Virus record (IMG/VR): IMGVR_UViG_3300025666_000002
Coordinates: 62,001 to 126,000 of that record
Strand: one strand, 5' to 3'
Length of the DNA stretch: 64,000 nt
DNA from: a virus
Under the pieces are notes generated by a model. It had not been told where the DNA came from and did no database searches. It saw nothing but the letters and a program-made list of their open reading frames with translations. A program made the position numbers and the translations under genes. Of this stretch, positions 1 to 64,000 are shown in pieces. How positions within the stretch are numbered: the stretch's first letter is position 1; each line of letters begins with the position of its first letter.

Positions 1-3000
1 ATAATTGGAGCAGTTTCTTTAGTCACTAAAATACTCTTATTCTCTAAATTACCACCTTTAAAGAAATACGCATCCCAGTTGCCAGAAGTACCGATAGCTA
101 AATCTCCTAGCTCTAATTCGTTATCAGAGTCTACGTTAATAGCATCAAACTCCAAGAACGGTAGTGTATTATTCCTGTTAACTAAGAATGCTTGCTGCAT
201 AATTTTATAACCCGGTATCTTAACACTTATATAAATCTCATCACCAATGTTAAATGCATCAAAGTCTCCTCTTTCTCTAATTAACTTAGTTAAAGCAATA
301 GCGACATCTCTAGTATTACCAGCAGCAGAAAAGTATTGTCCGCTGAAAGTTCCTTTGGTTAAGTAATTCGGGCTTGCAGTATTTGGATCTGCGGCATAAT
401 AAGATCTGTTTGGTATCTCAACGTTTGTATAGATCTCCTTTCTATTAAAGACGTTACCATTCGATGTGGTAACTTCTGGTGCTAGATTAAGTAGATTGGC
501 TAACTTCTCGGTTAAGATAAAGCCATTGTCTAAAATTTCAAGGTTGTAAACATCAGCAAATGGAGCTGTATATGCGGTTTGTACGTTAGAAAGAGCTGTA
601 GTAATATCAGCACCAGTGTTAAAAGTTATTGTATTACCAACTGAATCATCAATCTGAACGTTAACATTAGCTACAAATTTAACAAAAGTAAATCTATAAG
701 ACTCATTCTTTACTGTAGCCAGTGCAATTTTATCGTTGTGGTTTGGAATATCGACAACTTTAACTTTGATAAAGTCAAACCCCCTGTTAGGATTAGCCTT
801 TATGTCAATTGTTTGACCTTTGTACTGTATACCCAGCTGTGTTGGGATCTCATTTCTAGAGTCCTGAACTCTAAGCTCCAGTCTACTATGGTCATAGCTC
901 TTTGTATTATCTAGCTTATAGTAATTTTCGCCAGTTCTAGCATATGCTAAAATTGGCATTTCAGTTAACATCTTATAAGAAGGTATTGCCGCATAGTCAA
1001 ACGTAGAGCTCATGTTAGAGTTCACGTTCTTAAAGATAATACTACCATTTCTAATCGAAGAAACTCGACCAGAACCAGTCTCAATATCATCTACGTAAAG
1101 ACCAATATATCTGTTAACTGAATAAGTACTTGCATGTGGGTCATCGAACAAGAATTCCATGTTGATGATGTTTGCAGCCGCAATATGGTTTCTTCTAAAG
1201 CCATCTGTAACAAAATCATTAGCGGCTACTAAAGGCTTATCTTTAAGTATAAAATCGTTATGCATATACTCAGCCTTCTTAGTAAAACCACCTTTAATTA
1301 AATCAATACCATTATATGTAGTCTTTTCATTCTCTTCGAATGAGAATGTAATCGGAGCCTTTGGAAAGGCTTGATCCTGTACGTAATTTCTTAAATACTT
1401 ACCGATATTACTATTTTTAGTCAGATCAAAAACCTTAACAATCTCAGATTTCTCAATTAACTTTTTAATTCTAGCTTCGTTGCCAAGAGCACTATCTGTA
1501 AAAGAAGTACTATCCTTAGGGTCGTTTATCCTGTAGATTACAAACTTCTTAGGCATATTTAGATCAACATAGATCGGAGCAAACATTCTAAACTCCTCGT
1601 CATATAACTTAGAGTAGTTCATTGCCGTACCGTAATGGTAATCTTCTTCGATCTGTTTCTCATACTCAGAGAAAACAGAGAAGTCAGAATCTCGCCTCTT
1701 AGTTGTGTAAACTATTTCAAGCGGTGTTTTATTCTTAGTGTAGAATCTAGTCAGATCATACGCATACGATCCTCTTGGATTAACCGGGAACTTCTTGTAA
1801 TTAGCAGATGCTAAATCATCAGTTGCACTGATCGAATCAAGATATAGTTCATCTCTTGAGTTAACAACAAGTTTAACATTAGTTGTTAGTTTAGGATTAG
1901 TTCTTAAAAGAGGTTTAGCAACGTTATCCAGCTTTGCATTTCTCTCTACTGCAAAGTTAGGCCCTAGGCCAGCTGGTTGAACAACACCAGTTTCACCAAA
2001 CTGATACCTACTATCGTTTAATCTTTGTATACAATCACAGCAGTCTGCGTAAATACTAAGAGTTACAAAGTCACCAATACCTAAATCACTTAACTCAGAC
2101 TCTTGTACAGCATCATAATATTTGACACCGTTCAATTTTTCCGCTTTTAAAAGCTGCACTGCTTCTTCGATGCTCTCTGCAATAACTTTATGCTTGTAAG
2201 TTTGACAGCCAATAACGCCAGTTTCAATAGTTGTCAACTTAGGGTTAGTTCTTACTAGAGTTTCTATAAAGTCACTCATAAAGTTGTCAACGTTAGCAAA
2301 ATGCTGCCCGTCGACTACATGTAAAATATGTTCGCCCGCTGTTGGATCACATGAATGAAAAGCATAAAATACTTTGTTCGCAAAAGGACTTGTACTCTGT
2401 ATGTTGGTATTCGGGCTACCAGCAGGCTGAGTAAAATAACCACAGTTAAAATATTGTGTGATGTTAGGGCTCTCTGTCTCCGTATCACTATCGTCTAGGC
2501 CGAACCATGTTGGTTGAAGATCATCATTAGGTCTAAATTTAAGCAGTTTATCAGTGCCAATGCCAGTGTCATCTCCCCATATACCAAATGGGATAAGTTC
2601 AGGAAATAAAGAAATTTCAGCTGCATTTGCAGTATTGTAGAGTAAAATACCAGCATTAGCTAAAGTTAATAGATTTGGATAAGGATTTACACTCCAGTAA
2701 TACCACACTGCTGAAGTTGAATTATTGCTACAGCAGTATTCTGAAATACTATCTGGATTAGACAAAGTGTTATCATGGTAAAGTGTTATAGGCCATGCTT
2801 GTGGTTCTGGAATAGGCGGACAATCATCTTGTAACTCGCTCCTCCACTTAGAATTCGCCGGATTAGAGTCATTAAATTCCCAATAGAATATACCTCTCTG
2901 CTTAAATTCTCTAAAGTAACCACTAAACTTAATAATACCACTGTACGTTGGTGTAACTCCACTCTGAACACGAAGGCCGTAGTCAACAGCACTATTCTCA

Positions 3001-3890
3001 TCTGAGAAAATAGGTATATTTGCATCAGCTACTTGAGCTAGTGTTAAAGGACCACTAGATGTCCAATAGTGTATAGTATAGAAAGGAATTGTTGAATCGG
3101 GATCATCATCTGTGACATCTTGGCATAAAAAAGGCGCTGCTTCTGCTGCGGTTACTCTTAATGAAAAAGCACCTGCAGTCCCAGAACTTCCACTAGTTCC
3201 ACTAGTTCCACTAGTTCCACTAGTTGTAGAGGTCCCTCCCGTTGATTGGCATATAATATAACCGTTAGTATTTAGATTTGAATAATGAGCGCCTCCTAAA
3301 AAAAGATAAACGTTTACATCATTTACAGAATCTGGAAAATCATCGTCAGCGTACCAACCGTCATCTAGTTGTTGACTCAGACTAAAATCATAAAAAACGC
3401 CTACGTTGTACTGAATAGCCTGTGCTAGAGTTAAACCAAAGCCTACTCCACCTTGGGCAGTAGAGTCATAGTAGATTGTTTCCTGGGATGCGCTGACATT
3501 AGGGTCACAAGGATTAGTGTCATCAGGACCTACACTAGGGTCTAATTGATTAGGGTCTTTATAATAAACTGTAATTGAAGCTGTAGCAGAAGGTTGACAT
3601 TGCGTATAACTCCCCCAGCTACCACTCTGAAACTGATACACATCAACTTGATTTTGACCAGGAAAGAGAGACTCAGCATACCAACCATCCTGTGCTAAAC
3701 TTTGAAATAAGCTATCATTATAGATCTCCTTACTATTACTTACAATAGTGTCTAAAGAGTTCGGTGTTAGACTACCGCTGGAGCCATCATCGTCATCCCA
3801 ATAGAAAACGCCTAATGTACCCTGACCACCACCAGTACATGGATTAGTTATTCCAGTTTTAGAATATAAGTTAATTGATTGTAATGCCAT
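1..3890 (-). CDS. Large tail/fibre structural protein, C-terminus beyond window
   Basis: The frame is open from the ATG at 3890 to the window edge (at least 1296 codons), so the C-terminus is missing. The first 300 residues hold imperfect repeats of a roughly 90-residue unit with a DGWYA core and Cys-containing ends, separated by a short Gly-Thr-Ser linker. The rest is Asp/Asn/Tyr-rich with beta-type patterns and no recognisable enzyme motif. It is the last gene of the baseplate/fibre run in this window, which fits a fibre or baseplate-periphery protein. A GATATATA box lies 35 bases before the start. The role is inferred from size, composition and context only. Confidence 0.75.
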   Translation of the reverse strand, partial: MALQSINLYSKTGITNPCTGGGQGTLGVFYWDDDDGSSGSLTPNSLDTIVSNSKEIYNDSLFQSLAQDGWYAESLFPGQNQVDVYQFQSGSWGSYTQCQPSATASITVYYKDPNQLDPSVGPDDTNPCDPNVSASQETIYYDSTAQGGVGFGLTLAQAIQYNVGVFYDFSLSQQLDDGWYADDDFPDSVNDVNVYLFLGGAHYSNLNTNGYIICQSTGGTSTTSGTSGTSGTSGSSGTAGAFSLRVTAAEAAPFLCQDVTDDDPDSTIPFYTIHYWTSSGPLTLAQVADANIPIFSDENSAVDYGLRVQSGVTPTYSGIIKFSGYFREFKQRGIFYWEFNDSNPANSKWRSELQDDCPPIPEPQAWPITLYHDNTLSNPDSISEYCCSNNSTSAVWYYWSVNPYPNLLTLANAGILLYNTANAAEISLFPELIPFGIWGDDTGIGTDKLLKFRPNDDLQPTWFGLDDSDTETESPNITQYFNCGYFTQPAGSPNTNIQSTSPFANKVFYAFHSCDPTAGEHILHVVDGQHFANVDNFMSDFIETLVRTNPKLTTIETGVIGCQTYKHKVIAESIEEAVQLLKAEKLNGVKYYDAVQESELSDLGIGDFVTLSIYADCCDCIQRLNDSRYQFGETGVVQPAGLGPNFAVERNAKLDNVAKPLLRTNPKLTTNVKLVVNSRDELYLDSISATDDLASANYKKFPVNPRGSYAYDLTRFYTKNKTPLEIVYTTKRRDSDFSVFSEYEKQIEEDYHYGTAMNYSKLYDEEFRMFAPIYVDLNMPKKFVIYRINDPKDSTSFTDSALGNEARIKKLIEKSEIVKVFDLTKNSNIGKYLRNYVQDQAFPKAPITFSFEENEKTTYNGIDLIKGGFTKKAEYMHNDFILKDKPLVAANDFVTDGFRRNHIAAANIINMEFLFDDPHASTYSVNRYIGLYVDDIETGSGRVSSIRNGSIIFKNVNSNMSSTFDYAAIPSYKMLTEMPILAYARTGENYYKLDNTKSYDHSRLELRVQDSRNEIPTQLGIQYKGQTIDIKANPNRGFDFIKVKVVDIPNHNDKIALATVKNESYRFTFVKFVANVNVQIDDSVGNTITFNTGADITTALSNVQTAYTAPFADVYNLEILDNGFILTEKLANLLNLAPEVTTSNGNVFNRKEIYTNVEIPNRSYYAADPNTASPNYLTKGTFSGQYFSAAGNTRDVAIALTKLIRERGDFDAFNIGDEIYISVKIPGYKIMQQAFLVNRNNTLPFLEFDAINVDSDNELELGDLAIGTSGNWDAYFFKGGNLENKSILVTKETAPI
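3190..3225 (-). repeat. Four tandem 9-bp units encoding Gly-Thr-Ser
   Basis: The unit CCACTAGTT (plus strand) is repeated four times without change and encodes a Gly-Thr-Ser linker in the large structural protein. Unit identity at the DNA level suggests recent slippage expansion. Confidence 0.85.
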
Positions 3891-3924
3891 CTATTGCCTT
3901 CTTTTTTATATAGCTTCTGCAATC

Positions 3925-3932
3925 TATATATC
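3925..3932 (-). promoter_or_regulatory. Candidate phage late promoter box GATATATA
   Basis: The minus strand reads GATATATA about 35 bases before the start of the large structural gene. The same octamer precedes several other virion genes. It is comparable in composition and position to the T4 late box TATAAATA, but the assignment is an inference. Confidence 0.45.
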
Positions 3933-3959
3933 ATAGACTGAAACTTGAGATAAACAAGT

Positions 3960-6900
3960 TTAACTAGAGTAAAGAGTAAAGCCTAGTGGTGAGATTGGAG
4001 ATGCAGCCGAAACATCATTACCAACAGCCGTATTTGCAACTAGCTGAGCAGCCTTAATCGAGTTAATATTGCTACCTTTTGCTGAGTATTTAGCAAATAC
4101 TTCTAAGTCAAATGAGAATTGATCGTCACCTTCGTCGAATATATCTAATCCAATTTTCTTAGAATACGTAACGTTAGAAACACTAGAACCTCTTAAACCT
4201 GCAATGTTACCAATATCGGTCGTAGTATCGTTACCGGCGTAATCAGTCATTCTGTACTGGAATACAATATCAACTGCAATAGCATTAGCATCACCCTGAT
4301 TTAAGTGTTTTCTAGAAAGATCATTATCACCATCAATTGAAAGTGAGAATAAGTTAATTGGCGACATGTATAAGAAAGCACCACAAGAGCGACCTCCTAG
4401 TAGATACTGATCATTGGCATCGAAAGACATTTTAAACGTTCTTCTGTCAGCCGTAATCATGTTGTTAGTATCTCTAAAGCCTAATTGTTTTAGAGCATAA
4501 CCTGTTAAACCTAAATGCGTACTGGTTAGAGCACCGTTCGGTATATTAGCTGTAATCGGCATTGTGTAGATACCACTGTCTACAATAGCTTGTAGCGCTT
4601 GCACCTGTTCGCTATCCTTTAAATCTGATGGATCTGAATTGGCCTGTGGATATGTTGACCCAAAGAAAGTTTCAATATCTGGATGGTCCTTATGCATAAA
4701 GATACCATTGTTGTATGTAGTGGTATTAATACTTGTAATTGCAGTACAGTCAACTGCTTCCGGGTCGTAACCGCCCCATTCTTGGAATTGAATCAGTGGT
4801 GGGGTCTGCTGTGATGAAGACCAGTATCTACCGAAAGAACCTGCCCAAATATAATTAGTTGAATCAGCATCGCCATCAGGCGTTAAGAAGTTAGCATCAC
4901 TACCCTCAAACGTACCGTAACTTAACGTATGTTCATAGTATCTAAAGTTAGTGCTTGAAATTTGCTGGTTTGTCACCGCATTCACTGCATACAGAGGCTC
5001 AACGTTAGCAATATCCATATACCTTGAGTAAATGAATTGACCTCTTCTCTGAGCAGACTGATATGGCGCTGGTTGTAATAGATCATATCTTGTTAATTCG
5101 GTACCTGTTAAGTTTTGGTAAAGAATAGGCGCAAGATCATATTTACCTTTGCTTGTGTAATAAATGTCTGATACTATCTTATCATCAACATCATTAGTAC
5201 CCTGGTCGTTACTTACGTTACCAAAGCTATGTATACCTGCAACAGAACCACTTGCAGAAGATCTGTAAGCTGGTTTTGTTCTTTCACCGGCAATTCTCGA
5301 AATTAATTCAAGTTGAGTTGCTTTAGTATTCTCAAGTAGGAGTTTAAATGTCTTAGTTACAATGTGGCCTTTCTTAATTGAAATTTCAGCAACCTCATCT
5401 ACGTAATAGCCAGCAAAGATCTTATTATTAGTATTCTTGTTAATAATAGTTACTGTACCGTCTTCAGCAATAAGTTTAACTAGAAGTTCACCTTTGGCAT
5501 TTTCAATTTGTTGTTGTAGCGCTTCAATTTTCTGCTGTAGTTCAGCCAGTTTATCGTAAACTGAAATTGGCTTTTGTTCAGGTGATAAAAAGCCCGAAGC
5601 CAGATTAGTTGCAACGTGCGCATAGTAGCTCTCGTTAGCAGTAAATGAGTCGCCAACATGTGTGTAAACTCCTTTAGAGTCTAGCTCTTCTGCTAGTCTG
5701 ACACTTGTTAACTCTGTTTTGTTTAGATCAACAATATCTTGTAGATCAGTCGTGTCTAACTCAGCATCTGGGAACGCAATTGTAATCGGAGCTGACCAGT
5801 CTGACATGATTGGATTAGCTGGGAAGCCAGCTTCAGAAACAGACTTGATTCTAAACTCAACGATTTCACCTTGTTGAATAGGAATGTCAAGCTGGTTAAA
5901 GTTAACTTTCTGACCGTCCTCTATTAAAGAGTCTTGCCATACAAACTTTCCACTTACTGGATCTTTAGCTCTTTCTCTAACTGGTGTTTTAACTTCATTC
6001 CAGTTTGAGAAGACTGCTGTTTTCTCTCTAGCATCTTCGGTAAAGGTCAACTGAGAAACTTCAGGTGCTTTACCGCTAGTTGAAAGGTATCTGTACTGAA
6101 TAACAAATTGTACAACTCTTTGATCTGTGGTTGAAGCAACCTTTTTATCGGCTGGAATAGACCAGAAACCTCTAATTCTAAATTTAGGAGTTACGTTAGT
6201 AACATTAGTATCTGAAGAAAGGCTTTGAACCTGGTTTACAATAGAACCGTAGAGTCTAGTTTCAGAAGTTCGCTGCTCAACTAAGCTCGCTAACTGGTTT
6301 CTGTCTTTATCAGACTCAATCTGCGACGTGTATTTTTTAGTCGCGATTTCAGATCTCTTCTTAACGATTGTATCGTCTAATTTCTTGATTGCCTCCTCTA
6401 CTGCAACTTTATCTCTTGACAACTGCTTAATCTTGTTAGCAGCATCATTATCAGTTAAGTGTCTGTTAATTTGTACAACACTAAAGTTTGCAGCGTCAAT
6501 TGTTGGAGCATCTGGCGTAATACCCTCAGTTGAAGGTGGTATTGAGTCCTCTTTTAGTGCTCTGATAAATTGACCAAAGTCAGCAACTTCTTCTTTGTAA
6601 TAATTTGCAAGAGTTATAACGTTTCCGTCCTCATCAACTCTACTCAGGTCATTAGTATAAAAGCCAACACCAGGTGACCAGTTCTCAGCTAGAATTTTAG
6701 AATCCGGGTCAATTGCTTTAACAAACACTAGGACGCGTTCGTTGAACCCTACGTTGATTTCTACATTCAGCTGAATGTTTGTATTCTTATAAATTTTAAG
6801 TGCGTTAGCGCCAATCCTAATAGCCTCAAAGCCTTCTACAAGCTCTAGTTCAACCTCTCTTGTCGAACTGTCTACTCTAGTAGCCTTATATTTAGTGGTC

Positions 6901-7715
6901 ATCTTACCAGTATTAACGATAAGTTCATCACCTTCTTTTAAGACCTCGGTATCTTTAACGTCTTTGTTAGAATCTGTATATGTTAGCTTGTCTAGGCGGT
7001 ATCTTTTAACTGCCTTTCTTTTAGTCTGACCGTCAATAGTTACTGTTCTCTTAGAGTCATTTATTGCTAAAACGTCGAAAGAACCAAAGTAGAGAACACT
7101 CTGATAAGGCATGTCTCTTAATTCTTCGTCAACTTGATATGAAATGTTATTGTTAGCAATATCTCTAATTGCCTGTGCATGGTCAATTTCTTCTTGGTTT
7201 AAGAAGTTCTCGTTAAAGAAGTCAACAGCAGCCTGGCTAGTATTGTCAAAAAGAATTCTTTTTACAAGAACTCGCTCGGTATCGCTTGGAATTTGATTTG
7301 TAACATTAAATGAAACTGATAAAAGCGGGTTCAAAAAGTCTTCAAAAAAGTAGTTAGACTTTACCTTAAATTGATCCGGCTTTGTAAAAGTTCTAATATC
7401 GTTTGCAGGGCTCTTAAGTCTAGATGTAATTACATTTTGGTAAGTACCATCTGAAAGCCTTACTTTAGTATTGCCTTTACCAAGACCGCTTAGGGCTTTA
7501 AGATTAGTATCTAAACGCTCAAGTTCACGTTTCATGTAGCCAAAAGAAGGCACATAAACAGTTGTTGTCCCACCTTCACCGTTTAAGATTTCAAGTGGCA
7601 CGTTCTTCTCTTGTGTTGTAATCGCTTCGTTTATACGTTCGAAGGTCTTCAACGAGTTAGTATTGATCTCGAGAAGTTTCTTAACCGTGCTAGAAATTGA
7701 GTTATTTGTATTCAT
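3960..7715 (-). CDS. 1251-residue virion structural protein, baseplate/fibre region
   Basis: A long protein with no enzyme motif. The N-terminal 60 residues are helical. The middle holds fibronectin-like beta stretches (roughly residues 510-680) and coiled-coil segments rich in Lys/Glu/Gln (roughly 430-500 and 720-760). The C-terminal third is Tyr/Asn/Asp-rich, as in receptor-facing or scaffold tail proteins. It starts just upstream of its neighbour's end (one-base gap to the stop at 7717) and is probably translated with it. It is most likely a baseplate-periphery or fibre-connector protein; no T4 counterpart is assigned. Confidence 0.7.
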   Translation of the reverse strand: MNTNNSISSTVKKLLEINTNSLKTFERINEAITTQEKNVPLEILNGEGGTTTVYVPSFGYMKRELERLDTNLKALSGLGKGNTKVRLSDGTYQNVITSRLKSPANDIRTFTKPDQFKVKSNYFFEDFLNPLLSVSFNVTNQIPSDTERVLVKRILFDNTSQAAVDFFNENFLNQEEIDHAQAIRDIANNNISYQVDEELRDMPYQSVLYFGSFDVLAINDSKRTVTIDGQTKRKAVKRYRLDKLTYTDSNKDVKDTEVLKEGDELIVNTGKMTTKYKATRVDSSTREVELELVEGFEAIRIGANALKIYKNTNIQLNVEINVGFNERVLVFVKAIDPDSKILAENWSPGVGFYTNDLSRVDEDGNVITLANYYKEEVADFGQFIRALKEDSIPPSTEGITPDAPTIDAANFSVVQINRHLTDNDAANKIKQLSRDKVAVEEAIKKLDDTIVKKRSEIATKKYTSQIESDKDRNQLASLVEQRTSETRLYGSIVNQVQSLSSDTNVTNVTPKFRIRGFWSIPADKKVASTTDQRVVQFVIQYRYLSTSGKAPEVSQLTFTEDAREKTAVFSNWNEVKTPVRERAKDPVSGKFVWQDSLIEDGQKVNFNQLDIPIQQGEIVEFRIKSVSEAGFPANPIMSDWSAPITIAFPDAELDTTDLQDIVDLNKTELTSVRLAEELDSKGVYTHVGDSFTANESYYAHVATNLASGFLSPEQKPISVYDKLAELQQKIEALQQQIENAKGELLVKLIAEDGTVTIINKNTNNKIFAGYYVDEVAEISIKKGHIVTKTFKLLLENTKATQLELISRIAGERTKPAYRSSASGSVAGIHSFGNVSNDQGTNDVDDKIVSDIYYTSKGKYDLAPILYQNLTGTELTRYDLLQPAPYQSAQRRGQFIYSRYMDIANVEPLYAVNAVTNQQISSTNFRYYEHTLSYGTFEGSDANFLTPDGDADSTNYIWAGSFGRYWSSSQQTPPLIQFQEWGGYDPEAVDCTAITSINTTTYNNGIFMHKDHPDIETFFGSTYPQANSDPSDLKDSEQVQALQAIVDSGIYTMPITANIPNGALTSTHLGLTGYALKQLGFRDTNNMITADRRTFKMSFDANDQYLLGGRSCGAFLYMSPINLFSLSIDGDNDLSRKHLNQGDANAIAVDIVFQYRMTDYAGNDTTTDIGNIAGLRGSSVSNVTYSKKIGLDIFDEGDDQFSFDLEVFAKYSAKGSNINSIKAAQLVANTAVGNDVSAASPISPLGFTLYSS

Positions 7716-7716
7716 C

Positions 7717-9651
7717 TTATCTTAATATATCCACTTCAAAAATGTAGTTTATAGGGTCGATACACACAACCTCAATATATGGCTTATCACTAATAAGCTG
7801 TACCGGCTGTAGAGTTGCAATTGTCTTATCGTACCCAGTAGCGCGGCCCGTATATATGTTAATTGAGTTACCACCCATGTTTATTGTATCGAAAGAGATC
7901 TTAAATAATTGACCAGCTTTCCATGCAAATGAACCATCGTCAATGTATATATCTAGATCATCATTAGGGTCATTGGTTAATAAGTTCTGTAAACTTAGCC
8001 TATTTGTATAGTTTGCTAATTTAGCATAAATACCAAAAGCTTGAGCGCCTTGGCCTGATGCACCAACGTCAAACGGACTGCTAGTAGTAATCAAGGTCGG
8101 AGTACCAACTTGATCCCATGTAAATGCAGGTGTGATAGAGTATCCGTTTACATCATTTATAATCTTAATCTTTTCAGGATTAGACTTATCAATTCTTGTA
8201 CCTGCACCAGCAAAGATTACGTCAGTATTATATTGGATCTCAGTTGGGATAGTACCGTCAATCATTGAATTGATACGGTCGTGTGCTTTAGTAATAAGTT
8301 GTAACAGAGAATCTGAGTCTTGTAGCTGTAGAGATGCATTCTGCATCTGCTCTTCAACCTCAGCTATTCTAGCAACTAGTTCATCATTCTCTTGACTACC
8401 AACTACTAGATTCTCTACGCTATCCAGCCTCTCTGCTAGATAACCATATCTTCTGTTAGCTTCAATTAATAACTCAGTTGCATTCTCAAGAGCAGTCGTC
8501 GTATCCATAAACAGATCCATTGAGAATGTAGTAAAGTCATTTACTGAAGTCTCAACACCAACGTTATCTAGAGAAGAGTTAAACTTAAGGTTAAGCTTCA
8601 AAGAGAAGGCATTACCGTTAAGTCCTGTTACTTCATTCGGTTTAAATTTAATCTGCTCGTGAATCTTAGAACCAGTTCCGCCAGTGGACTGAATTTCATC
8701 TAAGATTAGAATACCATATAAGTTAGTCGCCCTTTGTGAAGGATTAGAAGCGCTATATAAGTCATAGTAAACCAAAATGGCATTGAAAGTAAACTGCTGG
8801 CCTGTTTTAGCAAAGTCTAATAAATTCTCAACATCAGATACATTTGTAATCTGAGCATATGAGGTATCGTTAAAAACAATTTGTACGCTATCGGTTGCAT
8901 TTGGATTAATATTGTAATAGGCCTCACCTGTGCCTACGTCGTAAGTATCTACAACTGATAATAAGTTGATGTTTGGATCTGGGTGGTTTTGACCCGATCT
9001 GCCTTCAATTACATTATCAGCATAGAGTTTGGTTGCTGTTGTGTTATATTGTCTAGGCTGGAAAAGAACAGTTGGCGTTGAACCTACTGAAGTTGGCACG
9101 TTAATGTAAACTTCATGATATGCATTACCTTTATATGCAATATCGTTCTCAGCGTCAATTGTACCAATGTACTTAACTACTCGATCATAAACAGCACCAG
9201 TCTGAATTGAATTGTTCTCTTCGGTTAGAGCGCCGATTGTAGCCTCGTTTGAATCAGCAGTTCTAAATCTAATCGCACCTAGATTGCTTAACCATTTAAA
9301 GAATAATTTTTCAGCATCTGACTGTAGAATTATTGGATCGTAATCGTCATCTTGTAATAAGAGCTCTTCAGCATTTAATGTATAATTCTGAAAAGTCTGT
9401 GCAAAATCAATGTTTGGCGCGCCGGCAGAATAAGCACTTCCAGATGCATTAACCAGGTTTAAACTAAAGTCAATTGTATTTGCACCATTTGTGGATTGTG
9501 TAAAGTCAGGTAAATCCAATAACGCATAACGGCTGAACTCAAAGTTCAGGTCAGGGTTATTGAACGCCCTAGTCATATCTCTAGCAGAAGACGCAAAAGC
9601 GTACATCGTGCCGCCTCTTGGTTGAGGTATTCTAACTAACGGAGTTGCCAT
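7717..9651 (-). CDS. 644-residue virion structural protein
   Basis: The N-terminal 350 residues are beta-rich, followed by a helical coiled-coil segment (about residues 380-470, with repeated Glu/Leu/Gln heptads). A C-terminal beta domain of about 150 residues ends with an Ile-Leu-Arg tail. The order beta domain, coiled coil, small C-terminal domain is common in trimeric phage fibres and whiskers, so a trimeric fibre is likely. It lies between the small 188-residue protein and the 1251-residue protein in the tail operon. The start follows an A/T-rich leader without Shine-Dalgarno sequence. Confidence 0.7.
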   Translation of the reverse strand: MATPLVRIPQPRGGTMYAFASSARDMTRAFNNPDLNFEFSRYALLDLPDFTQSTNGANTIDFSLNLVNASGSAYSAGAPNIDFAQTFQNYTLNAEELLLQDDDYDPIILQSDAEKLFFKWLSNLGAIRFRTADSNEATIGALTEENNSIQTGAVYDRVVKYIGTIDAENDIAYKGNAYHEVYINVPTSVGSTPTVLFQPRQYNTTATKLYADNVIEGRSGQNHPDPNINLLSVVDTYDVGTGEAYYNINPNATDSVQIVFNDTSYAQITNVSDVENLLDFAKTGQQFTFNAILVYYDLYSASNPSQRATNLYGILILDEIQSTGGTGSKIHEQIKFKPNEVTGLNGNAFSLKLNLKFNSSLDNVGVETSVNDFTTFSMDLFMDTTTALENATELLIEANRRYGYLAERLDSVENLVVGSQENDELVARIAEVEEQMQNASLQLQDSDSLLQLITKAHDRINSMIDGTIPTEIQYNTDVIFAGAGTRIDKSNPEKIKIINDVNGYSITPAFTWDQVGTPTLITTSSPFDVGASGQGAQAFGIYAKLANYTNRLSLQNLLTNDPNDDLDIYIDDGSFAWKAGQLFKISFDTINMGGNSINIYTGRATGYDKTIATLQPVQLISDKPYIEVVCIDPINYIFEVDILR

Positions 9652-9673
9652 TTATATTCTTTTAATTTATTGC

Positions 9674-10240
9674 TTACGATATAGTTGCAGCGTGTGATGA
9701 GATCACATACCAAACTGTACCGATGTATCTTAATGTTACTGTTGAGTTCTGTCCATCTAAGCTAATAGAAGTTGCTCCTAAAGTTGATCCTGCTTGAACA
9801 CCAACTGTAACAGCACTAGTATTAACGTTGATAATGGTTACTTCTTGACCCTCGATACCTGCCGGTAACAAGAATGCCGTATTTACAAAATAAGCTGACT
9901 CGGCTAAAGAGCCCGGAGACGTTGTTGCAGTTGGAACTACAGCGCTACCTTCAACACCAGGCTTTACAATTTCACCGGCCATCGTAGTTCTTGCAGCAAA
10001 TTCAACATCAACGTCTAAATCAATACCGGATGCTGTAAATGTAGCAATGTTTGTTGTACCGTTAAGTACTGTCAAGCTTTGTACTGTTGCAGATGAAATA
10101 TTCTGAATAGTAGCATTTGTAGGATCTAGAAGTGCCTGTAGATCAGCAATATCATCATTCACCAGCTGGAAGTTACTATTAATAACTGGCCTAGAAGATG
10201 AGATAGAATCTGTTCCTAAGATTTGTGTAATGTTTGCCAT
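9674..10240 (-). CDS. 188-residue fibre-like structural protein
   Basis: The N-terminus is a short helical segment that sets up a repeat start (residues 15-40). It is followed by Thr/Ser/Ala/Val-rich beta sequence through to the end and no charged core. This composition resembles small phage fibre or decoration proteins with a C-terminal beta-sandwich. The gene sits in the tail operon between the PKD-containing baseplate protein and the 644-residue fibre. The leader is AAACAAACAAAA before ATG, typical of Bacteroidetes-type initiation. Confidence 0.65.
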   Translation of the reverse strand: MANITQILGTDSISSSRPVINSNFQLVNDDIADLQALLDPTNATIQNISSATVQSLTVLNGTTNIATFTASGIDLDVDVEFAARTTMAGEIVKPGVEGSAVVPTATTSPGSLAESAYFVNTAFLLPAGIEGQEVTIINVNTSAVTVGVQAGSTLGATSISLDGQNSTVTLRYIGTVWYVISSHAATIS

Positions 10241-10253
10241 TTTTGTTTGTTTA

Positions 10254-13031
10254 TTATTTTACATTTATCATATTACGTTTGACGACGTTGTGGTTACCAT
10301 TGGTATCTTCAACCTCAAGTGTAATCTCATAAGTACCTGGGTCTTGGAATATGTAGGTTAACCACATACTATCATAGTATATATCATTTATTTCAGGGTT
10401 GCTTCTGTTTACAATGCCCCACTTTGGGTTTTTAATACCCGGCATGTTAGTAGCATCAGCTGCAATTGTAACGTGAGTTGATCTTTCAACCTCAGTATAT
10501 TCTCTAAAAATCTTAGTATCATCAAAACCTGGATTATAGTGAACCACGTGTAATTCTCCATCGGCTAAAATAGCACTTGCGCCATTTGGCGTTACGGTAA
10601 CACTCTCAAAGTCATAATTCTTAGAGTACTCTTTACCTACAGCCAGCATATACAAAAATGTATCAGCATAGCCGTCACCATTAGTATCGTGAAAAACTGC
10701 GTTCCAGTTAAACTTCTGAATGATTGGATTGGTTGAGTTATTTAATTCATCTCTAATTGCTTCCCATTCAGCTTCATATTGAGCTGTGTTAACCGGCGAG
10801 CTTGCCGTATTGCTTGTAATCACATGTGAACCTGTTGTAATAACTTCAGTATTTGGATCTTTAAAGTCAATCGCAATTTCATCGCCATTCTCTATATCGT
10901 AAACTTTAAAAGATGCAGACAAATCACTACCAACCCTAGTTGCATTCCAAGAAAGATGTTCAGTGTCTCTCCATCTAAACCTAGATTCATCAAATTGGTA
11001 CGGCCCAGTAGTCTCTGAAAAACCAGTTTCAGTTAACGTGTCATTATACCTTCTTACCATTGAAAACCTAATACCTTGGCTTTCATCGTGTAAATAATTA
11101 GCCCTGTCTAGCGTATTGGATAGACTTGCAATTGCCTGGTCTACAGTTACACTACTGTCTTGAGCGTTATCCCAATAGCCACCTGACTTATTCCAAGTTA
11201 AGCCTTTATCATTCCATCTTACTGGGTCTAACCACTTATAGACTCCATAGAGTTCAACGTCTTTTAGTTCAACTTGAAAAAGATCTCTTTCTCTATAGTG
11301 TGATCGATGGCCAAAAAGGTCATAAACTCTCATCTCAACCGTATAGCTGCCTTCGTAAGGTACTATAATTGGCATTGTTAGATAGTTGTCAATATCACCG
11401 CGAACTTCAAAGCTAAAACCATTAGGTCCAGTTACAAGCCATTCAACTTCATAAACCCAGCGTTTCCACCAGTTATCCCAAGTTACTAAGAGCTGTGAGT
11501 TCGGGTCAATAGCATCGTCCCATGTAAAACCACCGTCGAACCAAGTGTCCCTAAAAGTTTCACTACCGTCTAAGATAACCGGACAGCCAACTGGAATATC
11601 CTGGTTAAACGTCCTTAAGTCTCTTTCAATGTAGTACTCGTAGAACTCATTGTAAATATCTTCGAGTTCTTGTAGTTGAGATGTAGTTGCTATTGCAAAA
11701 TCAGCTGGTGTAAAACCTAAGTATGTTTGATAGTCAGCACTATTCTTATCTAAAGTTGTCTCTAGCACTAGACCCAAATCCTCAATAAAGAGAGTTCTAC
11801 CTTCTGGCGCAACCTTAAATTTAATATCATGACCCTCACTTATAAAACCAATCTCATTCTGAACGTTCCATACATTTAAGTTTCTCTGAGTAAAGTAGTC
11901 ACCTTCTGCTGTAATATCTACAATCTTAGTATTTAATGGCAGATATTCACGCTGTAATTTCTGCTTTAAACCATAGAGCTTGATTAAGATTTCATCCGGT
12001 GTATACTCAAATATCTCATCAACGGTTGGAATATCCCACTGGTCAACACCACCGTTCGGCTCGTTTAATCTGTAGACTAGGCTAAAACGACTAGTCTTCT
12101 TCATTGTACTTGAAGGGATCTGTACCGTCAACTTCTTACGCAACATCTCACCGCGCACCGAAGAATTAGGGACAGGAATCGCAAAGAGTTTACCAAAAGA
12201 AGGTTTGCTCTTGTCAACGTTCATCCAGTATTCTTTTAGTGTTATATTGCTATAACCAAAGAAGTCAATCGCATTTAAGATTGCCTTGTAAGTACCAACG
12301 AAGGGTTTAATATTATGTAGCTCTAGTAAGAGCTCTTTACGCTTTCTGTTTAAGAGTTTATAGTCTGGGCTTTGTTCCGAGATGTCGTGCTCTTTAAAGA
12401 GTAGGAAGTCTCCTTCATCTAGAGTTGCGCCGAAATTTTGTAGTAAAGTTCTAAGTCTTTCGTCTTCGGCAACCACTTCGCCATAGAATGCAATCTGAGC
12501 GACTTGTGTCTCAATTCCATTAACTACATCATAAATACCTAAGACGCGCCTGTGTGGTCCGTCAGCATTAGATCTTAAAGCTACATTTAACTGCAGCGCC
12601 TGGTTGCTCAATTTTTTAAAGTCCAGCTTCTCATAATACTTAACACCATCAACAACATTATAAGGTGCAACCGACTGTAGCTGTGGCTCTAATGTTAACT
12701 CTTTATGGTGTGTAATAACGGGCTGGCCATTCTTCATTTCCGCACCGTAGATAAAAATATCACTAGACGTTCCTTTTTCATCAATCCATTTACAAACTAG
12801 TTTTGAACCAACTGAATTTTCAATCGGCTGAATCAAACCTGGCATTGTAGCAGATGTAGTCTGACCCGCATAGTAGTAGCCAGTCTCCTCTAATAAGAAA
12901 ATGTTAGCCGTTTCGTAGAGACCAACAGATACTTCATCTAGATAGACGTTACCTTGCCAGATACCATCAGCATCTTTGACCATGTTCATGTCATAGTCAA
13001 ATCCGTTAAAAAATCTTAGTTTATCGTACAT
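10254..13031 (-). CDS. 925-residue baseplate wedge-type protein with PKD-like domains
   Basis: Residues 220-290 contain a segment (LHNIKPFVGTYKAILNAIDF and following KEYW) of the type found in phage tail protein I/gp7-like wedge proteins. Residues 500-590 and the last 80 residues look like PKD/Ig beta domains (GSYTVEMRVYDLFGH and GTYEITLEVEDTNGNH). The gene lies directly downstream of the gp6-like wedge gene and a small gene, the same order as wedge genes in T4. It probably forms the outer wedge and displays Ig-like domains. The wedge assignment is inference from order and partial similarity. Confidence 0.65.
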   Translation of the reverse strand: MYDKLRFFNGFDYDMNMVKDADGIWQGNVYLDEVSVGLYETANIFLLEETGYYYAGQTTSATMPGLIQPIENSVGSKLVCKWIDEKGTSSDIFIYGAEMKNGQPVITHHKELTLEPQLQSVAPYNVVDGVKYYEKLDFKKLSNQALQLNVALRSNADGPHRRVLGIYDVVNGIETQVAQIAFYGEVVAEDERLRTLLQNFGATLDEGDFLLFKEHDISEQSPDYKLLNRKRKELLLELHNIKPFVGTYKAILNAIDFFGYSNITLKEYWMNVDKSKPSFGKLFAIPVPNSSVRGEMLRKKLTVQIPSSTMKKTSRFSLVYRLNEPNGGVDQWDIPTVDEIFEYTPDEILIKLYGLKQKLQREYLPLNTKIVDITAEGDYFTQRNLNVWNVQNEIGFISEGHDIKFKVAPEGRTLFIEDLGLVLETTLDKNSADYQTYLGFTPADFAIATTSQLQELEDIYNEFYEYYIERDLRTFNQDIPVGCPVILDGSETFRDTWFDGGFTWDDAIDPNSQLLVTWDNWWKRWVYEVEWLVTGPNGFSFEVRGDIDNYLTMPIIVPYEGSYTVEMRVYDLFGHRSHYRERDLFQVELKDVELYGVYKWLDPVRWNDKGLTWNKSGGYWDNAQDSSVTVDQAIASLSNTLDRANYLHDESQGIRFSMVRRYNDTLTETGFSETTGPYQFDESRFRWRDTEHLSWNATRVGSDLSASFKVYDIENGDEIAIDFKDPNTEVITTGSHVITSNTASSPVNTAQYEAEWEAIRDELNNSTNPIIQKFNWNAVFHDTNGDGYADTFLYMLAVGKEYSKNYDFESVTVTPNGASAILADGELHVVHYNPGFDDTKIFREYTEVERSTHVTIAADATNMPGIKNPKWGIVNRSNPEINDIYYDSMWLTYIFQDPGTYEITLEVEDTNGNHNVVKRNMINVK

Positions 13032-13293
13032 TAGTATCGTCTTTTTCTACTGTGTAATTTTTAAACGTTTTTAGGTGCTTAACGCCCTTAATAATATTAT
13101 AAAAATAATCATTAAGAAAGAGCATAAACTCTTTAATAATCTGATTTCTACGAATGTGTTTCGAGGTCATCAGATTAAAAAGATTGTCCTTATAATCGTA
13201 ACCAGTATTAAGTCTAGAGTCTTTACGGTGCTTTGCAACATCATAAATCTTTCTACGTTTATACCTTAATAAGTCTTTAAAGGGTGCTTCCAT
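13021..13293 (-). CDS. Small basic protein between wedge genes
   Basis: A 90-residue Lys/Arg/Tyr-rich protein without recognised domain. It starts where the gp6-like gene stops and overlaps the start of the 925-residue wedge gene by 11 bases, so all three are probably translationally coupled. This suggests a baseplate or assembly role. Function unknown. Confidence 0.6.
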   Translation of the reverse strand: MEAPFKDLLRYKRRKIYDVAKHRKDSRLNTGYDYKDNLFNLMTSKHIRRNQIIKEFMLFLNDYFYNIIKGVKHLKTFKNYTVEKDDTNVR

Positions 13294-15119
13294 TATAACG
13301 CTTTTCTATTTCCAGCTTGCACTCTAGTGTAAATTGTTCTAGGCACAGGAGCTTCATCAAAGTTTATACTTAGTGCAGCCTCTTCATTTAATTTTACATC
13401 ATCATCGACAAGATCGTCATCGCGGTCTAACCAACCACCTCTAAAGATAGCAACTTCATCTTTGCCCATTATAATATCACCCCATTGATCTAAGCCTCTA
13501 ACTGAGTCTGGGATAGAATCTCCTGGGTTAATTCTAACTAGATTAGACTCCTCAATCTTCTGGAAGAATACATATTTTTGTTTACCGTTACCGATATTTT
13601 CAAGAGTAACTGGTTCTTGTGGCTGAATAGTTGTAGTTACAGTCTCATAGTAACCCAATCTAAGTGCATCTTCTTCTTTCTGGCTAATGAATCTTACGTT
13701 AACCGAATCAATACCTTCAATCTCTTCAAGAATATAGACAATGTCTGACTTAGGCAGCTTATCTCTTCTCGTAATGTTAAGCATATAATTTGAGATAGCT
13801 GCTCTTACGTCGTTTGCAATCTCTTGTTTACTAAAGCCATCAAAGTATCTGATTGCAACATCCATACTATACTTCTTGACAATTGGTTCTACGAATTTAA
13901 CTTCAGCAGCCATCATCATCTGGCCTGAGTTTTGCAACACCTGATACATTGCATCATATTCGCTTTGTGTAAAGAACATCTCTTGTTGCGGTAGAGAGAA
14001 ATAATCCATACCTGCAGTTAACTTTCTCTTAAAGTCTGGCATTGCAAAGATGTAAACTACGTTATCGTCGTCTAAATACTGGTCGTCTGTGCGGTTGTAA
14101 GCATCAATATATGAAAACTGGTTGTACTTAGATAAGAAGTACTCATAGTTGTCTGGAGTGGCTAACACATACGACTTACTTGCAAGTGGTGTTAGAATCC
14201 TTGTAAAATCAGTTGATTCACGATCTGCTCCCATCTTCGGAGAAGATGTTACTGTTATATCAAAGAATTCATTTAGGTCATGTAGTTCTCCAATTGAATC
14301 CTCACCTTCCGTTTCCCATTTTACAGTTAGATCTGAACCATCAGGCAAATTACCTTTAGAGCCACCGTGTTTAATATACTCAATCTCGATTGTGGCACCA
14401 TTTGCCGGTGGCATACCGAAAGAACCGTTACCAAAGTAAAGGTCTAATCCGCCGCTAATTCCAGTCTTAACCATATAAGCTTTTTCATTAGCGTTCATGT
14501 CATAGAGTGAAACATGTTTAGTCCATACTTCGCCGTTTACGTAGACTGTAATTTTGTTATGGTCAGTTAATCCTCTAACGTTTATATTGTAAGACTGAAG
14601 ATTCTCTCCAGTCCCAGTTACAGTTTGTGATTCATATTCACCTTGTATAATTTCACATGTAAATTTATTCTTATTACTCTTCTCAACTCTAAATCTTTCT
14701 CTTGGTGTTTGAACAGTGTACTTTAGACCATTTGAGTCGAACTTAATAACAGCTCTACCATCAAATGTTAGACCAGTACCTGCAATTTTAACAAAATCAG
14801 CGCCCGGCTTCCACCTAAACTCAATTTCACCAAAAGCAGCATAGCCTCTAGTTGCATCATGTCCAGTTAGTCTTGACATACCGTAAATTGACTCGGCCTG
14901 TTGAGCCGTGTAAATATTCTGTTCCACTAAAGAATCTTCTACGTAGAACATAATCAATTCACTCATCTCACTCATTACATTTAAGAGCTGTGCGAAAGGA
15001 GAGGCCTCAGTGAACAAGGTACCTGCACGATTATAGATACGAGAAATATATGTTCTTGCATCCTGTTTAATCTGAGCACCTGTTACTCTAAGCTTATTTA
15101 AAAATTTAAGATCTGCCAT
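13293..15119 (-). CDS. Baseplate wedge protein, gp6/gpJ-like
   Basis: A 608-residue protein with the layout of T4 gp6 / P2 gpJ. The N-terminal helical domain contains an AQLLNVMSEMSELIMFYVED stretch (about residues 42-61). A central beta region includes the Asn-Gly-Val-like loops of baseplate J. The C-terminal domain includes a KSDIVYILEEIEGIDSVNVR segment typical of the baseplate J C-terminus. Gp6 dimers form the iris that holds the baseplate together. It lies immediately after the gp25 homologue, the conserved order in contractile tails. Assignment to the family is strong; the exact boundary of sub-domains is approximate. Confidence 0.85.
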   Translation of the reverse strand: MADLKFLNKLRVTGAQIKQDARTYISRIYNRAGTLFTEASPFAQLLNVMSEMSELIMFYVEDSLVEQNIYTAQQAESIYGMSRLTGHDATRGYAAFGEIEFRWKPGADFVKIAGTGLTFDGRAVIKFDSNGLKYTVQTPRERFRVEKSNKNKFTCEIIQGEYESQTVTGTGENLQSYNINVRGLTDHNKITVYVNGEVWTKHVSLYDMNANEKAYMVKTGISGGLDLYFGNGSFGMPPANGATIEIEYIKHGGSKGNLPDGSDLTVKWETEGEDSIGELHDLNEFFDITVTSSPKMGADRESTDFTRILTPLASKSYVLATPDNYEYFLSKYNQFSYIDAYNRTDDQYLDDDNVVYIFAMPDFKRKLTAGMDYFSLPQQEMFFTQSEYDAMYQVLQNSGQMMMAAEVKFVEPIVKKYSMDVAIRYFDGFSKQEIANDVRAAISNYMLNITRRDKLPKSDIVYILEEIEGIDSVNVRFISQKEEDALRLGYYETVTTTIQPQEPVTLENIGNGKQKYVFFQKIEESNLVRINPGDSIPDSVRGLDQWGDIIMGKDEVAIFRGGWLDRDDDLVDDDVKLNEEAALSINFDEAPVPRTIYTRVQAGNRKAL

Positions 15120-15132
15120 CCGTTTTATTTAT

Positions 15133-15489
15133 TTAATTTACGTAAACCTGCACAAGATAACTATTATCAACTGTGATGTCAATATAAGCAACATCTCTCA
15201 CAGTACCTCGTAAAAAGCTAATTTCGGTTTTCACGTTATATTTTTTAGCCAGTGGACAATACGCGTTTATCTGACCTTCTATTGTTGATTTCAATTGCTG
15301 TTCATTGTACTGTAATGAATATATCAAATCTTCTAAATTACAGCCAAAACCAGGAGCGCCTAAAACTTCTCCTTTATCAGTAAAAAGAGTAGTTTCAATT
15401 TGAGTTATAAGTTGTTGTACTTCATTCTCAATATGAACTTGATTTGGATCATAGTTAGGATCTCCTATATATTTAATGTACAATTCCAT
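15133..15489 (-). CDS. Baseplate wedge protein, gp25-like
   Basis: At 118 residues this matches the usual length of the gp25/gpW family. It has the family's central features: an N-terminal helix, an EVLGAPGFGCNLEDLIYSL core (about residues 42-60) corresponding to the conserved EPRNPEFG-type turn, and the C-terminal strand pair ending in a hydrophobic tail. In contractile systems gp25 connects the baseplate to the sheath. The position directly before the gp6-like gene supports the call. Confidence 0.85.
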   Translation of the reverse strand: MELYIKYIGDPNYDPNQVHIENEVQQLITQIETTLFTDKGEVLGAPGFGCNLEDLIYSLQYNEQQLKSTIEGQINAYCPLAKKYNVKTEISFLRGTVRDVAYIDITVDNSYLVQVYVN

Positions 15490-15506
15490 CTTTATATGTA
15501 TCTCTT

Positions 15507-16346
15507 TTAGCTATGGAACATCCAGTCCACACCTTCATCACCCTTGATTTCTTCTTCAATAGCAGAAAGTTCATCATCACCCATTGATTTAATTGCATCA
15601 TAATCAAAGTCTACATTACCAGGTAAAGCAAATTTGAAGATACCCAATTTGGCACCAAGTGATTGTTTGATCTTTGCGCTAATATATCTAAAGAAGATCT
15701 CATCATCATACAGAGCGCAGTCTGGAATTGTCTCATAAACCTCTAGAATAATATCACCTTTTGGTGTATCACCCATGAACTTTAAATCACCAGTTAATCT
15801 TGAGTACTGGAAAGAGATCGGATTCTCAAGAATCTGCCTTGACAGATCGGCAAGTGAAGCATTAAGTACATAGTATTGTAACTCTTCAGCTGCTTGTGCA
15901 GGTCCTGAACCATCATACATTCTTCTAAATAACATCTTATCGATTGAGAAGTCAGCACCAGACTGGAATCTTAAATCAGATCCGCCCATGTTATTCCAAC
16001 CACTTGCAAGATCATATACACCGTAAACAGCATAAACTTTACCCGCACCGTCAGCCGCAGCATCTGGCAGAGTCAAACATCTGTGCTTCTTAAAATATTC
16101 AGTCTCAAAAATCTCTTTCGGGATATGATAATAGTTCTCCTTTACAGAGTCCTCATATTTCTTGTAGAACCATTTCTTAGCTCTCTTGATAATGTTGATG
16201 ATCTCCTTTTTAGGCAGATTAACTGGTACCATACAAGCACCAGTAATCTCATCACCGATCTCATCTAGAAACTCGTTTAAACAATCGTCACTAAAATCTC
16301 TAGGGGTTGTTAAACCATTTTCATTACCACTTCTAATTTCACTCAT
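15507..16346 (-). CDS. 279-residue virion-associated protein
   Basis: A soluble alpha/beta protein with an acidic C-terminus ending DEGVDWMFHS and no catalytic motif. It lies between the amidoligase-like gene (2-base gap) and gp25, within the tail operon. The relatively conserved look and the context suggest a neck, tail-completion or baseplate-assembly protein. Specific function not recognised. Confidence 0.65.
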   Translation of the reverse strand: MSEIRSGNENGLTTPRDFSDDCLNEFLDEIGDEITGACMVPVNLPKKEIINIIKRAKKWFYKKYEDSVKENYYHIPKEIFETEYFKKHRCLTLPDAAADGAGKVYAVYGVYDLASGWNNMGGSDLRFQSGADFSIDKMLFRRMYDGSGPAQAAEELQYYVLNASLADLSRQILENPISFQYSRLTGDLKFMGDTPKGDIILEVYETIPDCALYDDEIFFRYISAKIKQSLGAKLGIFKFALPGNVDFDYDAIKSMGDDELSAIEEEIKGDEGVDWMFHS

Positions 16347-16347
16347 T

Positions 16348-17658
16348 TTATGAATTTATTTTTTTACTTACTACGATTTCCGTATCGTCAAATCTAGCAT
16401 ACGGGCCAACGTTACCCTCTCTAAATATACCACCGACCATCCTGCCTTTAAAGATACCATCCCTACCGAAAACGTAACAGTTAACAGCACTACAGCTTCC
16501 ATGTACATATGAAGACTGTATTTTGGACTCTTTAACCTCAGTTGACTGATAAAAATTACAGTACTGTAGATCTGAACCCTCTATCTTACACGCATAAAAA
16601 TTACAGTTAATTAGATTACCTCTAATTTCAGATGTGATAAACTCGTAATTTTCAGCCAAGAAACAAGTCGACATCTTACCGTCTTTAACTTGAATTGAAG
16701 AAAAGTCAGAGTCGTAGTTGATAGTACCTTCTTCTAAAGAGCCATGGATAATTAAGTCCAATACTCTTCTCTTAATTCTATCCCAATGTACTTTAATAAT
16801 CTGGTAGTCATCTTGCAGATCGACTAAGAGGTTAATCTTGGGCCAGTGCTTATTTAAGTTCCTGTGGTCTTTTAAAGCCTCAAGAATTGGCAAGTTCTTA
16901 TTCAAGATATACTTAAGCTCAATTTTATCTTCAGCTGTAAATTCAGTCTGAGAACATGCCTTAAAGAGCTGTAGAATAAATCTATCAGCCATGTAAAGAA
17001 TATCGTCTTGTCTCTCTTCATAATCTTTACCACCAATATACCTAAACTCTAGGTAGTTCTTCTCTTTCTTTAAGAAGTTAACGCCATAGTATTTAGTGTC
17101 CGGAAATACAAAGTTCATTGGATTAACGTGCTCGGCGCTAAAGTGTGCCGCTTCATGCTTTGGCATCACAAACTTAATCGACTTTGCGTAAACCGAGTTC
17201 TCTCTATTTGGAAAGAATTTATAGACCTGCTTTTCATTAAAGGCCAAGATAAACTTAAGAGTGTTCATCTTTGATACCATCATCGGATCTTCAAGATACT
17301 TCTTGTCAAATGACATGTTTAAGTGGATTGAAGCTCTATCTGTTGTATAACCATGCTCTCTAATCCAACCCAACATCTTAATGATAACAATTCTAGCATT
17401 ACGGTAAGGCATCGCACCAGTCACAAGCTCAATTAAGCCTGAACCACCTGACATATCAGGCTCCATCTTAAAGTGTTTGTCTGTTGGTTGAAAGTCAGAG
17501 TGTGCCTTTTCTTCTAGACTAATAGGTAAACCTAGAAGATCCTCAAGCATTTTTTGAGTTTCTTCTAGGTTCTTTTTTGAATAGAATTCAAATTCAATGC
17601 CCATTAAGGCGGCATTGAGTATTGACTCTCTTGTAGACTGTCTACTTAGTTTATTCAT
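16348..17658 (-). CDS. Putative amidoligase with C-terminal pentapeptide-like helix
   Basis: Residues 18-150 resemble the amidoligase (glutamine-synthetase-like, COOH-NH2 ligase) family: a GIEFEF motif near residue 20, then GLIELVTGAMPYRNAR and an IHLN motif in place of the HVH triad. A later LEFRYIGG matches the conserved EFR strand. The last 110 residues consist of short repeats around Cys-Asn-Phe that look like a pentapeptide right-handed beta-helix. The gene is in the middle of the baseplate cluster behind its own GATATATA box. It may form a peptide bond on a virion or cell-wall substrate. The family call is moderately sure and the substrate unknown. Confidence 0.6.
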   Translation of the reverse strand: MNKLSRQSTRESILNAALMGIEFEFYSKKNLEETQKMLEDLLGLPISLEEKAHSDFQPTDKHFKMEPDMSGGSGLIELVTGAMPYRNARIVIIKMLGWIREHGYTTDRASIHLNMSFDKKYLEDPMMVSKMNTLKFILAFNEKQVYKFFPNRENSVYAKSIKFVMPKHEAAHFSAEHVNPMNFVFPDTKYYGVNFLKKEKNYLEFRYIGGKDYEERQDDILYMADRFILQLFKACSQTEFTAEDKIELKYILNKNLPILEALKDHRNLNKHWPKINLLVDLQDDYQIIKVHWDRIKRRVLDLIIHGSLEEGTINYDSDFSSIQVKDGKMSTCFLAENYEFITSEIRGNLINCNFYACKIEGSDLQYCNFYQSTEVKESKIQSSYVHGSCSAVNCYVFGRDGIFKGRMVGGIFREGNVGPYARFDDTEIVVSKKINS

Positions 17659-17683
17659 CGAGCTCGATATATTCTTGTTTGGA

Positions 17684-17691
17684 TATATATC
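17684..17691 (-). promoter_or_regulatory. Candidate late promoter box inside palindrome GGATATATATCC
   Basis: The GATATATA octamer is part of a 12-bp perfect palindrome 26 bases before the amidoligase-like gene. It follows the S1-domain gene directly, so it may give this gene group its own late transcript. Confidence 0.45.
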
Positions 17692-17708
17692 CGGCTCAAA
17701 TATGTAGC

Positions 17709-18992
17709 TTATGGTAATTTAAGAAAGACCTTCTGGGTCTCCTCTTCAATTCGAGTAATCTTGACTGTAATGTCATCACCTGGGTTAAAGACTTTCATTA
17801 TATCTTCGCCTAGTTCACTGACGTGTAGCAGTCCAGTAACACCATCCTCGATTGTAACAAAAAGGCCATAGTCTTTCTTGGCTTTTACTTGAGCCTTAAC
17901 AACAGCTGGAATTTTATACCTTGTAGTAATATCATCCCATGGGCTAGTTTGTACATTATCGATCTGTGTTAGAGTAATCTTAGTGTTCGAGATAACATCC
18001 TTTACTTTAAAGGTAACTTCATCCGCCGGCATAATTTCACGCTTCTTAAACTTCTCGAATGTTTCTGGGTCTAGATCATTCTTGTGAATCATACCTGTCA
18101 AACATCTGTTAAATTCAACGAAGACTCCGTATTTAGCAGTTCCTGTTACGTTACCTGTGATTTCTTCACCGGCATTCTCTTTAATATTCTCAATCTCCTG
18201 TGGGATTAATGCCTGTAAGTATTTTCTGTGTGAAACAACTATTGTGCCTCTAGTCGCAGAGAAAGATACTGGTACCACATAGAGTTCTTCACCAACAATA
18301 GACTCAAAGTCTGCAAGCTTGTTGATACCCGCAAGTGAACCTGGCATGAAACATTCAATACCTTGTACTTCAACAATGTAACCACCGTTTTCAATCATGT
18401 TCTTAACAAGACCTACCCAAGCAGTATTGCCTGATTCAACACCGTCTCTAAGATCCATAAAGACTTTCTGTTTAATACCGCCTGAAACAGAACCTGAGAT
18501 AAAGGCATTATCAGTGTTAGTAATTAAAACTGCAGTTTCTTCACCTGGTGTAAGTTCTTTGACACTCTGTGGTTCTTTATCGGCTTTCACATAGATTAAT
18601 TCTCTGTAACCAATGTCAACTGTAATTGTATCTTGGGTTACTGCATAAACAATACCCTCGTGGATTTCACCTATTTTAACACTAGATTTAATCGATCTGT
18701 TGATTTCAGAGTTCTGCAACATGTCGTACATCTCTTGAGCATAATCTTCTCGAGAGTAAACTTTGTCACCTTTTTGTGTTTTAATGTGAGGGTTAGGTTT
18801 TCTTGTGTGTGAAACACAAGTAGCTTCATATGCTTCCCATATAAAATTACCATCTGAATCATAGAATTCACTATGCTCATTTTTTGGCTCCTCTGAAATG
18901 TTGTTTGATTCGACGTTTTGTTCAGGTGTTTGACCTAATTTTTGACTATCGGTTGCCGATCCGATTCTAGTCCTTTTGTTTTCTTTTGACAT
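17709..18992 (-). CDS. S1-domain RNA-binding protein, bS1-like, four repeats
   Basis: The 427-residue protein has a disordered, charged N-terminal 100 residues and then four OB-fold S1 repeats at about 106-170, 187-255, 274-345 and 361-427. Repeats 3 and 4 are canonical (KYGVFVEF...GMIHKNDL and DYGLFVTI...GLLHVSELG). Cellular S1 has four to six repeats and recruits mRNA to the 30S subunit, which is important where Shine-Dalgarno pairing is absent. The gene has its own GATATATA box and lies among late tail genes. It probably favours translation of late phage mRNAs; a virion role cannot be excluded. S1-repeat identity is clear, ribosome binding is inference. Confidence 0.85.
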   Translation of the reverse strand: MSKENKRTRIGSATDSQKLGQTPEQNVESNNISEEPKNEHSEFYDSDGNFIWEAYEATCVSHTRKPNPHIKTQKGDKVYSREDYAQEMYDMLQNSEINRSIKSSVKIGEIHEGIVYAVTQDTITVDIGYRELIYVKADKEPQSVKELTPGEETAVLITNTDNAFISGSVSGGIKQKVFMDLRDGVESGNTAWVGLVKNMIENGGYIVEVQGIECFMPGSLAGINKLADFESIVGEELYVVPVSFSATRGTIVVSHRKYLQALIPQEIENIKENAGEEITGNVTGTAKYGVFVEFNRCLTGMIHKNDLDPETFEKFKKREIMPADEVTFKVKDVISNTKITLTQIDNVQTSPWDDITTRYKIPAVVKAQVKAKKDYGLFVTIEDGVTGLLHVSELGEDIMKVFNPGDDITVKITRIEEETQKVFLKLP

Positions 18993-19020
18993 TTATTTTT
19001 ATATTAAAGGTGTAACATAT

Positions 19021-19028
19021 TATATATC
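19021..19028 (-). promoter_or_regulatory. Candidate late promoter box GATATATA before the S1-like gene
   Basis: The octamer lies 29 bases before the ATG of the S1-domain gene, in the short gap after the 608-residue protein. The leader that follows is A/T-rich without Shine-Dalgarno sequence. Confidence 0.45.
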
Positions 19029-19040
19029 CGTTTAATTTTC

Positions 19041-20867
19041 TTAAAAAACCACGGGCACAAAACCTGGCATTGGCACTGGACCAATTGGTGTTGGTATACC
19101 ACCAAGGTAGAGTAATTTAAACTCTAATAAATGTAGAGCATATGTAGCTGCAAGTGCAGAAGCGACAGCTATGGCCGGCGGCTGCGTTGCCGGTATTTGT
19201 GAAAAAGTCTGCCCCATGTGCATAGCTCTTCTCAAGTTATTTGCCAGTCGATCTACACTACCATAATAAATTGGAATGTATAGACCACCAAGTGGAGCTG
19301 GAATAAGAGCTGGTAGAGCGGATGGCGAAACCTTAAAAGGCTGTACTAATGTACTATACCAATAAGCAATTGTAGCTAAAGCAAGTTGCTTCCATGGATC
19401 TGTACCATCCTCGGTATTAAATAGACCGTTGTCCATAGATAGACCTGAATAGCACCTGTAGTCAAACGGTAGATCTACAGGCGCTTCTTCACAAGCAGCA
19501 GCATTATTTTCAGCCTGTTCACCTTGCCATTTAACAAACTCAAATAGAGTACCACCGCTAAGAGCTTTAAAGTCTGCAAATGTGCTACTTGAGTTAAAAG
19601 CCCTTAACTGTGGATCTGGTGTTCTAACCCAGTTATTTTTATATTCAGTAACCACATATGTTGATACTACATGTAGCGGTGTTTTCTGCCATCTACTTAG
19701 GATTCTTTGTGTACCATCGGCTAATGTCTCTGTAAATGAAGAAGCATCAATACTACCAGCTGTAAAGGTAGATGGTAAGTAAACTCTTACATCTGGTCTC
19801 CATGAAAAGAAGGCAACAACAGCATCTGTCAATATTTTAGGCCTTTCACTAGGAGATTCTCTATTATAAGAAACTTGGATACGTTTTGGGTTCAATTCCT
19901 TTTCTGGCCTATCATTTCCAAAGGGCCATGGTTTTTGAATTGGATTAACAGCAGGTCTTTTAATTGCAGAGTCGATAGTATCGATATTTACAACATTAGC
20001 AAAAGCACTATACCAGCTAGAAATATCAACAGGATGTGCCGCCATAATAGCATTTCTTACTTTGTTTGAAACGTTATCAATCAACGTTTGCCAGTTATAA
20101 CCAGCAGCTGCAATTCCTGTTTTAACATTGTTATGTACGTTAATATAAGGTGCACTAAAGCCACTGCCTAAATTAACCCCGCTAAAGTTATAGCCTAGGT
20201 ATTCTATTTTACCTAAAGATGAAACCCATTCAAAGAAACTCCAGCGTTCGTTTGGACTGCTTATTTTCTCAAACTGTTGTAAGAGCCTGTTCGCAAACAT
20301 ATCTTCAATCTGAGCCCGTGTGTCGCTGGGCTCAATACAGTGAAACTCGAAATAAGAGAAAGTGTAGAGCCTTGACCCTTCTTCTTCTAAGAACTGACAG
20401 AACTTCTTCTCGCGTTCGGCTTCTAGTTCTTCTTCAGTCGGTGGGTCTGGAATCTCAGTTGACATTTCATCATAAGGCTCAAGAGATTCTTTGCCCTGTT
20501 CTGTAACATTGCCGTCTGCGTCTTTTTGATCTACTAAATAAGGTTCACCATTTCTAAAGATCTGCTCAAAGATTTCACCGTAGGCTTTAATAAAGATTTG
20601 TGCTGCTGGTGATTGAGTGTGTGTTGCACCAAATGGAGTTTGTGCAGTCTTAAGTGCATCTAAATAGAAGCCAGCTAAGGCTTCACCAAAATTCCTGCGG
20701 CCACTTGGTGTTACAAGTGGTACATATGTTTTAACGTTAAAGTTAGCGTTAATCTCAGCGCCTGGTCTATCTTGACCTTTCAGAACTCCTGGTCCACCAG
20801 CATTTGCATCGCCGTTTGCAATGTAACTACTAACGTCTGTTATGAATTTAGGCCATAGTGCTGGCAT
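19041..20867 (-). CDS. 608-residue virion structural protein
   Basis: A Pro/Ala-rich protein whose last 90 residues are hydrophobic (repeated PAxxxP and Gly-Pro patterns ending in PGFVPVVF), with an acidic Glu-rich segment near residues 130-160. The start overlaps the stop of the gp5-like spike gene by one base, so the two are coupled. Placement next to spike and hub suggests a central baseplate or tail-tip protein. No family recognised. Confidence 0.65.
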   Translation of the reverse strand: MPALWPKFITDVSSYIANGDANAGGPGVLKGQDRPGAEINANFNVKTYVPLVTPSGRRNFGEALAGFYLDALKTAQTPFGATHTQSPAAQIFIKAYGEIFEQIFRNGEPYLVDQKDADGNVTEQGKESLEPYDEMSTEIPDPPTEEELEAEREKKFCQFLEEEGSRLYTFSYFEFHCIEPSDTRAQIEDMFANRLLQQFEKISSPNERWSFFEWVSSLGKIEYLGYNFSGVNLGSGFSAPYINVHNNVKTGIAAAGYNWQTLIDNVSNKVRNAIMAAHPVDISSWYSAFANVVNIDTIDSAIKRPAVNPIQKPWPFGNDRPEKELNPKRIQVSYNRESPSERPKILTDAVVAFFSWRPDVRVYLPSTFTAGSIDASSFTETLADGTQRILSRWQKTPLHVVSTYVVTEYKNNWVRTPDPQLRAFNSSSTFADFKALSGGTLFEFVKWQGEQAENNAAACEEAPVDLPFDYRCYSGLSMDNGLFNTEDGTDPWKQLALATIAYWYSTLVQPFKVSPSALPALIPAPLGGLYIPIYYGSVDRLANNLRRAMHMGQTFSQIPATQPPAIAVASALAATYALHLLEFKLLYLGGIPTPIGPVPMPGFVPVVF

Positions 20868-21583
20868 TACTTATTCTTTTGTTGATAGTTAATATGAGTA
20901 GCTGTAAGTTCTCCAACGGTAACTGGTGTTGGCGGCATTGGTGGGCCGCTAGGACCAACTCCAGTTGGGTGGATGTGTGTATTATAGTCATCCAATAGTT
21001 TTTGTAACCAGTCTTGTAAGGATTGACCACGCACCGCAGGTTCAGTCTCATCTGCTCCACCTTCACCTTCATTTGAGATAAAAATGTCACCACAGTCTAA
21101 GAACATCTTAGCATCAGTTGAGATCTTAATAAAACCCTCTTCGTCGATCTGAATCATCGGCCTCTCTTTGGCTCCAGAGCCACGCGTAATCACAAGACCA
21201 TCTTCCGGTGAGTGATATATCCTTAAATTTCTTTCAGCGTCGTAGACTAGGCTTATAACATCTTGTGGTGCGTCTGAGGCCTCAAGAACATCAGTCTTAA
21301 GGTCATCATTCTGATCTACTTGAAACCAGTATTCTGGGTGATAGATGTTACCATTATCAAAACGAACTGCAACAATATCACCAACTCTAGGTACGTGATG
21401 TGAACCTACAGCATCTCTGTTCATTGGTGTTGCCCATGGGATAGCATCGTCTGTTAACTGATCAAATTTACCAAAGACTTTGACACGGCACCTGCCTTTT
21501 AGAAGTGGGTCTTCGTTAACCACAACTTCACCAAGCCAATGCGCATCTCTAAGATTATCTCTATAAAGTTCATTGTTATTCAT
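20867..21583 (-). CDS. gp5/gpV-like baseplate spike protein with OB fold
   Basis: Residues 15-95 show the OB fold of baseplate puncturing proteins (WLGEVVVNEDPLLKGRCRVK, then AIPWATPMNRDAVG and VGDIVAVRFDNG). The C-terminal part includes NTHIHPTGVGPSGPPMPPTP, a motif common at the end of spike/PAAR-associated proteins. At 238 residues it lacks the lysozyme domain of T4 gp5, so any peptidoglycan hydrolase must be elsewhere. It overlaps the 434-residue gene upstream by 8 bases. The family call is secure. Confidence 0.85.
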   Translation of the reverse strand: MNNNELYRDNLRDAHWLGEVVVNEDPLLKGRCRVKVFGKFDQLTDDAIPWATPMNRDAVGSHHVPRVGDIVAVRFDNGNIYHPEYWFQVDQNDDLKTDVLEASDAPQDVISLVYDAERNLRIYHSPEDGLVITRGSGAKERPMIQIDEEGFIKISTDAKMFLDCGDIFISNEGEGGADETEPAVRGQSLQDWLQKLLDDYNTHIHPTGVGPSGPPMPPTPVTVGELTATHINYQQKNK

Positions 21584-22880
21584 GTACGTTCTGGTTTAAG
21601 TTGCCATCTGGACTACTGTCTACTCCTGGCTCGTATATTCTTTCGTTAATTGGTCCTTGTGAACTATCTATCGCATTTTCTGGATAGATCTTTTTTGGAG
21701 TTATTACATCGTTACCGTTTCCACCTGAAGGCTGGTTAAACTGATTAAATAATTGTCCAGCTGCGTTGGCTATACCGTTTAAACTAGCTGCGTTTATTGC
21801 ATCTTGGATTGTAGATCCTGCGTTAATCCCGTGTACATTACCAAGTAGAAGACGCGCAAGTGCACCTTCAACTACAGAGTTAGCGAGTTGCCCAAGTTGC
21901 CCTGTTAACAGAGAACCATGTGCATTACCTAAAGCACCTCTATCACCTGGAAGTCCACCTAGTATATTTGTTACACCAGCAATAGCACCATCTAATTGAT
22001 CTTTTGCCCTATCTTTAAGCTTATCAATAGGGTTAATAGGGTCAAATGGATTATATGCCTCTAATCTAGGATCAGGATCTCTTTGGAACGCTATACTGTT
22101 TTCTTGGTTAGCGTTTAAGTTTGCACCATACCTTTGCGACTGCTGTTCAGCGGTATTCCAGTGTATAATAATCTTAGACTTTGCCATTTCTGGCGATTTA
22201 CTCAGACTGGCAAACATATCACTAGTAGATTCTATATCGAATTCACAGTGGCCTAATCTAGTTACAAAAAGAGGTTTAGCGTCAACGGCCATCTCAGCGT
22301 TAGTAGCGTTATCGGGGTTAGTTTCGTCTGGATTTCTAATCTCAGTCCTTGAAGTATCTTTATTTTTTGAATTTAAAAGTCCTGCGACAGTTGTTTGTTG
22401 AAAGCCTCTAACTTCAGTTACCCACACGTCCAACTGAAAATGGCGTAAATTCTTAGGTATTACTTCAACCCATCTGTTAAAATCAAATGCAGCTCTTTTG
22501 TATAAATCAATCAGAGTAGCAGCAGTAAGTTCAATATTCTCTAGACACTCAATTTCCAGCGATGGCGACTCAGCACCTCGCCATGGATCTTCCATCTTAT
22601 TGTACTTTCTAGTATTCTCAAGTCCGGATACGCTTTGCCAAAACCAAGGCAGTTCTGTATTAACCTTCTTTAAAAGTTTAACAAAACGAGCTAATAGATC
22701 AGCTCTTTCAGTATCTTTAACTACATTTCTTAAATATTCCTCGGCAACACCTGATAGTAATGGTGAATTTTCTCGAGAAGTATCAAACAAAAGGAAGAAG
22801 CTCAAGTAAGTCGGATCCTCATTGATCTTCCTTAATTGAGTTGTCTTTCTAAATTCGTTTATCTTACCAAAGTCTGCCAT
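21576..22880 (-). CDS. Baseplate/tail-tube-like structural protein
   Basis: The N-terminal 170 residues are helical and end with HFQLDVWVTEVRGFQ. The middle has an RLGHCEFDIESTSDMFASL strand (about residues 210-230), similar in pattern to tail-tube and tube-initiator proteins. The C-terminal 170 residues are low-complexity Gly/Asn/Ala. It lies between hub and spike genes. A tube-initiator or hub-adaptor role (gp48/gp54 type) is possible but not shown. Confidence 0.6.
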   Translation of the reverse strand: MADFGKINEFRKTTQLRKINEDPTYLSFFLLFDTSRENSPLLSGVAEEYLRNVVKDTERADLLARFVKLLKKVNTELPWFWQSVSGLENTRKYNKMEDPWRGAESPSLEIECLENIELTAATLIDLYKRAAFDFNRWVEVIPKNLRHFQLDVWVTEVRGFQQTTVAGLLNSKNKDTSRTEIRNPDETNPDNATNAEMAVDAKPLFVTRLGHCEFDIESTSDMFASLSKSPEMAKSKIIIHWNTAEQQSQRYGANLNANQENSIAFQRDPDPRLEAYNPFDPINPIDKLKDRAKDQLDGAIAGVTNILGGLPGDRGALGNAHGSLLTGQLGQLANSVVEGALARLLLGNVHGINAGSTIQDAINAASLNGIANAAGQLFNQFNQPSGGNGNDVITPKKIYPENAIDSSQGPINERIYEPGVDSSPDGNLNQNVHE

Positions 22881-22885
22881 GTACT

Positions 22886-22893
22886 ATATATTC
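22886..22893 (-). promoter_or_regulatory. Late-box variant AATATATA close to ATG
   Basis: The minus strand reads GAATATATAGTAC immediately before the ATG of the 434-residue gene, so the box ends about five bases before the start codon. The variant and the short spacing make it a weaker candidate. Confidence 0.25.
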
Positions 22894-24414
22894 TTATTCT
22901 GCGTAGTTAGTAAAACCACCTGGCCATTCTCTTCTAATAAGAGTAACCTCTTGTACTATTCCACCTTTATCAATGTTGTATTTATAGTTAATATTCTCAA
23001 TTACGTAAAAACCGCTTAAGAATCTGTTAACTACCTGGTCTGGTTTAGAATCTTCATTATCTTCTTCAGCAACACCCGGATCTATATCCAAAAACTTATC
23101 AGAAAAACCTTGTTCATCTAAAAACTTATTGTACTTGAGCATTGCCGCAACACGCTCTTTATTGTATTCGTAAATAAGAATTGGAATCTTCTGGTACTTA
23201 TAGATCGATGGGTTAAAAGATTCTAGAGAGACTTTAAGTTTAACCTTTTCTATCTCAGCTAAGTTTTGCGCCTGGTGTAATTTAGCAAAATTTAAGCTTG
23301 GATGTACGTTACCAATATCACCTTCTCCAACATCCTGTCTACCAATATATTTATGCTTCTTATGAGTGTCATATCTATCCTCGTTACGCCTGCCTTTTAG
23401 AGGCTCTTCATAGTCCATCATTTCCTCTGAGTTCAAGGCTTCTATTGTAAATTCTTGAAATCTTTCACCGGCTTCTGAGTTATCATCATAAATAACAACG
23501 TCTCTAGTATAACCATATGCTGTACTTATATCATTAGCATTATTTACTAGATTAAAAGCACCGATAAACATATTTGTACCTTTACTGTTTCTGTGGTTTG
23601 TAAGTATTAAAGGTGCTTCAATATCATCACTTTCTTCAGGTGTTTCTTTATCCTCTGCCGTGCTGTATATTGCTGATGCAAAAGAGGCCTGTAAATCATC
23701 TATCGGTGGATTAGGAGAATTAAAAACCCTATTCACATCAACATAGGTTAAATAATAGTATTGATCTATATAAAACCTTTGAAATGAGTCGTCTGAAATA
23801 TAAGAGGTGTCTACTGTTTCTTTAATAAAATCTAGAGTAGATGTATATGCTTGTATTCTAATTTGAGCATCGTCAGTGTTTTCGATGTTTGTAGCTAAGC
23901 CTAGCTGTAAATCTCTAGCAACTTCTTCTAGATGATCTAACGAACCTGCAGCATCAAAACTTCTACACTCTTCGCTGTAAAGCCTTGGTACTTTAGCTGT
24001 CCCAACTACGGTAATTGCATTAAAATCACCTTCACTGGCCTGTTTACTAGTAATGCTCGTAATGTCAAAATCCATGTGAATACTCTTAAACGTAGAAGAG
24101 TTTTTACTAGTTAACAATATTGTAATCACATCGCCATCTCTTGGAAATGAATCAACACCAAATGTATTTTTTCTGTCAACTAAGCGGATCCTCATCTCAG
24201 GCAAAAATCCAGAGTTATCTAATGAGAAACTCTGTATGTCTTTCTGCATGAATTGATAATTATTTAGGAGCACAAATGGTAAATCAACACCAATAGCTTT
24301 AGTCTGGCGATCTGCACCACCATCTTCTTCAGCCTCACCTAGCCCCTCAATCTCAATTGCAGTAGGCATAATTGCCGGTTCAACGACCGCTAATATGTTA
24401 TTGTCTAGATTCAT
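22894..24414 (-). CDS. Baseplate hub protein, gp27/VgrG-like
   Basis: Residues 45-120 carry the hub-type beta-barrel opening (LPFVLLNNYQF, IQSFSLDNSGFLPEMRIRL, PRDGDVITILL). A second barrel near residues 370-490 includes VKLKVSLESFNPSIYKYQKI and ends with FLSGFYVIENINY and a KGGIVQEVTLIRR strand, the usual end of gp27/gpD-like hubs. A trimer of this protein would hold the gp5-like spike encoded just downstream. The family call is good, although the protein is longer than T4 gp27. Confidence 0.75.
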   Translation of the reverse strand: MNLDNNILAVVEPAIMPTAIEIEGLGEAEEDGGADRQTKAIGVDLPFVLLNNYQFMQKDIQSFSLDNSGFLPEMRIRLVDRKNTFGVDSFPRDGDVITILLTSKNSSTFKSIHMDFDITSITSKQASEGDFNAITVVGTAKVPRLYSEECRSFDAAGSLDHLEEVARDLQLGLATNIENTDDAQIRIQAYTSTLDFIKETVDTSYISDDSFQRFYIDQYYYLTYVDVNRVFNSPNPPIDDLQASFASAIYSTAEDKETPEESDDIEAPLILTNHRNSKGTNMFIGAFNLVNNANDISTAYGYTRDVVIYDDNSEAGERFQEFTIEALNSEEMMDYEEPLKGRRNEDRYDTHKKHKYIGRQDVGEGDIGNVHPSLNFAKLHQAQNLAEIEKVKLKVSLESFNPSIYKYQKIPILIYEYNKERVAAMLKYNKFLDEQGFSDKFLDIDPGVAEEDNEDSKPDQVVNRFLSGFYVIENINYKYNIDKGGIVQEVTLIRREWPGGFTNYAE

Positions 24415-24420
24415 AATTTA

Positions 24421-25425
24421 TTATTGACCACATGGAGCTGTACTACCAGTGCCGCTAGTGCCATTTCCGCCACCAGTGCCGCTAGTGCCATTTCCGCCAT
24501 CGTTTTGGTTATCTCCATACTCGTCTGCTGAAGTACCGCTAGTGCCATTTCCGCCACCAGTGCCATTTCCGCCACCAGTGCCGCTAGTGCCATTTCCGCC
24601 ACCAGTGCCATTTCCGCCACCAGTGCCATTTCCATCGCCACCATTTCTTAATTTATCAAAATAGAGCTGACTTTCAAAGCTACCTTGTATAGAACCGTTC
24701 GGATCTCCATATTCACCGTAGAGTGAGCCTGCAACTTCTTGTGCAACATCCGGGTTAACAGCAACCCAAGAGCCACCAGTCCAGCTCCATACTCCACCTG
24801 GAATCTTCTCAAATTGAGAGCCTGTGTTTTCACCGCCAATTGTAATTGTATCTCCTAGAAGATCTGTGTTAATCTCATCACCTGAATCTGCATCAAGATT
24901 TCTATTAATAGCATCAACTACAGCATCGGTTTGTGCTTGAGCACCCATTCTAATCTGAGAGCCCACATATTCATAATTCTTTTTACCAACCGGTATTACA
25001 TTCGGTGGCAACAGATTATCTTTACCATATTTCTTCTTTAAAGCATCAAGTCTACGCTGGTCCTTTTTGCTCAAGCGTTTACCTGAAATAAACTGTAGTT
25101 TAACAGGATTATTTGTAGCATCAAATTCTTTCGGTCTTTCTAGCTTGTAGAAGGGAGCGTTTGCATGTGGAATTTCTAAGACATCACCTTCGTTAATTGA
25201 AAATGGATCTGAAATAGAGTTCCATTTTAAGATCATATCAAGCTTACTCTGATTTCCATAATACTTCAATGCAATTAGATCTGGCCTTGCAGCTTGATCA
25301 GCATTAACAACATGCTCTGGATTAAGCAGTGTAATGTTTTCCTTGTTAGCAAAGATCATAGTTGGTTGTGTTAGGATATACCTAATACCATCAGATGTTT
25401 TATTTATAAATGTCTTTAAATTCAT
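24421..25425 (-). CDS. gp53/LysM-type baseplate protein with Gly-Asn-Thr tail
   Basis: Residues 45-90 form a LysM-like fold: RPDLIALKYYGNQSKLDMIL, then NSISDPFSINEGDVLEIP. This is the pattern of T4 gp53 and P2 gpX, which join neighbouring wedges. From about residue 260 the protein turns into a repetitive Gly-Gly-Asn-Gly-Thr/Ser tail of some 70 residues, unusual for this family. The start overlaps nothing, and the gene lies two bases after the 588-residue gene. The LysM part is well supported; the tail's role is unknown. Confidence 0.75.
   Translation of the reverse strand: MNLKTFINKTSDGIRYILTQPTMIFANKENITLLNPEHVVNADQAARPDLIALKYYGNQSKLDMILKWNSISDPFSINEGDVLEIPHANAPFYKLERPKEFDATNNPVKLQFISGKRLSKKDQRRLDALKKKYGKDNLLPPNVIPVGKKNYEYVGSQIRMGAQAQTDAVVDAINRNLDADSGDEINTDLLGDTITIGGENTGSQFEKIPGGVWSWTGGSWVAVNPDVAQEVAGSLYGEYGDPNGSIQGSFESQLYFDKLRNGGDGNGTGGGNGTGGGNGTSGTGGGNGTGGGNGTSGTSADEYGDNQNDGGNGTSGTGGGNGTSGTGSTAPCGQ
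24436..24645 (-). repeat. Gly-Asn-Gly-Thr coding repeat tract
   Basis: Irregular tandem copies of 9- to 27-base units built from GTGCCATTTCCGCCACCA (plus strand) and GCTAGTGCC encode the flexible C-terminal tail of the LysM-type protein. The near identity of units suggests ongoing expansion and contraction. Confidence 0.85.
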
Positions 25426-25427
25426 AA

Positions 25428-27194
25428 TTATCCAGCTGACATGTCAGACAATTTTTGTATAGCGTCTTCGCTAAAGCCTTGAGCTAGTCTATCTTTATTT
25501 CCATATGCAGATACATTTACAAGATTGTCTATGTCTCCACCATATTCTGGCTGTAGATACATTCTACCTTTTCCAGCATTAAACATACTCTCAATCTCAC
25601 CCTTATCGCGCATTCTAGCAGGTTTAAGTGTAATTTCAACCTTTAGTTTAGAAGGAAAATCTTCATAACCAAACGGCCCTTCAAATGAGAAGCTAGAATC
25701 AGTACACGCAAGATTACCAACCATCATAATCGGGTTCAGTGGATTACCGATAGTTAAATGCCACTGCCCAGTAGGGTCTCCGGTTAAAAGTGAGTTAACA
25801 ATCGCGCCACCCTGTGGCCCATTAAATAATTTCATAAGACCACCACCAATAACGTTATTTAAGATCTTAGAGTCTCCAAGATTACCTGTTTCAAATGCTT
25901 TAGATATATCAGCAAAACCTGTAGAAACAGCATTGCTCAGTTGACTACCTAGGCCTTTTAAGAAGCCCTCATAATCACCAGATCTTAGTAGTTCATAGTC
26001 ACCAAATGGTTTACCAAGAGAACCACTACCAGTATACCTAACAGCACCACCCCAGAAAGGAGCATTATTGTATGTCAACGCTAGTAAGTTTGCCATACTG
26101 TCCATAAAAGCAACCTTAGGACTTGTGTTACCATAACCACGTAAATCATAGTGAAAAGTTAATTTAAACTCTTGTTCAAATTTTAAACCCTGCTCTCTAG
26201 CCATAATGTTTTTAATTACATTAAGAGGACCATAAACAGTGTTTGGATATGTCTCCTTAAGTGGGTCAAATCCACCACCTTGTGCGTTTGCACGTTGTGT
26301 TTGATCTGCATTGTAACCGTTTATACCATTTTCAATAGCCTGGAAAATAGGGCTACCATCAATCATTGCACCAACAGCACCTCTATTCTTCTTACCAGCC
26401 TGAATAGTTTGAACTGCAGATTCTTCTTCTTTCCATGGTATACCAACGTTAAACTTAAGGATTTCTTTTAGATCGTTACCCAATGCAGGACTCAACCAAG
26501 TAATCGCACGTGCTATATCCGGCTGAGTAACATCAATGGGTTCGCCGTCAGGCCCCATTTGCCTAGGCGCAATGAGGTCATCAGCAATTGGATAACCAAA
26601 ACGTCTTAGAGTCACCATGTAATTATTAGAAATTTGACCATAGTGTTCACATTGTATAAAGTCAGTCAAGCTATACTTAAAAGCTAAAGAATCAATATTA
26701 TTAGAATATTGTACAATATTGTTAGCAGTAGGTGCAATATATGGTGAAGTTGAGTTAACAACCGTGCTATACTTGTCAGAAACTTCAGAACCTTGTGAGT
26801 TTTCACTTAAACCACTTATGTTCTTGTACTTAAAAAGAGTCCATTTATTAAAGTGTGATCTAACAGCTTCACCTTCATGAATACCCTCAGTTCTGCTATC
26901 ACCTTCCGGTGCTTTATACTTTCTACTCTGGACTAATGTTTTACCATAAACACTAGTATATTCTGTAGGTGTTGGTTCTTCTTCAACAGTAGTATTACCC
27001 TGAGTTACTGGCTCTGGCTCTGGCTCTGGCTCAGTATAACCATATAATATATTTTCAGGTGTTTCTTGAAAAAGATACCACTGGTCATCCGCGCCTTTAA
27101 ATGGCGGAGAAGCAAAAGTTTCCTCTTGCACACCAGTCTCTATAACTTCAAATTGTATTTTAGGTCCGAGTTTCCCTAGATATTGGTAAGCCAT
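25428..27194 (-). CDS. 588-residue baseplate/tail-tube-cap-like protein
   Basis: An N-terminal beta region is followed by a Pro/Glu repeat (EPEPEPE) near residue 60, and a central segment contains FKLTFHYDLRGYGNTSPKVA. The C-terminal 120 residues hold GQWHLTIGNPLNPIMMVGNL and LKVEITLKPARMRDKGEIE, resembling tube/baseplate proteins that cap the tail tube. It is first in the late baseplate group after a GATATATA box. A gp48/gp54-type function is an inference. Confidence 0.65.
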   Translation of the reverse strand: MAYQYLGKLGPKIQFEVIETGVQEETFASPPFKGADDQWYLFQETPENILYGYTEPEPEPEPVTQGNTTVEEEPTPTEYTSVYGKTLVQSRKYKAPEGDSRTEGIHEGEAVRSHFNKWTLFKYKNISGLSENSQGSEVSDKYSTVVNSTSPYIAPTANNIVQYSNNIDSLAFKYSLTDFIQCEHYGQISNNYMVTLRRFGYPIADDLIAPRQMGPDGEPIDVTQPDIARAITWLSPALGNDLKEILKFNVGIPWKEEESAVQTIQAGKKNRGAVGAMIDGSPIFQAIENGINGYNADQTQRANAQGGGFDPLKETYPNTVYGPLNVIKNIMAREQGLKFEQEFKLTFHYDLRGYGNTSPKVAFMDSMANLLALTYNNAPFWGGAVRYTGSGSLGKPFGDYELLRSGDYEGFLKGLGSQLSNAVSTGFADISKAFETGNLGDSKILNNVIGGGLMKLFNGPQGGAIVNSLLTGDPTGQWHLTIGNPLNPIMMVGNLACTDSSFSFEGPFGYEDFPSKLKVEITLKPARMRDKGEIESMFNAGKGRMYLQPEYGGDIDNLVNVSAYGNKDRLAQGFSEDAIQKLSDMSAG

Positions 27195-27215
27195 TAAATC
27201 ACTATTCTTTTTTTA

Positions 27216-27223
27216 TATATATC
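27216..27223 (-). promoter_or_regulatory. Candidate late promoter box GATATATA
   Basis: The octamer lies 22 bases before the 588-residue baseplate gene, followed by an A-rich leader. It is a clear copy of the motif at about the usual distance. Confidence 0.45.
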
Positions 27224-27232
27224 CAGCTCTAC

Positions 27233-27838
27233 TTAAACCCACTCAGAGTTGTCCATCTCAGATGTATCTGGGCGGTAAAGCAATTCGTCTACCCAGTCTT
27301 TTTGCTTAGGGTATCTATCTCCTAAAAACTTCTCTAGTGCTTTAATGTATTCACCTCGAGTATGGAAATAGTATGGGCCTTTAGAATAGACCGTACGATT
27401 AACTAGTTCATAGAGTTCTTTCAGTTTTAACTCAATATGAAAGGATTGGATATTATTGAAGAGCTCTTCTTGTTCTGCTCTAGTCCTTGTGCAAAAGACA
27501 GAGTCAACAACAATCATGTATTTTTGCCAGTTCTGGCCACCAAAGACCTCATCTTCTAAGATCTTTACTTTAGAATAGTTTTCACGTTTAAGGTTGATCT
27601 TTGTGTCGTGGCCTTCAAAGTCTCTAATGAATCGGCCACCAAACAGATTCTGCTTTAAAAAGTAGATTTGATCGTAGAACTTAAGTACTTTAATCTGATA
27701 CTGTGGATTGATGTCGTCGAACTTGACGTCATAAATGATAGCTCTGACTGGGAAAAGTACGTTTGGTTTTTGTGTAGTTGAGATTAGCGCATGTATCTTT
27801 TCACCTTTTGCAAAAAGTTTGTGCTTAATCATTGTCAA
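27233..27838 (-). CDS. Conserved phage-type protein of unknown function
   Basis: A 201-residue Lys/Tyr/Phe-rich globular protein with no recognised motif. It overlaps the preceding gene's end by 14 bases. The position directly before the baseplate operon suggests a tail-assembly factor, but nothing in the sequence proves it. Confidence 0.6.
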   Translation of the reverse strand: MTMIKHKLFAKGEKIHALISTTQKPNVLFPVRAIIYDVKFDDINPQYQIKVLKFYDQIYFLKQNLFGGRFIRDFEGHDTKINLKRENYSKVKILEDEVFGGQNWQKYMIVVDSVFCTRTRAEQEELFNNIQSFHIELKLKELYELVNRTVYSKGPYYFHTRGEYIKALEKFLGDRYPKQKDWVDELLYRPDTSEMDNSEWV

Positions 27839-28232
27839 TGAATTTTACATTGTTAAATTTACTTAAGACGCCCTGCTTTGGGTAATCAGATCTGTTAATC
27901 ACAGTTAGATTAAGCTCTATCTCAGAATCAAAGAGCCCAGACATAAAATCATGAACACCGGTGACTGAATCTTGATCTAAGTTGTTAAACATATAGGCTA
28001 TAGAAAAGTCATCAGACTCACTCTCTATTTTAGAGTTGAGTGCTCTCATAATCATTTTACGGATATAAAGCGTAATGATAACATCAGAAGGCTCCTCGTT
28101 ATACGGATCACTCTTCATCAGTCTATTAAAAATATCGGAATAAGATATTGCTAAGTCATGACCATTAGACCTATACAATTTATCAAACTCCGTTCTAGTT
28201 TTACACCAAACGCATTCTATCCTAAAATTCAT
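27825..28232 (-). CDS. Hypothetical protein, possible baseplate-hub assembly factor
   Basis: A 135-residue acidic protein with a CVWCKT segment near the N-terminus. It touches the preceding gene (one-base overlap) and overlaps the next by 14 bases. Small chaperone-like proteins occupy this place in T4 (gp26/gp51), but no similarity was recognised by eye. Confidence 0.55.
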   Translation of the reverse strand: MNFRIECVWCKTRTEFDKLYRSNGHDLAISYSDIFNRLMKSDPYNEEPSDVIITLYIRKMIMRALNSKIESESDDFSIAYMFNNLDQDSVTGVHDFMSGLFDSEIELNLTVINRSDYPKQGVLSKFNNVKFIDND

Positions 28233-28552
28233 TACTTTAATTGCGTAGAGAGTCTATCAATTTCAGCTTCTAGCTGCTTGATTCTCTCCTTTGTTTCTTT
28301 GATCGACGGGTTGTATTTAGCACCCCATTCAGTTTTAGCACTGAACATATGCTTGTCGATTTCAGTTCCTGTTTCTAGCCCTAGATCCAAGATAATGTCT
28401 TGGACCAGGTTGACTAGGTTTATTCTTTCTTCGTCGTTGTCTAAATCATAGACAACTCGAGACACATGTTCTTCTCCGCCACCGTTAACGTTATCATCAA
28501 CTACATACTTGATGACCCCGTTATCAGCAGGTTCAATGCTAACTGTAATCAT
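28232..28552 (-). CDS. Hypothetical 106-residue protein with C-terminal coiled coil
   Basis: The first 60 residues are beta-type and Asp/Val-rich. The last 30 (ETKERIKQLEAEIDRLSTQL) form a clear heptad coiled coil. It is coupled by one base to the downstream gene. Function unknown. Confidence 0.6.
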   Translation of the reverse strand: MITVSIEPADNGVIKYVVDDNVNGGGEEHVSRVVYDLDNDEERINLVNLVQDIILDLGLETGTEIDKHMFSAKTEWGAKYNPSIKETKERIKQLEAEIDRLSTQLK

Positions 28553-28555
28553 ATC

Positions 28556-28987
28556 TTACTTTTTGTTTCTAGCCGCCAATGAAGCTGCAGCCTCTTTCAT
28601 CAATTTTCTAGACCGCTTCACATCAGCTCGGTAAGTTTCTCTGTCTTTGATTGCAGTCAAAGCCCAAGCTTCTTCTAGCATTGTCATTTCTTCTTTGTTG
28701 TAGCCAATGTTAGACCAAGTCTCTTTCATTCTTTCTAATGCAGCTTCAAGTCTTTCGGCTTGAGCTTTTTCAGCAGCATCTAGTCTAGCCTCCTGAATTT
28801 TACGCCCATTCTCCATGTTCTGCCGTCTAATTGCAGCTCTTGTCGGGTGGAAAAAGCTTAGCTTGCTTAAATACTTAAGCATTCCATTCTGCTTCATCAT
28901 AAGTCTTCTCTGACGTCTATTCAGAGGCATCTGTGCCTGTGGCGTTGCTTGAGTTTGATTTTGCTCGTTTGTTGTTTCTTGGCTCAT
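28556..28987 (-). CDS. Hypothetical helical basic protein
   Basis: A 143-residue Arg/Lys/Glu/Ala-rich helical protein with a Gln/Thr-rich N-terminus and NRRQRRLMMKQ near residue 23. The annotated start at 28987 overlaps the end of the preceding gene by 71 bases. An internal Met at 28930 would shorten the overlap to 14 bases and may be the true start. Function unknown. Confidence 0.55.
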   Translation of the reverse strand: MSQETTNEQNQTQATPQAQMPLNRRQRRLMMKQNGMLKYLSKLSFFHPTRAAIRRQNMENGRKIQEARLDAAEKAQAERLEAALERMKETWSNIGYNKEEMTMLEEAWALTAIKDRETYRADVKRSRKLMKEAAASLAARNKK

Positions 28988-29543
28988 TTGTATAATAATT
29001 AGAAATAAAAGTTTCGATTTGTTCTTTAAGTTGTTCTCTTAGGTTATCTATCTGGCTTTCTACAAGCAGTCCTATCTGTTCATTCAGTTCTGTTGCTTCC
29101 ATGTCCATTTGATCCTGTAGCATTTCATAGACCTCTTTTGCTGGGATATTAACCTCAACTAGCATTGCAGCCTTGTTCTTCTTGCTGATCTTCTTCAACA
29201 TCTCCATCATTACGTTAACTTCTGGAGTTGGTGCTGACTTACCGTCTGTAATTCTACGCTCTTGCTTTGGTGCCTCTTGTTTTACCGCAACAGGTTTAGC
29301 AGCGCTATTAACACTCGAGCCAATTGGGTTTAAGTCTAGTGAATAAACCTTAGCCTCTTGCTCAGATTTAGCCGACATTAAGAATTCTTTAACGATACTC
29401 TTGTTGATCTGAGTACCATCTGTAAACTTAAGCCATTTAGCATCATCTTGTACTTCAGCAGGCTGTACAATATCACCAACACGTTCGGATTTAGCCCAAA
29501 CGTACCAGATTTCTTGTTGCTTGTCTTTAACTTGTGTAGACAT
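28917..29543 (-). CDS. Hypothetical 208-residue protein
   Basis: The frame is open from 29597, but the ATG at 29543 (MSTQVKDKQQ) follows the stop of the preceding gene by one base and is the likelier start. The middle is Lys/Ala/Pro-rich and disordered, with acidic helices near residues 130-190 and a Ser/Asn-rich tail. Function unknown. Confidence 0.55.
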   Translation of the reverse strand: MSTQVKDKQQEIWYVWAKSERVGDIVQPAEVQDDAKWLKFTDGTQINKSIVKEFLMSAKSEQEAKVYSLDLNPIGSSVNSAAKPVAVKQEAPKQERRITDGKSAPTPEVNVMMEMLKKISKKNKAAMLVEVNIPAKEVYEMLQDQMDMEATELNEQIGLLVESQIDNLREQLKEQIETFISNYYTNEPRNNKRAKSNSSNATGTDASE

Positions 29544-29544
29544 A

Positions 29545-29754
29545 CTATTCTTTATCTTTTTGATTATCTTTCTGAACATTATATGCCTTTTCTGCAAATT
29601 GTTTAATCATCTCAACAGACGAGCTATCTCCAATGATTGCATCAGTCTTCATCAGCCTCTTATGCCAATGCATACCGAACTCATGTTCACCCATCTTACA
29701 CTTACTCTCTTCTAGGTCCTCGATTGCCGGCACCCATAATTTGTTAAATCCCAT
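29545..29754 (-). CDS. Hypothetical 69-residue protein
   Basis: A small charged protein with a His-rich centre (GEHEFGMHWHKR). It lies in a tight run after the helicase-side genes and ends one base before the next start. Function unknown. Confidence 0.55.
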   Translation of the reverse strand: MGFNKLWVPAIEDLEESKCKMGEHEFGMHWHKRLMKTDAIIGDSSSVEMIKQFAEKAYNVQKDNQKDKE

Positions 29755-29761
29755 AATTATA

Positions 29762-31492
29762 TTATTTTACTATCTTAATACGTTCTTTAAATGAAGGCGG
29801 GAAGAAGTCTGGTTTATTTATCAGACTCATAAAACTAGCGTCAATCACGTATGTAATTGCCCAGTCATCTACGCTTCTTACGCTTCGGCCAACACCCTGT
29901 TGAATTGAAACACCAGTCTTCCAGTTGTACCAGTCGTTTGATATGTTGAGCTTAGCTTTAATCAGTGGATCTGCTAAGCTAGGATAAGGTACTTTAAAAA
30001 AGATCTGGAATCTGCTCATACCATCCTTAAGGTCAAGGCCTTCTAAGAGTGAAGGGCCCATGATAATAGAGTCTTCTTTCTGCTCAAAGAGTTCAAGCAT
30101 CTCAGCCTTCTCCTTTGAACCTTCATAGTCCATTAGCCTAAAGGTATGCATTGAATGCTGTTTGATATAGTTTGTAAACTGATATGAGCCCGAGTGAATA
30201 ATACCACGCTGGCCTTTATGTTTCTTTATAATCTGATCCAGGATCTTAACCACCTTTGGCAGTGAGGCTTCACGCTCTCTATAGGTTAGCTTATGTCGGT
30301 TGACAAAAATTATTGGTGACTTTTCAAAGCTAAATGAATTGTCCATACGAATAAAGCGAGCGCCTTTAATGCCCATGATTCTTGCATATGCTCTTGGGTC
30401 ACCAATTGTAGCTGACATGAAAACTTTAAAGCCAGCTTGTTCGTGTAAGTACTTTTGAATCATCTTAGACTCTTCTACACATGTGAATCTAGCCTCATCT
30501 TCTCGCTGGTCAATTACCATGGCTTCTAAGCCAACATCTTTGATTAAGTCACTGTAGTCATCAAACTTACAGTAGACGTCTTTCAGGCGGTCGAAAGCGG
30601 TGAATGCGGATGCCCAATCACTTGGTATTGTTTTCTGACCAAACCTCTTCTTGGCGGTCTTCTTAGCAATATCTTGTGCAGCTCTGTATGTAATAGCAAT
30701 ACCTCTAAACTCTTGAATAGCTTTAAAGAGTGGCTCGCGACCTTTAGTTGTCATTAGATCATGTACAACTGCCTGTAATCTATTCTTGGTTTGTGTTTCA
30801 GCTGGTATATTATGGCGACTAATAAACCGGTTAAGGTAAACTACTCGGTCAATAATAGACTCGTCGATACGTGCGCTAAAATGGTTCTGTACAATCTCAT
30901 CTACTTTATGTGCCTCATCAAAGAAGACAAAGTCACGCTTCTTGAACGGAGCATCACGCTCTTGTTCATCCATTCTAGCCTGAACGTAGTTACGTTGGAT
31001 TAGCCAGAAGCTGTAGTTTAAGAGAGCAACTGGTTGTTCAATCGCACGCCTTCTGTTTTGTAGGTAGCCACAGTGACCATAACAAGAGAGTTGTTCAGCT
31101 TGTTCATAGCTCATGCCTTTCATCTTACAGTCACCCAGACTAAATGGTAAGCTGTTGACAAAGCACTCATAGTTATCAACACCTCGAATACTTGGCCAGT
31201 TTAGGCTAAGGCGCTTAAAGTCTTTCTCATACTGGTCTTGTAGTGCTAGATCTGAAGTCACTAGATAGCCACGCTTGCCCATCTCCTTTAGGATATATGA
31301 GCTCCACATAGCAATGAGTGACTTACCAGTTCCAGTTGGTGCATCAATCACCACTGTAGATTCTGGATCTTCTTGATAAGCAGTCACAATCTGCTCAATC
31401 ACTTCACGCTGACCTCTCCTGAAAGAGAAGTCCTCACCAAAAACTTTAGTTTCTAGTGCATGGTCTATTATGTCTTTTATAGGTCGTTCCAA
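29762..31492 (-). CDS. DinG/XPD-like superfamily 2 helicase
   Basis: The 576-residue protein has a Walker A motif APTGTGKS at residues 51-58 and a DEAH box at 192-195. Motif VI is QQGVGRSVRS near residue 535. Four cysteines at about 110, 122, 137 and 141 lie between motifs I and II, the arrangement that holds the iron-sulfur cluster in DinG/XPD helicases. It probably unwinds DNA 5'-3' or R-loops in replication or repair. It overlaps the dCMP deaminase gene by 16 bases. The call is strong; whether the cluster is intact needs testing. Confidence 0.85.
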   Translation of the reverse strand: MERPIKDIIDHALETKVFGEDFSFRRGQREVIEQIVTAYQEDPESTVVIDAPTGTGKSLIAMWSSYILKEMGKRGYLVTSDLALQDQYEKDFKRLSLNWPSIRGVDNYECFVNSLPFSLGDCKMKGMSYEQAEQLSCYGHCGYLQNRRRAIEQPVALLNYSFWLIQRNYVQARMDEQERDAPFKKRDFVFFDEAHKVDEIVQNHFSARIDESIIDRVVYLNRFISRHNIPAETQTKNRLQAVVHDLMTTKGREPLFKAIQEFRGIAITYRAAQDIAKKTAKKRFGQKTIPSDWASAFTAFDRLKDVYCKFDDYSDLIKDVGLEAMVIDQREDEARFTCVEESKMIQKYLHEQAGFKVFMSATIGDPRAYARIMGIKGARFIRMDNSFSFEKSPIIFVNRHKLTYREREASLPKVVKILDQIIKKHKGQRGIIHSGSYQFTNYIKQHSMHTFRLMDYEGSKEKAEMLELFEQKEDSIIMGPSLLEGLDLKDGMSRFQIFFKVPYPSLADPLIKAKLNISNDWYNWKTGVSIQQGVGRSVRSVDDWAITYVIDASFMSLINKPDFFPPSFKERIKIVK

Positions 31493-31989
31493 CAGATAAC
31501 TTCTTCAACGTCAATATTAGCTTTCTTTAGTAGTTCTACACCACTCATATCACGATAGTCTTCTGAGTAGTAGACTTTTGAGATACCGGCTTGAATAATC
31601 AATTTTGCACAATCAAAACACGGGCAAGTTGTAGTATAAAGTTCAGCACCATCGCAATTCATAGTTGACTTAGCAACCTTCATAATAGCATTTGATTCTG
31701 CGTGTAGAACCTCACGCTTGGTTACAGCATCTTCTTTAGTACAGCAGCCATCACTACATTCATATCCTTTTTCGATTAGATCTAAAGTACCTTCTGGATC
31801 CTCATAGTATAAAGTATGGTCATCCTCGCATTGGTTATCAAAACCATACGGCATACCATTATAGCCAAATGAGATTAATTGTTGGTTCTTAACAATTACA
31901 CAGCCAACCTTGCGTCTTTTAGCATAGCTTAGCTTTGCAAACTGGTATGCTGTCTGCATGTATATTTTTTCAATTGCGATTCTTGGCAT
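31477..31989 (-). CDS. dCMP deaminase
   Basis: A 170-residue zinc deaminase with HAES (about residue 95) and TTTCPCFDC (about 120-128), the His/Glu and Cys-x-x-Cys zinc site of the deoxycytidylate deaminase family. It makes dUMP for thymidylate synthesis. An extra Cys-rich insert (CSDGCCTKED) between strands is seen in several phage and eukaryotic members. A terminator-like hairpin lies just before the start, so it likely begins a transcript with the helicase. Confidence 0.9.
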   Translation of the reverse strand: MPRIAIEKIYMQTAYQFAKLSYAKRRKVGCVIVKNQQLISFGYNGMPYGFDNQCEDDHTLYYEDPEGTLDLIEKGYECSDGCCTKEDAVTKREVLHAESNAIMKVAKSTMNCDGAELYTTTCPCFDCAKLIIQAGISKVYYSEDYRDMSGVELLKKANIDVEEVICWNDL

Positions 31990-32001
31990 ATTTCTTTAAA
32001 T

Positions 32002-32033
32002 AAAAAAGGTCATGCATTATATGCATGACCTTT
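32002..32033 (-). terminator. Rho-independent terminator after the 32.1-32.9 kb genes
   Basis: Arms at 32005-32017 and 32021-32033 pair perfectly over 13 bases with a 3-base loop, and a run of T follows on the minus strand. Confidence 0.85.
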
Positions 32034-32056
32034 ATAAAGTTTATAGTATGTAGTTC

Positions 32057-32154
32057 TTAGTACTCAGGCTTTTCAATAACACCGTCATCTAATGTTGCGC
32101 CATATCCACGCTTTTAAACATCTTTAAGATCTTTTTTAGTAAGACCTTCGTTAA
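32057..32154 (-). pseudogene. Decayed coding remnant downstream of the tagged gene
   Basis: Minus-strand reading gives VVNEGLTKKDLKDV, a stop, then KRGYGATLDDGVIEKPEY and a stop. It is one base out of frame with the upstream gene. The amino acids look coding and the piece ends just before the terminator. It probably represents the former C-terminus of the upstream gene or of a lost neighbour; a short coupled ORF is also possible. Confidence 0.4.
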
Positions 32155-32909
32155 CTACCTGATTCGCTAATGCCAAAGTGTTTAGCAGCTGCTGCCTTTA
32201 ACTCATCATATGTATATTTACCGGTTAGTGCGTCATCTATTATAGTTCCACCCTTTTTACCAGAAGCGTACATTGATACGTGATCGAATCCAATCCAATC
32301 TCCACCACCAAATTCGTTCTTTTTATCAAAACCTAAATCTAATGATAATGTTTTAGAAAGTGATTGTCTTCCTAGGAATTGATCGTTATAACCTAATTTA
32401 CCAGCTTTAATGTAACCTGATGCGTTTACTTTTTCGTTAAGCTCTTTTGTAGAACCATTTACAAATGATTCAAATGTTTTTGTGTATTTCATTTTATGTA
32501 TTTCATTTTTTGACTCATTAAGATCGTAGCCATCCCAGTCCCATTTGAAACCTTTACCGTCAGCTGCTGTGCCTAGATAACCATACATTCCTCTGCTAAA
32601 GCCATCAAAGAAAATAGCTCCACCTTCTTCACCAAGCTCTTCAACATATTCTCTAGCTGCGTCTTCTTCCATTGCTTGAACGTAGACCTCGCCACCTTCA
32701 AATGAAAATAAGATTCCTTTTTTAAATGTTAGAGAGTCTCCTTGGTACCATTCTTCACCATCAGCCTCTTCATCGTTCGTTGGTTCGTCATACATGTCGA
32801 ATTGTGGTAATTCAGAGATACCATATTCCAAAGCCTCTTTTTCTGTCTTAAAGAAATTCACCTGAGCATAATCTGGCGTTCTTTCTGTTACGTAAAATAT
32901 TTTAGCCAT
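32151..32909 (-). CDS. Two-part protein with internal capsid-targeting-like segment
   Basis: The frame opens at 32954, but the Met at 32909 lies beyond the preceding gene's stop and is chosen. Residues 1-135 form an acidic Tyr/Glu-rich domain. At residue 140 (base 32492) a second Met starts MKYTKTFESFVNG followed by STKELNEK, matching the N-terminal tag of other genes here. The C-terminal 110 residues are Gly/Lys-rich. A near-duplicate ATGAAATAC lies 14 bases earlier in another frame and ends at once in TGA. This is either a fusion of two genes or a gene with an internal start. Function unknown. Confidence 0.6.
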   Translation of the reverse strand: MAKIFYVTERTPDYAQVNFFKTEKEALEYGISELPQFDMYDEPTNDEEADGEEWYQGDSLTFKKGILFSFEGGEVYVQAMEEDAAREYVEELGEEGGAIFFDGFSRGMYGYLGTAADGKGFKWDWDGYDLNESKNEIHKMKYTKTFESFVNGSTKELNEKVNASGYIKAGKLGYNDQFLGRQSLSKTLSLDLGFDKKNEFGGGDWIGFDHVSMYASGKKGGTIIDDALTGKYTYDELKAAAAKHFGISESGS

Positions 32910-32931
32910 TCTTAATTTATTTTTATTTAGT

Positions 32932-33516
32932 TTAGTCTTCAGTAGCAGGTGCATCAGCCGACCACGCTTCCATCATTTCATCCATCTTCTTAGCATAGGC
33001 TTCTTTCATCTCGTTACATGATGCTTCGTACATTTCAACAGTCATTTCACCTTCTTTAACACCTTCACACGCAGACTCATACATTTCAGCCATCATGCCA
33101 GCATTAAGAGCTGCCATCTCTTTCATGTAAGATTCTACGGTATGTTCTTGGTAATCATCACCTTCATATGCTTTAGCTTCGTTACACGCAGATTCGTAGA
33201 CTTCTTTTAACATTTCAGATGCTAACTTAACTTCTTCAGACTCCTCTTCAGAGTCTTCATCCTCATCCTCGTCTTCATCCTCGTCCTCATCATCGTCGTC
33301 GTCTTCATCCTCGTCTTCATCCTCGTCCTCATCAGACTCTTCGCCTTCTAGTTCTTCAGACTCGTCTTCATCTTCTTCGTTAGCCGTCTCTATGCCATCG
33401 TCCTCGATCTCTTCAGCTCTGTCTTCAGTTGCCACCTCGTCAGTTTCTTCTTCACTAACGTCTGGTGCGTTTACTTTCTTTGAGTACTCCTCAAATGATA
33501 AAATTTTTCTAGCCAT
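32932..33516 (-). CDS. Extremely acidic protein with Asp/Glu tract
   Basis: 194 residues with a central run of about 50 nearly pure Asp/Glu (about residues 45-95), then helices with repeated ASNEMKE/YESAC patterns. The N-terminus MARKILSFEEYSKKVN resembles the capsid-targeting-like tag. Such acidity suggests DNA mimicry or a scaffold/internal protein. The gene has a GATATATA box 32 bases upstream, so late expression is likely. Function not proven. Confidence 0.7.
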   Translation of the reverse strand: MARKILSFEEYSKKVNAPDVSEEETDEVATEDRAEEIEDDGIETANEEDEDESEELEGEESDEDEDEDEDEDDDDDEDEDEDEDEDEDSEEESEEVKLASEMLKEVYESACNEAKAYEGDDYQEHTVESYMKEMAALNAGMMAEMYESACEGVKEGEMTVEMYEASCNEMKEAYAKKMDEMMEAWSADAPATED

Positions 33517-33547
33517 TTTCTTTAGTTTTATTTTTGTGCTTAGGTTT

Positions 33548-33555
33548 TATATATC
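33548..33555 (-). promoter_or_regulatory. Candidate late promoter box GATATATA
   Basis: A clear octamer 32 bases before the acidic-protein gene, with an A-rich leader between. Confidence 0.45.
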
Positions 33556-33558
33556 TTG

Positions 33559-33864
33559 CTAATCAAATAATATTTTTACGCTTAACACAGCTGTGCCTTT
33601 GATTACTCTGTGGATAGTTCCAGCTGGGATATTAATATCCACACCTGTTAGCATTGGAATTGGCATTTCATTGTCATACTGAAAGCGCCAGTCATTGTCT
33701 TCAAGAACCTCTATTGTTCGGTCCTCTTCATCCCAGTGCCATTTGAATAAGTGTTCCGGGTAGCTTGAATCAAAATGACGCATGATATAACCATCGTAGC
33801 GCTCTTCAGTAAAGGGTTTACGCTGGTCTTCAATCATCTCTATCATTTCTTCGTGCGTTACCAT
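33559..33864 (-). CDS. Small cupin-like protein
   Basis: At 101 residues the C-terminal half shows a cupin strand pattern (VDINIPAGTIHRVIKGTAVL) with the Pro-x-Gly-x-x-His core; a HFDSSYPEHLFKWHWDEE segment could supply the first motif. A metal-dependent role or a non-catalytic sugar-binding role is possible. It overlaps the next upstream gene by 7 bases. Confidence 0.6.
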   Translation of the reverse strand: MVTHEEMIEMIEDQRKPFTEERYDGYIMRHFDSSYPEHLFKWHWDEEDRTIEVLEDNDWRFQYDNEMPIPMLTGVDINIPAGTIHRVIKGTAVLSVKILFD

Positions 33865-34397
33865 GGTTGATCTGATTTAAGCCCTAGTTGTTTGCCAAAA
33901 AGTGTTGGCCCATAACAAGCCCAGAAGCCGGCTTTATTAGGATCTTGTTTAGCTTTAGTGTCACATTTATGTCTTGCCCAGAATGAAGCCGCTGCCCCAG
34001 GGTCATCATTCTTAACTGCAAGTTTCGGGTCTCCCCATTCAATCTTCTTAGCTAGAATATTACCGTCTTCATCAGTTCGACCAGTGTTACGATAGACAAT
34101 AAACTTCTTATTGCCACCACGTTCTGGTGAATCCAGTTTAACCTTCTTGGCCTTACCGCCACGTTCTTTATAGACTGCTGGCTTACCAACTTCAAGGTTT
34201 TTAGCCATCCAACCGCTTGGACCTTTAAGAATGATGTTGCCTTTATCCCAGTACTCTTTTACCTCTTCAAAAAGTTTAGCATAGGCCTCACTGCCCAGTC
34301 TAAAGAATGAATTGGTTAAGTCAAGGTCCTCATCGATGTGAGCCTTTAGTTCTGGCGATACATTATTCCAATCCTCAAATGTCTTTATAAATTTCAT
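33858..34397 (-). CDS. 179-residue protein with tag-like N-terminus
   Basis: It begins MKFIKTFEDWNN, a weaker version of the shared N-terminal tag. The middle contains a positively charged GGKAKKVKL region, and the C-terminus has SFWARHKCDTKAK and FWACYGPTLFGKQLG, a Cys/Trp pattern seen in small phage proteins. It overlaps both neighbours by a few bases. Function unknown; possibly a packaged internal protein. Confidence 0.6.
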   Translation of the reverse strand: MKFIKTFEDWNNVSPELKAHIDEDLDLTNSFFRLGSEAYAKLFEEVKEYWDKGNIILKGPSGWMAKNLEVGKPAVYKERGGKAKKVKLDSPERGGNKKFIVYRNTGRTDEDGNILAKKIEWGDPKLAVKNDDPGAAASFWARHKCDTKAKQDPNKAGFWACYGPTLFGKQLGLKSDQPW

Positions 34398-35314
34398 AGT
34401 TCTTTTATTCCAGTTTTGTAATCTTGTTTATGTCCATACATCACTGGAAACTCTTTCTCTAGTTCATAGCCCATCTTCTCCCAAAACTTGATTGATTTCT
34501 TATATGCATCAATCTCTACATATTTAGCACCTTGTTCTTTAGCCCATCTTTCAAAGTCAGCAACCGCCTTTGAGCCAATTCCACCACCTCTTTGTGCAGC
34601 TTTAACTTCAATGTGGTTTAACTTAGCCTTATCGCCTTCAACGTAGCCGGTAATCTTAACACCATCAAAACCTGGATAATAATTTGACTCATTTAAAGAC
34701 TCATCCATCTTGTCAATTAGATCTTCTCTACCAAGTTGCTTATAAACCTCTTTGCGAGTCTTCTGCATCTTCTCAGCGTAGTCTGGATCGTCGTTGCGAT
34801 TAAAGACGTATTGTTGAGTTAATGAACCACTAATCTTCTTAACATCCTTCTTGCGAGTCTTAATTAGCCAAGCAGCTAGATCCTTAATAGAAAGATCTCT
34901 GAAGCGACCTTCAGCATCCGGTGCATCTGAGTGATGAAAGTCCGGTGCGCCTTTCGGCTTCTTCTCGGTAACAAATTCTTCAAAGAGCTTTACAAATTTC
35001 ATATCTTCGTTGGTTGCTCTTTCTTTTTTCTTAGCAGCCTTAATTTTATTCTTTAAGATTTCAGCCTCTTTGCGCATAACCAATTCTTGTGCCTTTGCTG
35101 AAGACTGACGTAGTTGCACCTTAGCTAGTGAAGCCTTCATCTTATCAGAAGGTTCCGGAGAATCAGCAAGCTCTTTGGCTGTTTTAACTAAATCTTCTTG
35201 TTTGCCAACAGTCTTCTTAATCTTCTTGTCAATCTTCTTGACCTTAGACTTAATTGAATTCTTCTTGTTCTTCTTCTCGTTTAAGAAATCATTATATGTT
35301 GTATTGATCTTCAT
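34394..35314 (-). CDS. Double-tagged protein with C-terminal GNAT acetyltransferase
   Basis: The 306-residue protein begins with the tag MKINTTYNDFLNEK, followed by a Lys-rich helical domain. At residue 105 (base 35002) a second tag MKFVKLFEEFVTEK appears, then a helical region, and from about residue 210 a GNAT fold (RGGGIGSKAVADFERWA, the acetyl-CoA loop, and FWEKMGYELEKEF). The layout looks like two tagged genes fused end to end. If the tag directs packaging, it could be cut by a prohead protease into separate pieces. Acetylation target unknown. Confidence 0.65.
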   Translation of the reverse strand: MKINTTYNDFLNEKKNKKNSIKSKVKKIDKKIKKTVGKQEDLVKTAKELADSPEPSDKMKASLAKVQLRQSSAKAQELVMRKEAEILKNKIKAAKKKERATNEDMKFVKLFEEFVTEKKPKGAPDFHHSDAPDAEGRFRDLSIKDLAAWLIKTRKKDVKKISGSLTQQYVFNRNDDPDYAEKMQKTRKEVYKQLGREDLIDKMDESLNESNYYPGFDGVKITGYVEGDKAKLNHIEVKAAQRGGGIGSKAVADFERWAKEQGAKYVEIDAYKKSIKFWEKMGYELEKEFPVMYGHKQDYKTGIKEL

Positions 35315-36036
35315 TAGAATTTACCAATGCCACCTATTTTTTGTGCTCTTCTGCGCCAAAGGTCTAAAACTTCAGCTCTTGTTTCATTATCTATCACATC
35401 TTGTTCTTGTTGAACGTCTAAATATCTGTTAATAGCATCTGCAATCGACTCTTTACGTTTCTTAGCCTCATACCTTAAGCCTTGTAGATTAGCATCTACT
35501 TCTTTTGGTAGCATCAAGTAATGATACTTTGGTAAGAAGCCCATTTTAATCAAGGCTCGCATTTCAGAGTCATCTTCATCTGGTTTGCCCATTCTGTAGT
35601 TTCCGACACTTTTACCGTCTTGGGTAATATGTTCCATCTCGTGGCGCATTACGTCGGCAAGGTGCATATAGACCGTTTGCCATTCGCCAGGCAGCCACTC
35701 ATCGTTGATTGCAAAGTCAATTAAGATATAAGGATCCTGATCCACTAGATCGCCTTCATCATCGTAATACTCATCTCTACCGTCAGCGCCAGTTGAATCT
35801 AAGACTTCAAAGCCTTTTATCTGCTGACCTTCAACGTCACCAAAGTAGATCGTTGAAGTAAGATCAAAGATTAGTCCACGCTCTTCAACGCTTAGCATAA
35901 AGGTCGATAGCTTCTTGCCACTCTTCCAGTCTTTAATCCACTTCTTAAAGTTTTGGCTCACGAGTTTATTGGCTAAGCCATCGTACTTGCTTCTGCCTTC
36001 GTTGATAAAATCATTATAAGTCTCTATATGCCTCAT
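35314..36036 (-). CDS. Tagged HExxH metalloprotease-like protein
   Basis: The 240-residue protein starts MRHIETYNDFINEG, a close match to the capsid-targeting-like tag including a possible cut after Glu. Residues 125-150 contain LADVMRHEMEHITQDG, an HExxH zinc motif, and a glutamate-rich helix with EVDANLQGLRYEA follows about 55 residues later and could give the third ligand. It may be an injected peptidase or a structural zincin. A one-base overlap couples it to the GNAT fusion. Confidence 0.6.
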   Translation of the reverse strand: MRHIETYNDFINEGRSKYDGLANKLVSQNFKKWIKDWKSGKKLSTFMLSVEERGLIFDLTSTIYFGDVEGQQIKGFEVLDSTGADGRDEYYDDEGDLVDQDPYILIDFAINDEWLPGEWQTVYMHLADVMRHEMEHITQDGKSVGNYRMGKPDEDDSEMRALIKMGFLPKYHYLMLPKEVDANLQGLRYEAKKRKESIADAINRYLDVQQEQDVIDNETRAEVLDLWRRRAQKIGGIGKF

Positions 36037-36040
36037 GGTT

Positions 36041-36048
36041 TATATATC
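36041..36048 (-). promoter_or_regulatory. GATATATA box four bases before ATG
   Basis: The box ends four bases before the ATG of the HExxH gene. If it is a -10 element, the mRNA would be leaderless; alternatively the motif acts elsewhere. Confidence 0.35.
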
Positions 36049-36050
36049 AT

Positions 36051-36080
36051 AAAAAAGAGGAGCCACAACGTGACTCCTCT
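36051..36080 (-). terminator. Rho-independent terminator after the 36.1 kb gene
   Basis: Arms AGAGGAGCCAC and GTGACTCCTCT pair over 11 bases with one G-T, a short loop and a run of six T after it on the minus strand. It separates the 80-residue gene from the tagged cluster. Confidence 0.8.
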
Positions 36081-36103
36081 GCTAAAGCTAAACTAAGGCC
36101 TAA

Positions 36104-36346
36104 TCAACTATTCACGGCATTTGTCTGGGTGTTGCCTTCAGGTGACGATGTGAATACCTCATCTAGAACCTGCATGCAACCATCTGCATCTGCGATTGCA
36201 GATACCAATTTGTCCATTTCGTCAACAATGTGCGGGTGCTCCCCGATCCCAGCCGAATTTGACATATAGTTTTCTAGTTCAGCTAATGCTTCAAGCTTTC
36301 TAGCTTGATAGCGCGCTTTAAGTGCTTGTAATTTAAGATTTGCCAT
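36104..36346 (-). CDS. Small helical protein, paralogue of the 49.0 kb gene
   Basis: The ATG at 36346 (MANLKLQALKARYQ) is preferred over 36379. It gives an 80-residue helical protein that overlaps the preceding gene by 14 bases. Its ANLKL start resembles the product encoded at 48959-49204 (IANLKLETMDARVRA), with a similar overlap of the upstream gene's end. Function unknown. Confidence 0.55.
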   Translation of the reverse strand: MANLKLQALKARYQARKLEALAELENYMSNSAGIGEHPHIVDEMDKLVSAIADADGCMQVLDEVFTSSPEGNTQTNAVNS

Positions 36347-36560
36347 TTTGCTCTGTATTTGATTTACGTAGTTCTCCAATAATCTCTCCTAGTCCGCTAA
36401 AAATAATAGCTGGAATAGCAAATAACCAAAATCTATCAGAACCAATGTTCATGATAGCAACAATCCAAAAGATAGTTGACTGAATAGACATTTGGTATTT
36501 AGAGCAGATTCTAAGGAATGCTCTAAAACCACTAGCCAATTTAGATAAAATGTTTTTCAT
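36333..36560 (-). CDS. Small membrane protein
   Basis: A 75-residue protein with two hydrophobic stretches (about residues 24-40 and 45-60) and a charged C-terminus. No family recognised; it could act on the host envelope. Confidence 0.55.
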   Translation of the reverse strand: MKNILSKLASGFRAFLRICSKYQMSIQSTIFWIVAIMNIGSDRFWLFAIPAIIFSGLGEIIGELRKSNTEQNGKS

Positions 36561-36574
36561 AAATATTTTAATGC

Positions 36575-37492
36575 TTATACGAGTTCTAATGTGTATTGTT
36601 TCAGATAACGTTGCACTGCCTTCTCTTTAGCCTTGGCTTCTATCTCAATGTCAAGGTCTAGGCCGTAGTCGTCAATCGGATCATAGATGTAATCGGCATG
36701 TGCGCGGTTCATTACACTTTCATCTTCGTAAACGCATTTAGCTGAAGAGTAATGGCAAAGTTGTTTGATTGATCTGTGCCAAGTCTTACTAGCAAGTCGG
36801 AGCGCTGCTTCTTGATCTAAATGGCCTGGATGGCACCAGTGATGATGATAGTCAAAAGTGATTGGTATATTAAGGTGAGTGTAAAGACCGTCATAGAGGT
36901 CCTCTACTGCGTACTGAGACCGCTTGTCGTCGTTCTCTACAACAAGACGTGCTTGTGTAGTCGGTTTAAGCAATTTAAAGTTCTGTCTGAATCTAGCCAG
37001 ACATTCTTGCTTGCCACCTTGAGTTGTATTAACATGAATGTTGATTGCAGCGTAATGAGTCTCTGGTAAACCCATAAGATCCATGATCTCAGCATGTTGG
37101 TCTAATTCTCTAATAGTCTTGTCAACTACAGCCTGATTTGTGCTAGCAAGCACGTTGAAATGACCAGGGTGAAAGGTCAGGCGTTGACCGTATTTCTTTG
37201 CCAGATGACCCACACCGTTGAGTAGGATTGAGATCTTCTTATAGTCTGGTAAGTCTTTGAGTTCGTATTCACTCATCCATGGAAAGATGTCGCTGGACAT
37301 ACGGTAAAGCGTAATGCCGTTCTTATGGTTCCACTTGATGATCTCAATTAGATCTCGGATGTTGTTTAAGGTTAGTTCTGATGCGTATGCAATGCCCTTT
37401 TCTTGAAAGGTGCGTTTAATCATACCACGATTGGTAGTGATCTTGTCTTTGCGTAGTTCAATATTGATACAGCAGTAGCCTAAATTAGTCAT
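36575..37492 (-). CDS. UV damage endonuclease (UVDE)
   Basis: The 305-residue protein matches the UvdE TIM-barrel: an LGYCCINIELRK opening, an LYRMSSDIFPW strand (about 62-72), TFHPGHFNVL (about 103), INIHVNTTQGGK (about 150), LVVENDD (about 182) and FDYHHHWCHPG (about 212). These His/Glu/Asp positions form the metal cluster. It nicks DNA 5' of UV photoproducts, a repair route useful to a phage of sunlit water. The start overlaps the small membrane-protein gene by 8 bases. Confidence 0.9.
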   Translation of the reverse strand: MTNLGYCCINIELRKDKITTNRGMIKRTFQEKGIAYASELTLNNIRDLIEIIKWNHKNGITLYRMSSDIFPWMSEYELKDLPDYKKISILLNGVGHLAKKYGQRLTFHPGHFNVLASTNQAVVDKTIRELDQHAEIMDLMGLPETHYAAINIHVNTTQGGKQECLARFRQNFKLLKPTTQARLVVENDDKRSQYAVEDLYDGLYTHLNIPITFDYHHHWCHPGHLDQEAALRLASKTWHRSIKQLCHYSSAKCVYEDESVMNRAHADYIYDPIDDYGLDLDIEIEAKAKEKAVQRYLKQYTLELV

Positions 37493-37685
37493 CTTGGTTA
37501 TTTTTAAAGAGGTGTATGAAAAGGTTTCGTATAAACATAATAGTATAGATTGGCCAGATTAGACCGACTGCAATCCGCTCTTTCATTGTAAAGCGTAGAG
37601 CCTTATTGCCCAACTTATCTACAAGCAAGTCGTAGATAAAGTTGAACAGGATTCCTCCAAGTAAGTAGTAAATAATGTGTTGCAT
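37485..37685 (-). CDS. Small two-helix membrane protein
   Basis: The frame opens at 37739, but the Met at 37685 follows the preceding stop directly and gives a 66-residue protein with hydrophobic segments IIYYLLGGILFNFIYDLL and VGLIWPIYTIMFI. Function unknown. Confidence 0.55.
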   Translation of the reverse strand: MQHIIYYLLGGILFNFIYDLLVDKLGNKALRFTMKERIAVGLIWPIYTIMFIRNLFIHLFKNNQDD

Positions 37686-37686
37686 C

Positions 37687-38097
37687 TTAGCCCCAGTCTT
37701 TTTCGAATGTGTACCAGTGGTCTGCACCAGCGCAATCACGATGCGCGTCGACCACGATAGTTATAGCATCTTCTTTAGTGATAGTTTCAAGAATGTGCTT
37801 AATATTCATCTCAACAAGCTCTTCGTTCTCAAACTTATTCCAGGCCCAATTGCCAAGACCTGTTGTTAGTCGAGAAACTATATTATCAAGATGGTTAAAG
37901 CGACTGCCTTGGTGATAGTCACCGTTAGGGTCTGCTGCAATAATTCTACTCCAGATTTCATTAAGACCAAGATCTAAGCGGACCTTTAAGATGGTAGACT
38001 CGATTAGATCTTTTGATTTTAGAGCTGCTTGGTAACCATATCCACCAACACCATTACAGTGGACTTCGTTTGCGTTAAATGTATATTCCATGTTCAT
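37687..38097 (-). CDS. Hypothetical 136-residue protein
   Basis: The ATG at 38097 (MNMEYTFNANEVH) is chosen because the longer frame overlaps the previous gene. The protein has Cys and several His/Asp residues at its C-terminus (VVDAHRDCAGADHW). It is expressed with the 87-residue gene from the promoter at 38390. Function unknown. Confidence 0.6.
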   Translation of the reverse strand: MNMEYTFNANEVHCNGVGGYGYQAALKSKDLIESTILKVRLDLGLNEIWSRIIAADPNGDYHQGSRFNHLDNIVSRLTTGLGNWAWNKFENEELVEMNIKHILETITKEDAITIVVDAHRDCAGADHWYTFEKDWG

Positions 38098-38101
38098 AAT
38101 T

Positions 38102-38365
38102 TTAGTCGTTAATAATAAGCGCTTTGAGACCATCGTTAGTTTTATATCGCCAGCCGTAGATTTCTTCAGCATCGCGATCGATACCACACATCTTAAAACT
38201 CTTGAGATTACCAGTCTTAGGGTTCTTAATTATCAGGGTCGTTGCTGGAGTTCCAATGCCAAGCATACTTGCTTCTTGTACAAACGCCTTGTTATCCTTT
38301 TGCCAGTCGAATTGTCCAACCTCGAAGAATTGCATTGTTCCGTTATCGTTCCAAAATGGTGTCAT
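38102..38365 (-). CDS. Hypothetical 87-residue early-type protein
   Basis: A small mixed alpha/beta protein directly behind a strong copy of the early promoter. Position and size suggest a host-takeover factor, but there is no recognised motif. Confidence 0.6.
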   Translation of the reverse strand: MTPFWNDNGTMQFFEVGQFDWQKDNKAFVQEASMLGIGTPATTLIIKNPKTGNLKSFKMCGIDRDAEEIYGWRYKTNDGLKALIIND

Positions 38366-38389
38366 AATTGCTTTGTTTTAATTACAGTG

Positions 38390-38422
38390 TAAATATAAAC
38401 AAAAAGATTGACACTAGAAAAC
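38390..38422 (-). promoter_or_regulatory. Bacteroidetes-type promoter, repeated early family
   Basis: The minus strand has GTTTTC, 19 bases, then TATATTTA, matching the Bacteroidetes -33/-7 pattern (TTTG/TAnnTTTG). The flanking TTTTTTGCAA and CACTGTAATT are shared with other copies at 42, 43.5, 48.3, 49.9, 56.3, 57.4 and 58.3 kb. Confidence 0.75.
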
Positions 38423-38441
38423 TTTTTTGCAACTTTTTTGC

Positions 38442-38466
38442 AAAAAAAAGGGCCCCAATGGGGCCC
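38442..38466 (-). terminator. Rho-independent terminator of the disordered-protein gene
   Basis: GGGCCCC and GGGGCCC pair perfectly around a 3-base loop, followed by eight T on the minus strand. It sits directly upstream of the promoter at 38390. Confidence 0.85.
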
Positions 38467-38490
38467 AAGATCTATCTTGTTCAATCTAAA

Positions 38491-39177
38491 TTATCTAAAT
38501 CTCATCTTAGGAACAGATACCTTCGGCATGTTCATCTTTGGCATTGCATTTGCCGGAGTTCGAGGCGGCATCTTAGGACTTGGTATTTCCTTTTGGCCTG
38601 TTGTGTTCGGTATTTCAGGTGATGGTCGTTGAGCATCTAAAGCCGGTACTCTGCCCATACTTGACTTAGGCGTAGAACGTGTATTTTCATTAGAATCAGG
38701 CCCGTCATCACTTTTAGGGTTTGTTATATTACTAACACTTTCAATGGCATATTCTCTTAGCTTATTAATAGCTTCTTCTTTTCTAGTCTTTAACCAGTCG
38801 CTAACATAAGATTTACCAGAGTTATAAATATTTGAAACTATATTACCATCAGCATCACTCTTTGCATCCACTTTCGTTTCATTAATAGGAGCTAAGTCTG
38901 ATTTTTCTGAGGATTTAGCGCTAGACTTATTTTTCATGTCATTTACGCTTAAACCGTCTGAGCCTTTAGCTGGATCTTCAGCGTTATTGACCTTATTTAA
39001 ACCTTGGCCCTCTTTTGCAGAGAGTTCGCTCTGATTGTCGGTAATCTTAGAGCTACCGTTATTACTCGCATCGGATGTTGTACTTGTGAGATCTTGAGAT
39101 ACTGTAGGATCAGGCGTGCCGTTAATCTTACTCAACACGCTATTCTCTGATCTAAATTTAAGACTATCTCCTGCCAT
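38491..39177 (-). CDS. Disordered Ser/Asn/Lys/Pro-rich protein
   Basis: A 228-residue low-complexity protein whose first 110 residues are Ser/Asp/Asn/Lys-rich. A helical island (SYVSDWLKTRKEEAINKLRE) lies near residues 118-145. The Pro/Met-rich C-terminus has repeated PKM/PKV. It is bracketed by a GATATATA box and a strong terminator, so it forms a single-gene unit. It could be an internal or scaffold-type protein; function unknown. Confidence 0.6.
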   Translation of the reverse strand: MAGDSLKFRSENSVLSKINGTPDPTVSQDLTSTTSDASNNGSSKITDNQSELSAKEGQGLNKVNNAEDPAKGSDGLSVNDMKNKSSAKSSEKSDLAPINETKVDAKSDADGNIVSNIYNSGKSYVSDWLKTRKEEAINKLREYAIESVSNITNPKSDDGPDSNENTRSTPKSSMGRVPALDAQRPSPEIPNTTGQKEIPSPKMPPRTPANAMPKMNMPKVSVPKMRFR

Positions 39178-39181
39178 AACA

Positions 39182-39189
39182 TATATATC
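39182..39189 (-). promoter_or_regulatory. GATATATA box four bases before ATG
   Basis: The box directly follows the terminator at 39192-39218 and ends four bases before the ATG of the disordered protein, the same spacing as at 36041 and 60865. Confidence 0.35.
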
Positions 39190-39191
39190 CT

Positions 39192-39218
39192 AAAAAAGCC
39201 AGACCGAAGTCTGGCTTT
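39192..39218 (-). terminator. Rho-independent terminator with UUCG loop
   Basis: AGCCAGAC and GTCTGGCT pair over 8 bases (more with the A/T ends) around a CTTCGG-type loop and are followed by six T on the minus strand. It ends the transcript of the Ro-like gene and the structured region. Confidence 0.85.
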
Positions 39219-39556
39219 AAAGTTATAACAGGATCGTGTTCGTATTATTCAGCTCGGCAGCTATATCTCTTTTTACATCTTAGACTTCTGCTTCGACGGC
39301 CTACTATACTTCAGCTGGTCTGGTGCTTCTTCGTCAACAGTGAGAAGTTGATGGCGTGCTTGTAGTTTTCAACCAGGGCACTGCTTTCCGGGTCTTGTTA
39401 GCTCAATACAACCGAAATTGCTTCGCTAACTCTGTCATAGTATATAAGGTACTGTTTGCTGTACCGATCCTTTAACAGGTTTCTTGAACTTTAACTTGAT
39501 ATTTGCTTGTAAGTATTGTAGTTTGCTGTAAGAAACCTTATTTTGTTTATATATTA
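39192..39556 (-). ncRNA. Candidate structured RNA or decayed gene after the Ro-like gene
   Basis: No intact ORF spans these 365 bases. Minus-strand RNA could form a 9-bp perfect stem (39477-39485 with 39530-39538), a hairpin GGTAC/GTACC (39449-39465), and GTTAGC/GCTAAC (39397-39402 with 39425-39430) enclosing a GCAAT-TTCG-GTTGT hairpin. It ends in the terminator. An AATATATAAAC box lies at its 5' side. Short coding-looking pieces in shifting frames (for example VENYKHAINFSLLT and VDEEAPDQLKYSRPS) also allow a multiply frameshifted pseudogene. The adjacent Ro-like gene makes a Y-RNA-type partner attractive but unproven. Confidence 0.4.
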
Positions 39557-39584
39557 AAGAACTCTACGTCTATTGTTGCCATGT

Positions 39585-41030
39585 TTACGCTTTAATGTTT
39601 TTATACCTTTCGCCCATGATTGTTTCATCCATGATACTAGCTGGCGTAAACTCTTCAGCTGCTATAACCGAAGTCATAATTGCTGGTGAGAATCCACTGA
39701 TCAGCGCAGTACCTTGCTTGTCAAATCTAACTGGAGACTGACCATTTCTAGACTGAATGTTCCAGTATACGATCTTTGGCATTTTATAACCAGCGTCATT
39801 GTACATTTTCTCAATCATTTGTTGAGCAGTTGGGTTCCATTCAGCAGTATTGTCATTTCTGCCCCAGTAACCTCTAGTTGAAGTTGCTTCGTCAAACTCC
39901 ATATCTGATAGGATCAAGATCTTATCAGGCATTTGGTCTTGTGAGACGCTGTGCTTTACAGCCTGGTCTAGGACTTGCTTAAAGGCTGCTTCAAGGTTAG
40001 TGTTCATTGCCCACTCTGATCGGCTTAACTGTTGGAATCTGTCTTTCAAGCTTCCAGTCAAGATCTGTAATTCTGGCTTACCGCTGAAAGTTAAGAACGC
40101 ATCTTTAAAAGGACCCACATTCTTTTCAGAAATATAGAGACCTAATGAAACTGCAACATCCATACAAGTTACGTTTGGATTACCGCCAGCTGGAGTATTC
40201 ATTGAACCTGAAACGTCTACCATTGGCAAGATCATTTCGTTGGCTCCTTCCATCCAGTTTGGTAGTGCTTTCCACTGCTCGGTCGCAACGTCAGCGTTTC
40301 CTCTGTGCAGAGACTTAGTAATATCGTAAGGATAAACTGCACCAGCATTGATCTTAGCCTCACCTTTTTGCAGTTTACCAATGTAGGCCTCGTATTGATC
40401 CTTAGCATTCTTCCAGAACGCTTTTTGATAACGAGCACCTGCAACTGAAGGCAGTTTAGAGAAGTCAATGTCTTCCCACTTCTTAGCACACATTAGCTGC
40501 TCAACTACGTTAGTTAGACTAACCAGAACCTTACGGTAAAGCTTTGGCGTTAAGCCCATATGATTACGTAACTTAGCTGCAGTAACTCCTTTACGTGGCA
40601 TCCACTTTGCACACAGTCCATTTTGATCTTCAAGAAGAGCCTTTTGAATTAGGTTAAAAGCATCCGCTTGTAATTTAGTGTCCTCAAGGACTAGAAGGTC
40701 ATCCCAACGTCCGAATTCTGGAATTAGGTTGAGGTTTATCTTCAAGGCTTCTGGATGAGACTCCAACAAGTAGCCCATAATATCACGGAAGATTTGACGC
40801 TCTCCAGCTCCACCGCGAACATCACGAGCCCAGAACAAGATTTTCATTGCTCGAGTCGGATCTTGGTAAAATGCCTTTGAGAAAGTTGCGATTAAACGAT
40901 CTTTGTCTTGACCGCGCATAGCACCTATATTAAAGAATAGGTCTACAACTGCGCTTAAAGAGCTACTGTTGGTTGCCATGCCATTTTCAGTCAAACAGTC
41001 CTCTTGACGAAGTGCGTCTACTAGTTTCAT
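39585..41030 (-). CDS. TROVE/Ro60-like protein with vWA domain (DUF2828-type)
   Basis: The 481-residue protein has an N-terminal alpha-helical HEAT-like region with ILFWARDVRGGAGERQIFR (about residues 63-81) and LIPEFGRWDDLLVL. This resembles the Ro60/TROVE and DUF2828 families. From about residue 260 it has a von Willebrand A domain with a MIDAS motif DVSGSMN, then LILSDMEFD. Ro proteins bind Y RNAs and structured or misfolded RNA. It could form an RNP with the RNA-like region directly downstream. Family membership is clear; RNA binding is inference. Confidence 0.75.
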   Translation of the reverse strand: MKLVDALRQEDCLTENGMATNSSSLSAVVDLFFNIGAMRGQDKDRLIATFSKAFYQDPTRAMKILFWARDVRGGAGERQIFRDIMGYLLESHPEALKINLNLIPEFGRWDDLLVLEDTKLQADAFNLIQKALLEDQNGLCAKWMPRKGVTAAKLRNHMGLTPKLYRKVLVSLTNVVEQLMCAKKWEDIDFSKLPSVAGARYQKAFWKNAKDQYEAYIGKLQKGEAKINAGAVYPYDITKSLHRGNADVATEQWKALPNWMEGANEMILPMVDVSGSMNTPAGGNPNVTCMDVAVSLGLYISEKNVGPFKDAFLTFSGKPELQILTGSLKDRFQQLSRSEWAMNTNLEAAFKQVLDQAVKHSVSQDQMPDKILILSDMEFDEATSTRGYWGRNDNTAEWNPTAQQMIEKMYNDAGYKMPKIVYWNIQSRNGQSPVRFDKQGTALISGFSPAIMTSVIAAEEFTPASIMDETIMGERYKNIKA

Positions 41031-41093
41031 ATCGATAAGTTTAAAGTTCAGTAGTATATATTATGATACTACCAAAAAGTTTCAACTAGAGCA

Positions 41094-41122
41094 CAAAAAA
41101 AGGCCAAACAAATGTTTGGCCT
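41094..41122 (-). terminator. Rho-independent terminator after MarC and the microprotein
   Basis: AAGGCCAAAC and GTTTGGCCTT pair over 10 bases with a 4-base loop. Seven T follow on the minus strand. Confidence 0.85.
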
Positions 41123-41145
41123 TCAATTTATAACTTATTGTTAGC

Positions 41146-41208
41146 TTATGCTAGTCCATGTTCGTATCTTAAACTCTTCCATCTGCGCCAACATGTAAAT
41201 TCTCTCAT
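41146..41208 (-). CDS. Possible 20-residue microprotein
   Basis: An ATG overlapping the MarC stop (ATGA) opens a 20-codon frame rich in Arg/Trp (MREFTCWRRWKSLRYEHGLA), ending 24 bases before a terminator. Coupled start and composition support expression, but length makes chance possible. Confidence 0.3.
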   Translation of the reverse strand: MREFTCWRRWKSLRYEHGLA

Positions 41209-41810
41209 ATTGTGTTTATTACGCTAGAAGCATATTGAATGCTTAGTAGCAGGTTCTGTAACAGGATCTTCATGCCTATTGCAATCAGGATAATACCGAA
41301 GACACGTTCGACGATGATAATGCCAGTTGTGCCAACTTTGTTTTTAATCCAATCCGCACTCTTGAGAACGAGATAGATCACAACAGAGTTTAAGACAATT
41401 GCAACTACAATCTCAAGTTTAGTAAACTCACTTGTCAGTGACATAATCGTCGACAGAGTACCCGGCCCGGCTATTAACGGAAACGCAACTGGAAATATAG
41501 TAGCCTTCATGGCCTCTTTTTTCTGCTGCCCGTTATCATCAATACCAAGTACCATCTTAACGCCAAAGTAGAGGATTAAGAATGAACCTGCAAGGCCGAA
41601 GTGAAACGTTTCGATGCCCAAGAGTTGAAAGACATATGTACCTACAAAGAGAGTGCCTATCATAATACATGCTGCAATATAAGTGCCCTTAAATGACTCT
41701 ATTTCGCCATGTGTCTTTCTGAGCTTAATAATCAGCGGCACGTTACCGACCATGTCGATAACCGCAAATAATGTTAACGTTGCTGTTAAAATATTGAGTA
41801 TTGTTTGCAT
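41205..41810 (-). CDS. MarC-family integral membrane protein
   Basis: The 201-residue protein has six hydrophobic segments and the MarC/YhcE-type signatures: FAVIDMVGNVPLII near the N-terminus, GLAGSFLILYFGVKMVLG in the middle, and FPLIAGPGTLSTIMSL (about residue 110-125). MarC proteins sit in the inner membrane; their transport role is not settled. A full-length cellular-type copy in a phage is unusual and probably horizontally acquired. It is expressed behind the small acidic gene and ends at a terminator. Confidence 0.85.
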   Translation of the reverse strand: MQTILNILTATLTLFAVIDMVGNVPLIIKLRKTHGEIESFKGTYIAACIMIGTLFVGTYVFQLLGIETFHFGLAGSFLILYFGVKMVLGIDDNGQQKKEAMKATIFPVAFPLIAGPGTLSTIMSLTSEFTKLEIVVAIVLNSVVIYLVLKSADWIKNKVGTTGIIIVERVFGIILIAIGMKILLQNLLLSIQYASSVINTI

Positions 41811-41831
41811 TTCTATATTAGTATAAGTTTA

Positions 41832-42047
41832 TTAATATAAGTAATTTTCTACCGCTGTGTAAACGAAATCTGAATCTTCATTCATTTCCTCTACTTCATC
41901 CTCAGTGGCATCTCGAAAGGTACCGTCCTCGTTTTCAATAGTTGCACTAGCGATATAAGCATCGCAGAAATCTGGATAGTCTCTTGTATCAATTCCATCT
42001 ACTTCAATGTCGTGTACTTTACTGTAATCTAATTCTACTTTAGTCAT
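41832..42047 (-). CDS. Small acidic protein behind an early promoter
   Basis: 71 residues, strongly acidic at the C-terminus (EDEVEEMNEDSDFVY). It is the first gene after the promoter at 42087, typical of early host-takeover genes. Function unknown. Confidence 0.6.
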   Translation of the reverse strand: MTKVELDYSKVHDIEVDGIDTRDYPDFCDAYIASATIENEDGTFRDATEDEVEEMNEDSDFVYTAVENYLY

Positions 42048-42086
42048 AATTTTTATTTTTTAATGGTTTAACTTTTAATTATAGAA

Positions 42087-42119
42087 CAAATATAAACATA
42101 ATATTTGAATCGGTAAAAC
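42087..42119 (-). promoter_or_regulatory. Bacteroidetes-type promoter, early family
   Basis: GTTTTA, 19 bases, TATATTTG: an exact TAnnTTTG -7 box. It overlaps the very end of the RNA ligase gene region and drives the 71-residue gene and MarC. Confidence 0.75.
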
Positions 42120-42122
42120 TTT

Positions 42123-43166
42123 TTATGAAGTTTTTTCATTAAAAGGCTTCTCGTAAGCCGGTTTTATCATCTTCCAGATTAATTGTTTCACTTTATCTTC
42201 TTTAGTGTTATACATAGCAAAAATAAGTCCATGATTGACTCCATTTAACTCTTGAACTCTCAGTGCAAATTCTTTACGATCAAGTCCATATCTAAGAGTG
42301 CTGGAAAGATGTGCCATATGCTGATTGAAAACAAAATCATACTCTTCTTTCAAGCGCACTTCCAGTTGGTTAACCCAATCGTAGAACTCATCCGGAACAT
42401 CTTTCAACATCTCTTCAGGTAACTTACCAAAAGTCTTTAAGTTTTCCCAGACATCGTAAGAAGAACAGTTAGTCAAGACTCGGTGTAATTTCACATAGTC
42501 AGCAAACTTGATCTTACAACGATCTCCATTAGAGAACCTAACGATAAAACCCTCTTTGTTATCCCAGTTCAGCTTTTGAATCTCATTGTAGTCCTTAAAG
42601 TCATACCTCTTAACGATGTTAAAAATGCTGTTCTGCCAGTAATCCATACCCAACTCTTCACCAGAAGCAGTATGAATCTCACCTAACATAACTACATCCT
42701 CCATGTCACCATAGTTTACAACGATCCGGTTTTCAGGGTAAATAATCTCAAACATGTAAGTATTAGTCACTGTAAGGTGAGAGGTCATATACTTGCTTGT
42801 GAAGATCTCCTTAAACTTTAAGGCCTGCTCAGAGGTAAAAGAACCACGTGATGCAAAGACCCATTCACCGTTGTAGTAGAACATGATGCCTAATGAACCA
42901 TCCATCTTCTCGTAGATCTCAAATTCATTTGTTGCAGTGTGCTTGTTCTCCTCGATGTTAAAGAACTTCTTGAATGGACGAGCAACAATAGTACCCATAT
43001 CATCTACTACAAGTCCACGGCACTGAAGAGTAACCTCGTCCCAATGTGCATCATACTGAGTTGCTTGAGAGTAGTTGTAAATAGTTAATGGCAGAGTTGG
43101 GTGAGTCTGTGAGATCAGCCAACCTTCCGCTACATATCTGTCTAATATGTCTTTAGTTATCTTCAT
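42123..43166 (-). CDS. RNA ligase, T4 Rnl1-like
   Basis: The 347-residue protein has the nucleotidyltransferase motif I as KMDGS with the adenylated Lys near residue 87. An upstream LQCRGLVVDDMGTIVARPFK segment and FFNIEEN are typical of Rnl1. Motif IV is NKEGFIVRF (about 205) and motif V KIKFADYVKL (about 220). It seals 5'-phosphate and 3'-OH RNA ends, classically repairing tRNAs cut by host defence nucleases. Kinase and phosphatase partners are encoded separately at 47-48 kb. Confident call. Confidence 0.85.
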   Translation of the reverse strand: MKITKDILDRYVAEGWLISQTHPTLPLTIYNYSQATQYDAHWDEVTLQCRGLVVDDMGTIVARPFKKFFNIEENKHTATNEFEIYEKMDGSLGIMFYYNGEWVFASRGSFTSEQALKFKEIFTSKYMTSHLTVTNTYMFEIIYPENRIVVNYGDMEDVVMLGEIHTASGEELGMDYWQNSIFNIVKRYDFKDYNEIQKLNWDNKEGFIVRFSNGDRCKIKFADYVKLHRVLTNCSSYDVWENLKTFGKLPEEMLKDVPDEFYDWVNQLEVRLKEEYDFVFNQHMAHLSSTLRYGLDRKEFALRVQELNGVNHGLIFAMYNTKEDKVKQLIWKMIKPAYEKPFNEKTS

Positions 43167-43359
43167 ATGCTCCGAATGTTTCTTCCCATTCCTGCGGGGT
43201 TATACCGCTGATTAAGAACTCACGCTCGTCAGGGCGCAACTGTGGAATTGCCTTTTGAATTAATGTACCTCTTTGCCAGCGATCAAGCTGTTCTTGAGTA
43301 ACATTAAGGTCCATCGTGTGAACCTTGCCGGTCAATTGTGATTTCTTTGTGATTTCCAT
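43153..43359 (-). CDS. Hypothetical 68-residue protein
   Basis: A small protein with a helical Arg/Glu-rich C-terminal half (LRPDEREFLISGITPQEWEE). It overlaps the RNA ligase start by 14 bases and is adjacent to the 53-residue gene. Function unknown. Confidence 0.6.
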   Translation of the reverse strand: MEITKKSQLTGKVHTMDLNVTQEQLDRWQRGTLIQKAIPQLRPDEREFLISGITPQEWEETFGAYEDN

Positions 43360-43520
43360 TATCCTACCATTATTTCTTGAACAGCATCAGCCATCCATAC
43401 GTTATCTTTACCGAGCTCTTTGCGCAATTCAATCTCTCTGGCGATTGCTTGTGAAATGTTGTTGGTTCTAAGGTCGTTGATGATTTCTTGTCCGTTCCAG
43501 TATCTTACTAAATATCTCAT
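43359..43520 (-). CDS. Hypothetical 53-residue protein
   Basis: The longer frame from 43646 would run through a terminator and promoter, so the ATG at 43520 (MRYLVRYWNG) is used. It gives a small mixed protein ending one base into the next gene. It begins the transcript leading into the RNA ligase. Confidence 0.6.
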   Translation of the reverse strand: MRYLVRYWNGQEIINDLRTNNISQAIAREIELRKELGKDNVWMADAVQEIMVG

Positions 43521-43542
43521 GTTGTTGCTTTTAATTACAGTA

Positions 43543-43575
43543 CTAATATAATAAAAAAGCCTGACATAAAAAAAT
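43543..43575 (-). promoter_or_regulatory. Early-family promoter overlapping a terminator
   Basis: The -7 box TATATTAG and TACTGTAATT tail match the repeat family. The -33 position is replaced by T-rich terminator sequence, so the same 40 bases may stop one transcript and start the next. Confidence 0.55.
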
Positions 43576-43582
43576 GTCAGGC
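43552..43582 (-). terminator. Terminator fused to an early promoter
   Basis: GCCTGACAT and ATGTCAGGC pair perfectly (43559-43567 with 43574-43582) and six T follow on the minus strand, immediately before the -7 box. Confidence 0.85.
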
Positions 43583-43623
43583 CAATTATTTTGCAAAAAG
43601 TTATTAACAATTTGTCATATTCG

Positions 43624-44502
43624 CTAGTAACTCCAGTCTGCAGCAACGCTTAATTCTAAGCCATGTTTATCTGTAAATTTCTGAAGTGCGTCGATAATTT
43701 TTGACTGTAACTTCTCGAACTTAGTGTATTCTTTGCTCATTGTTGCATCACTACCATACTCATCTGGATGTCTATACTGTCTAGGCTCATCTATTTTCAT
43801 ACGAACCTCTCCGTGTTTCATAACTAGAGTAGGTTGTCTTGTATCAATACCCAGCTTTCTGGCTATGTCCTTCATTGCATAGTAGTCCTTGCTAACTTTA
43901 TCACTTAAAGTATTGAATTGCTTTTCAATTGCAGCTCTATTCTTAGCAATCTTCTTAGCCTCTCTTGGATTAAACGGAGCACCATGTTTCTTCTCATATT
44001 CGGCAAATATTTTTACAATATCTTCTAGCATTTCATCGTGCTTTGAAATTGCTTTATATGTACCGTATGTTACATATTTCTCAATTGGTTTTCCACCGTT
44101 TGGATTTGGTAATCCTTCGAAGTAGTGGCCTACAGAATATCCTGGACCTCGTGTACTATCACCTGAAGTATATGAAAGAGGAGCATCTTTGTAAGTAGTT
44201 GTGCCCATACCAACAACACCAATACTTAGGACTAGGTTACCTCCATAGTTCCATTCTGATCTATAGACTGAAACCTCAAGTCTAACTGGTAGTGCTTTCT
44301 TTAAGAATTTAACAGCCTTAATACCTTTACCAAAGTTTAGGTTAGATTTAAGAGCTTGTTTTGCCTCTGGTGAGTTCTTAATTCTCTTTAAGAAGTCACT
44401 TGCTGACATCTTTTCATGTTGATTGAAAAGCGGCTCGTTGTTAATTTTATCGAAGATAAACTCTTCGTTTACGAATTGTTCGTATAGTCCTACTTTCTTC
44501 AC
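43624..44502 (-). CDS. Tagged 292-residue protein of unknown function
   Basis: It begins MKKVGLYEQFVNEEF, one of the best copies of the capsid-targeting-like tag, with a possible cut after VNE. The body is Lys/Gly/Tyr-rich with a Gly-rich strand region (GNLVLSIGVVGMGTTTY) and a helical middle. No enzyme motif recognised. It is coupled to the upstream coiled-coil gene by a 4-base overlap and ends at the terminator. Confidence 0.65.
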   Translation of the reverse strand: MKKVGLYEQFVNEEFIFDKINNEPLFNQHEKMSASDFLKRIKNSPEAKQALKSNLNFGKGIKAVKFLKKALPVRLEVSVYRSEWNYGGNLVLSIGVVGMGTTTYKDAPLSYTSGDSTRGPGYSVGHYFEGLPNPNGGKPIEKYVTYGTYKAISKHDEMLEDIVKIFAEYEKKHGAPFNPREAKKIAKNRAAIEKQFNTLSDKVSKDYYAMKDIARKLGIDTRQPTLVMKHGEVRMKIDEPRQYRHPDEYGSDATMSKEYTKFEKLQSKIIDALQKFTDKHGLELSVAADWSY

Positions 44503-44750
44503 AGTATTGTTCTTTTTATTTTGTTGATATTTATATCGATTTTAGCTATTTCTTTTTGAAACTGAATCTTTTGTAAAGTTAAGGCGTTAATCTCTTGCTT
44601 GTATGCATCTTCTTCATCTCTATTTTTAACACTAAGATCATCATACTTGTTGGCAAGGTCTCCTATCTTATCTTTAAGGTCCTTAATTTTAGAGTTGTAT
44701 TCTGCCTTGGTTGCTTTTTCAAATAGCTCAAAAGATTTTACGTGTTTCAT
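44499..44750 (-). CDS. Tagged coiled-coil protein
   Basis: An 83-residue protein starting MKHVKSFELFEKA (tag variant), then one continuous heptad coiled coil to the end. Possible internal or scaffold protein. Confidence 0.6.
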   Translation of the reverse strand: MKHVKSFELFEKATKAEYNSKIKDLKDKIGDLANKYDDLSVKNRDEEDAYKQEINALTLQKIQFQKEIAKIDININKIKRTIL

Positions 44751-44752
44751 AA

Positions 44753-44941
44753 TTATTTAGGTGCCTTAGCAGACTTTAATTTAATAACTCTATCATCATA
44801 TCTATTGTATACGGCCGAGATCTCTAATAGTTGTTTAGTAAATTGGCCTTTAAAAACACCAATCTCAACTCCCTTCTTTGCGTTAATGTCATTTAGAATA
44901 TCAGTGATTACTGGGATTCTTTCTTGGTTTAACTTTTTCAT
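44753..44941 (-). CDS. Truncated methyltransferase-like fragment
   Basis: The 62-residue protein carries GVEIGVFKGQFTKQLLE, resembling motif I of class I SAM methyltransferases of sugar-modification type, but stops about 30 residues later. The rest of the fold is missing. It is probably a relic or a repurposed fragment beside the acetyltransferase. Confidence 0.45.
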   Translation of the reverse strand: MKKLNQERIPVITDILNDINAKKGVEIGVFKGQFTKQLLEISAVYNRYDDRVIKLKSAKAPK

Positions 44942-44946
44942 ATGGT

Positions 44947-45552
44947 TTATAATTGTTTTAATGATTGTAAAAAGCCCTCAATATCCTCTGAGAAAATAAG
45001 TTCAAATCTATCTTCTAATGCATTAAGGTCTAATTCCCACCATTTACTTTCAAGTAATTTATTAATTGTTTCTTTATCAAATCTTTTTCTAATCTCTTTA
45101 GCTGGAAACCCACCTACAATTGTATAAGGCTCAACATCTTTAGTTACCGTTGCATTCGCACCTATTACAGCACCGTGGCCTATTGTAACACCACTTAGTA
45201 CAGTTACATTCTGTCCAATCCAAACATCGTTACCAATAGTAATCTCACCGTTAGATAAAATGTTACCTTCTCTAGGTTGGCATAGATTAAAACCTGGCAA
45301 ATATGTAGTTACTCTATTCATGTTATGGTTTCCACTTAGTAGAAATTTGCATTCTTGTGCAATAGAAACAAAATCACCTATATTAAGCTTTAACGTATTA
45401 AAGTGTTCTGGTTCTGTGTACACTCTAGACCTTATATAAGGTAAAGGTGAATTAGTAACTCTAGCCTTTTTATGTTTGCCTATTAAGCGAACCAGGCTAG
45501 ATACACCGTCTTTAGCTTTATTTAGCTCTTCTATTAAGTCTAAAACAATCAT
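44947..45552 (-). CDS. Hexapeptide-repeat acetyltransferase, CatB/sugar-type
   Basis: The 201-residue protein shows the left-handed beta-helix of the xenobiotic/sugar O-acetyltransferase family: IGDFVSIAQECKF, ITIGNDVWIGQNV (about 125-137), VTIGHGAVIGANATVTKDV and YTIVGGFPAKEIRKRF (about 160-175). The catalytic His is in GNHNMNRVT (about 95). It may acetylate host surface glycans or an antibiotic-like substrate. Next to a methyltransferase fragment, it suggests a transferred glycan-modification cassette. Confident on family, not on substrate. Confidence 0.8.
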   Translation of the reverse strand: MIVLDLIEELNKAKDGVSSLVRLIGKHKKARVTNSPLPYIRSRVYTEPEHFNTLKLNIGDFVSIAQECKFLLSGNHNMNRVTTYLPGFNLCQPREGNILSNGEITIGNDVWIGQNVTVLSGVTIGHGAVIGANATVTKDVEPYTIVGGFPAKEIRKRFDKETINKLLESKWWELDLNALEDRFELIFSEDIEGFLQSLKQL

Positions 45553-45574
45553 ACTTTAATTAGTTTTACGTGTT

Positions 45575-46729
45575 TCATATTGTTTTTTTGTATTTTTCAG
45601 CCTCTATTTCTTTAATCTTTTGCGCAATTTGTGGTCCCTTAACGCCAAACTCTCGCATTACCCAATTACCATCGGTTGTTGGTTTGTACTTTAAGAAGGC
45701 CTTAATTTGCTTCAGATCTAATCTATTTATCTTCGCAAACTGTGTAATTACATCCTTGTCAACCTTGGTGGTCACCCACTGCTTGTAAAGGTCAAACACA
45801 TTTTCAGGCTTAAGGTCCCTCAGGTTCTTTAGAAAGACCACAGCATTAACCTCGTCTGACGTAAAAGTCATCCTATTCATCTCCTTCTTAATCATATCGT
45901 TTGAGTTCATATCAAACAGGTGAGTCAATTGAATAGGCCAAGTGTTAGTATTGACAAAATTGGTTGAAATTACAAGATTTGGAAACATAATATCCCATAG
46001 ACTAAAGTGACTAACCATATTTAAGTAGTCGACTGGCTTCTTTGCAGATTCAATTGACTTCTTAAACTCATCACGAATCCTTTCAGGGCTAACACCTTCC
46101 AGGCTATTGTCGGTCAAGATAGCATCTGCCGTCTCCTTCTCTAGTTTAGAACCAGTCCTGCCTGCAAATCTGAGTGCTCTCAGCTTTCTTAATGGATCTT
46201 CAGCAAATCGATCAGCAGCAGCGCCAACAGTTCGAATCTTCTGGTCCTGGATGTCTTTTAATCCTCCAACCAGGTCAACAATCTCGCCTCTACCAATATC
46301 GTAAAAGAGAGCGTTGATTGTTAAGTCTCGTCTAAGAACATCCTTGTCGATGGTTGAGTATTTTACAGCATCTGGTCTGCGACCTCCTGAAAGGTCCTCT
46401 CTAAACGTGGCAATCTCAACTCCATTCTTATCTGAAGGTATTTGCACAATCACAACACCAAACTGCTGCCCAACCTCTCCAATCGTAGAGTAACCAGCCC
46501 CTTGGACCATGTTAACCACCTCTTCTGGAAAGGCATCAGTTGCAAGGTCAAAATCCTTAGGCTTTTTACCCATGATTGCATCTCTGACAGCACCGCCAAC
46601 AATATAGAGCTCCTTACCATTCTTTTGGAATAGTTTATGTAGGTCTATAATATCTGAAGGCACATTGAGCCTAAGTGAGCTCTGTGCCTCGTTGACCATT
46701 TGGAATTCTGTAAATGTTTTAAGTTGCAT
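45575..46729 (-). CDS. Tagged CCA-adding tRNA nucleotidyltransferase
   Basis: The 384-residue protein starts MQLKTFTEFQMVNEA, a capsid-targeting-like tag placed in front of a complete class II CCA/poly(A) polymerase head. It has GGAVRD at 45-50, catalytic DFD at 59-61 and a conserved RRDLTINAL near 133. It also has the DRFAEDPLRKLRALRFAGR segment near 165-185. The C-terminal part is shortened relative to cellular enzymes. It would restore tRNA 3' CCA ends. The tag suggests packaging in the capsid and delivery with the DNA. Enzyme call strong, packaging is inference. Confidence 0.85.
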   Translation of the reverse strand: MQLKTFTEFQMVNEAQSSLRLNVPSDIIDLHKLFQKNGKELYIVGGAVRDAIMGKKPKDFDLATDAFPEEVVNMVQGAGYSTIGEVGQQFGVVIVQIPSDKNGVEIATFREDLSGGRRPDAVKYSTIDKDVLRRDLTINALFYDIGRGEIVDLVGGLKDIQDQKIRTVGAAADRFAEDPLRKLRALRFAGRTGSKLEKETADAILTDNSLEGVSPERIRDEFKKSIESAKKPVDYLNMVSHFSLWDIMFPNLVISTNFVNTNTWPIQLTHLFDMNSNDMIKKEMNRMTFTSDEVNAVVFLKNLRDLKPENVFDLYKQWVTTKVDKDVITQFAKINRLDLKQIKAFLKYKPTTDGNWVMREFGVKGPQIAQKIKEIEAEKYKKTI

Positions 46730-46753
46730 GTCCTATTTATTAGATTTATTTTG

Positions 46754-47023
46754 TTAATTTTCTGGTAAAAGGATAATGTTAGTATCAATTGGATTCTTAA
46801 AACCCATTTGCATTTTAGGTCCAAAGATTGACATCATATCCCACATTTGAAATTCAGTATAACCGTCTTCATCTTGCCTTGTCTTTAATTCTTCAATAGT
46901 AACCGGTTTAATGGTACCTGAAAAATGTACAAACTTATTCTCATGAGCTAACCATACTTCATAACCATATTCGGTTACTTTTACTTTAACATCGTGGTTG
47001 ATGTTGAATTTAATTCGTTCCAT
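46754..47023 (-). CDS. Hypothetical 89-residue protein
   Basis: A small beta-type protein with an acidic QDEDGYTEFQMWD segment. It sits between the kinase and the CCA enzyme genes with almost no gap. Function unknown. Confidence 0.6.
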   Translation of the reverse strand: MERIKFNINHDVKVKVTEYGYEVWLAHENKFVHFSGTIKPVTIEELKTRQDEDGYTEFQMWDMMSIFGPKMQMGFKNPIDTNIILLPEN

Positions 47024-47024
47024 T

Positions 47025-47423
47025 TTATCTAAGTTTTACTTGAAATCTGTTTTCCATTTTTTCTAAAGTCTCATCAGGAACTCCATGCTCATTGATTCCA
47101 CCGTGACGGTTCTCAACAATTAGTGAGAATACTGCAAAGTCATACTTTTCAGCCAATTCATAGTAAGGTTTCATTTCCCATTCTTGTGTGAATGTGTTAG
47201 AAACGATAACTGTATTATAGCCGTAAGGTTGCATATAAACATCTGTCTGTTTTTGACACCATTCATGTGCTTCCTTTAATTTAGAAGCATCGAAGTTGTA
47301 TTCTCCATTTTTCATAAAGAACATATCGGCCTCTACATGACCTGTCTGTGCATTCATTAATGATTTTGCTAATGATGATTTACCACATCCTGGTAAACCT
47401 CTAAGTAAATATAATATCTTCAT
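47025..47423 (-). CDS. P-loop kinase, Pnkp 5'-kinase-like
   Basis: The 132-residue protein has a Walker A GLPGCGKSS (about 9-17) with the RGLPGxGKS context of T4 polynucleotide kinase and AAA_33 kinases. An EADMFF strand follows, and a C-terminal VENRHGG-x-NEHG segment could form the lid. In T4 this domain is fused to the 3'-phosphatase; here the phosphatase is a separate gene 0.4 kb upstream. It probably phosphorylates RNA 5' ends before ligation. The role depends on context and is not certain. Confidence 0.7.
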   Translation of the reverse strand: MKILYLLRGLPGCGKSSLAKSLMNAQTGHVEADMFFMKNGEYNFDASKLKEAHEWCQKQTDVYMQPYGYNTVIVSNTFTQEWEMKPYYELAEKYDFAVFSLIVENRHGGINEHGVPDETLEKMENRFQVKLR

Positions 47424-47427
47424 AATC

Positions 47428-47787
47428 TTAAAAATTAAATGGTTTAGTTAAAGTTTTCACAATATAGTCTTTACAGCTATATGCTAAAAATGTAGATTTT
47501 TCAAAACCAGATTCTACAATTTGTTGTAAACCACTACCATTACAAACTCTACAATCTGATTCAGTTGGATTGCTATTATCTCCGTAAGTATCATTATAAG
47601 TACAACCACAATCTACACTCATATACCAATTCTTCATTCGTATAGTACCTCTTGAATTTCTCATAGTAAATGAAATCCAGTCTACTACTTCATATTCCTC
47701 TGAAGTGGTTTTAACGGTTCTAACTCCATTAATGATTACGATACCATGTGATGGTATTCTATAAATACTTCCTGCTTCTGGTTTCAT
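47428..47787 (-). CDS. Small zinc-ribbon-like protein
   Basis: A 119-residue protein with Cys pairs: CGCTYND and CRVCNGSG (DnaJ-like CxxCxGxG half). These could bind one zinc. It lies between kinase and phosphatase genes of the RNA-repair group and may bind RNA or ribosomes. Function unproven. Confidence 0.55.
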   Translation of the reverse strand: MKPEAGSIYRIPSHGIVIINGVRTVKTTSEEYEVVDWISFTMRNSRGTIRMKNWYMSVDCGCTYNDTYGDNSNPTESDCRVCNGSGLQQIVESGFEKSTFLAYSCKDYIVKTLTKPFNF

Positions 47788-47810
47788 ATTTTAAATTTTT
47801 GTTTATATTT

Positions 47811-48266
47811 TTAAAAGTTACCTGGAGCTACTTGAAAACAGCTGATACCATTCTCTCTCCACATTTTTACTACTTTATCTCGGTCATCAAAGACACACAT
47901 GATCTCGTGGCCTGCTGCCATTTCTTGATCTAACCACTCTTTCTTCAACACGTCATCTGGCGTGAAAGAACCCTGCATTCTCATGAACAAGAAGTCTGGT
48001 TGAATGCCGTGCTGTGCTAACCAATCTTCAGTCTGTTGACGACTAATAGAGTCTCGACCACTAAAGATACCAACCCGAAAGCCAGCAGCCTTCATTGCTT
48101 TAAAGCTTGCAATCACTGGCAAGTTTGGCTCATCCAAAGAGATATTCTCTGGTGCAAAGAAAGTCTTCCAGTTAATTTTACCATTTGGCTTAGCTGCCAA
48201 AACACGTCTCTTATCGATCAAGGCCAAAGTACCGTCCAAATCGAATATTACTGTTTGTTGTTTCAT
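47811..48266 (-). CDS. Polynucleotide 3'-phosphatase domain (Pnkp-like HAD)
   Basis: The 151-residue protein has the HAD nucleophile motif FDLDGTLA (D9, D11), FSGR (about 70) and CVFDDRDKVVKMWRENGISC near the C-terminus. The last part closely matches the DDR-VV-MWR-x-G-x-x-C-x-QVA end of the T4 Pnkp phosphatase domain. It removes 3'-phosphate or 2',3'-cyclic phosphate from cut RNA. It is the first gene after the promoter at 48286, so RNA repair starts early. Confidence 0.8.
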   Translation of the reverse strand: MKQQTVIFDLDGTLALIDKRRVLAAKPNGKINWKTFFAPENISLDEPNLPVIASFKAMKAAGFRVGIFSGRDSISRQQTEDWLAQHGIQPDFLFMRMQGSFTPDDVLKKEWLDQEMAAGHEIMCVFDDRDKVVKMWRENGISCFQVAPGNF

Positions 48267-48285
48267 CTTGTTTTGTTTTACAGTG

Positions 48286-48318
48286 TAAATATAATAAAAA
48301 AGCCCGAGACTAAAAAAT
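48286..48318 (-). promoter_or_regulatory. Early-family promoter overlapping a terminator
   Basis: The -7 box TATATTTA with CACTGTAA tail matches the family. The spacer is the T-run and hairpin of the preceding terminator. It drives the 3'-phosphatase gene. Confidence 0.6.
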
Positions 48319-48325
48319 CTCAGGC
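48296..48325 (-). terminator. Terminator after the T9SS-domain gene
   Basis: GCCTGAGA and TCTCGGGC (minus strand) pair with one G-T around an AT loop, followed by six T. It ends the transcript of the 48.4-48.9 kb secreted-protein genes. Confidence 0.8.
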
Positions 48326-48353
48326 CATCTTTTTTGCAATTATTTTTGAGTAC

Positions 48354-48686
48354 TTATCTCAAAACTTCTACAAATCCAACTTTATTAATATCGTTGGATT
48401 CAACACGCATTACCAATCGATATACGAACGTTGATTCACTAACATTAGAACCCCACCATGTGCCATCCCAATATTGATTGGTATCTCTTGTTTCAAATAT
48501 AAGTTGACCATTACGTGTATAAACTTCTAACAGGTAATCTGAAACCGTCAATGTATCATCAAATATAGGTTTCCAATAATCATTCATCATATCACCATCA
48601 GGGGTGAATGCGTTTGGAATATGGACTTCTTGTGCGAATGCAGTTGCTCCAACAAACATTGCCGCTATTACTAATAACTTTTTCAT
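48354..48686 (-). CDS. Secreted stand-alone T9SS type B sorting-domain protein
   Basis: The 110-residue protein has a signal peptide (MKKLLVIAAMFVGATAFAQ) cut near residue 19. The rest is almost exactly one gliding-motility-associated C-terminal domain. It has IPNAFTPDGDMMNDYWKP, then LLEVYTRNGQLIFETRDTN, WDGTWWG, STFVYRLVM, and a final VGFVEVLR strand. In Bacteroidetes this domain sends cargo through the type IX secretion system; here no cargo is attached. It may occupy or block the translocon, or be displayed on the surface. Family recognition is strong; the effect is inferred. Confidence 0.8.
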   Translation of the reverse strand: MKKLLVIAAMFVGATAFAQEVHIPNAFTPDGDMMNDYWKPIFDDTLTVSDYLLEVYTRNGQLIFETRDTNQYWDGTWWGSNVSESTFVYRLVMRVESNDINKVGFVEVLR

Positions 48687-48688
48687 CT

Positions 48689-48913
48689 TTATTTACCGGT
48701 ATATCTGTTTACTTCATCAATACAAATGCAATTCTTTTCTCCGTAGATGTGGCCATTGGATGCTGATGTTCGAACCCAAATTTGTTCACCATTCTTATCT
48801 ACTTTATGAGTATTACAACTCCATTGCATACACGTTTTCTCACAAGAAGAAAACAAAACACAGGCCGTTAAAAATGTAACGAACCCTATAAAACCACATA
48901 CTAACTGTTTCAT
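48689..48913 (-). CDS. Small lipoprotein
   Basis: A 74-residue protein with a hydrophobic signal and a lipobox-like VLFSSC at about residue 20-25, followed by a Cys-rich outer part (CEKTCMQWSCNTH and NCICIDEV). It is coupled with the T9SS-domain gene, so the pair may act together at the host outer surface, for instance in superinfection exclusion. Confidence 0.65.
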   Translation of the reverse strand: MKQLVCGFIGFVTFLTACVLFSSCEKTCMQWSCNTHKVDKNGEQIWVRTSASNGHIYGEKNCICIDEVNRYTGK

Positions 48914-48958
48914 GATTATTTGATTATGATTATTTGATTAAATTGTTTTTATTCATTG

Positions 48959-49204
48959 TTATAAATGTCTACTCTTAATCCGATAGTGAAAGTTAATATT
49001 GTCCACTATAGTCTCTATTGCCTGGATGTTACTCAGTTCTCGAATGCGTTTGATCGCAAGCTCTTTGTAGTTAGCTGCAGCATTCATTTGACTTTCATTC
49101 TTACATGATGATATTACATCAGTGCATTTGTCGTAAATAGCTCTAACTCTAGCGTCCATTGTTTCTAGTTTAAGATTTGCAATACTGTTTTCCAGTCTGG
49201 GCAT
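48959..49204 (-). CDS. Small helical protein, paralogue of the 36.1 kb gene
   Basis: 81 residues from the ATG at 49204; a later Met at 49159 or even the ATT aligned with the start of its paralogue could be the true start. The helix ANLKLETMDARVRAIYDK resembles the 36.1 kb protein. It overlaps the nucleotidase gene's end. Confidence 0.5.
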   Translation of the reverse strand: MPRLENSIANLKLETMDARVRAIYDKCTDVISSCKNESQMNAAANYKELAIKRIRELSNIQAIETIVDNINFHYRIKSRHL

Positions 49205-49626
49205 TCTTCCGAGCCAAACTTAATTACTTGACCTTTGAACTCTGCAGCACCATTGTTTGGTCGGTCGTCGATCAGATAGTCACCGATCATTAAGTTCTTG
49301 TTGTGTGTGAAAATAAGTCTTCGGTTAACCTCATTACCAAGGTGTTGCTCTGCCCAAACTCGTTTTGCAGTTAGAGACTCTGGATTAGCCCAAGGTGCTG
49401 TTGATAAGATGTAAACGTCAAATCTTGGGTCGTTACTGAGTTGCTTGAATGCTTCTACCGCACCTGGCATTGGCGCTGCTTTGTAGAATGGTTCTACATC
49501 TTGGTCGATAATCGCGCCAACGTCAAAACCGTCTTCACCGAGTGCATGGATATATTTTTCGTAGACTGCACCGACTAGATCGACGAGAACGCCATCCATG
49601 TCTATGTAAACTACTTTCTTATCCAT
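49165..49626 (-). CDS. 5'(3')-deoxyribonucleotidase-like HAD protein
   Basis: A 153-residue HAD protein with IDMDGVLVDL at the N-terminus, LSTAPWANP (about 95) and IDDRPNNGAAEF (about 128). This is the pattern of NT5C-type nucleotidases, which hydrolyse dNMPs and help adjust nucleotide pools. It overlaps the small membrane-protein gene by 8 bases. Confidence 0.75.
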   Translation of the reverse strand: MDKKVVYIDMDGVLVDLVGAVYEKYIHALGEDGFDVGAIIDQDVEPFYKAAPMPGAVEAFKQLSNDPRFDVYILSTAPWANPESLTAKRVWAEQHLGNEVNRRLIFTHNKNLMIGDYLIDDRPNNGAAEFKGQVIKFGSEECPDWKTVLQILN

Positions 49627-49843
49627 TCTTGCTGTTGCTTTTTACGTTTGACTTAAATAGGATTGAGAATAAGAAGTTCAATCCAAGTGCTTGCCAGAAG
49701 CCGATTGAGTTGACTCCATCGACTGCAGGTTCTAGACATGTATTCCACAACCACATGGTTGGAAATGCCATTAGCAATGCTATTAAAGAGATAGCAGTTA
49801 ACCCGATAAAGAAGAGTCCGATAATTTCTAATAGTTTGTTCAT
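49619..49843 (-). CDS. Small membrane protein behind an early promoter
   Basis: A 74-residue protein with two hydrophobic helices (about residues 5-30 and 48-62) and a Lys/Ser-rich end. First gene after the promoter at 49868. Function unknown. Confidence 0.55.
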   Translation of the reverse strand: MNKLLEIIGLFFIGLTAISLIALLMAFPTMWLWNTCLEPAVDGVNSIGFWQALGLNFLFSILFKSNVKSNSKNG

Positions 49844-49867
49844 TTATGTATGTTTTTAATTACAGTA

Positions 49868-49900
49868 CTAATATAATAAAAAAGATTGACACTAGAAAAC
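49868..49900 (-). promoter_or_regulatory. Bacteroidetes-type promoter, early family
   Basis: GTTTTC, 19 bases, TATATTAG, with flanking TTGCAAAAAA upstream and TACTGTAATT downstream. Spacing is identical to the copies at 38.4, 42.1, 57.4 and 58.3 kb. Confidence 0.75.
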
Positions 49901-49923
49901 TTTTTTGCAATTATTTTGCAGAT

Positions 49924-50181
49924 TTACTCAACAAAGTCAAATGTCTTAATCTTATGTTTGTCCATCCAGCGCCCAATGAAACCTTCACCAACACCTAGAT
50001 CTATAATCTCATATTTGTGATCGATCAGGGGCTTCTGAGCTCGAGCATTATTCACAATGTCAACACTTTTAAGAGTGACTAACATGTAGTGTTTTTTGCC
50101 TGTTTTAGTCTTACGGTAAACTGCGACTGTTGGTGGCTTCTTAAATTCTATCTTGTCTAAGTCTTTTAGTTTCATTTCCAA
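49924..50181 (-). CDS. Hypothetical 85-residue protein
   Basis: A basic, Lys-rich small protein with a C-terminal EGFIGRWMDKHKIKTFDF. It overlaps the upstream membrane-protein gene by 10 bases. Function unknown. Confidence 0.55.
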   Translation of the reverse strand: MEMKLKDLDKIEFKKPPTVAVYRKTKTGKKHYMLVTLKSVDIVNNARAQKPLIDHKYEIIDLGVGEGFIGRWMDKHKIKTFDFVE

Positions 50182-50513
50182 AATAATTGAATAGCGATTA
50201 GGCCAACCGATAGTGCGAGAGAAACTCCTGTTTTTGCAGTTATACCTTCACCCATGAAAATATATGTCATTACTGTAAAGATCAGGATTCCACTGGCAAA
50301 GCCAATAAAACGGCCAGGCCAAAGCATTCCATCGAAATGTTCAACTACTAGTCGGGTTGCCTGAATTAAGATGTAACTGATAATACCACCAAAAGCAAAA
50401 GAAACTAGCCATGGGTTCTTCTTAAACCATGGCCATACAAATTGACCATTCGTCTGTACCCAAATCAAGCCCTGGCCTAAGAAGAAGAGCAGGAAGCCTA
50501 AGAGCAGATTCAA
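50172..50513 (-). CDS. Four-helix membrane protein
   Basis: 113 residues with four hydrophobic segments, beginning MNLLLGFLLFFLGQG. It has the size of small transporter-like or holin-like proteins, but no motif permits a call. It overlaps RNase HII by 4 bases. Confidence 0.55.
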   Translation of the reverse strand: MNLLLGFLLFFLGQGLIWVQTNGQFVWPWFKKNPWLVSFAFGGIISYILIQATRLVVEHFDGMLWPGRFIGFASGILIFTVMTYIFMGEGITAKTGVSLALSVGLIAIQLFWK

Positions 50514-51142
50514 AACAGATTAGTTGTTTTAGTCAACATGTGACTGATGAATGAATGTCTGTGCATTGGTGTAGCGCCCTCGTTAACGATTGCGTCTCTG
50601 TGTTGTTTGGTACCGTAGCCTTTATTACTACCCCAGCCAAATGCTGCATACTCCTCCATCTGGCTCAAATCTCGCATGTAATTATCACGTTCGGTCTTTG
50701 CTAGAATCGAAGCTGCTGCAATACTAACGTATATGTTGTCTCCGCCAACGATGGTTCCGAAAGGTATACCATTGTACCCATGGAACTGATCCCCATCAAC
50801 CAGAATGAACTGGAACTCGTTTTCTTCGGCTATTTTATCAAGGCATTGCTTCATACCGTTCAGAGTCGCTTTCAGTATGTTTGTGGACTCGATTTCCTCT
50901 ACTGGAATATGAACTATTGAATATGCAAGTGCGTTGTCCAGAACTAGCCTACGAGCTTCTACCTTCTGTCCTTCAGAAAGTAACTTTGAGTCTTTAATCA
51001 ACTCATGTTGAAAACCATGTGGCATAATACACGCAGCAACGGTAACTGGGCCTGCAAGTGCGCCTCTGCCAGCCTCGTCGAGGCCAACCTCTGTTATGTC
51101 GAGGTCGTTCATATGGCTTGATTTTAGTAGGATCTGCTTCAT
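50510..51142 (-). CDS. rnhB: Ribonuclease HII
   Basis: A 210-residue protein with the RNase HII pattern: VGLDEAGRGALAGPV (catalytic Asp-Glu, about 19-33), DSKLLSE (about 56), LVDGDQF (about 118) and a conserved KTERDNYM helix (about 148). It removes RNA primers or embedded ribonucleotides. The Met at residue 11 is an alternative start. Usual length for the family. Confidence 0.9.
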   Translation of the reverse strand: MKQILLKSSHMNDLDITEVGLDEAGRGALAGPVTVAACIMPHGFQHELIKDSKLLSEGQKVEARRLVLDNALAYSIVHIPVEEIESTNILKATLNGMKQCLDKIAEENEFQFILVDGDQFHGYNGIPFGTIVGGDNIYVSIAAASILAKTERDNYMRDLSQMEEYAAFGWGSNKGYGTKQHRDAIVNEGATPMHRHSFISHMLTKTTNLF

Positions 51143-51184
51143 TTATAAACTTATTTAGAGTTATATGTGAAGCTCTAGAATTGT

Positions 51185-51631
51185 TTAGGACTCTTTCTTA
51201 GGTCGATCCCATCGCATCTGGTTCTCAGCTCTGTACATACCACACTTTTCGTAGAACTCTACGTTCTCGTCTGAACAGTTTAGGATTGTCTTGTAACAAT
51301 TCTTCTCTACTGAAAGTTTAAGTAGATCTTCAATCAGCATTTTACCTAAGCCTAAGCCTCGGTATTCTTCAGCTACAGCAACGTCTTCGATCAGGGCAAT
51401 TCTATTACCTGATCTGATAATTTTATTGACTGTAATTAGAGAAGCAACTCCAGCAATTTCGCCGTCAACTTTAATGACGCGATATGTAATGCTATTGTCA
51501 CTTATTATTTTCCACCATTGAACTGGTGCTGGTTCTGTAAAGCCGAATGCGGAGCTATAGATCTGGCAGATTCTGTCTAGATCATTATAGCCCGCGTCTT
51601 CGATTGTTATTTTTCGTTCTTGTGTCTCCAT
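51185..51631 (-). CDS. GNAT acetyltransferase
   Basis: 148 residues with the GNAT core AVAEEYRGLGLGKMLIEDLL (about 82-101, acetyl-CoA loop R-G-x-G-x-G-x) and NVEFYEKCGMYR near the end. Substrate unknown; it may acetylate a host protein or small molecule. It overlaps PhoH by 25 bases. Confidence 0.8.
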   Translation of the reverse strand: METQERKITIEDAGYNDLDRICQIYSSAFGFTEPAPVQWWKIISDNSITYRVIKVDGEIAGVASLITVNKIIRSGNRIALIEDVAVAEEYRGLGLGKMLIEDLLKLSVEKNCYKTILNCSDENVEFYEKCGMYRAENQMRWDRPKKES

Positions 51632-52287
51632 TGGTCATACCTTTTCACGATGTCTTGTAAAATCTTAGCTCTCACTATATCTCTATCGTTGAAGATGTGA
51701 GTGCCGACACCTTTTACATTTCCGATTAACTCGATGAAATTAGGTAATGAAACTCTAGATGCTGCAATGTCATGTTGACTTACGTCTCCGGTTACAATAA
51801 CCTTTGAGTCTCTTCCCATTCGAGTTACAAATAACATTAGCTGCTTAAAGGTTGCGTTCTGGGCTTCGTCGAGAATCATAAGTGAGTCGTCAAACGTATC
51901 GCCTCGCATATATGCTAAAGGTTCAAACTTAATAATATTCTTGTCGAATAAGATCTTAGTCTCTTCATGTCCAATAATCTTCTCGATGTTAGACTTGTAA
52001 GATTTCATGTAAGGATCTACCTTCTCATCTTTACCACCTGGTAGAAAGCCCAACTTCTCACCAGCTTCCTGGATTGGCTTACATAAGATGATCTGTTTGA
52101 TCTTCTTCTCCTTTAAGAGTTTAAGTGCTGCGAAACAAGCCGTAAACGTTTTCGAAGTTCCGGCTGGCCCGTAGCAAAATGTTATTTCATTGTTTTCAAT
52201 TTGGTTTAAATATTTTTGTTGTGACTGCCTTAATTGTACTCTCTTTAGCAGTTCGTTATTATCTCCTGTGTTGGTTCGTTTTGTCAT
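51607..52287 (-). CDS. phoH: PhoH-like P-loop ATPase
   Basis: The 226-residue protein has Walker A GPAGTSKT (about 39-46), KPIQEAGEKLGFLPGG (about 70-85), Walker B LMILDEAQN and GDVSQHD. This is the standard PhoH pattern and is very common in marine phages. It probably acts as an RNA/DNA-linked ATPase with an unclear role. Confidence 0.9.
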   Translation of the reverse strand: MTKRTNTGDNNELLKRVQLRQSQQKYLNQIENNEITFCYGPAGTSKTFTACFAALKLLKEKKIKQIILCKPIQEAGEKLGFLPGGKDEKVDPYMKSYKSNIEKIIGHEETKILFDKNIIKFEPLAYMRGDTFDDSLMILDEAQNATFKQLMLFVTRMGRDSKVIVTGDVSQHDIAASRVSLPNFIELIGNVKGVGTHIFNDRDIVRAKILQDIVKRYDQWRHKNEK

Positions 52288-52301
52288 TCAATTTATTGTG
52301 T

Positions 52302-52646
52302 TTAATCCCCAGCCATTATGACTAGCTCCTTTAGCTTCATTAGTCGTTCACATTTTTCATACTCTTCGATCTCCTCGAAGTATCTAACCATTAGATCTAT
52401 AAATTTAGACCTCTGACTTATGCCATGAGGTATCTCTATTAACCTATCATCGTCCTTGAATACTATGAAGCGGTTCACCGTCTTAGTAAAGTTACGTGTG
52501 AGTTGGTAATAAGATGCTCTCATCAGACTATCCTTGTCCGAGTTTGAAATAAATCCGCTCATTATCGTATTGCCTTCTTTTTTCATATATGATCTGCGAG
52601 TACGTTTATTGTACCGCACATCATATATATTTTTGCTGGCATACAT
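52302..52646 (-). CDS. Small protein with YEKC helix motif
   Basis: The 114-residue frame may start at 52646 or at the internal Met at 52586 or 52562. The C-terminal helix (YFEEIEEYEKCERLMKLKEL) matches the ends of the products at 52876 and 55802, resembling a UVR-type motif. It directly follows the bS21 gene. Confidence 0.55.
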   Translation of the reverse strand: MYASKNIYDVRYNKRTRRSYMKKEGNTIMSGFISNSDKDSLMRASYYQLTRNFTKTVNRFIVFKDDDRLIEIPHGISQRSKFIDLMVRYFEEIEEYEKCERLMKLKELVIMAGD

Positions 52647-52697
52647 CCTAACTAGAAATTAAGATTAAAAATAGTAGTATATCTTTATGGTATAAGT

Positions 52698-52889
52698 TTA
52701 GTCTTGATTCGATCTAAACTTGCTTTCTACATACTTAGCCTTCATTTTCTGCTTTCTCTTCTTAGCAGATGGCTTAACATGTTGTTGGCGCTCGCGTAGT
52801 TCTTTGAGCTGTCTTGTACGTATTACTTTAGATTTATATAGCTTAAGGGCTTTTTCAATGCCACCTTTACCGACTTCAATTTTCAACAT
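52698..52889 (-). CDS. rpsU: Ribosomal protein bS21
   Basis: A 63-residue basic protein with the bS21 layout: a short N-terminal beta part (MLKIEVGKGG), the helix ALKLYKSK and QLKELRERQQHVKPSAKKRK (about 27-46), then a C-terminal helix KMKAKYVESKF with Tyr53. Bacteroidetes bS21 uses a Tyr in this place to help hide the 16S anti-Shine-Dalgarno sequence. A phage copy could replace host bS21 on 30S subunits. It overlaps the upstream small gene by 14 bases. No Shine-Dalgarno sequence precedes it. Confidence 0.88.
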   Translation of the reverse strand: MLKIEVGKGGIEKALKLYKSKVIRTRQLKELRERQQHVKPSAKKRKQKMKAKYVESKFRSNQD

Positions 52890-53163
52890 ATTCTTCGATT
52901 TCTTTTTTAATGTTTAACAGTGTGGCACATTTTTCGTAGGACTCTTTAGCCTCGTAGTATTGAATCATACCATCTAAGACTTTTAACTTTTTCTCTGATT
53001 CTAGATCTGAAAGAACAACGTAACTTGGATGTTTTGAAATGGCTTCATAAAGTGCTTGATAGAACTGATCTCTATGTGTAAAGATTAGACTGGCCATCAT
53101 TCCGTAGAATGGTGAGCCACGATGTGGATCGTAAAAGTTCATAAACATTTCTGAATCATCCAT
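52876..53163 (-). CDS. Small protein with YEKC helix motif, upstream of bS21
   Basis: 95 residues, with a globular first half and a C-terminal MIQYYEAKESYEKCATLLNI helix related to the genes at 52302 and 55802. It overlaps DnaJ by 8 bases and bS21 by 14 bases, so the three are co-translated. Confidence 0.6.
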   Translation of the reverse strand: MDDSEMFMNFYDPHRGSPFYGMMASLIFTHRDQFYQALYEAISKHPSYVVLSDLESEKKLKVLDGMIQYYEAKESYEKCATLLNIKKEIEEYVEN

Positions 53164-53965
53164 TGTTTTGTTTTATCTTTTCTATATATTCTAACTGCTC
53201 TTCGTTTAATTCTGGGTAAGAAGCATGTATTTTTACTAAGAGAGATCCCCTTTGTTCTGTGCCGTAAACTGGGTAGCCTTTCTCTTTAAGTCTTAATGTC
53301 TTTTCTGGGTAAGTACCTCTTGGTATCTTTAGGCTGATCAAGCCTTCTGGTGTTTCTAGTGGAATTGAACAGCCTAACATAATATCATACCATGGTAGGG
53401 TTTTCTCTAGCCAGATGTCGTTGCCTTGCATAATAAACCTACTGTCTGAGATAACATGGATCTCGACTACAAGGTCTCCGTTCGGTAGGCTTGTGTTAAG
53501 TTGATGTGGATAGCCTTTGCCGGCTATTCTGAAACGCTGGCCTGTTTTTAGACCAGGTTTAAACGTCATTCGGATGCTCTGCCCGTTAACGTCAAAAGTT
53601 TTAGTTGTGCCATGAAATGCTTCATCAAATGAAACATGGATCTGGACTCTAATGTCTTGTCCTTTTTGTCTTCTCTGTTGGTTGTTGAACGCATTGCCAA
53701 AGACCTGATCGAACATGTCGGACATGCTGTAACGATCCTGTTGGTTATGCCGCGCAAAGAAGTCTTGTTGCCTTCGTTGATTATCATAATTTGCTCGCTT
53801 ATTTTCGTCACCAATAGCTCCGTATGCTTCGGCGATCTCTTTAAATTTTACATCATCGCCACCACTAATATCCGGGTGATATTCCTTGCTTAGTTTACGA
53901 TAAGCCTTCTTGATTTCATCCTGTGTTGCATTCTCGCTAACACCTAATGTATCGTAGTAGCTCAC
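53156..53965 (-). CDS. DnaJ/CbpA-type co-chaperone
   Basis: The 269-residue protein begins with a full J domain (HPD at 30-32). A short Gly/Phe-Gln linker follows. Two DnaJ C-terminal substrate domains come next (IRVQIHVSFDEAFHGT about 105-120, and LISLKIPRGTYPEKTLRL about 210). It lacks the zinc-finger of classical DnaJ, like CbpA. It would recruit host DnaK to phage proteins. Confidence 0.9.
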   Translation of the reverse strand: MSYYDTLGVSENATQDEIKKAYRKLSKEYHPDISGGDDVKFKEIAEAYGAIGDENKRANYDNQRRQQDFFARHNQQDRYSMSDMFDQVFGNAFNNQQRRQKGQDIRVQIHVSFDEAFHGTTKTFDVNGQSIRMTFKPGLKTGQRFRIAGKGYPHQLNTSLPNGDLVVEIHVISDSRFIMQGNDIWLEKTLPWYDIMLGCSIPLETPEGLISLKIPRGTYPEKTLRLKEKGYPVYGTEQRGSLLVKIHASYPELNEEQLEYIEKIKQNNG

Positions 53966-54174
53966 TGGCTTTTAAAGTTTGGTCTAACTTTTATTACCTT
54001 GTCTTCGTTAATCGGCATGTCTTCACGAAGATCGCTGCGTAGTTTCTTTTCCTGTAGCTTACTAACTTTCTCGTCACGCTTAAGCTTCTTCTCTTCAATT
54101 ACATTTTGTTTATCAAGAGCATCTGCAATGCGTTTAAGTTGAGCTGCTATATCTTTAGCTGTCTTTTCTTCCAT
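53962..54174 (-). CDS. Small charged coiled-coil protein
   Basis: 70 residues, almost all charged, with AKDIAAQLKRIADALDKQN near the N-terminus and a Lys/Glu coiled coil. It overlaps both neighbours by a few bases. Function unknown. Confidence 0.6.
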   Translation of the reverse strand: MEEKTAKDIAAQLKRIADALDKQNVIEEKKLKRDEKVSKLQEKKLRSDLREDMPINEDKVIKVRPNFKSQ

Positions 54175-54817
54175 GTCTATTCTTTATTAGATCTGAGTCT
54201 CCGTTTTGAAAGTCTTGGTATGGTAATGACTTATCTTTCTGGCCTTGTTGTGGCCCATTTATCATTATAACATCCTTATGTGGATTTGTTTCACCGATCC
54301 TGCTTCTAAGCCAGTCGTCAAGGTCTTGGATTGAGCCTTGGAAATGTCTGATCTTCATCAGTCTATCGTCTTCATCTTTAAGGTCTGCTCTGGCTTCGGT
54401 TTCATCTACTTTATAGACTCTCTTGATAAATGCATTGATGTCCTTCTTGTCGTAGCCAAGCAGATCACCAACGTATCTTGCCTCTTCTGGCGTATCATCA
54501 CTTAAATACCCACCCTTCTTCTCTGCATAGTCTGCAAGTTTCTGAGCAGCCTTCTTGTTGTTCTTGTACATTACCCAAGCCCTACCATCAGGTTTACCTT
54601 TAACTTCAATTGCTTTAAGTCCATTATCTAGACCATGTTGCATTGCCTCTAGTTCACTCTCGTTATTAGGTCGATAAATCGGAGCATCCATTGTTGAAAT
54701 AAATGCAAGTTCTCTTTTACCGTCAATCACAGTCTGAACGCCTTCCATTGTATCGTAGGCTTCAGATGCTTTAATTTTTTCGGCAACAAATTGTTCAAAG
54801 AGTTTTATGTATTTCAT
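54155..54817 (-). CDS. Tagged 220-residue protein
   Basis: The start MKYIKLFEQFVAEK is a full capsid-targeting-like tag. The rest is charged alpha/beta with RIGETNPHKDVIMINGPQQG and an acidic C-terminal third; no enzyme motif is clear. It follows two further tagged genes, so three lie in a row. Confidence 0.65.
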   Translation of the reverse strand: MKYIKLFEQFVAEKIKASEAYDTMEGVQTVIDGKRELAFISTMDAPIYRPNNESELEAMQHGLDNGLKAIEVKGKPDGRAWVMYKNNKKAAQKLADYAEKKGGYLSDDTPEEARYVGDLLGYDKKDINAFIKRVYKVDETEARADLKDEDDRLMKIRHFQGSIQDLDDWLRSRIGETNPHKDVIMINGPQQGQKDKSLPYQDFQNGDSDLIKNRHGRKDS

Positions 54818-54821
54818 ATCT

Positions 54822-55079
54822 TTAATCGTTTTCTATAGTTGCGAGTTTTGTATAATATTTAGGATCCTCAAAAAGGTGATCTCTTGCTATTTCCATCGCT
54901 ACTTTTTTATCATTAGTATGTTCCATCTCAACTGAGATTCCTTTTTCATACTCAGTATCTAGTTCGTCTAGATCTACTTCATGTTTTTTAGCAATATCCT
55001 CTAATGACATATTCCCAGATATTCCTCCTGAAATTACTTCCTCATTAATAAATTCTTCAAATAGTTTTATATGTTTCAT
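54822..55079 (-). CDS. Tagged 85-residue protein
   Basis: It starts MKHIKLFEEFINEEV and is then an acidic helical protein with no motif. Nearly identical first 15 residues to both adjacent genes, with different bodies, show that the tag is modular. Confidence 0.65.
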   Translation of the reverse strand: MKHIKLFEEFINEEVISGGISGNMSLEDIAKKHEVDLDELDTEYEKGISVEMEHTNDKKVAMEIARDHLFEDPKYYTKLATIEND

Positions 55080-55081
55080 AG

Positions 55082-55585
55082 TTATTGTGATTTTTCAAGC
55101 TTCCATGATTTTACACTCTTCTTAGCATTAAAGATAATAAGAGCATCAAGATCTTCTTGAAAGTCTCGAGGGTCGTAATCGGAATAGATAGCTCCGGCAA
55201 ATCCGTTTTTAATTAATAGCTTGGTTCCGTCTAGTCCCATTACAATTTCAGCAGATGGATTACCAACAATTTCATTCACCCACTCGTCTGCATCTAATCC
55301 ATTATCTTGAAATAGTTTTTGGATTCTATCTTCAAAGACATCACAAATCTTTCCGATAATCTTCGCAGAATATTGATTGGCTCCTCCGTTTTCTATCATA
55401 TTAACATACCATCCATCGTCTGAATGTTCCTTCTCTAAGGCAAACCACATCGGTCTGGTATTAAGAGCCTTGATAGGTTCTCCAGCAACATGATATACTT
55501 TACCGGTTACTTTTTCATTTTTAATGTAAGGACTTTGATAGTTCTCTTCATTAACGAATTGTTCAAATAGTTTTATGTATTTCAT
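55082..55585 (-). CDS. Tagged 167-residue protein
   Basis: The ATG at 55585 (MKYIKLFEQFVNEE) is preferred over 55600 because it overlaps the metallothionein-like gene's stop in the ATGA form. The body contains a beta-rich VTGKVYHVAGEPIKALNTRP and acidic helices. It might bind nucleotides or act as an effector; no family recognised. Confidence 0.65.
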   Translation of the reverse strand: MKYIKLFEQFVNEENYQSPYIKNEKVTGKVYHVAGEPIKALNTRPMWFALEKEHSDDGWYVNMIENGGANQYSAKIIGKICDVFEDRIQKLFQDNGLDADEWVNEIVGNPSAEIVMGLDGTKLLIKNGFAGAIYSDYDPRDFQEDLDALIIFNAKKSVKSWKLEKSQ

Positions 55586-55701
55586 GATCCGTAGCAGCAA
55601 CCGTTTTTACAAGAGTCACAATCACACTGACAGTGGCATCCATTTGTAGTACAAGATTCGTTACAAGTACAGTTTTCGCATTCACAATTTTTACAAGCCA
55701 T
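55582..55701 (-). CDS. Cys-rich metallothionein-like microprotein
   Basis: A 39-residue protein with about a third Cys (CKNCECENCTCNESC, then CHCQCDCDSCKNGCC), matching metallothionein-type spacing. It starts 18 bases after a GATATATA box and overlaps the next tagged gene by 4 bases (ATGA). It may bind zinc or copper or a metal cluster. Too short to place in a family with certainty. Confidence 0.65.
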   Translation of the reverse strand: MACKNCECENCTCNESCTTNGCHCQCDCDSCKNGCCYGS

Positions 55702-55719
55702 GATTAGTAAGTTTTATTT

Positions 55720-55727
55720 TATATATC
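55720..55727 (-). promoter_or_regulatory. Candidate late promoter box GATATATA
   Basis: Directly follows a terminator and lies 18 bases before the Cys-rich microprotein gene. It likely drives the three tagged genes. Confidence 0.5.
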
Positions 55728-55731
55728 AAAG

Positions 55732-55758
55732 AAAAAAGCCAGCTCTAAAGCTGGCTTT
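55732..55758 (-). terminator. Rho-independent terminator after the 55.8 kb gene
   Basis: AAAGCCAGCT and AGCTGGCTTT pair over 10 bases with a 4-base loop and six T follow on the minus strand, immediately before the GATATATA box. Confidence 0.85.
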
Positions 55759-55801
55759 CCGGGGCCCGCACCACTGCGGTGAAATATAAGTGATACGCAG
55801 T

Positions 55802-56104
55802 TTATATATCTAGCTTGACTGTGTCTGTTACTTTGTCTAACTCTTTTTTAATGACAATACATTTTTCAAAGTCTTCGTCCTCTTCAAAGTGCTTAAGCAT
55901 AATATCGAGAGTCTGTTGTAGTGAGACAAGCTCATCGTTCTCCATATTACGTAGATGCCATTCACCAAGACCATTCTTCTCAAGCTGTTTGTAGTTCTGT
56001 TCAATAGCCTCGAGCATCATGCGTTCTCGGTATTCCTCTAGTTTGGCTTCGAAAGCACCGTTGCTCTCTTCCATAAAATCTTCAAAGTTAAAATCGTCTT
56101 CCAT
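55802..56104 (-). CDS. Small protein with YEKC-type helix
   Basis: 100 residues, acidic and helical, with MLKHFEEDEDFEKCIVIKKE near the end, related to the two small proteins flanking bS21. It lies behind the promoter at 56314 and the 59-residue gene. Confidence 0.6.
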   Translation of the reverse strand: MEDDFNFEDFMEESNGAFEAKLEEYRERMMLEAIEQNYKQLEKNGLGEWHLRNMENDELVSLQQTLDIMLKHFEEDEDFEKCIVIKKELDKVTDTVKLDI

Positions 56105-56105
56105 A

Positions 56106-56285
56106 TTATTGCTCTGTTTTAAATTCTCGTTGATAAACTGCGTGGATGTCCTCTAGATTATTTATCGGATATGCTGAGCGGTCCGAAGTGTAAGCTACTG
56201 TTACATCATCATATGCTTCAATAGCCTCGATCTGAACGATCGATTTTGTGCCCTGTGGTATTACCCAATCGTTTACTTTAAACAT
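56106..56285 (-). CDS. Hypothetical 59-residue protein behind an early promoter
   Basis: A short ORF beginning MFKVNDWVIPQGTKSIVQIE that fills the space between the promoter and the 100-residue gene. It stops one base before the next start. The first half looks like a small SH3-type barrel (NDWVIPQGTKS). Function unknown. Confidence 0.6.
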   Translation of the reverse strand: MFKVNDWVIPQGTKSIVQIEAIEAYDDVTVAYTSDRSAYPINNLEDIHAVYQREFKTEQ

Positions 56286-56313
56286 AATCTTAGTCTTATC
56301 TTTAATTGCAGTG

Positions 56314-56346
56314 TAAATATAATAAAAAAGATTGACATAAAAAAAT
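56314..56346 (-). promoter_or_regulatory. Early-family promoter directly after a terminator
   Basis: -7 box TATATTTA with CACTGCAATT tail; the upstream part is the T-run of the Hsp20 terminator. It drives the 59- and 100-residue genes. Confidence 0.6.
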
Positions 56347-56373
56347 GCTGGGCCAACTTTTTTGACCCAGCAT
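56339..56373 (-). terminator. Terminator after the Hsp20 gene
   Basis: ATGCTGGGCCA and TGACCCAGCAT pair over 11 bases with one G-T and a T-rich run follows on the minus strand. Confidence 0.85.
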
Positions 56374-56382
56374 CAAAGTTTT

Positions 56383-56736
56383 TTAGAGAATGTTGACCTT
56401 AGTCACTTTCTCTGATTTGCCCATTGTGAGTTCTAGAAGCCCGTTCTCGAGTTTAGCATCGATCTGCTCAGCGTCAACTTCATCCGGTAGCTCGTAGACT
56501 TTCTTGAAAGACGTCTTAAAGTAAGTTGTGTCTTCTTTTGCAATTTCGGCTGCGATCGTTAGCGTGCGGCCTTCGACTTCTACCGAGACATCTTCTTTCG
56601 TGTAGCCTGGTAGAGCCAGCTCAACCAGCAAGTTAGAGTCTTTCTTAGTCACCTTTGGTGAACCATAGTTTAAGTTGAAGTTGTCTAGGACTTCGAATCC
56701 GTTCCATAGTAGGTCTTCAAAAATTGTTCTTCTCAT
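56383..56736 (-). CDS. Hsp20 small heat-shock protein
   Basis: A 117-residue protein with the alpha-crystallin domain: VELALPGYTKEDVSVEVEGR (about 38-57), LTIAAE, and AKLENGLLELTMGKSEKV near the end (L-x-NGxL-x-L). This class of small Hsp occurs in many T4-like phages. It is a single gene between a terminator and an upstream palindrome, giving an independent unit. It holds unfolded proteins during infection. Confidence 0.9.
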   Translation of the reverse strand: MRRTIFEDLLWNGFEVLDNFNLNYGSPKVTKKDSNLLVELALPGYTKEDVSVEVEGRTLTIAAEIAKEDTTYFKTSFKKVYELPDEVDAEQIDAKLENGLLELTMGKSEKVTKVNIL

Positions 56737-56767
56737 TGTACTTAAGTTTTATTTTGTTAAAGTTAAG

Positions 56768-56783
56768 TGGGCGTTAACGCCCA
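56768..56783. promoter_or_regulatory. 16-bp perfect palindrome in the Hsp20 leader
   Basis: TGGGCGTTAACGCCCA lies 32 bases before the Hsp20 start, within its probable 5' leader. It could be an operator or an RNA hairpin that controls translation (thermometer-like). Confidence 0.55.
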
Positions 56784-56813
56784 TACAACACTATATGTTC
56801 AAATAGTATACCA

Positions 56814-56834
56814 AACTAAAAAGTCACCACTTTT
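56814..56834 (-). terminator. Weak terminator-like hairpin after the 56.9 kb gene
   Basis: AAAAGT and ACTTTT pair around a 4-base loop, followed by T on the minus strand. The stem is short. Confidence 0.4.
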
Positions 56835-56870
56835 GTCATATTTTTATGCGCAGCAGTGACAACCTGTCAT

Positions 56871-57080
56871 TTATACAGCTTCCCTCTCTACTTTAACGCC
56901 GTTGATATGTGTTAGGCCTACAGACTTCCAAGTAAACATCTTAGTGTACTTGTCAAGCAATTCCCATGCTTCTTTTTCATCAGTGGCTTCAACAGTACAG
57001 TCGTCGAAGTCGAAGTCATTGTAACCAGGTACGAAACGTACTCCTTGGAAATAGTACTTGTTCTTTTCTAAATTTGCCAT
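56871..57080 (-). CDS. Hypothetical 69-residue protein
   Basis: A small acidic protein with FRVP-like start and a WELLDKYTKMFTWKSVGLTH segment. It follows the 103-residue gene closely. Function unknown. Confidence 0.6.
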   Translation of the reverse strand: MANLEKNKYYFQGVRFVPGYNDFDFDDCTVEATDEKEAWELLDKYTKMFTWKSVGLTHINGVKVEREAV

Positions 57081-57098
57081 AATATATTTAAGTGTTTA

Positions 57099-57410
57099 TT
57101 AATTTTCTACTCTGTCATGAACGCTGATTGGTGAATCTGATGGGAAACGGCTATCTGACGTGTATATAAAGTTTCCGCCGGCCATTGAATGTTGACCTCT
57201 CTTATAGATCTCAACCGGAACTGCGTGTAAATGTTTCTTGCCCCAAAGCACTCGCTCAATTAAGATAAGTGAATCTTCTGCTAGTTTGTCGATAACCTCA
57301 TTGTCAAGTTGATCGTAATAAAGGTCAAGCCTGTCATGTTTGCTGGTAAGACCCATGTTGGTGCAGTCACCAAGTACATTCTTGTAGACGTATGTCGATA
57401 CTTTGTTCAT
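57099..57410 (-). CDS. Hypothetical 103-residue early protein
   Basis: A mixed protein with several His/Tyr and a KKHLHAVPVEIYKRG segment. First gene after the promoter at 57436. No family recognised. Confidence 0.6.
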   Translation of the reverse strand: MNKVSTYVYKNVLGDCTNMGLTSKHDRLDLYYDQLDNEVIDKLAEDSLILIERVLWGKKHLHAVPVEIYKRGQHSMAGGNFIYTSDSRFPSDSPISVHDRVEN

Positions 57411-57435
57411 CTTTGTTTAAGTTTTAATTACAGTA

Positions 57436-57468
57436 CAAATATAAACAAAAAATCTGACACTGGAAAAC
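57436..57468 (-). promoter_or_regulatory. Bacteroidetes-type promoter, early family
   Basis: GTTTTC, 19 bases, TATATTTG: an exact consensus copy, with TTGCC upstream and TACTGTAATT downstream. Confidence 0.8.
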
Positions 57469-57478
57469 TTTTTGGCAA

Positions 57479-58327
57479 TTATTTTGCAGAAAAGTCAACT
57501 GGCTCAACGCCAATCTTATCTCCATTTCGAATAGTCTTTAGTAAGATTACTTCAATTGGGTTCTGTCGTTGATTAAACATTTTAGCTTGGTGCTTAATGA
57601 TATTCAAGTGCTCCGGAGTATAACCACCGGCTAAGATTACAATCTTCTTAAGAGTTGGTATAATCTCGGTGTCGAACGGGTATCTCAGTAGTGACTTTGA
57701 AAGGTGCTCGTCGTCTAAGAAGTTTCCATTCTGAATTCCACTCTGACACTCGTAGATTGAGATTGGTTTACCATTCTCGTCGATCTCTACACCGTCTATT
57801 CGCCCAGCGTCCTCTATCGGCCATTCAGCGTCCATCTGTTCTAACTTCATGTCAGTTGCTTTACAAACTATGTTCATGAACCTCGGGCCGACTGTGGTCA
57901 TCCTTTCATGTGCATTACTAAAGTTACTGCCTTCGAAGATGACTCCATTTTGATTTGAGCTTGAGCCTCTACCTTTAGCCGGCTTTTCAAGTTCAATCTC
58001 CATATCTAACATCCAGTCAACAAGTGACAAGAAAGCATCAACTGTTGGTGGCTTAATATCCACCCAGTTTTTTAGAACGTTTACAGCATCAGCTTCGAAT
58101 AATTCTGCAACATAGGCACCAAGATGTTGAATATCTTCGGTTGAATTGCTGTAGCCGAGCCGCATTGTTGCGTCACCAATCTGCCATTCAACTTTAACGC
58201 CATTGATGTAAGTGTAAAGGTTGTTCTCACCGCGACTTAGATTAGCATCAAGACCACGGCTTTCTAATATCTCTGAGACATCTTCAATGTTGTCTCGCAT
58301 AAATGTTACTACTTCTTGTTTTGTCAT
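57479..58327 (-). CDS. 282-residue protein, possible PD-(D/E)xK-like fold
   Basis: An acidic N-terminal domain is followed by a region with RIDGVEIDENG and ISIYECQSGIQNG (about 180-215). Then come LLRYPFDTEIIP and KKIVILAGGYTPEHL. The strand with Glu-x-Gln could be a degenerate nuclease core, as in some phage endonuclease-fold proteins. It is first behind the promoter at 58348. Function uncertain. Confidence 0.55.
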   Translation of the reverse strand: MTKQEVVTFMRDNIEDVSEILESRGLDANLSRGENNLYTYINGVKVEWQIGDATMRLGYSNSTEDIQHLGAYVAELFEADAVNVLKNWVDIKPPTVDAFLSLVDWMLDMEIELEKPAKGRGSSSNQNGVIFEGSNFSNAHERMTTVGPRFMNIVCKATDMKLEQMDAEWPIEDAGRIDGVEIDENGKPISIYECQSGIQNGNFLDDEHLSKSLLRYPFDTEIIPTLKKIVILAGGYTPEHLNIIKHQAKMFNQRQNPIEVILLKTIRNGDKIGVEPVDFSAK

Positions 58328-58347
58328 ATTGCTCTTTAGTTACAGTA

Positions 58348-58380
58348 CAAATATAAACAAAAAGATTGACACTAGAAAAC
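58348..58380 (-). promoter_or_regulatory. Bacteroidetes-type promoter, early family
   Basis: GTTTTC, 19 bases, TATATTTG: an exact consensus copy 21 bases before the 282-residue gene. This is the best example for alignment. Confidence 0.8.
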
Positions 58381-58411
58381 TTTTATGAACTTTTTTGCAG
58401 TTATAAAACAT

Positions 58412-58723
58412 TTACCCATGTGTTCCATCAATAATTGATATACCATGATGAATACCAGAAATTAAATCATCTTTTTCATAACCCAATTTATCATCATCTA
58501 TGTACTCACCAATATTTAAACCAATATCATTCCCTAAGTCACTCAAATCCCCATTAAATTTAATATAAACATCTAATCCAATTTTTATAATGTTAGTATC
58601 AGAGTTTTTATGTAGTAACCTCTCACATAATTTATTAAAGTCGTCATTATTCAAGAAATGATAATTCCCTTTAAACATAACACTATTTATGTTTGTATTT
58701 ATTTTTTCAATTTTATTTTTCAT
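58412..58723 (-). CDS. Hypothetical 103-residue AT-rich gene
   Basis: The Asn/Ile/Asp/Lys-rich product and markedly AT-richer codons differ from the neighbours and suggest a different origin. The C-terminus has GYEKDDLISGIHHGISIIDG. Function unknown. Confidence 0.55.
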   Translation of the reverse strand: MKNKIEKINTNINSVMFKGNYHFLNNDDFNKLCERLLHKNSDTNIIKIGLDVYIKFNGDLSDLGNDIGLNIGEYIDDDKLGYEKDDLISGIHHGISIIDGTHG

Positions 58724-58774
58724 ATTTTTATTTTAAAACGTTTTATAACAATGTATATGATTAACTTCACTTTG

Positions 58775-59524
58775 TTAGAAAGGAGCGCCATCTACAATCC
58801 CCATGCCAGCAAAACGTAGCATTAGATTTGCAGTCGCTTCAATATCCTTCTCACAGTAGTCTTTAATACGTTCATTGTTACCACCTTCCCAGTAAGACTG
58901 GTTAACTTGATAGCCTGCCATATCATCTTTTGGTGTTGGAATATCAAGTACTTCTGCAATCAAGCCTAAGCGAGCCGAACCAGACCAATTACCGAACTTC
59001 CAAACTTCTTGCGTGTCGATTAAGCAGTTCTCCCATGGTTTTTGTTTATGTAGATGAAAACTACGAATGACCGGTACTCGGTGTACTAAAGCTCTCTTAA
59101 TGATATAAGGTAGATCGAAGCCTTTTACGTTGTGGCCAACCCATTTCATATCTGGGTATTTTTGCATAATAGCTCCAGCAGTCTTCATAAAGTCTTTCAT
59201 GATCTGAGCCTCGTCGTCGCCGTAGAATGATTTGGCACTAAAAGAGGTTGGCATGCCAGTCTCGTCAAACTTAATCTGACCAATTGAGATACAGACGATC
59301 TTACCCCATTCTGGAAAGAGGCCTGCCATGCGTGGCCACATTTCGTGATAGTCCTTAATCTCAGCAAGCTCTGTTCTGTTTTGCTCTTTTAAGTAAGTAG
59401 TCTTCTCTTTCCAATAGTCTTCGAGCCTTGGATTCTGATCAGCAAGCTCTTGAAATGTTTCGGTCTGTGTGGTGGTCTCAATATCGATGAAGACCATTTT
59501 CTTAAGTTCGTCTAACGTATACAT
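58775..59524 (-). CDS. DnaQ-like 3'-5' exonuclease
   Basis: The 249-residue protein has the three exonuclease motifs: VFIDIETT (Asp14, Glu16), WVGHNVKGFDLPYIIKRA (about 138-155) and YCEKDIEATANL (about 228). It resembles PolB-type proofreading exonucleases as a free protein. It may proofread or degrade DNA ends. It ends two genes before the small 35-residue gene. Confidence 0.85.
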   Translation of the reverse strand: MYTLDELKKMVFIDIETTTQTETFQELADQNPRLEDYWKEKTTYLKEQNRTELAEIKDYHEMWPRMAGLFPEWGKIVCISIGQIKFDETGMPTSFSAKSFYGDDEAQIMKDFMKTAGAIMQKYPDMKWVGHNVKGFDLPYIIKRALVHRVPVIRSFHLHKQKPWENCLIDTQEVWKFGNWSGSARLGLIAEVLDIPTPKDDMAGYQVNQSYWEGGNNERIKDYCEKDIEATANLMLRFAGMGIVDGAPF

Positions 59525-59540
59525 GTAAATCCCTTTAAAT

Positions 59541-59568
59541 AAAAAACGCCTAGTGTGAACTAGACGTT
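59541..59568 (-). terminator. Terminator after the 35-residue gene
   Basis: AACGCCTAGT and ACTAGACGTT pair over 10 bases with one mismatch; six T follow on the minus strand, before the exonuclease gene. Confidence 0.75.
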
Positions 59569-59580
59569 TATTATATGAGA

Positions 59581-59688
59581 TTAATCATTCTTGTTTCTTA
59601 ACCAGCGCCAGATGATGCCGATTAATGTGTTTGCTTTGTAGCGTTTACCTTTATGGTTTAATAGGTAGTTTTTCTTCTCTTTATTCAT
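59581..59688 (-). CDS. 35-residue basic microprotein
   Basis: Lys/Arg-rich MNKEKKNYLLNHKGKRYKAN followed by TLIGIIWRWLRNKND. It is 10 bases downstream of the 75-residue gene and ends just before a terminator, so it is probably expressed. A short amphipathic or membrane-active tail is possible. Function unknown. Confidence 0.5.
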   Translation of the reverse strand: MNKEKKNYLLNHKGKRYKANTLIGIIWRWLRNKND

Positions 59689-59698
59689 AATGTTAGTT

Positions 59699-59926
59699 TT
59701 ATGCCCAACCTTCCCAATCGCGATATGATCTTAGATGTGTATAAGATTCATATGGTAGTGAAACTAACACATAGCCTCCGGAAATAGAGTATGGCAAGTT
59801 CTGCTCATTTAGCCAATACGGCGGAGCCTCGTCTATTCTCTCATTCAAGAAGTCGAACATTTCGTCAATTTGCATGTGGTGTACCCACACGTTTATGATT
59901 ATACAGTTCATGTTAGCTTCTGCCAT
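59699..59926 (-). CDS. Hypothetical 75-residue protein
   Basis: A small Trp/Tyr-rich protein with WVHHMQIDEMFDFL near the N-terminus. It lies one base after the ATP-grasp gene. Function unknown. Confidence 0.55.
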   Translation of the reverse strand: MAEANMNCIIINVWVHHMQIDEMFDFLNERIDEAPPYWLNEQNLPYSISGGYVLVSLPYESYTHLRSYRDWEGWA

Positions 59927-59927
59927 C

Positions 59928-60860
59928 TTATTCTTCGATTGAAAACCTCTTTGGGTCTGATTTTATTGTTTCTTTAATGTCTAAATCTATATACTCGTCT
60001 ACTTTAGCCTCAGCTTCTTTACTCAGTGGCTTACCGTAGTAGTCTTCGTACAGCTTCTTGTAATACAAGCCCATTACACCAAATGGAACTCCTGGTTCGC
60101 TAGACATTTCAACGATCCAAGGTTTATCATCTTGATCTACCATCACATCCATGGTGTAAATATCAAGATCGGTGTGTTTGTCATAGAACTCTTTAAAAAC
60201 ACTAAGCCAGCTCTCAGGTACCGACTTCTGCTTTAAGACATAGTTGAACTTTAACTTGTCGTCAGCTGCTTTAGTCATGTTCTTAGTATCATCGTTTGCA
60301 GCCACTCTCTGCACCCACATGATAGGTTCTCCACGCCAAACAAAGATTCTATGCTCTTCTTTAATATCGATCTTCTCGTTAAAGACTGTAAACTTAGTTA
60401 GGTCAGCCCCTTCACAATCCTCAAGTTTATCGAACTTGACAATGCCCAGTCCAGAATATCTGTTGTCGGGCTTTGCAATGATCGGAAACTTAAGTTGATC
60501 TAGATCTTTCGGATCTGAAACAGTCTTCGGTACATAGTCTGAATCCTCGTGTAACTCGTGCCACTCCTTCTTAGAAGCTACTCCCATCTTAGCGTCATAC
60601 TTATTGTAGATCAGCTTCTCGTCGTAGCCTGTTTTCGTTAGCCTTTCGGTGTGGATGTTACAGTAGTTCAAGACTGGACCTGAAACCGATTTCGGATCGT
60701 CATCTTTCGTAAAGATCTTAAAGTACTCTTTCACGTGATAACCTTCTAGATTGATATATCTATGGTCATGATTAGATTGCGCGACTGCACAAGTGATCTG
60801 CTTTAGCTCATCCTGTACTGCCTCTACAATAAAATCGTTATAAGTACTTACCTTCTTCAT
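59928..60860 (-). CDS. Tagged ATP-grasp enzyme
   Basis: The 310-residue protein begins MKKVSTYNDFIVEA, very close to the T4 internal-protein leader including Ala after Glu. The body shows an ATP-grasp fold: FPIIAKPDNRYSGLGIVKF (about 125-143, ATP-binding loop), EEHRIFVWRGEPIMWVQR (about 168-185) and YTMDVMVDQDDKPWIVEMSS (about 237-256). ATP-grasp enzymes ligate carboxylates to amines. Its tag suggests delivery in the virion. Substrate unknown. Confidence 0.75.
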   Translation of the reverse strand: MKKVSTYNDFIVEAVQDELKQITCAVAQSNHDHRYINLEGYHVKEYFKIFTKDDDPKSVSGPVLNYCNIHTERLTKTGYDEKLIYNKYDAKMGVASKKEWHELHEDSDYVPKTVSDPKDLDQLKFPIIAKPDNRYSGLGIVKFDKLEDCEGADLTKFTVFNEKIDIKEEHRIFVWRGEPIMWVQRVAANDDTKNMTKAADDKLKFNYVLKQKSVPESWLSVFKEFYDKHTDLDIYTMDVMVDQDDKPWIVEMSSEPGVPFGVMGLYYKKLYEDYYGKPLSKEAEAKVDEYIDLDIKETIKSDPKRFSIEE

Positions 60861-60864
60861 AGAC

Positions 60865-60872
60865 TATATATC
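60865..60872 (-). promoter_or_regulatory. GATATATA box four bases before ATG
   Basis: The box overlaps the end of the HAD gene and ends four bases before the ATG of the tagged ATP-grasp enzyme, as at 36041 and 39182. Confidence 0.35.
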
Positions 60873-61288
60873 TACGAAGGAAAGACTTCGATTTTGCGTT
60901 CTTCTTCTACTAGATCGTCCCAAACACCAACGTAGCGAGTACCTCTGACAATATGGTTGTCAATCCAGTGATAGTTACCGCCTCTTGGCTTATTCATTAG
61001 TAGACCATGGTACTTAAAGCCGTGTTTTTCTAACCAAGCCTCAGTTACCACTCTATGTTCTTCAGTTCTGCTGGTAAAGAAGGTAATGATATGACCTTCA
61101 TCATACCATTTGTTTAAGGTCTCTCTTGCGTCTGGATAAGGCAAGCATGTTGCCATTCTCGCAGGTTCTTCGTTCGGTACATCTTCTGTAATTGTACCAT
61201 CAATGTCGATTAAGTAATTCTTTACCCATTCCGGTAGTATCGGGCTAGCGTTCTTGCCCAATTCGTCTTGTACTCTTTCTAAATTCAT
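60872..61288 (-). CDS. HAD-family phosphatase-like protein
   Basis: A 138-residue HAD protein with YLIDIDGTITED (about 26-37), FFTSRTEEH (about 70) and a C-terminal VGVWDD in place of the usual DD pair. Its likely substrates are small phosphomonoesters. It lies next to the glycosyltransferase fusion and may serve glycan metabolism. Confidence 0.7.
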   Translation of the reverse strand: MNLERVQDELGKNASPILPEWVKNYLIDIDGTITEDVPNEEPARMATCLPYPDARETLNKWYDEGHIITFFTSRTEEHRVVTEAWLEKHGFKYHGLLMNKPRGGNYHWIDNHIVRGTRYVGVWDDLVEEERKIEVFPS

Positions 61289-61291
61289 ATA

Positions 61292-62575
61292 TTATGGTTT
61301 TCTCATGAATGAAACTGTAATGTAACGGCGGCCATTATAAATTGGCCTTGCTCCGTGCAGGTGAGTCACCATACCTGGATGCAGAGTTGCCGTACCAACT
61401 CGATCTGGATTAGATAGTTTATTGTATTTCGGGAACCATGTACCACCGCCATCAAACTCGTCATTTAGTTTGACAACTACAGTTACATGACTAAAGTCAT
61501 GGTGCAGTGAAAGGTGTGCTTGTCTATCTGGCGTATACCTTGCTAAGAAGCTTTCAGCTTCCATGTTTAGCCAGTCATCACCATGTAGATCCCAAATGTG
61601 AACGCAGAGTGGATAGACAAAATCTTTTAGAACTTGATCGTAGATCTTACCCATACCAATGTCTTGTAATAAGACATCATTTGTCGGATAGAACTCATGT
61701 CGATTCTCAGTCCAGTTATTCTTAGCCTCTGCCAATGCAATTACTTCAGTACAGAACTTCTCGGTGAAGAGCGGAAACTCGTAGATGTTGTCTCCTAAAT
61801 CATCTAAGATCAGATCCCATTCTCTATGCGCAATAATTGGATTAATATACTTGTTGGTCCAAGCTGCCCAATCTCTAGCGTCCAAGATTTCAAAATAATC
61901 CAGAACTTGCTCTGTTGTAGATTCTGATGCCGGTCTATTCTGAACAACATAATTATCTTTCGTAGCAAAACTCTTTAATTTAGGTTTAAACATTTTTGCA
62001 ACGTCTTTACGCGGATGCTTCATCTGCATCGCCATCAGATATTCGTCAGATGGTATTATATTAGCTTTGATCTTGTCGTTGACTAATTTCTTAGCGGCAC
62101 TTAGTTTGATCAGATACGCATGTGAGTTGTAGTATTCTTTTGGTTTTACAAAGTTATCAAGGACAACTTCTTCATCTTTGTGAAATACATTACGGCCAAG
62201 TGGCATGAACTCCCATTCTGGTAGACCAGAAAGATCTAAGTTTGACAGAGAACCTGAAGCATTGAAGTCTTCTTCTAAGACTAACGCAGTCTCAACTCCG
62301 TCTTCAATCATCTTTTCCCAGACCATAATATGACTAATCATACAACCAGCCTCACCTGGTTTTACAGGTCTATTATACCATTTATTATCAGAGTCTTCTA
62401 TAGCCCAATCTGAGTATGTGCTGTAGCCTTCAGGTAGATCTCCATACCTACCATCATATGCTTGTACAATCTCGTACTGTGTGCCTTCTGGTACGCCTAG
62501 TCGATTAAGTCTACCTAAGACGTCATCAACATGGTTGTTTGGTTCTAGATGTATTACGTAAATTTTGTCTATCAT
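61292..62575 (-). CDS. GT25 glycosyltransferase fused to 2OG-Fe(II) oxygenase
   Basis: The 427-residue protein has two domains. Residues 1-235 match glycosyltransferase family 25: YVIHLEPNNHVDDVLGRL, KPGEAGCMISHIMVWEKM and LVLEEDFN as the metal-binding strand. Residues 260-427 match the prolyl/lysyl hydroxylase fold: LSLHHDFSHVTVVVKLN (His-x-Asp), GGGTWFP, HPGMVTHLHGARPIYNGRRY (second His and 2OG-binding Arg). The same pair occurs in collagen lysyl hydroxylases and the mimivirus protein L230. It could hydroxylate and then glycosylate a lysine on phage fibres. Target unknown. Confidence 0.8.
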   Translation of the reverse strand: MIDKIYVIHLEPNNHVDDVLGRLNRLGVPEGTQYEIVQAYDGRYGDLPEGYSTYSDWAIEDSDNKWYNRPVKPGEAGCMISHIMVWEKMIEDGVETALVLEEDFNASGSLSNLDLSGLPEWEFMPLGRNVFHKDEEVVLDNFVKPKEYYNSHAYLIKLSAAKKLVNDKIKANIIPSDEYLMAMQMKHPRKDVAKMFKPKLKSFATKDNYVVQNRPASESTTEQVLDYFEILDARDWAAWTNKYINPIIAHREWDLILDDLGDNIYEFPLFTEKFCTEVIALAEAKNNWTENRHEFYPTNDVLLQDIGMGKIYDQVLKDFVYPLCVHIWDLHGDDWLNMEAESFLARYTPDRQAHLSLHHDFSHVTVVVKLNDEFDGGGTWFPKYNKLSNPDRVGTATLHPGMVTHLHGARPIYNGRRYITVSFMRKP

Positions 62576-62585
62576 TGTAAGCTGC

Positions 62586-63671
62586 TTACACTTTATTTAT
62601 TTCATTTATCTTTTCAGGCGTAAGTCTCTTTAAGAATTCAACAAAGAGCTTAATACAGTTCTTAACGTCTTTCTTGTGTGCCATTTCCACAGTGGTGTGC
62701 ATATACTTAAGTGGAGTTGCTAAGATTGCAGTTGGTGTATTCTCCATAAAAAAGGCCATTGTGTCGTTACCATACGAGCCAACTGTTAATTGTATCGGTA
62801 TCTTATTATCTAACGCTACCTCTCTTAACATATGGTTAATCTCTCTGTGATTCTGAGCTGTATATTCTAGACAAGGTCCTTCACCACCTTTATTATCACC
62901 ATCTTTAGCCTTTTCAATCTTCGGTGTGTTCGTATTGTGGCAAACATCATGTACTAGTGCTAGATCTGCCTGTAACTCTTTAGCAATCTTCTTAGCGCCG
63001 TAGAGGCCAACCTCTTCTTGTACTGAGTTAACGACATAAAGATCATAAGGTAGATTAATACCTTCGTCTACGATTGTTCTAAGCACTTCTGCGATGATAT
63101 AACCACCAATCTTATTGTCTAATGATCTGCCCACGTAGTAGTCTCCAATCTCTTCTAATTGCGTATCAAACGTGATGAGGTTACCAACTTCAACGCCAGC
63201 TTTCGTAACTGCCTTTTTATCTTTAAGACCAGTGTCTACCCAGAGTTCGTGTTGGTCGTAGCCCATTTCAGTATATGAATCTCTAGTGTGAATTGCCGGC
63301 CAGCCGAAAAGACCTCTGACTTTTGTTCCATTATGTGTGTGAATCATTACAGTCTTCGAAGGTGCAATCATATTATCACTGCCACCGTGGCGTTTAACTC
63401 GAATCATACCACTGTCTTCAATGTGTGTAATAATCCACGCAATCTCATCACAGTGAGCTTCAATAACCACCTTATGAGTATGTGTCTTGATAGGGTCTCC
63501 AGACTTAGCCTTATGTGTTAATATACCGTATGAAGTGCCATAAGCATCTTGCTTTAAGAAGTTAACGTAAGGCTTAATATAGTCTGTCCAGATCTGTTGG
63601 CCTTCAGTCTCTTGCGCAACCGGCGCAAAAGCATTTAGATAGTCGTATAAGAATTGTTTGTTTTTCTTCAT
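62586..63671 (-). CDS. M42-family aminopeptidase
   Basis: The 361-residue protein has the two-metal peptidase set: VVIEAHCDEIAW (about 70), GRSLDNKIGGYI (about 176, bridging Asp), VNSVQEEVGLYGA (about 205, Glu-Glu), LVHDVCHN (about 226) and PLKYMHTTVEM (about 325). These fit the M42 tetrahedral aminopeptidase/FrvX family. It may recycle peptides from host protein breakdown. Phage copies are unusual. All metal ligands are visible. Confidence 0.88.
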   Translation of the reverse strand: MKKNKQFLYDYLNAFAPVAQETEGQQIWTDYIKPYVNFLKQDAYGTSYGILTHKAKSGDPIKTHTHKVVIEAHCDEIAWIITHIEDSGMIRVKRHGGSDNMIAPSKTVMIHTHNGTKVRGLFGWPAIHTRDSYTEMGYDQHELWVDTGLKDKKAVTKAGVEVGNLITFDTQLEEIGDYYVGRSLDNKIGGYIIAEVLRTIVDEGINLPYDLYVVNSVQEEVGLYGAKKIAKELQADLALVHDVCHNTNTPKIEKAKDGDNKGGEGPCLEYTAQNHREINHMLREVALDNKIPIQLTVGSYGNDTMAFFMENTPTAILATPLKYMHTTVEMAHKKDVKNCIKLFVEFLKRLTPEKINEINKV

Positions 63672-63672
63672 C

Positions 63673-64000
63673 TTAAAAATTAGATTGATCTTCTTCGTTT
63701 CTGTATTTGTTATGGTATTCCATGATCTTGTCTCTAGCCTCTTCTGCAGTATCTACAATTCTAAATAGATCAAAGTCGGATTGGCTCATTCTGCCTTGTG
63801 CTGCAATTGTCTCTTGTAGCCAGTCAACAAGGCCGCTCCAATAATCTTTACCGACTAAGATAATCGGAAACTTAGGAGTATGGCCGGTCTGAGCTAGGGT
63901 TAAAGCTTCGAAGAGTTCGTCAAGAGTGCCTAATCCACCTGGGAATACAACAAAGCCTTGAGAGTACTTTAAGAACATTACCTTTCTAGTAAAGAAGTAA
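63673..64000 (-). CDS. LOG-family nucleotide phosphoribohydrolase, N-terminus cut by window
   Basis: The visible 109 residues include the LOG signature VMFLKYSQGFVVFPGGLGTLDE (PGGxGTxxE) and the C-terminal FPIILVGKDYWSGLVDWL. The frame is open to the window edge with FFTRKV preceding, so the true start lies outside. LOG/YgdH enzymes cleave nucleoside 5'-monophosphates at the N-glycosidic bond and may supply bases or cytokinin-like products. Confidence 0.85.
   Translation of the reverse strand, partial: YFFTRKVMFLKYSQGFVVFPGGLGTLDELFEALTLAQTGHTPKFPIILVGKDYWSGLVDWLQETIAAQGRMSQSDFDLFRIVDTAEEARDKIMEYHNKYRNEEDQSNF

What the first reader, a model, noticed from the sequence alone, without database searches (positions are those of the whole stretch)
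48354..48686. Stand-alone T9SS type B sorting domain with signal peptide
A phage protein consisting of a signal peptide and almost only the gliding-motility C-terminal domain would enter the periplasm and dock at the type IX secretion translocon without cargo. It could jam T9SS, change receptor display or prevent superinfection. The neighbouring lipoprotein may be a partner.
Basis: partly seen in the sequence, partly recalled or inferred. Interest (0 to 1): 0.88.

Follow-up and report, generated by a model that had tools for sequence, protein, structure and literature searches.

The report
Phage secretion signal without cargo
A large phage of Bacteroidota bacteria makes a tiny exported protein that is only the 'address label' of its host's type IX secretion system with nothing attached, always next to a small cysteine-rich lipoprotein; unrelated phages have arrived at the same label-only protein several times, which suggests that the label itself is the active agent.

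Summary
[quoted passage not shown] The mature 91 aa hold no passenger. It is the only T9SS-targeted product found in the 140.8-kb contig.
New here: (1) six phage contigs share this naked CTD; dN/dS is about 0.11-0.13 against close relatives. (2) A small lipoprotein with an invariant C-x-C lies immediately upstream in all six, although the surrounding genes differ. (3) Label-only CTDs recur in four other phage lineages (two 635-642-kb megaphages, L030, L075). In L075 it equals a syntenic 513-550-aa adhesin with the passenger cleanly missing. (4) Only 1 of about 148 closest host CTDs is label-only. (5) No PorP/SprF shuttle was found in 26 phage records, so a host shuttle would have to be used.
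Most likely mechanism (inferred, untested): the naked CTD occupies host PorP/SprF-like shuttles or the translocon, lowering display of T9SS adhesins that can serve as phage receptors (superinfection exclusion). The lipoprotein is a probable partner. Phage-encoded T9SS cargo is already published; the cargo-less form and its conserved lipoprotein pairing are a new variant.

The parts
48354..48686 (-). Naked type B CTD protein, 110 aa
   Evidence: TIGR04131 and PF13585 above curated cut-offs
48633..48686 (-). Signal peptide, residues 1-18 (MKKLLVIAAMFVGATAFA, cleavage before Gln19)
   Evidence: inspection and hydropathy filter; no dedicated predictor run
48366..48626 (-). CHU_C / type B sorting domain, residues 21-107
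   Evidence: AF2 model
48689..48913 (-). Small cysteine-rich lipoprotein, 74 aa, stop codon 2 bp upstream of the CTD start codon; C-terminal C-x-C
   Evidence: immediately upstream in six of six relatives
48845..48913 (-). Lipoprotein signal peptide, residues 1-23, lipobox LFSS-C24
   Evidence: inspection

Best explanation
The gene makes a secretion signal without a passenger. Step 1 (inferred from the signal peptide): Sec exports it to the periplasm. Step 2 (inferred from family membership): the intact type B CTD is taken up by a host PorP/SprF-like shuttle at the SprA translocon, because the phage brings no shuttle of its own. Step 3 (inferred): as there is no adhesin on it, and only 91 residues instead of the 150-235 reported for efficient type B secretion, it either stalls in the machine or sits on the shuttle at the cell surface as an empty cap. 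It thereby competes with SprB-like adhesins for export and anchoring. Step 4 (inferred): fewer T9SS adhesins or receptors are displayed, which would limit superinfection or re-adsorption to debris. The adjacent OM lipoprotein is expected to act in the same process. Shown here: domain identity, absence of passenger, selection on the naked form, the conserved two-gene pair, recurrent origin and absence of a phage shuttle. Not shown: every functional step.
For: Complete CTD above cut-offs with high-confidence fold. dN/dS 0.11-0.13 versus L003/L004, p=2.5e-5 and 2.4e-6 in a simple test against neutral proportions: the naked form is maintained, not decaying. Naked CTDs recur in five phage lineages; the state needs 5 changes on both trees, at least 3 forced by well-supported branches. 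In L075 the passenger is missing from a syntenic phage adhesin while signal peptide and CTD are kept. About 1 of 148 closest host CTDs is naked versus 5 of about 38 phage families, Fisher p=0.0015. No PorP_SprF in 26 phage records, while a host genome gave 13 with the same search. Lipoprotein-CTD pair kept together in changed contexts. Literature: type B CTDs need cognate shuttles and five motifs (PMC12618676), stay uncleaved and bind PorP/SprF at the surface (PMC9143113); F. columnare phage resistance goes with loss of gliding (PMC7345892); T5 Llp is a precedent for a small phage lipoprotein jamming an OM receptor (PMC9586334).
Against: No functional data. The host is unknown and its receptor may have nothing to do with T9SS. 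Shuttle-CTD pairing is specific in F. johnsoniae, so a 30-40% identical CTD may not fit a given shuttle. A bacterial chromosome also has a naked CTD (L081), so the form is not intrinsically anti-host. Several naked-CTD phages also encode long adhesins with the same type of CTD, which blocking T9SS would harm. Most related megaphages lack the domain, so it is accessory.
Confidence: 0.4

Rival explanations
1. Surface-display reading: the CTD is secreted normally and its own Ig-like domain, anchored on a host PorP/SprF barrel, is the functional surface molecule (masking, adhesion, or a coat on infected cells), with no interference with T9SS.
For: Type B CTDs stay uncleaved and anchored by PorP/SprF (PMC9143113); purifying selection on the domain itself; phages carry longer surface adhesins with similar CTDs.
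Against: No extra residues beyond the sorting domain; 91 aa is shorter than the 150-235 aa reported for efficient type B secretion (PMC12618676).
Confidence: 0.25
2. Periplasmic envelope pair: the CTD-like domain acts in the periplasm together with the lipoprotein (for example in lysis or envelope disruption), and T9SS is not involved.
For: Strict pairing with a lipoprotein in six of six relatives; in L004 the cassette lies near a peptidoglycan-binding, lysozyme-like ORF.
Against: All sorting-domain signature positions are kept; naked CTDs in L030, L075, L016 and L017 have no such lipoprotein next to them; no endolysin or spanin gene was recognised beside the pair in the window.
Confidence: 0.15
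3. Relic: the passenger of a phage adhesin was lost and the remaining signal peptide plus CTD has no function.
For: L075 shows passenger absence relative to syntenic L084/L085, with somewhat higher dN/dS (0.21-0.34 against 0.14); L194 and L005 have diverged C-terminal halves.
Against: dN/dS about 0.1 between window and L003/L004 at dS 0.2-0.3; the naked form spread to six contigs in different gene contexts; recurrent origin.
Confidence: 0.12
4. Artefact: host contamination or a truncated assembly.
For: None found.
Against: In-frame signal peptide and stop codon, phage genes on both sides, 100% identical context in two other contigs, no close bacterial homologue.
Confidence: 0.02

Closest known systems
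T9SS type B sorting domain (TIGR04131 / PF13585 CHU_C), e.g. SprB of Flavobacterium johnsoniae, PG1035 of Porphyromonas gingivalis
   Same: Same domain above curated cut-offs, C-terminal, behind a Sec-type signal peptide
   Different: No passenger at all; no PorP/SprF-like gene nearby or in the phage records; far shorter than any characterised substrate
Phage-encoded T9SS cargo: Cryophage (PMC7468147) and BACON-containing gut phages (PMC6949934)
   Same: Phage genes whose products carry host T9SS sorting domains; superinfection was already suggested there
   Different: Those have enzymatic or adhesive passengers (type A in Cryophage); here the sorting domain is the whole mature protein
T5 Llp / Cor superinfection-exclusion lipoproteins (PMC9586334)
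   Same: Small phage lipoprotein at the OM with cysteines; jams an OM machine in the leading reading
   Different: Sequence relationship not tested; different host phylum; paired with a T9SS CTD; target unknown
SprF and PorG C-x-C tails that disulfide-bond GldK (PMC12635249)
   Same: Phage lipoproteins end with an invariant C-x-C (NCICID / NCECIE)
   Different: No homology shown; the lipoprotein has two more conserved cysteines, so the motif may simply form internal disulfides

Membership tests
T9SS type B CTD (TIGR04131/PF13585) | Score above curated cut-off over most of the model | tested here: met
   49.4 bits vs 35 and 49.3 vs 27; positions 2-74/85 and 1-85/86
T9SS type B CTD (TIGR04131/PF13585) | Domain at the extreme C-terminus | tested here: met
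   residues 21-107 of 110
T9SS type B CTD (TIGR04131/PF13585) | N-terminal Sec signal peptide | tested here: met
   inspection and hydropathy filter only
T9SS type B CTD (TIGR04131/PF13585) | Family-conserved residues (PNAFTP, N, R/G of NRWG, W-G of WDG, G of GxVTL) | tested here: met
   columns invariant or nearly so across naked and long phage CTDs include the window residues; exact motifs A-E of PMC12618676 are in a figure not held
T9SS secreted substrate | Passenger domain upstream of the CTD | tested here: not met
   none
T9SS secreted substrate | Cognate PorP/SprF-like gene linked (usual, not universal) | tested here: not met
   none in 26 phage records; positive control 13 in G025; orphan type B substrates exist in F. 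johnsoniae
T9SS secreted substrate | Secretion through SprA | not testable with these tools
   needs experiment
T5 Llp-type superinfection-exclusion lipoprotein | Small phage lipoprotein with lipobox | tested here: met
   48689-48913, LFSS-C
T5 Llp-type superinfection-exclusion lipoprotein | Blocks an OM receptor | not testable with these tools
   needs experiment
T5 Llp-type superinfection-exclusion lipoprotein | Sequence homology to Llp/Cor | not tested
   no Pfam or PHROGs match; direct comparison not made

The most novel reading that the evidence does not exclude
A two-gene phage anti-T9SS/anti-gliding module: the naked type B CTD saturates host PorP/SprF-like shuttles or the SprA translocon, while the OM lipoprotein, through its C-x-C tail, intercepts the GldK/PorK disulfide partner site or jams the OM machinery as T5 Llp does. 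It would be the first viral inhibitor of type IX secretion known to me, reached repeatedly by stripping the cargo from phage adhesins.
Probability: 0.15. Interest if true: 0.88.

Novelty: new variant of a known kind. Interest (0 to 1): 0.6.

Why it matters
Type IX secretion and gliding are central to Bacteroidota, yet I found no report of a natural inhibitor encoded by their phages in the library searched. A genetically encoded, cargo-less sorting signal would be a clean competitor to probe how type B CTDs engage shuttles, which has been hard to dissect because no type B CTD structure had been solved as of PMC12618676. If it blocks receptor display it would give Bacteroidota phages a superinfection-exclusion mechanism and make the idea of gliding machinery as phage receptor directly testable.

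Tried and rejected
A virus-specific CTD clade seemed to appear in the first tree, but it vanished when the closest host CTDs were added, where phage and host sequences interleave; that claim is dropped. Apparent naked CTDs in host genomes G082 and G025 were a separate reading frame overlapping the end of an adhesin gene, and a contig edge; only L081 is a genuine one. Bacteroidetes promoter signatures are not enriched in the window. Closely related huge phages and Tenacibaculum phage pT24 have no CHU_C at the sensitivity used. The lipoprotein model is low confidence (pLDDT 74, the other four models about 50), so cysteine pairing cannot be read from it. No type A CTD in the window phage.

Full report
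WHAT IS THERE. ORF 48354-48686(-) encodes 110 aa: MKKLLVIAAMFVGATAFA | QEVHIPNAFTPDGD...KVGFVEVLR. TIGR04131 (49.4 bits, cut-off 35) and PF13585 (49.3 bits, cut-off 27) cover residues 22-96 and 21-107. The mature protein is therefore just the sorting domain. AlphaFold2 gives a confident beta-rich fold (pLDDT 94, pTM 0.84). It matches phage gliding-motility C-terminal domains at TM 0.86-0.91, including a 108-aa marine phage protein annotated 'putative lyase' (TM 0.79) that is itself about domain-sized. The third PDB match is the T9SS protein PorZ, 5m11. No close bacterial homologue was found in GTDB-species contigs; the two hits are 31-41% identical CTDs of a Crocinitomicaceae MAG.

THE PHAGE. 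The window is 64 kb of a 140,787-bp viral contig. The baseplate wedge protein is nearest to huge phages and to phages of Prevotella, Tenacibaculum, Chryseobacterium and Flavobacterium, so a Bacteroidota host is likely; the genus is unknown. The naked CTD is the only type B CTD and there is no type A CTD in the contig.

THE PAIR. A 74-aa lipoprotein (lipobox LFSS-C) ends 2 bp upstream of the CTD start. Five IMG/VR contigs first found (L001-L005) and L194 each have a lipoprotein of this type immediately upstream of a naked CTD; L194 has another downstream and L004 two in tandem. The lipoproteins are very divergent (about 26-31% identity) but share the lipid cysteine, C-x4-C and C-x-C-I (the L004 row was cut one codon after the cysteine). 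Window, L001 and L002 share all neighbouring genes. L004, L005, L003 and L194 share with the window essentially only the CTD and, in L004 and L194, a significant lipoprotein match (one 66-aa stretch at 42% is the sole other hit, in L004). The two genes thus stay together while context changes.

SELECTION. Between window and L003/L004: 13-15 synonymous and 7 nonsynonymous changes over 69 and 261 sites, dN/dS 0.11-0.13, far from neutral proportions. L005 is diverged in its C-terminal half (dN/dS about 0.5).

RECURRENCE. Phage CTD proteins come as naked forms (about 107-133 aa), one-domain forms (about 187 aa) and long adhesins (400-1670 aa). Naked forms exist in megaphages LR745206 (L017) and LR756502 (L016), in L030, in L075 and in the window family. 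The two megaphages and L030 also encode long adhesins with such CTDs. L075 (113 aa) aligns to both ends of syntenic L084 (550 aa) and L085 (513 aa); flanking genes are about 69-99% identical. With three genomes, deletion rather than insertion of the passenger is only the more economical reading. On two trees the naked state needs 5 changes, at least 3 forced by well-supported branches.

HOST COMPARISON. In 296 Bacteroidota genomes the 150 closest CTDs listed include one genuine naked form (G042 = L081: signal peptide, short linker, CTD); two others touch contig edges. Against 5 of about 38 phage families, Fisher p=0.0015. Caveats: the phage set was seeded with a naked query, the phage total is a count of clusters, and host paralogues are not independent.

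MECHANISM. [quoted passage not shown] efficient secretion was reported to need 150-235 residues (PMC12618676). They stay uncleaved and attached to PorP/SprF (PMC9143113). SprF forms its disulfide with GldK only once loaded with SprB (PMC12635249). A cargo-free CTD without its own shuttle (control) is thus best read as a competitor or cap for host shuttles, or a translocon jam. The benefit could be receptor removal: phage resistance in F. columnare accompanies loss of gliding, and receptors in the gliding machinery have been proposed (PMC7345892). T5 Llp shows that a small phage lipoprotein can jam an OM machine for superinfection exclusion (PMC9586334). The C-x-C tail of the lipoproteins recalls SprF/PorG, but this is a resemblance only. 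All functional steps are inference.

NOVELTY. Phage-borne T9SS cargo is published (PMC7468147, PMC6949934). I found no report of cargo-less CTDs, their recurrent origin, or the lipoprotein pair in the open-access library searched; absence there is not proof of novelty.

Noticed in passing
window 33858-34397, 34394-35314, 35314-36036, 43624-44502, 44499-44750, 45575-46729, 54155-54817, 54822-55079, 55082-55600, 59928-60860 (all -): Ten ORFs begin with a shared motif (MKxIKLFEQFVNE-like) that resembles, from memory, the T4 capsid-targeting sequence of internal head proteins; 11 pattern matches against 1.1 expected after residue shuffling. They include a CCA-adding tRNA nucleotidyltransferase, an ATP-grasp protein and a GNAT acetyltransferase: possibly enzymes packaged in the head and injected.
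   Followed up: partly
L007 6381-8965: Huge phage LR745206 has several ORFs with the same type of N-terminal motif (MKYLKTFESI, MKYLKKYKAFE, MKHLKAFEEYE).
   Followed up: no
L075 10469-12757 and 6589-7278: The L075 phage also encodes a secreted subtilisin-like protease whose C-terminus resembles a type A T9SS tail and, by eye, a laminarinase-like (GH16) enzyme absent from the syntenic relatives L084/L085; TIGR04183 gives a further type A hit in this phage.
   Followed up: partly
L194 3513-3764, L198 2941-3144: Further divergent members of the C-x-C lipoprotein family; in the 176-kb relative of the window phage one copy (L198) stands without a CTD beside it.
   Followed up: partly
window 39585-41030 (-): DUF2828/DUF7788 (VWA-like) protein with Pfam matches of 9e-36 and 2e-51, in a phage.
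   Followed up: no
window 50510-51142 (-): Phage-encoded ribonuclease HII (PF01351, 1.5e-32).
   Followed up: no
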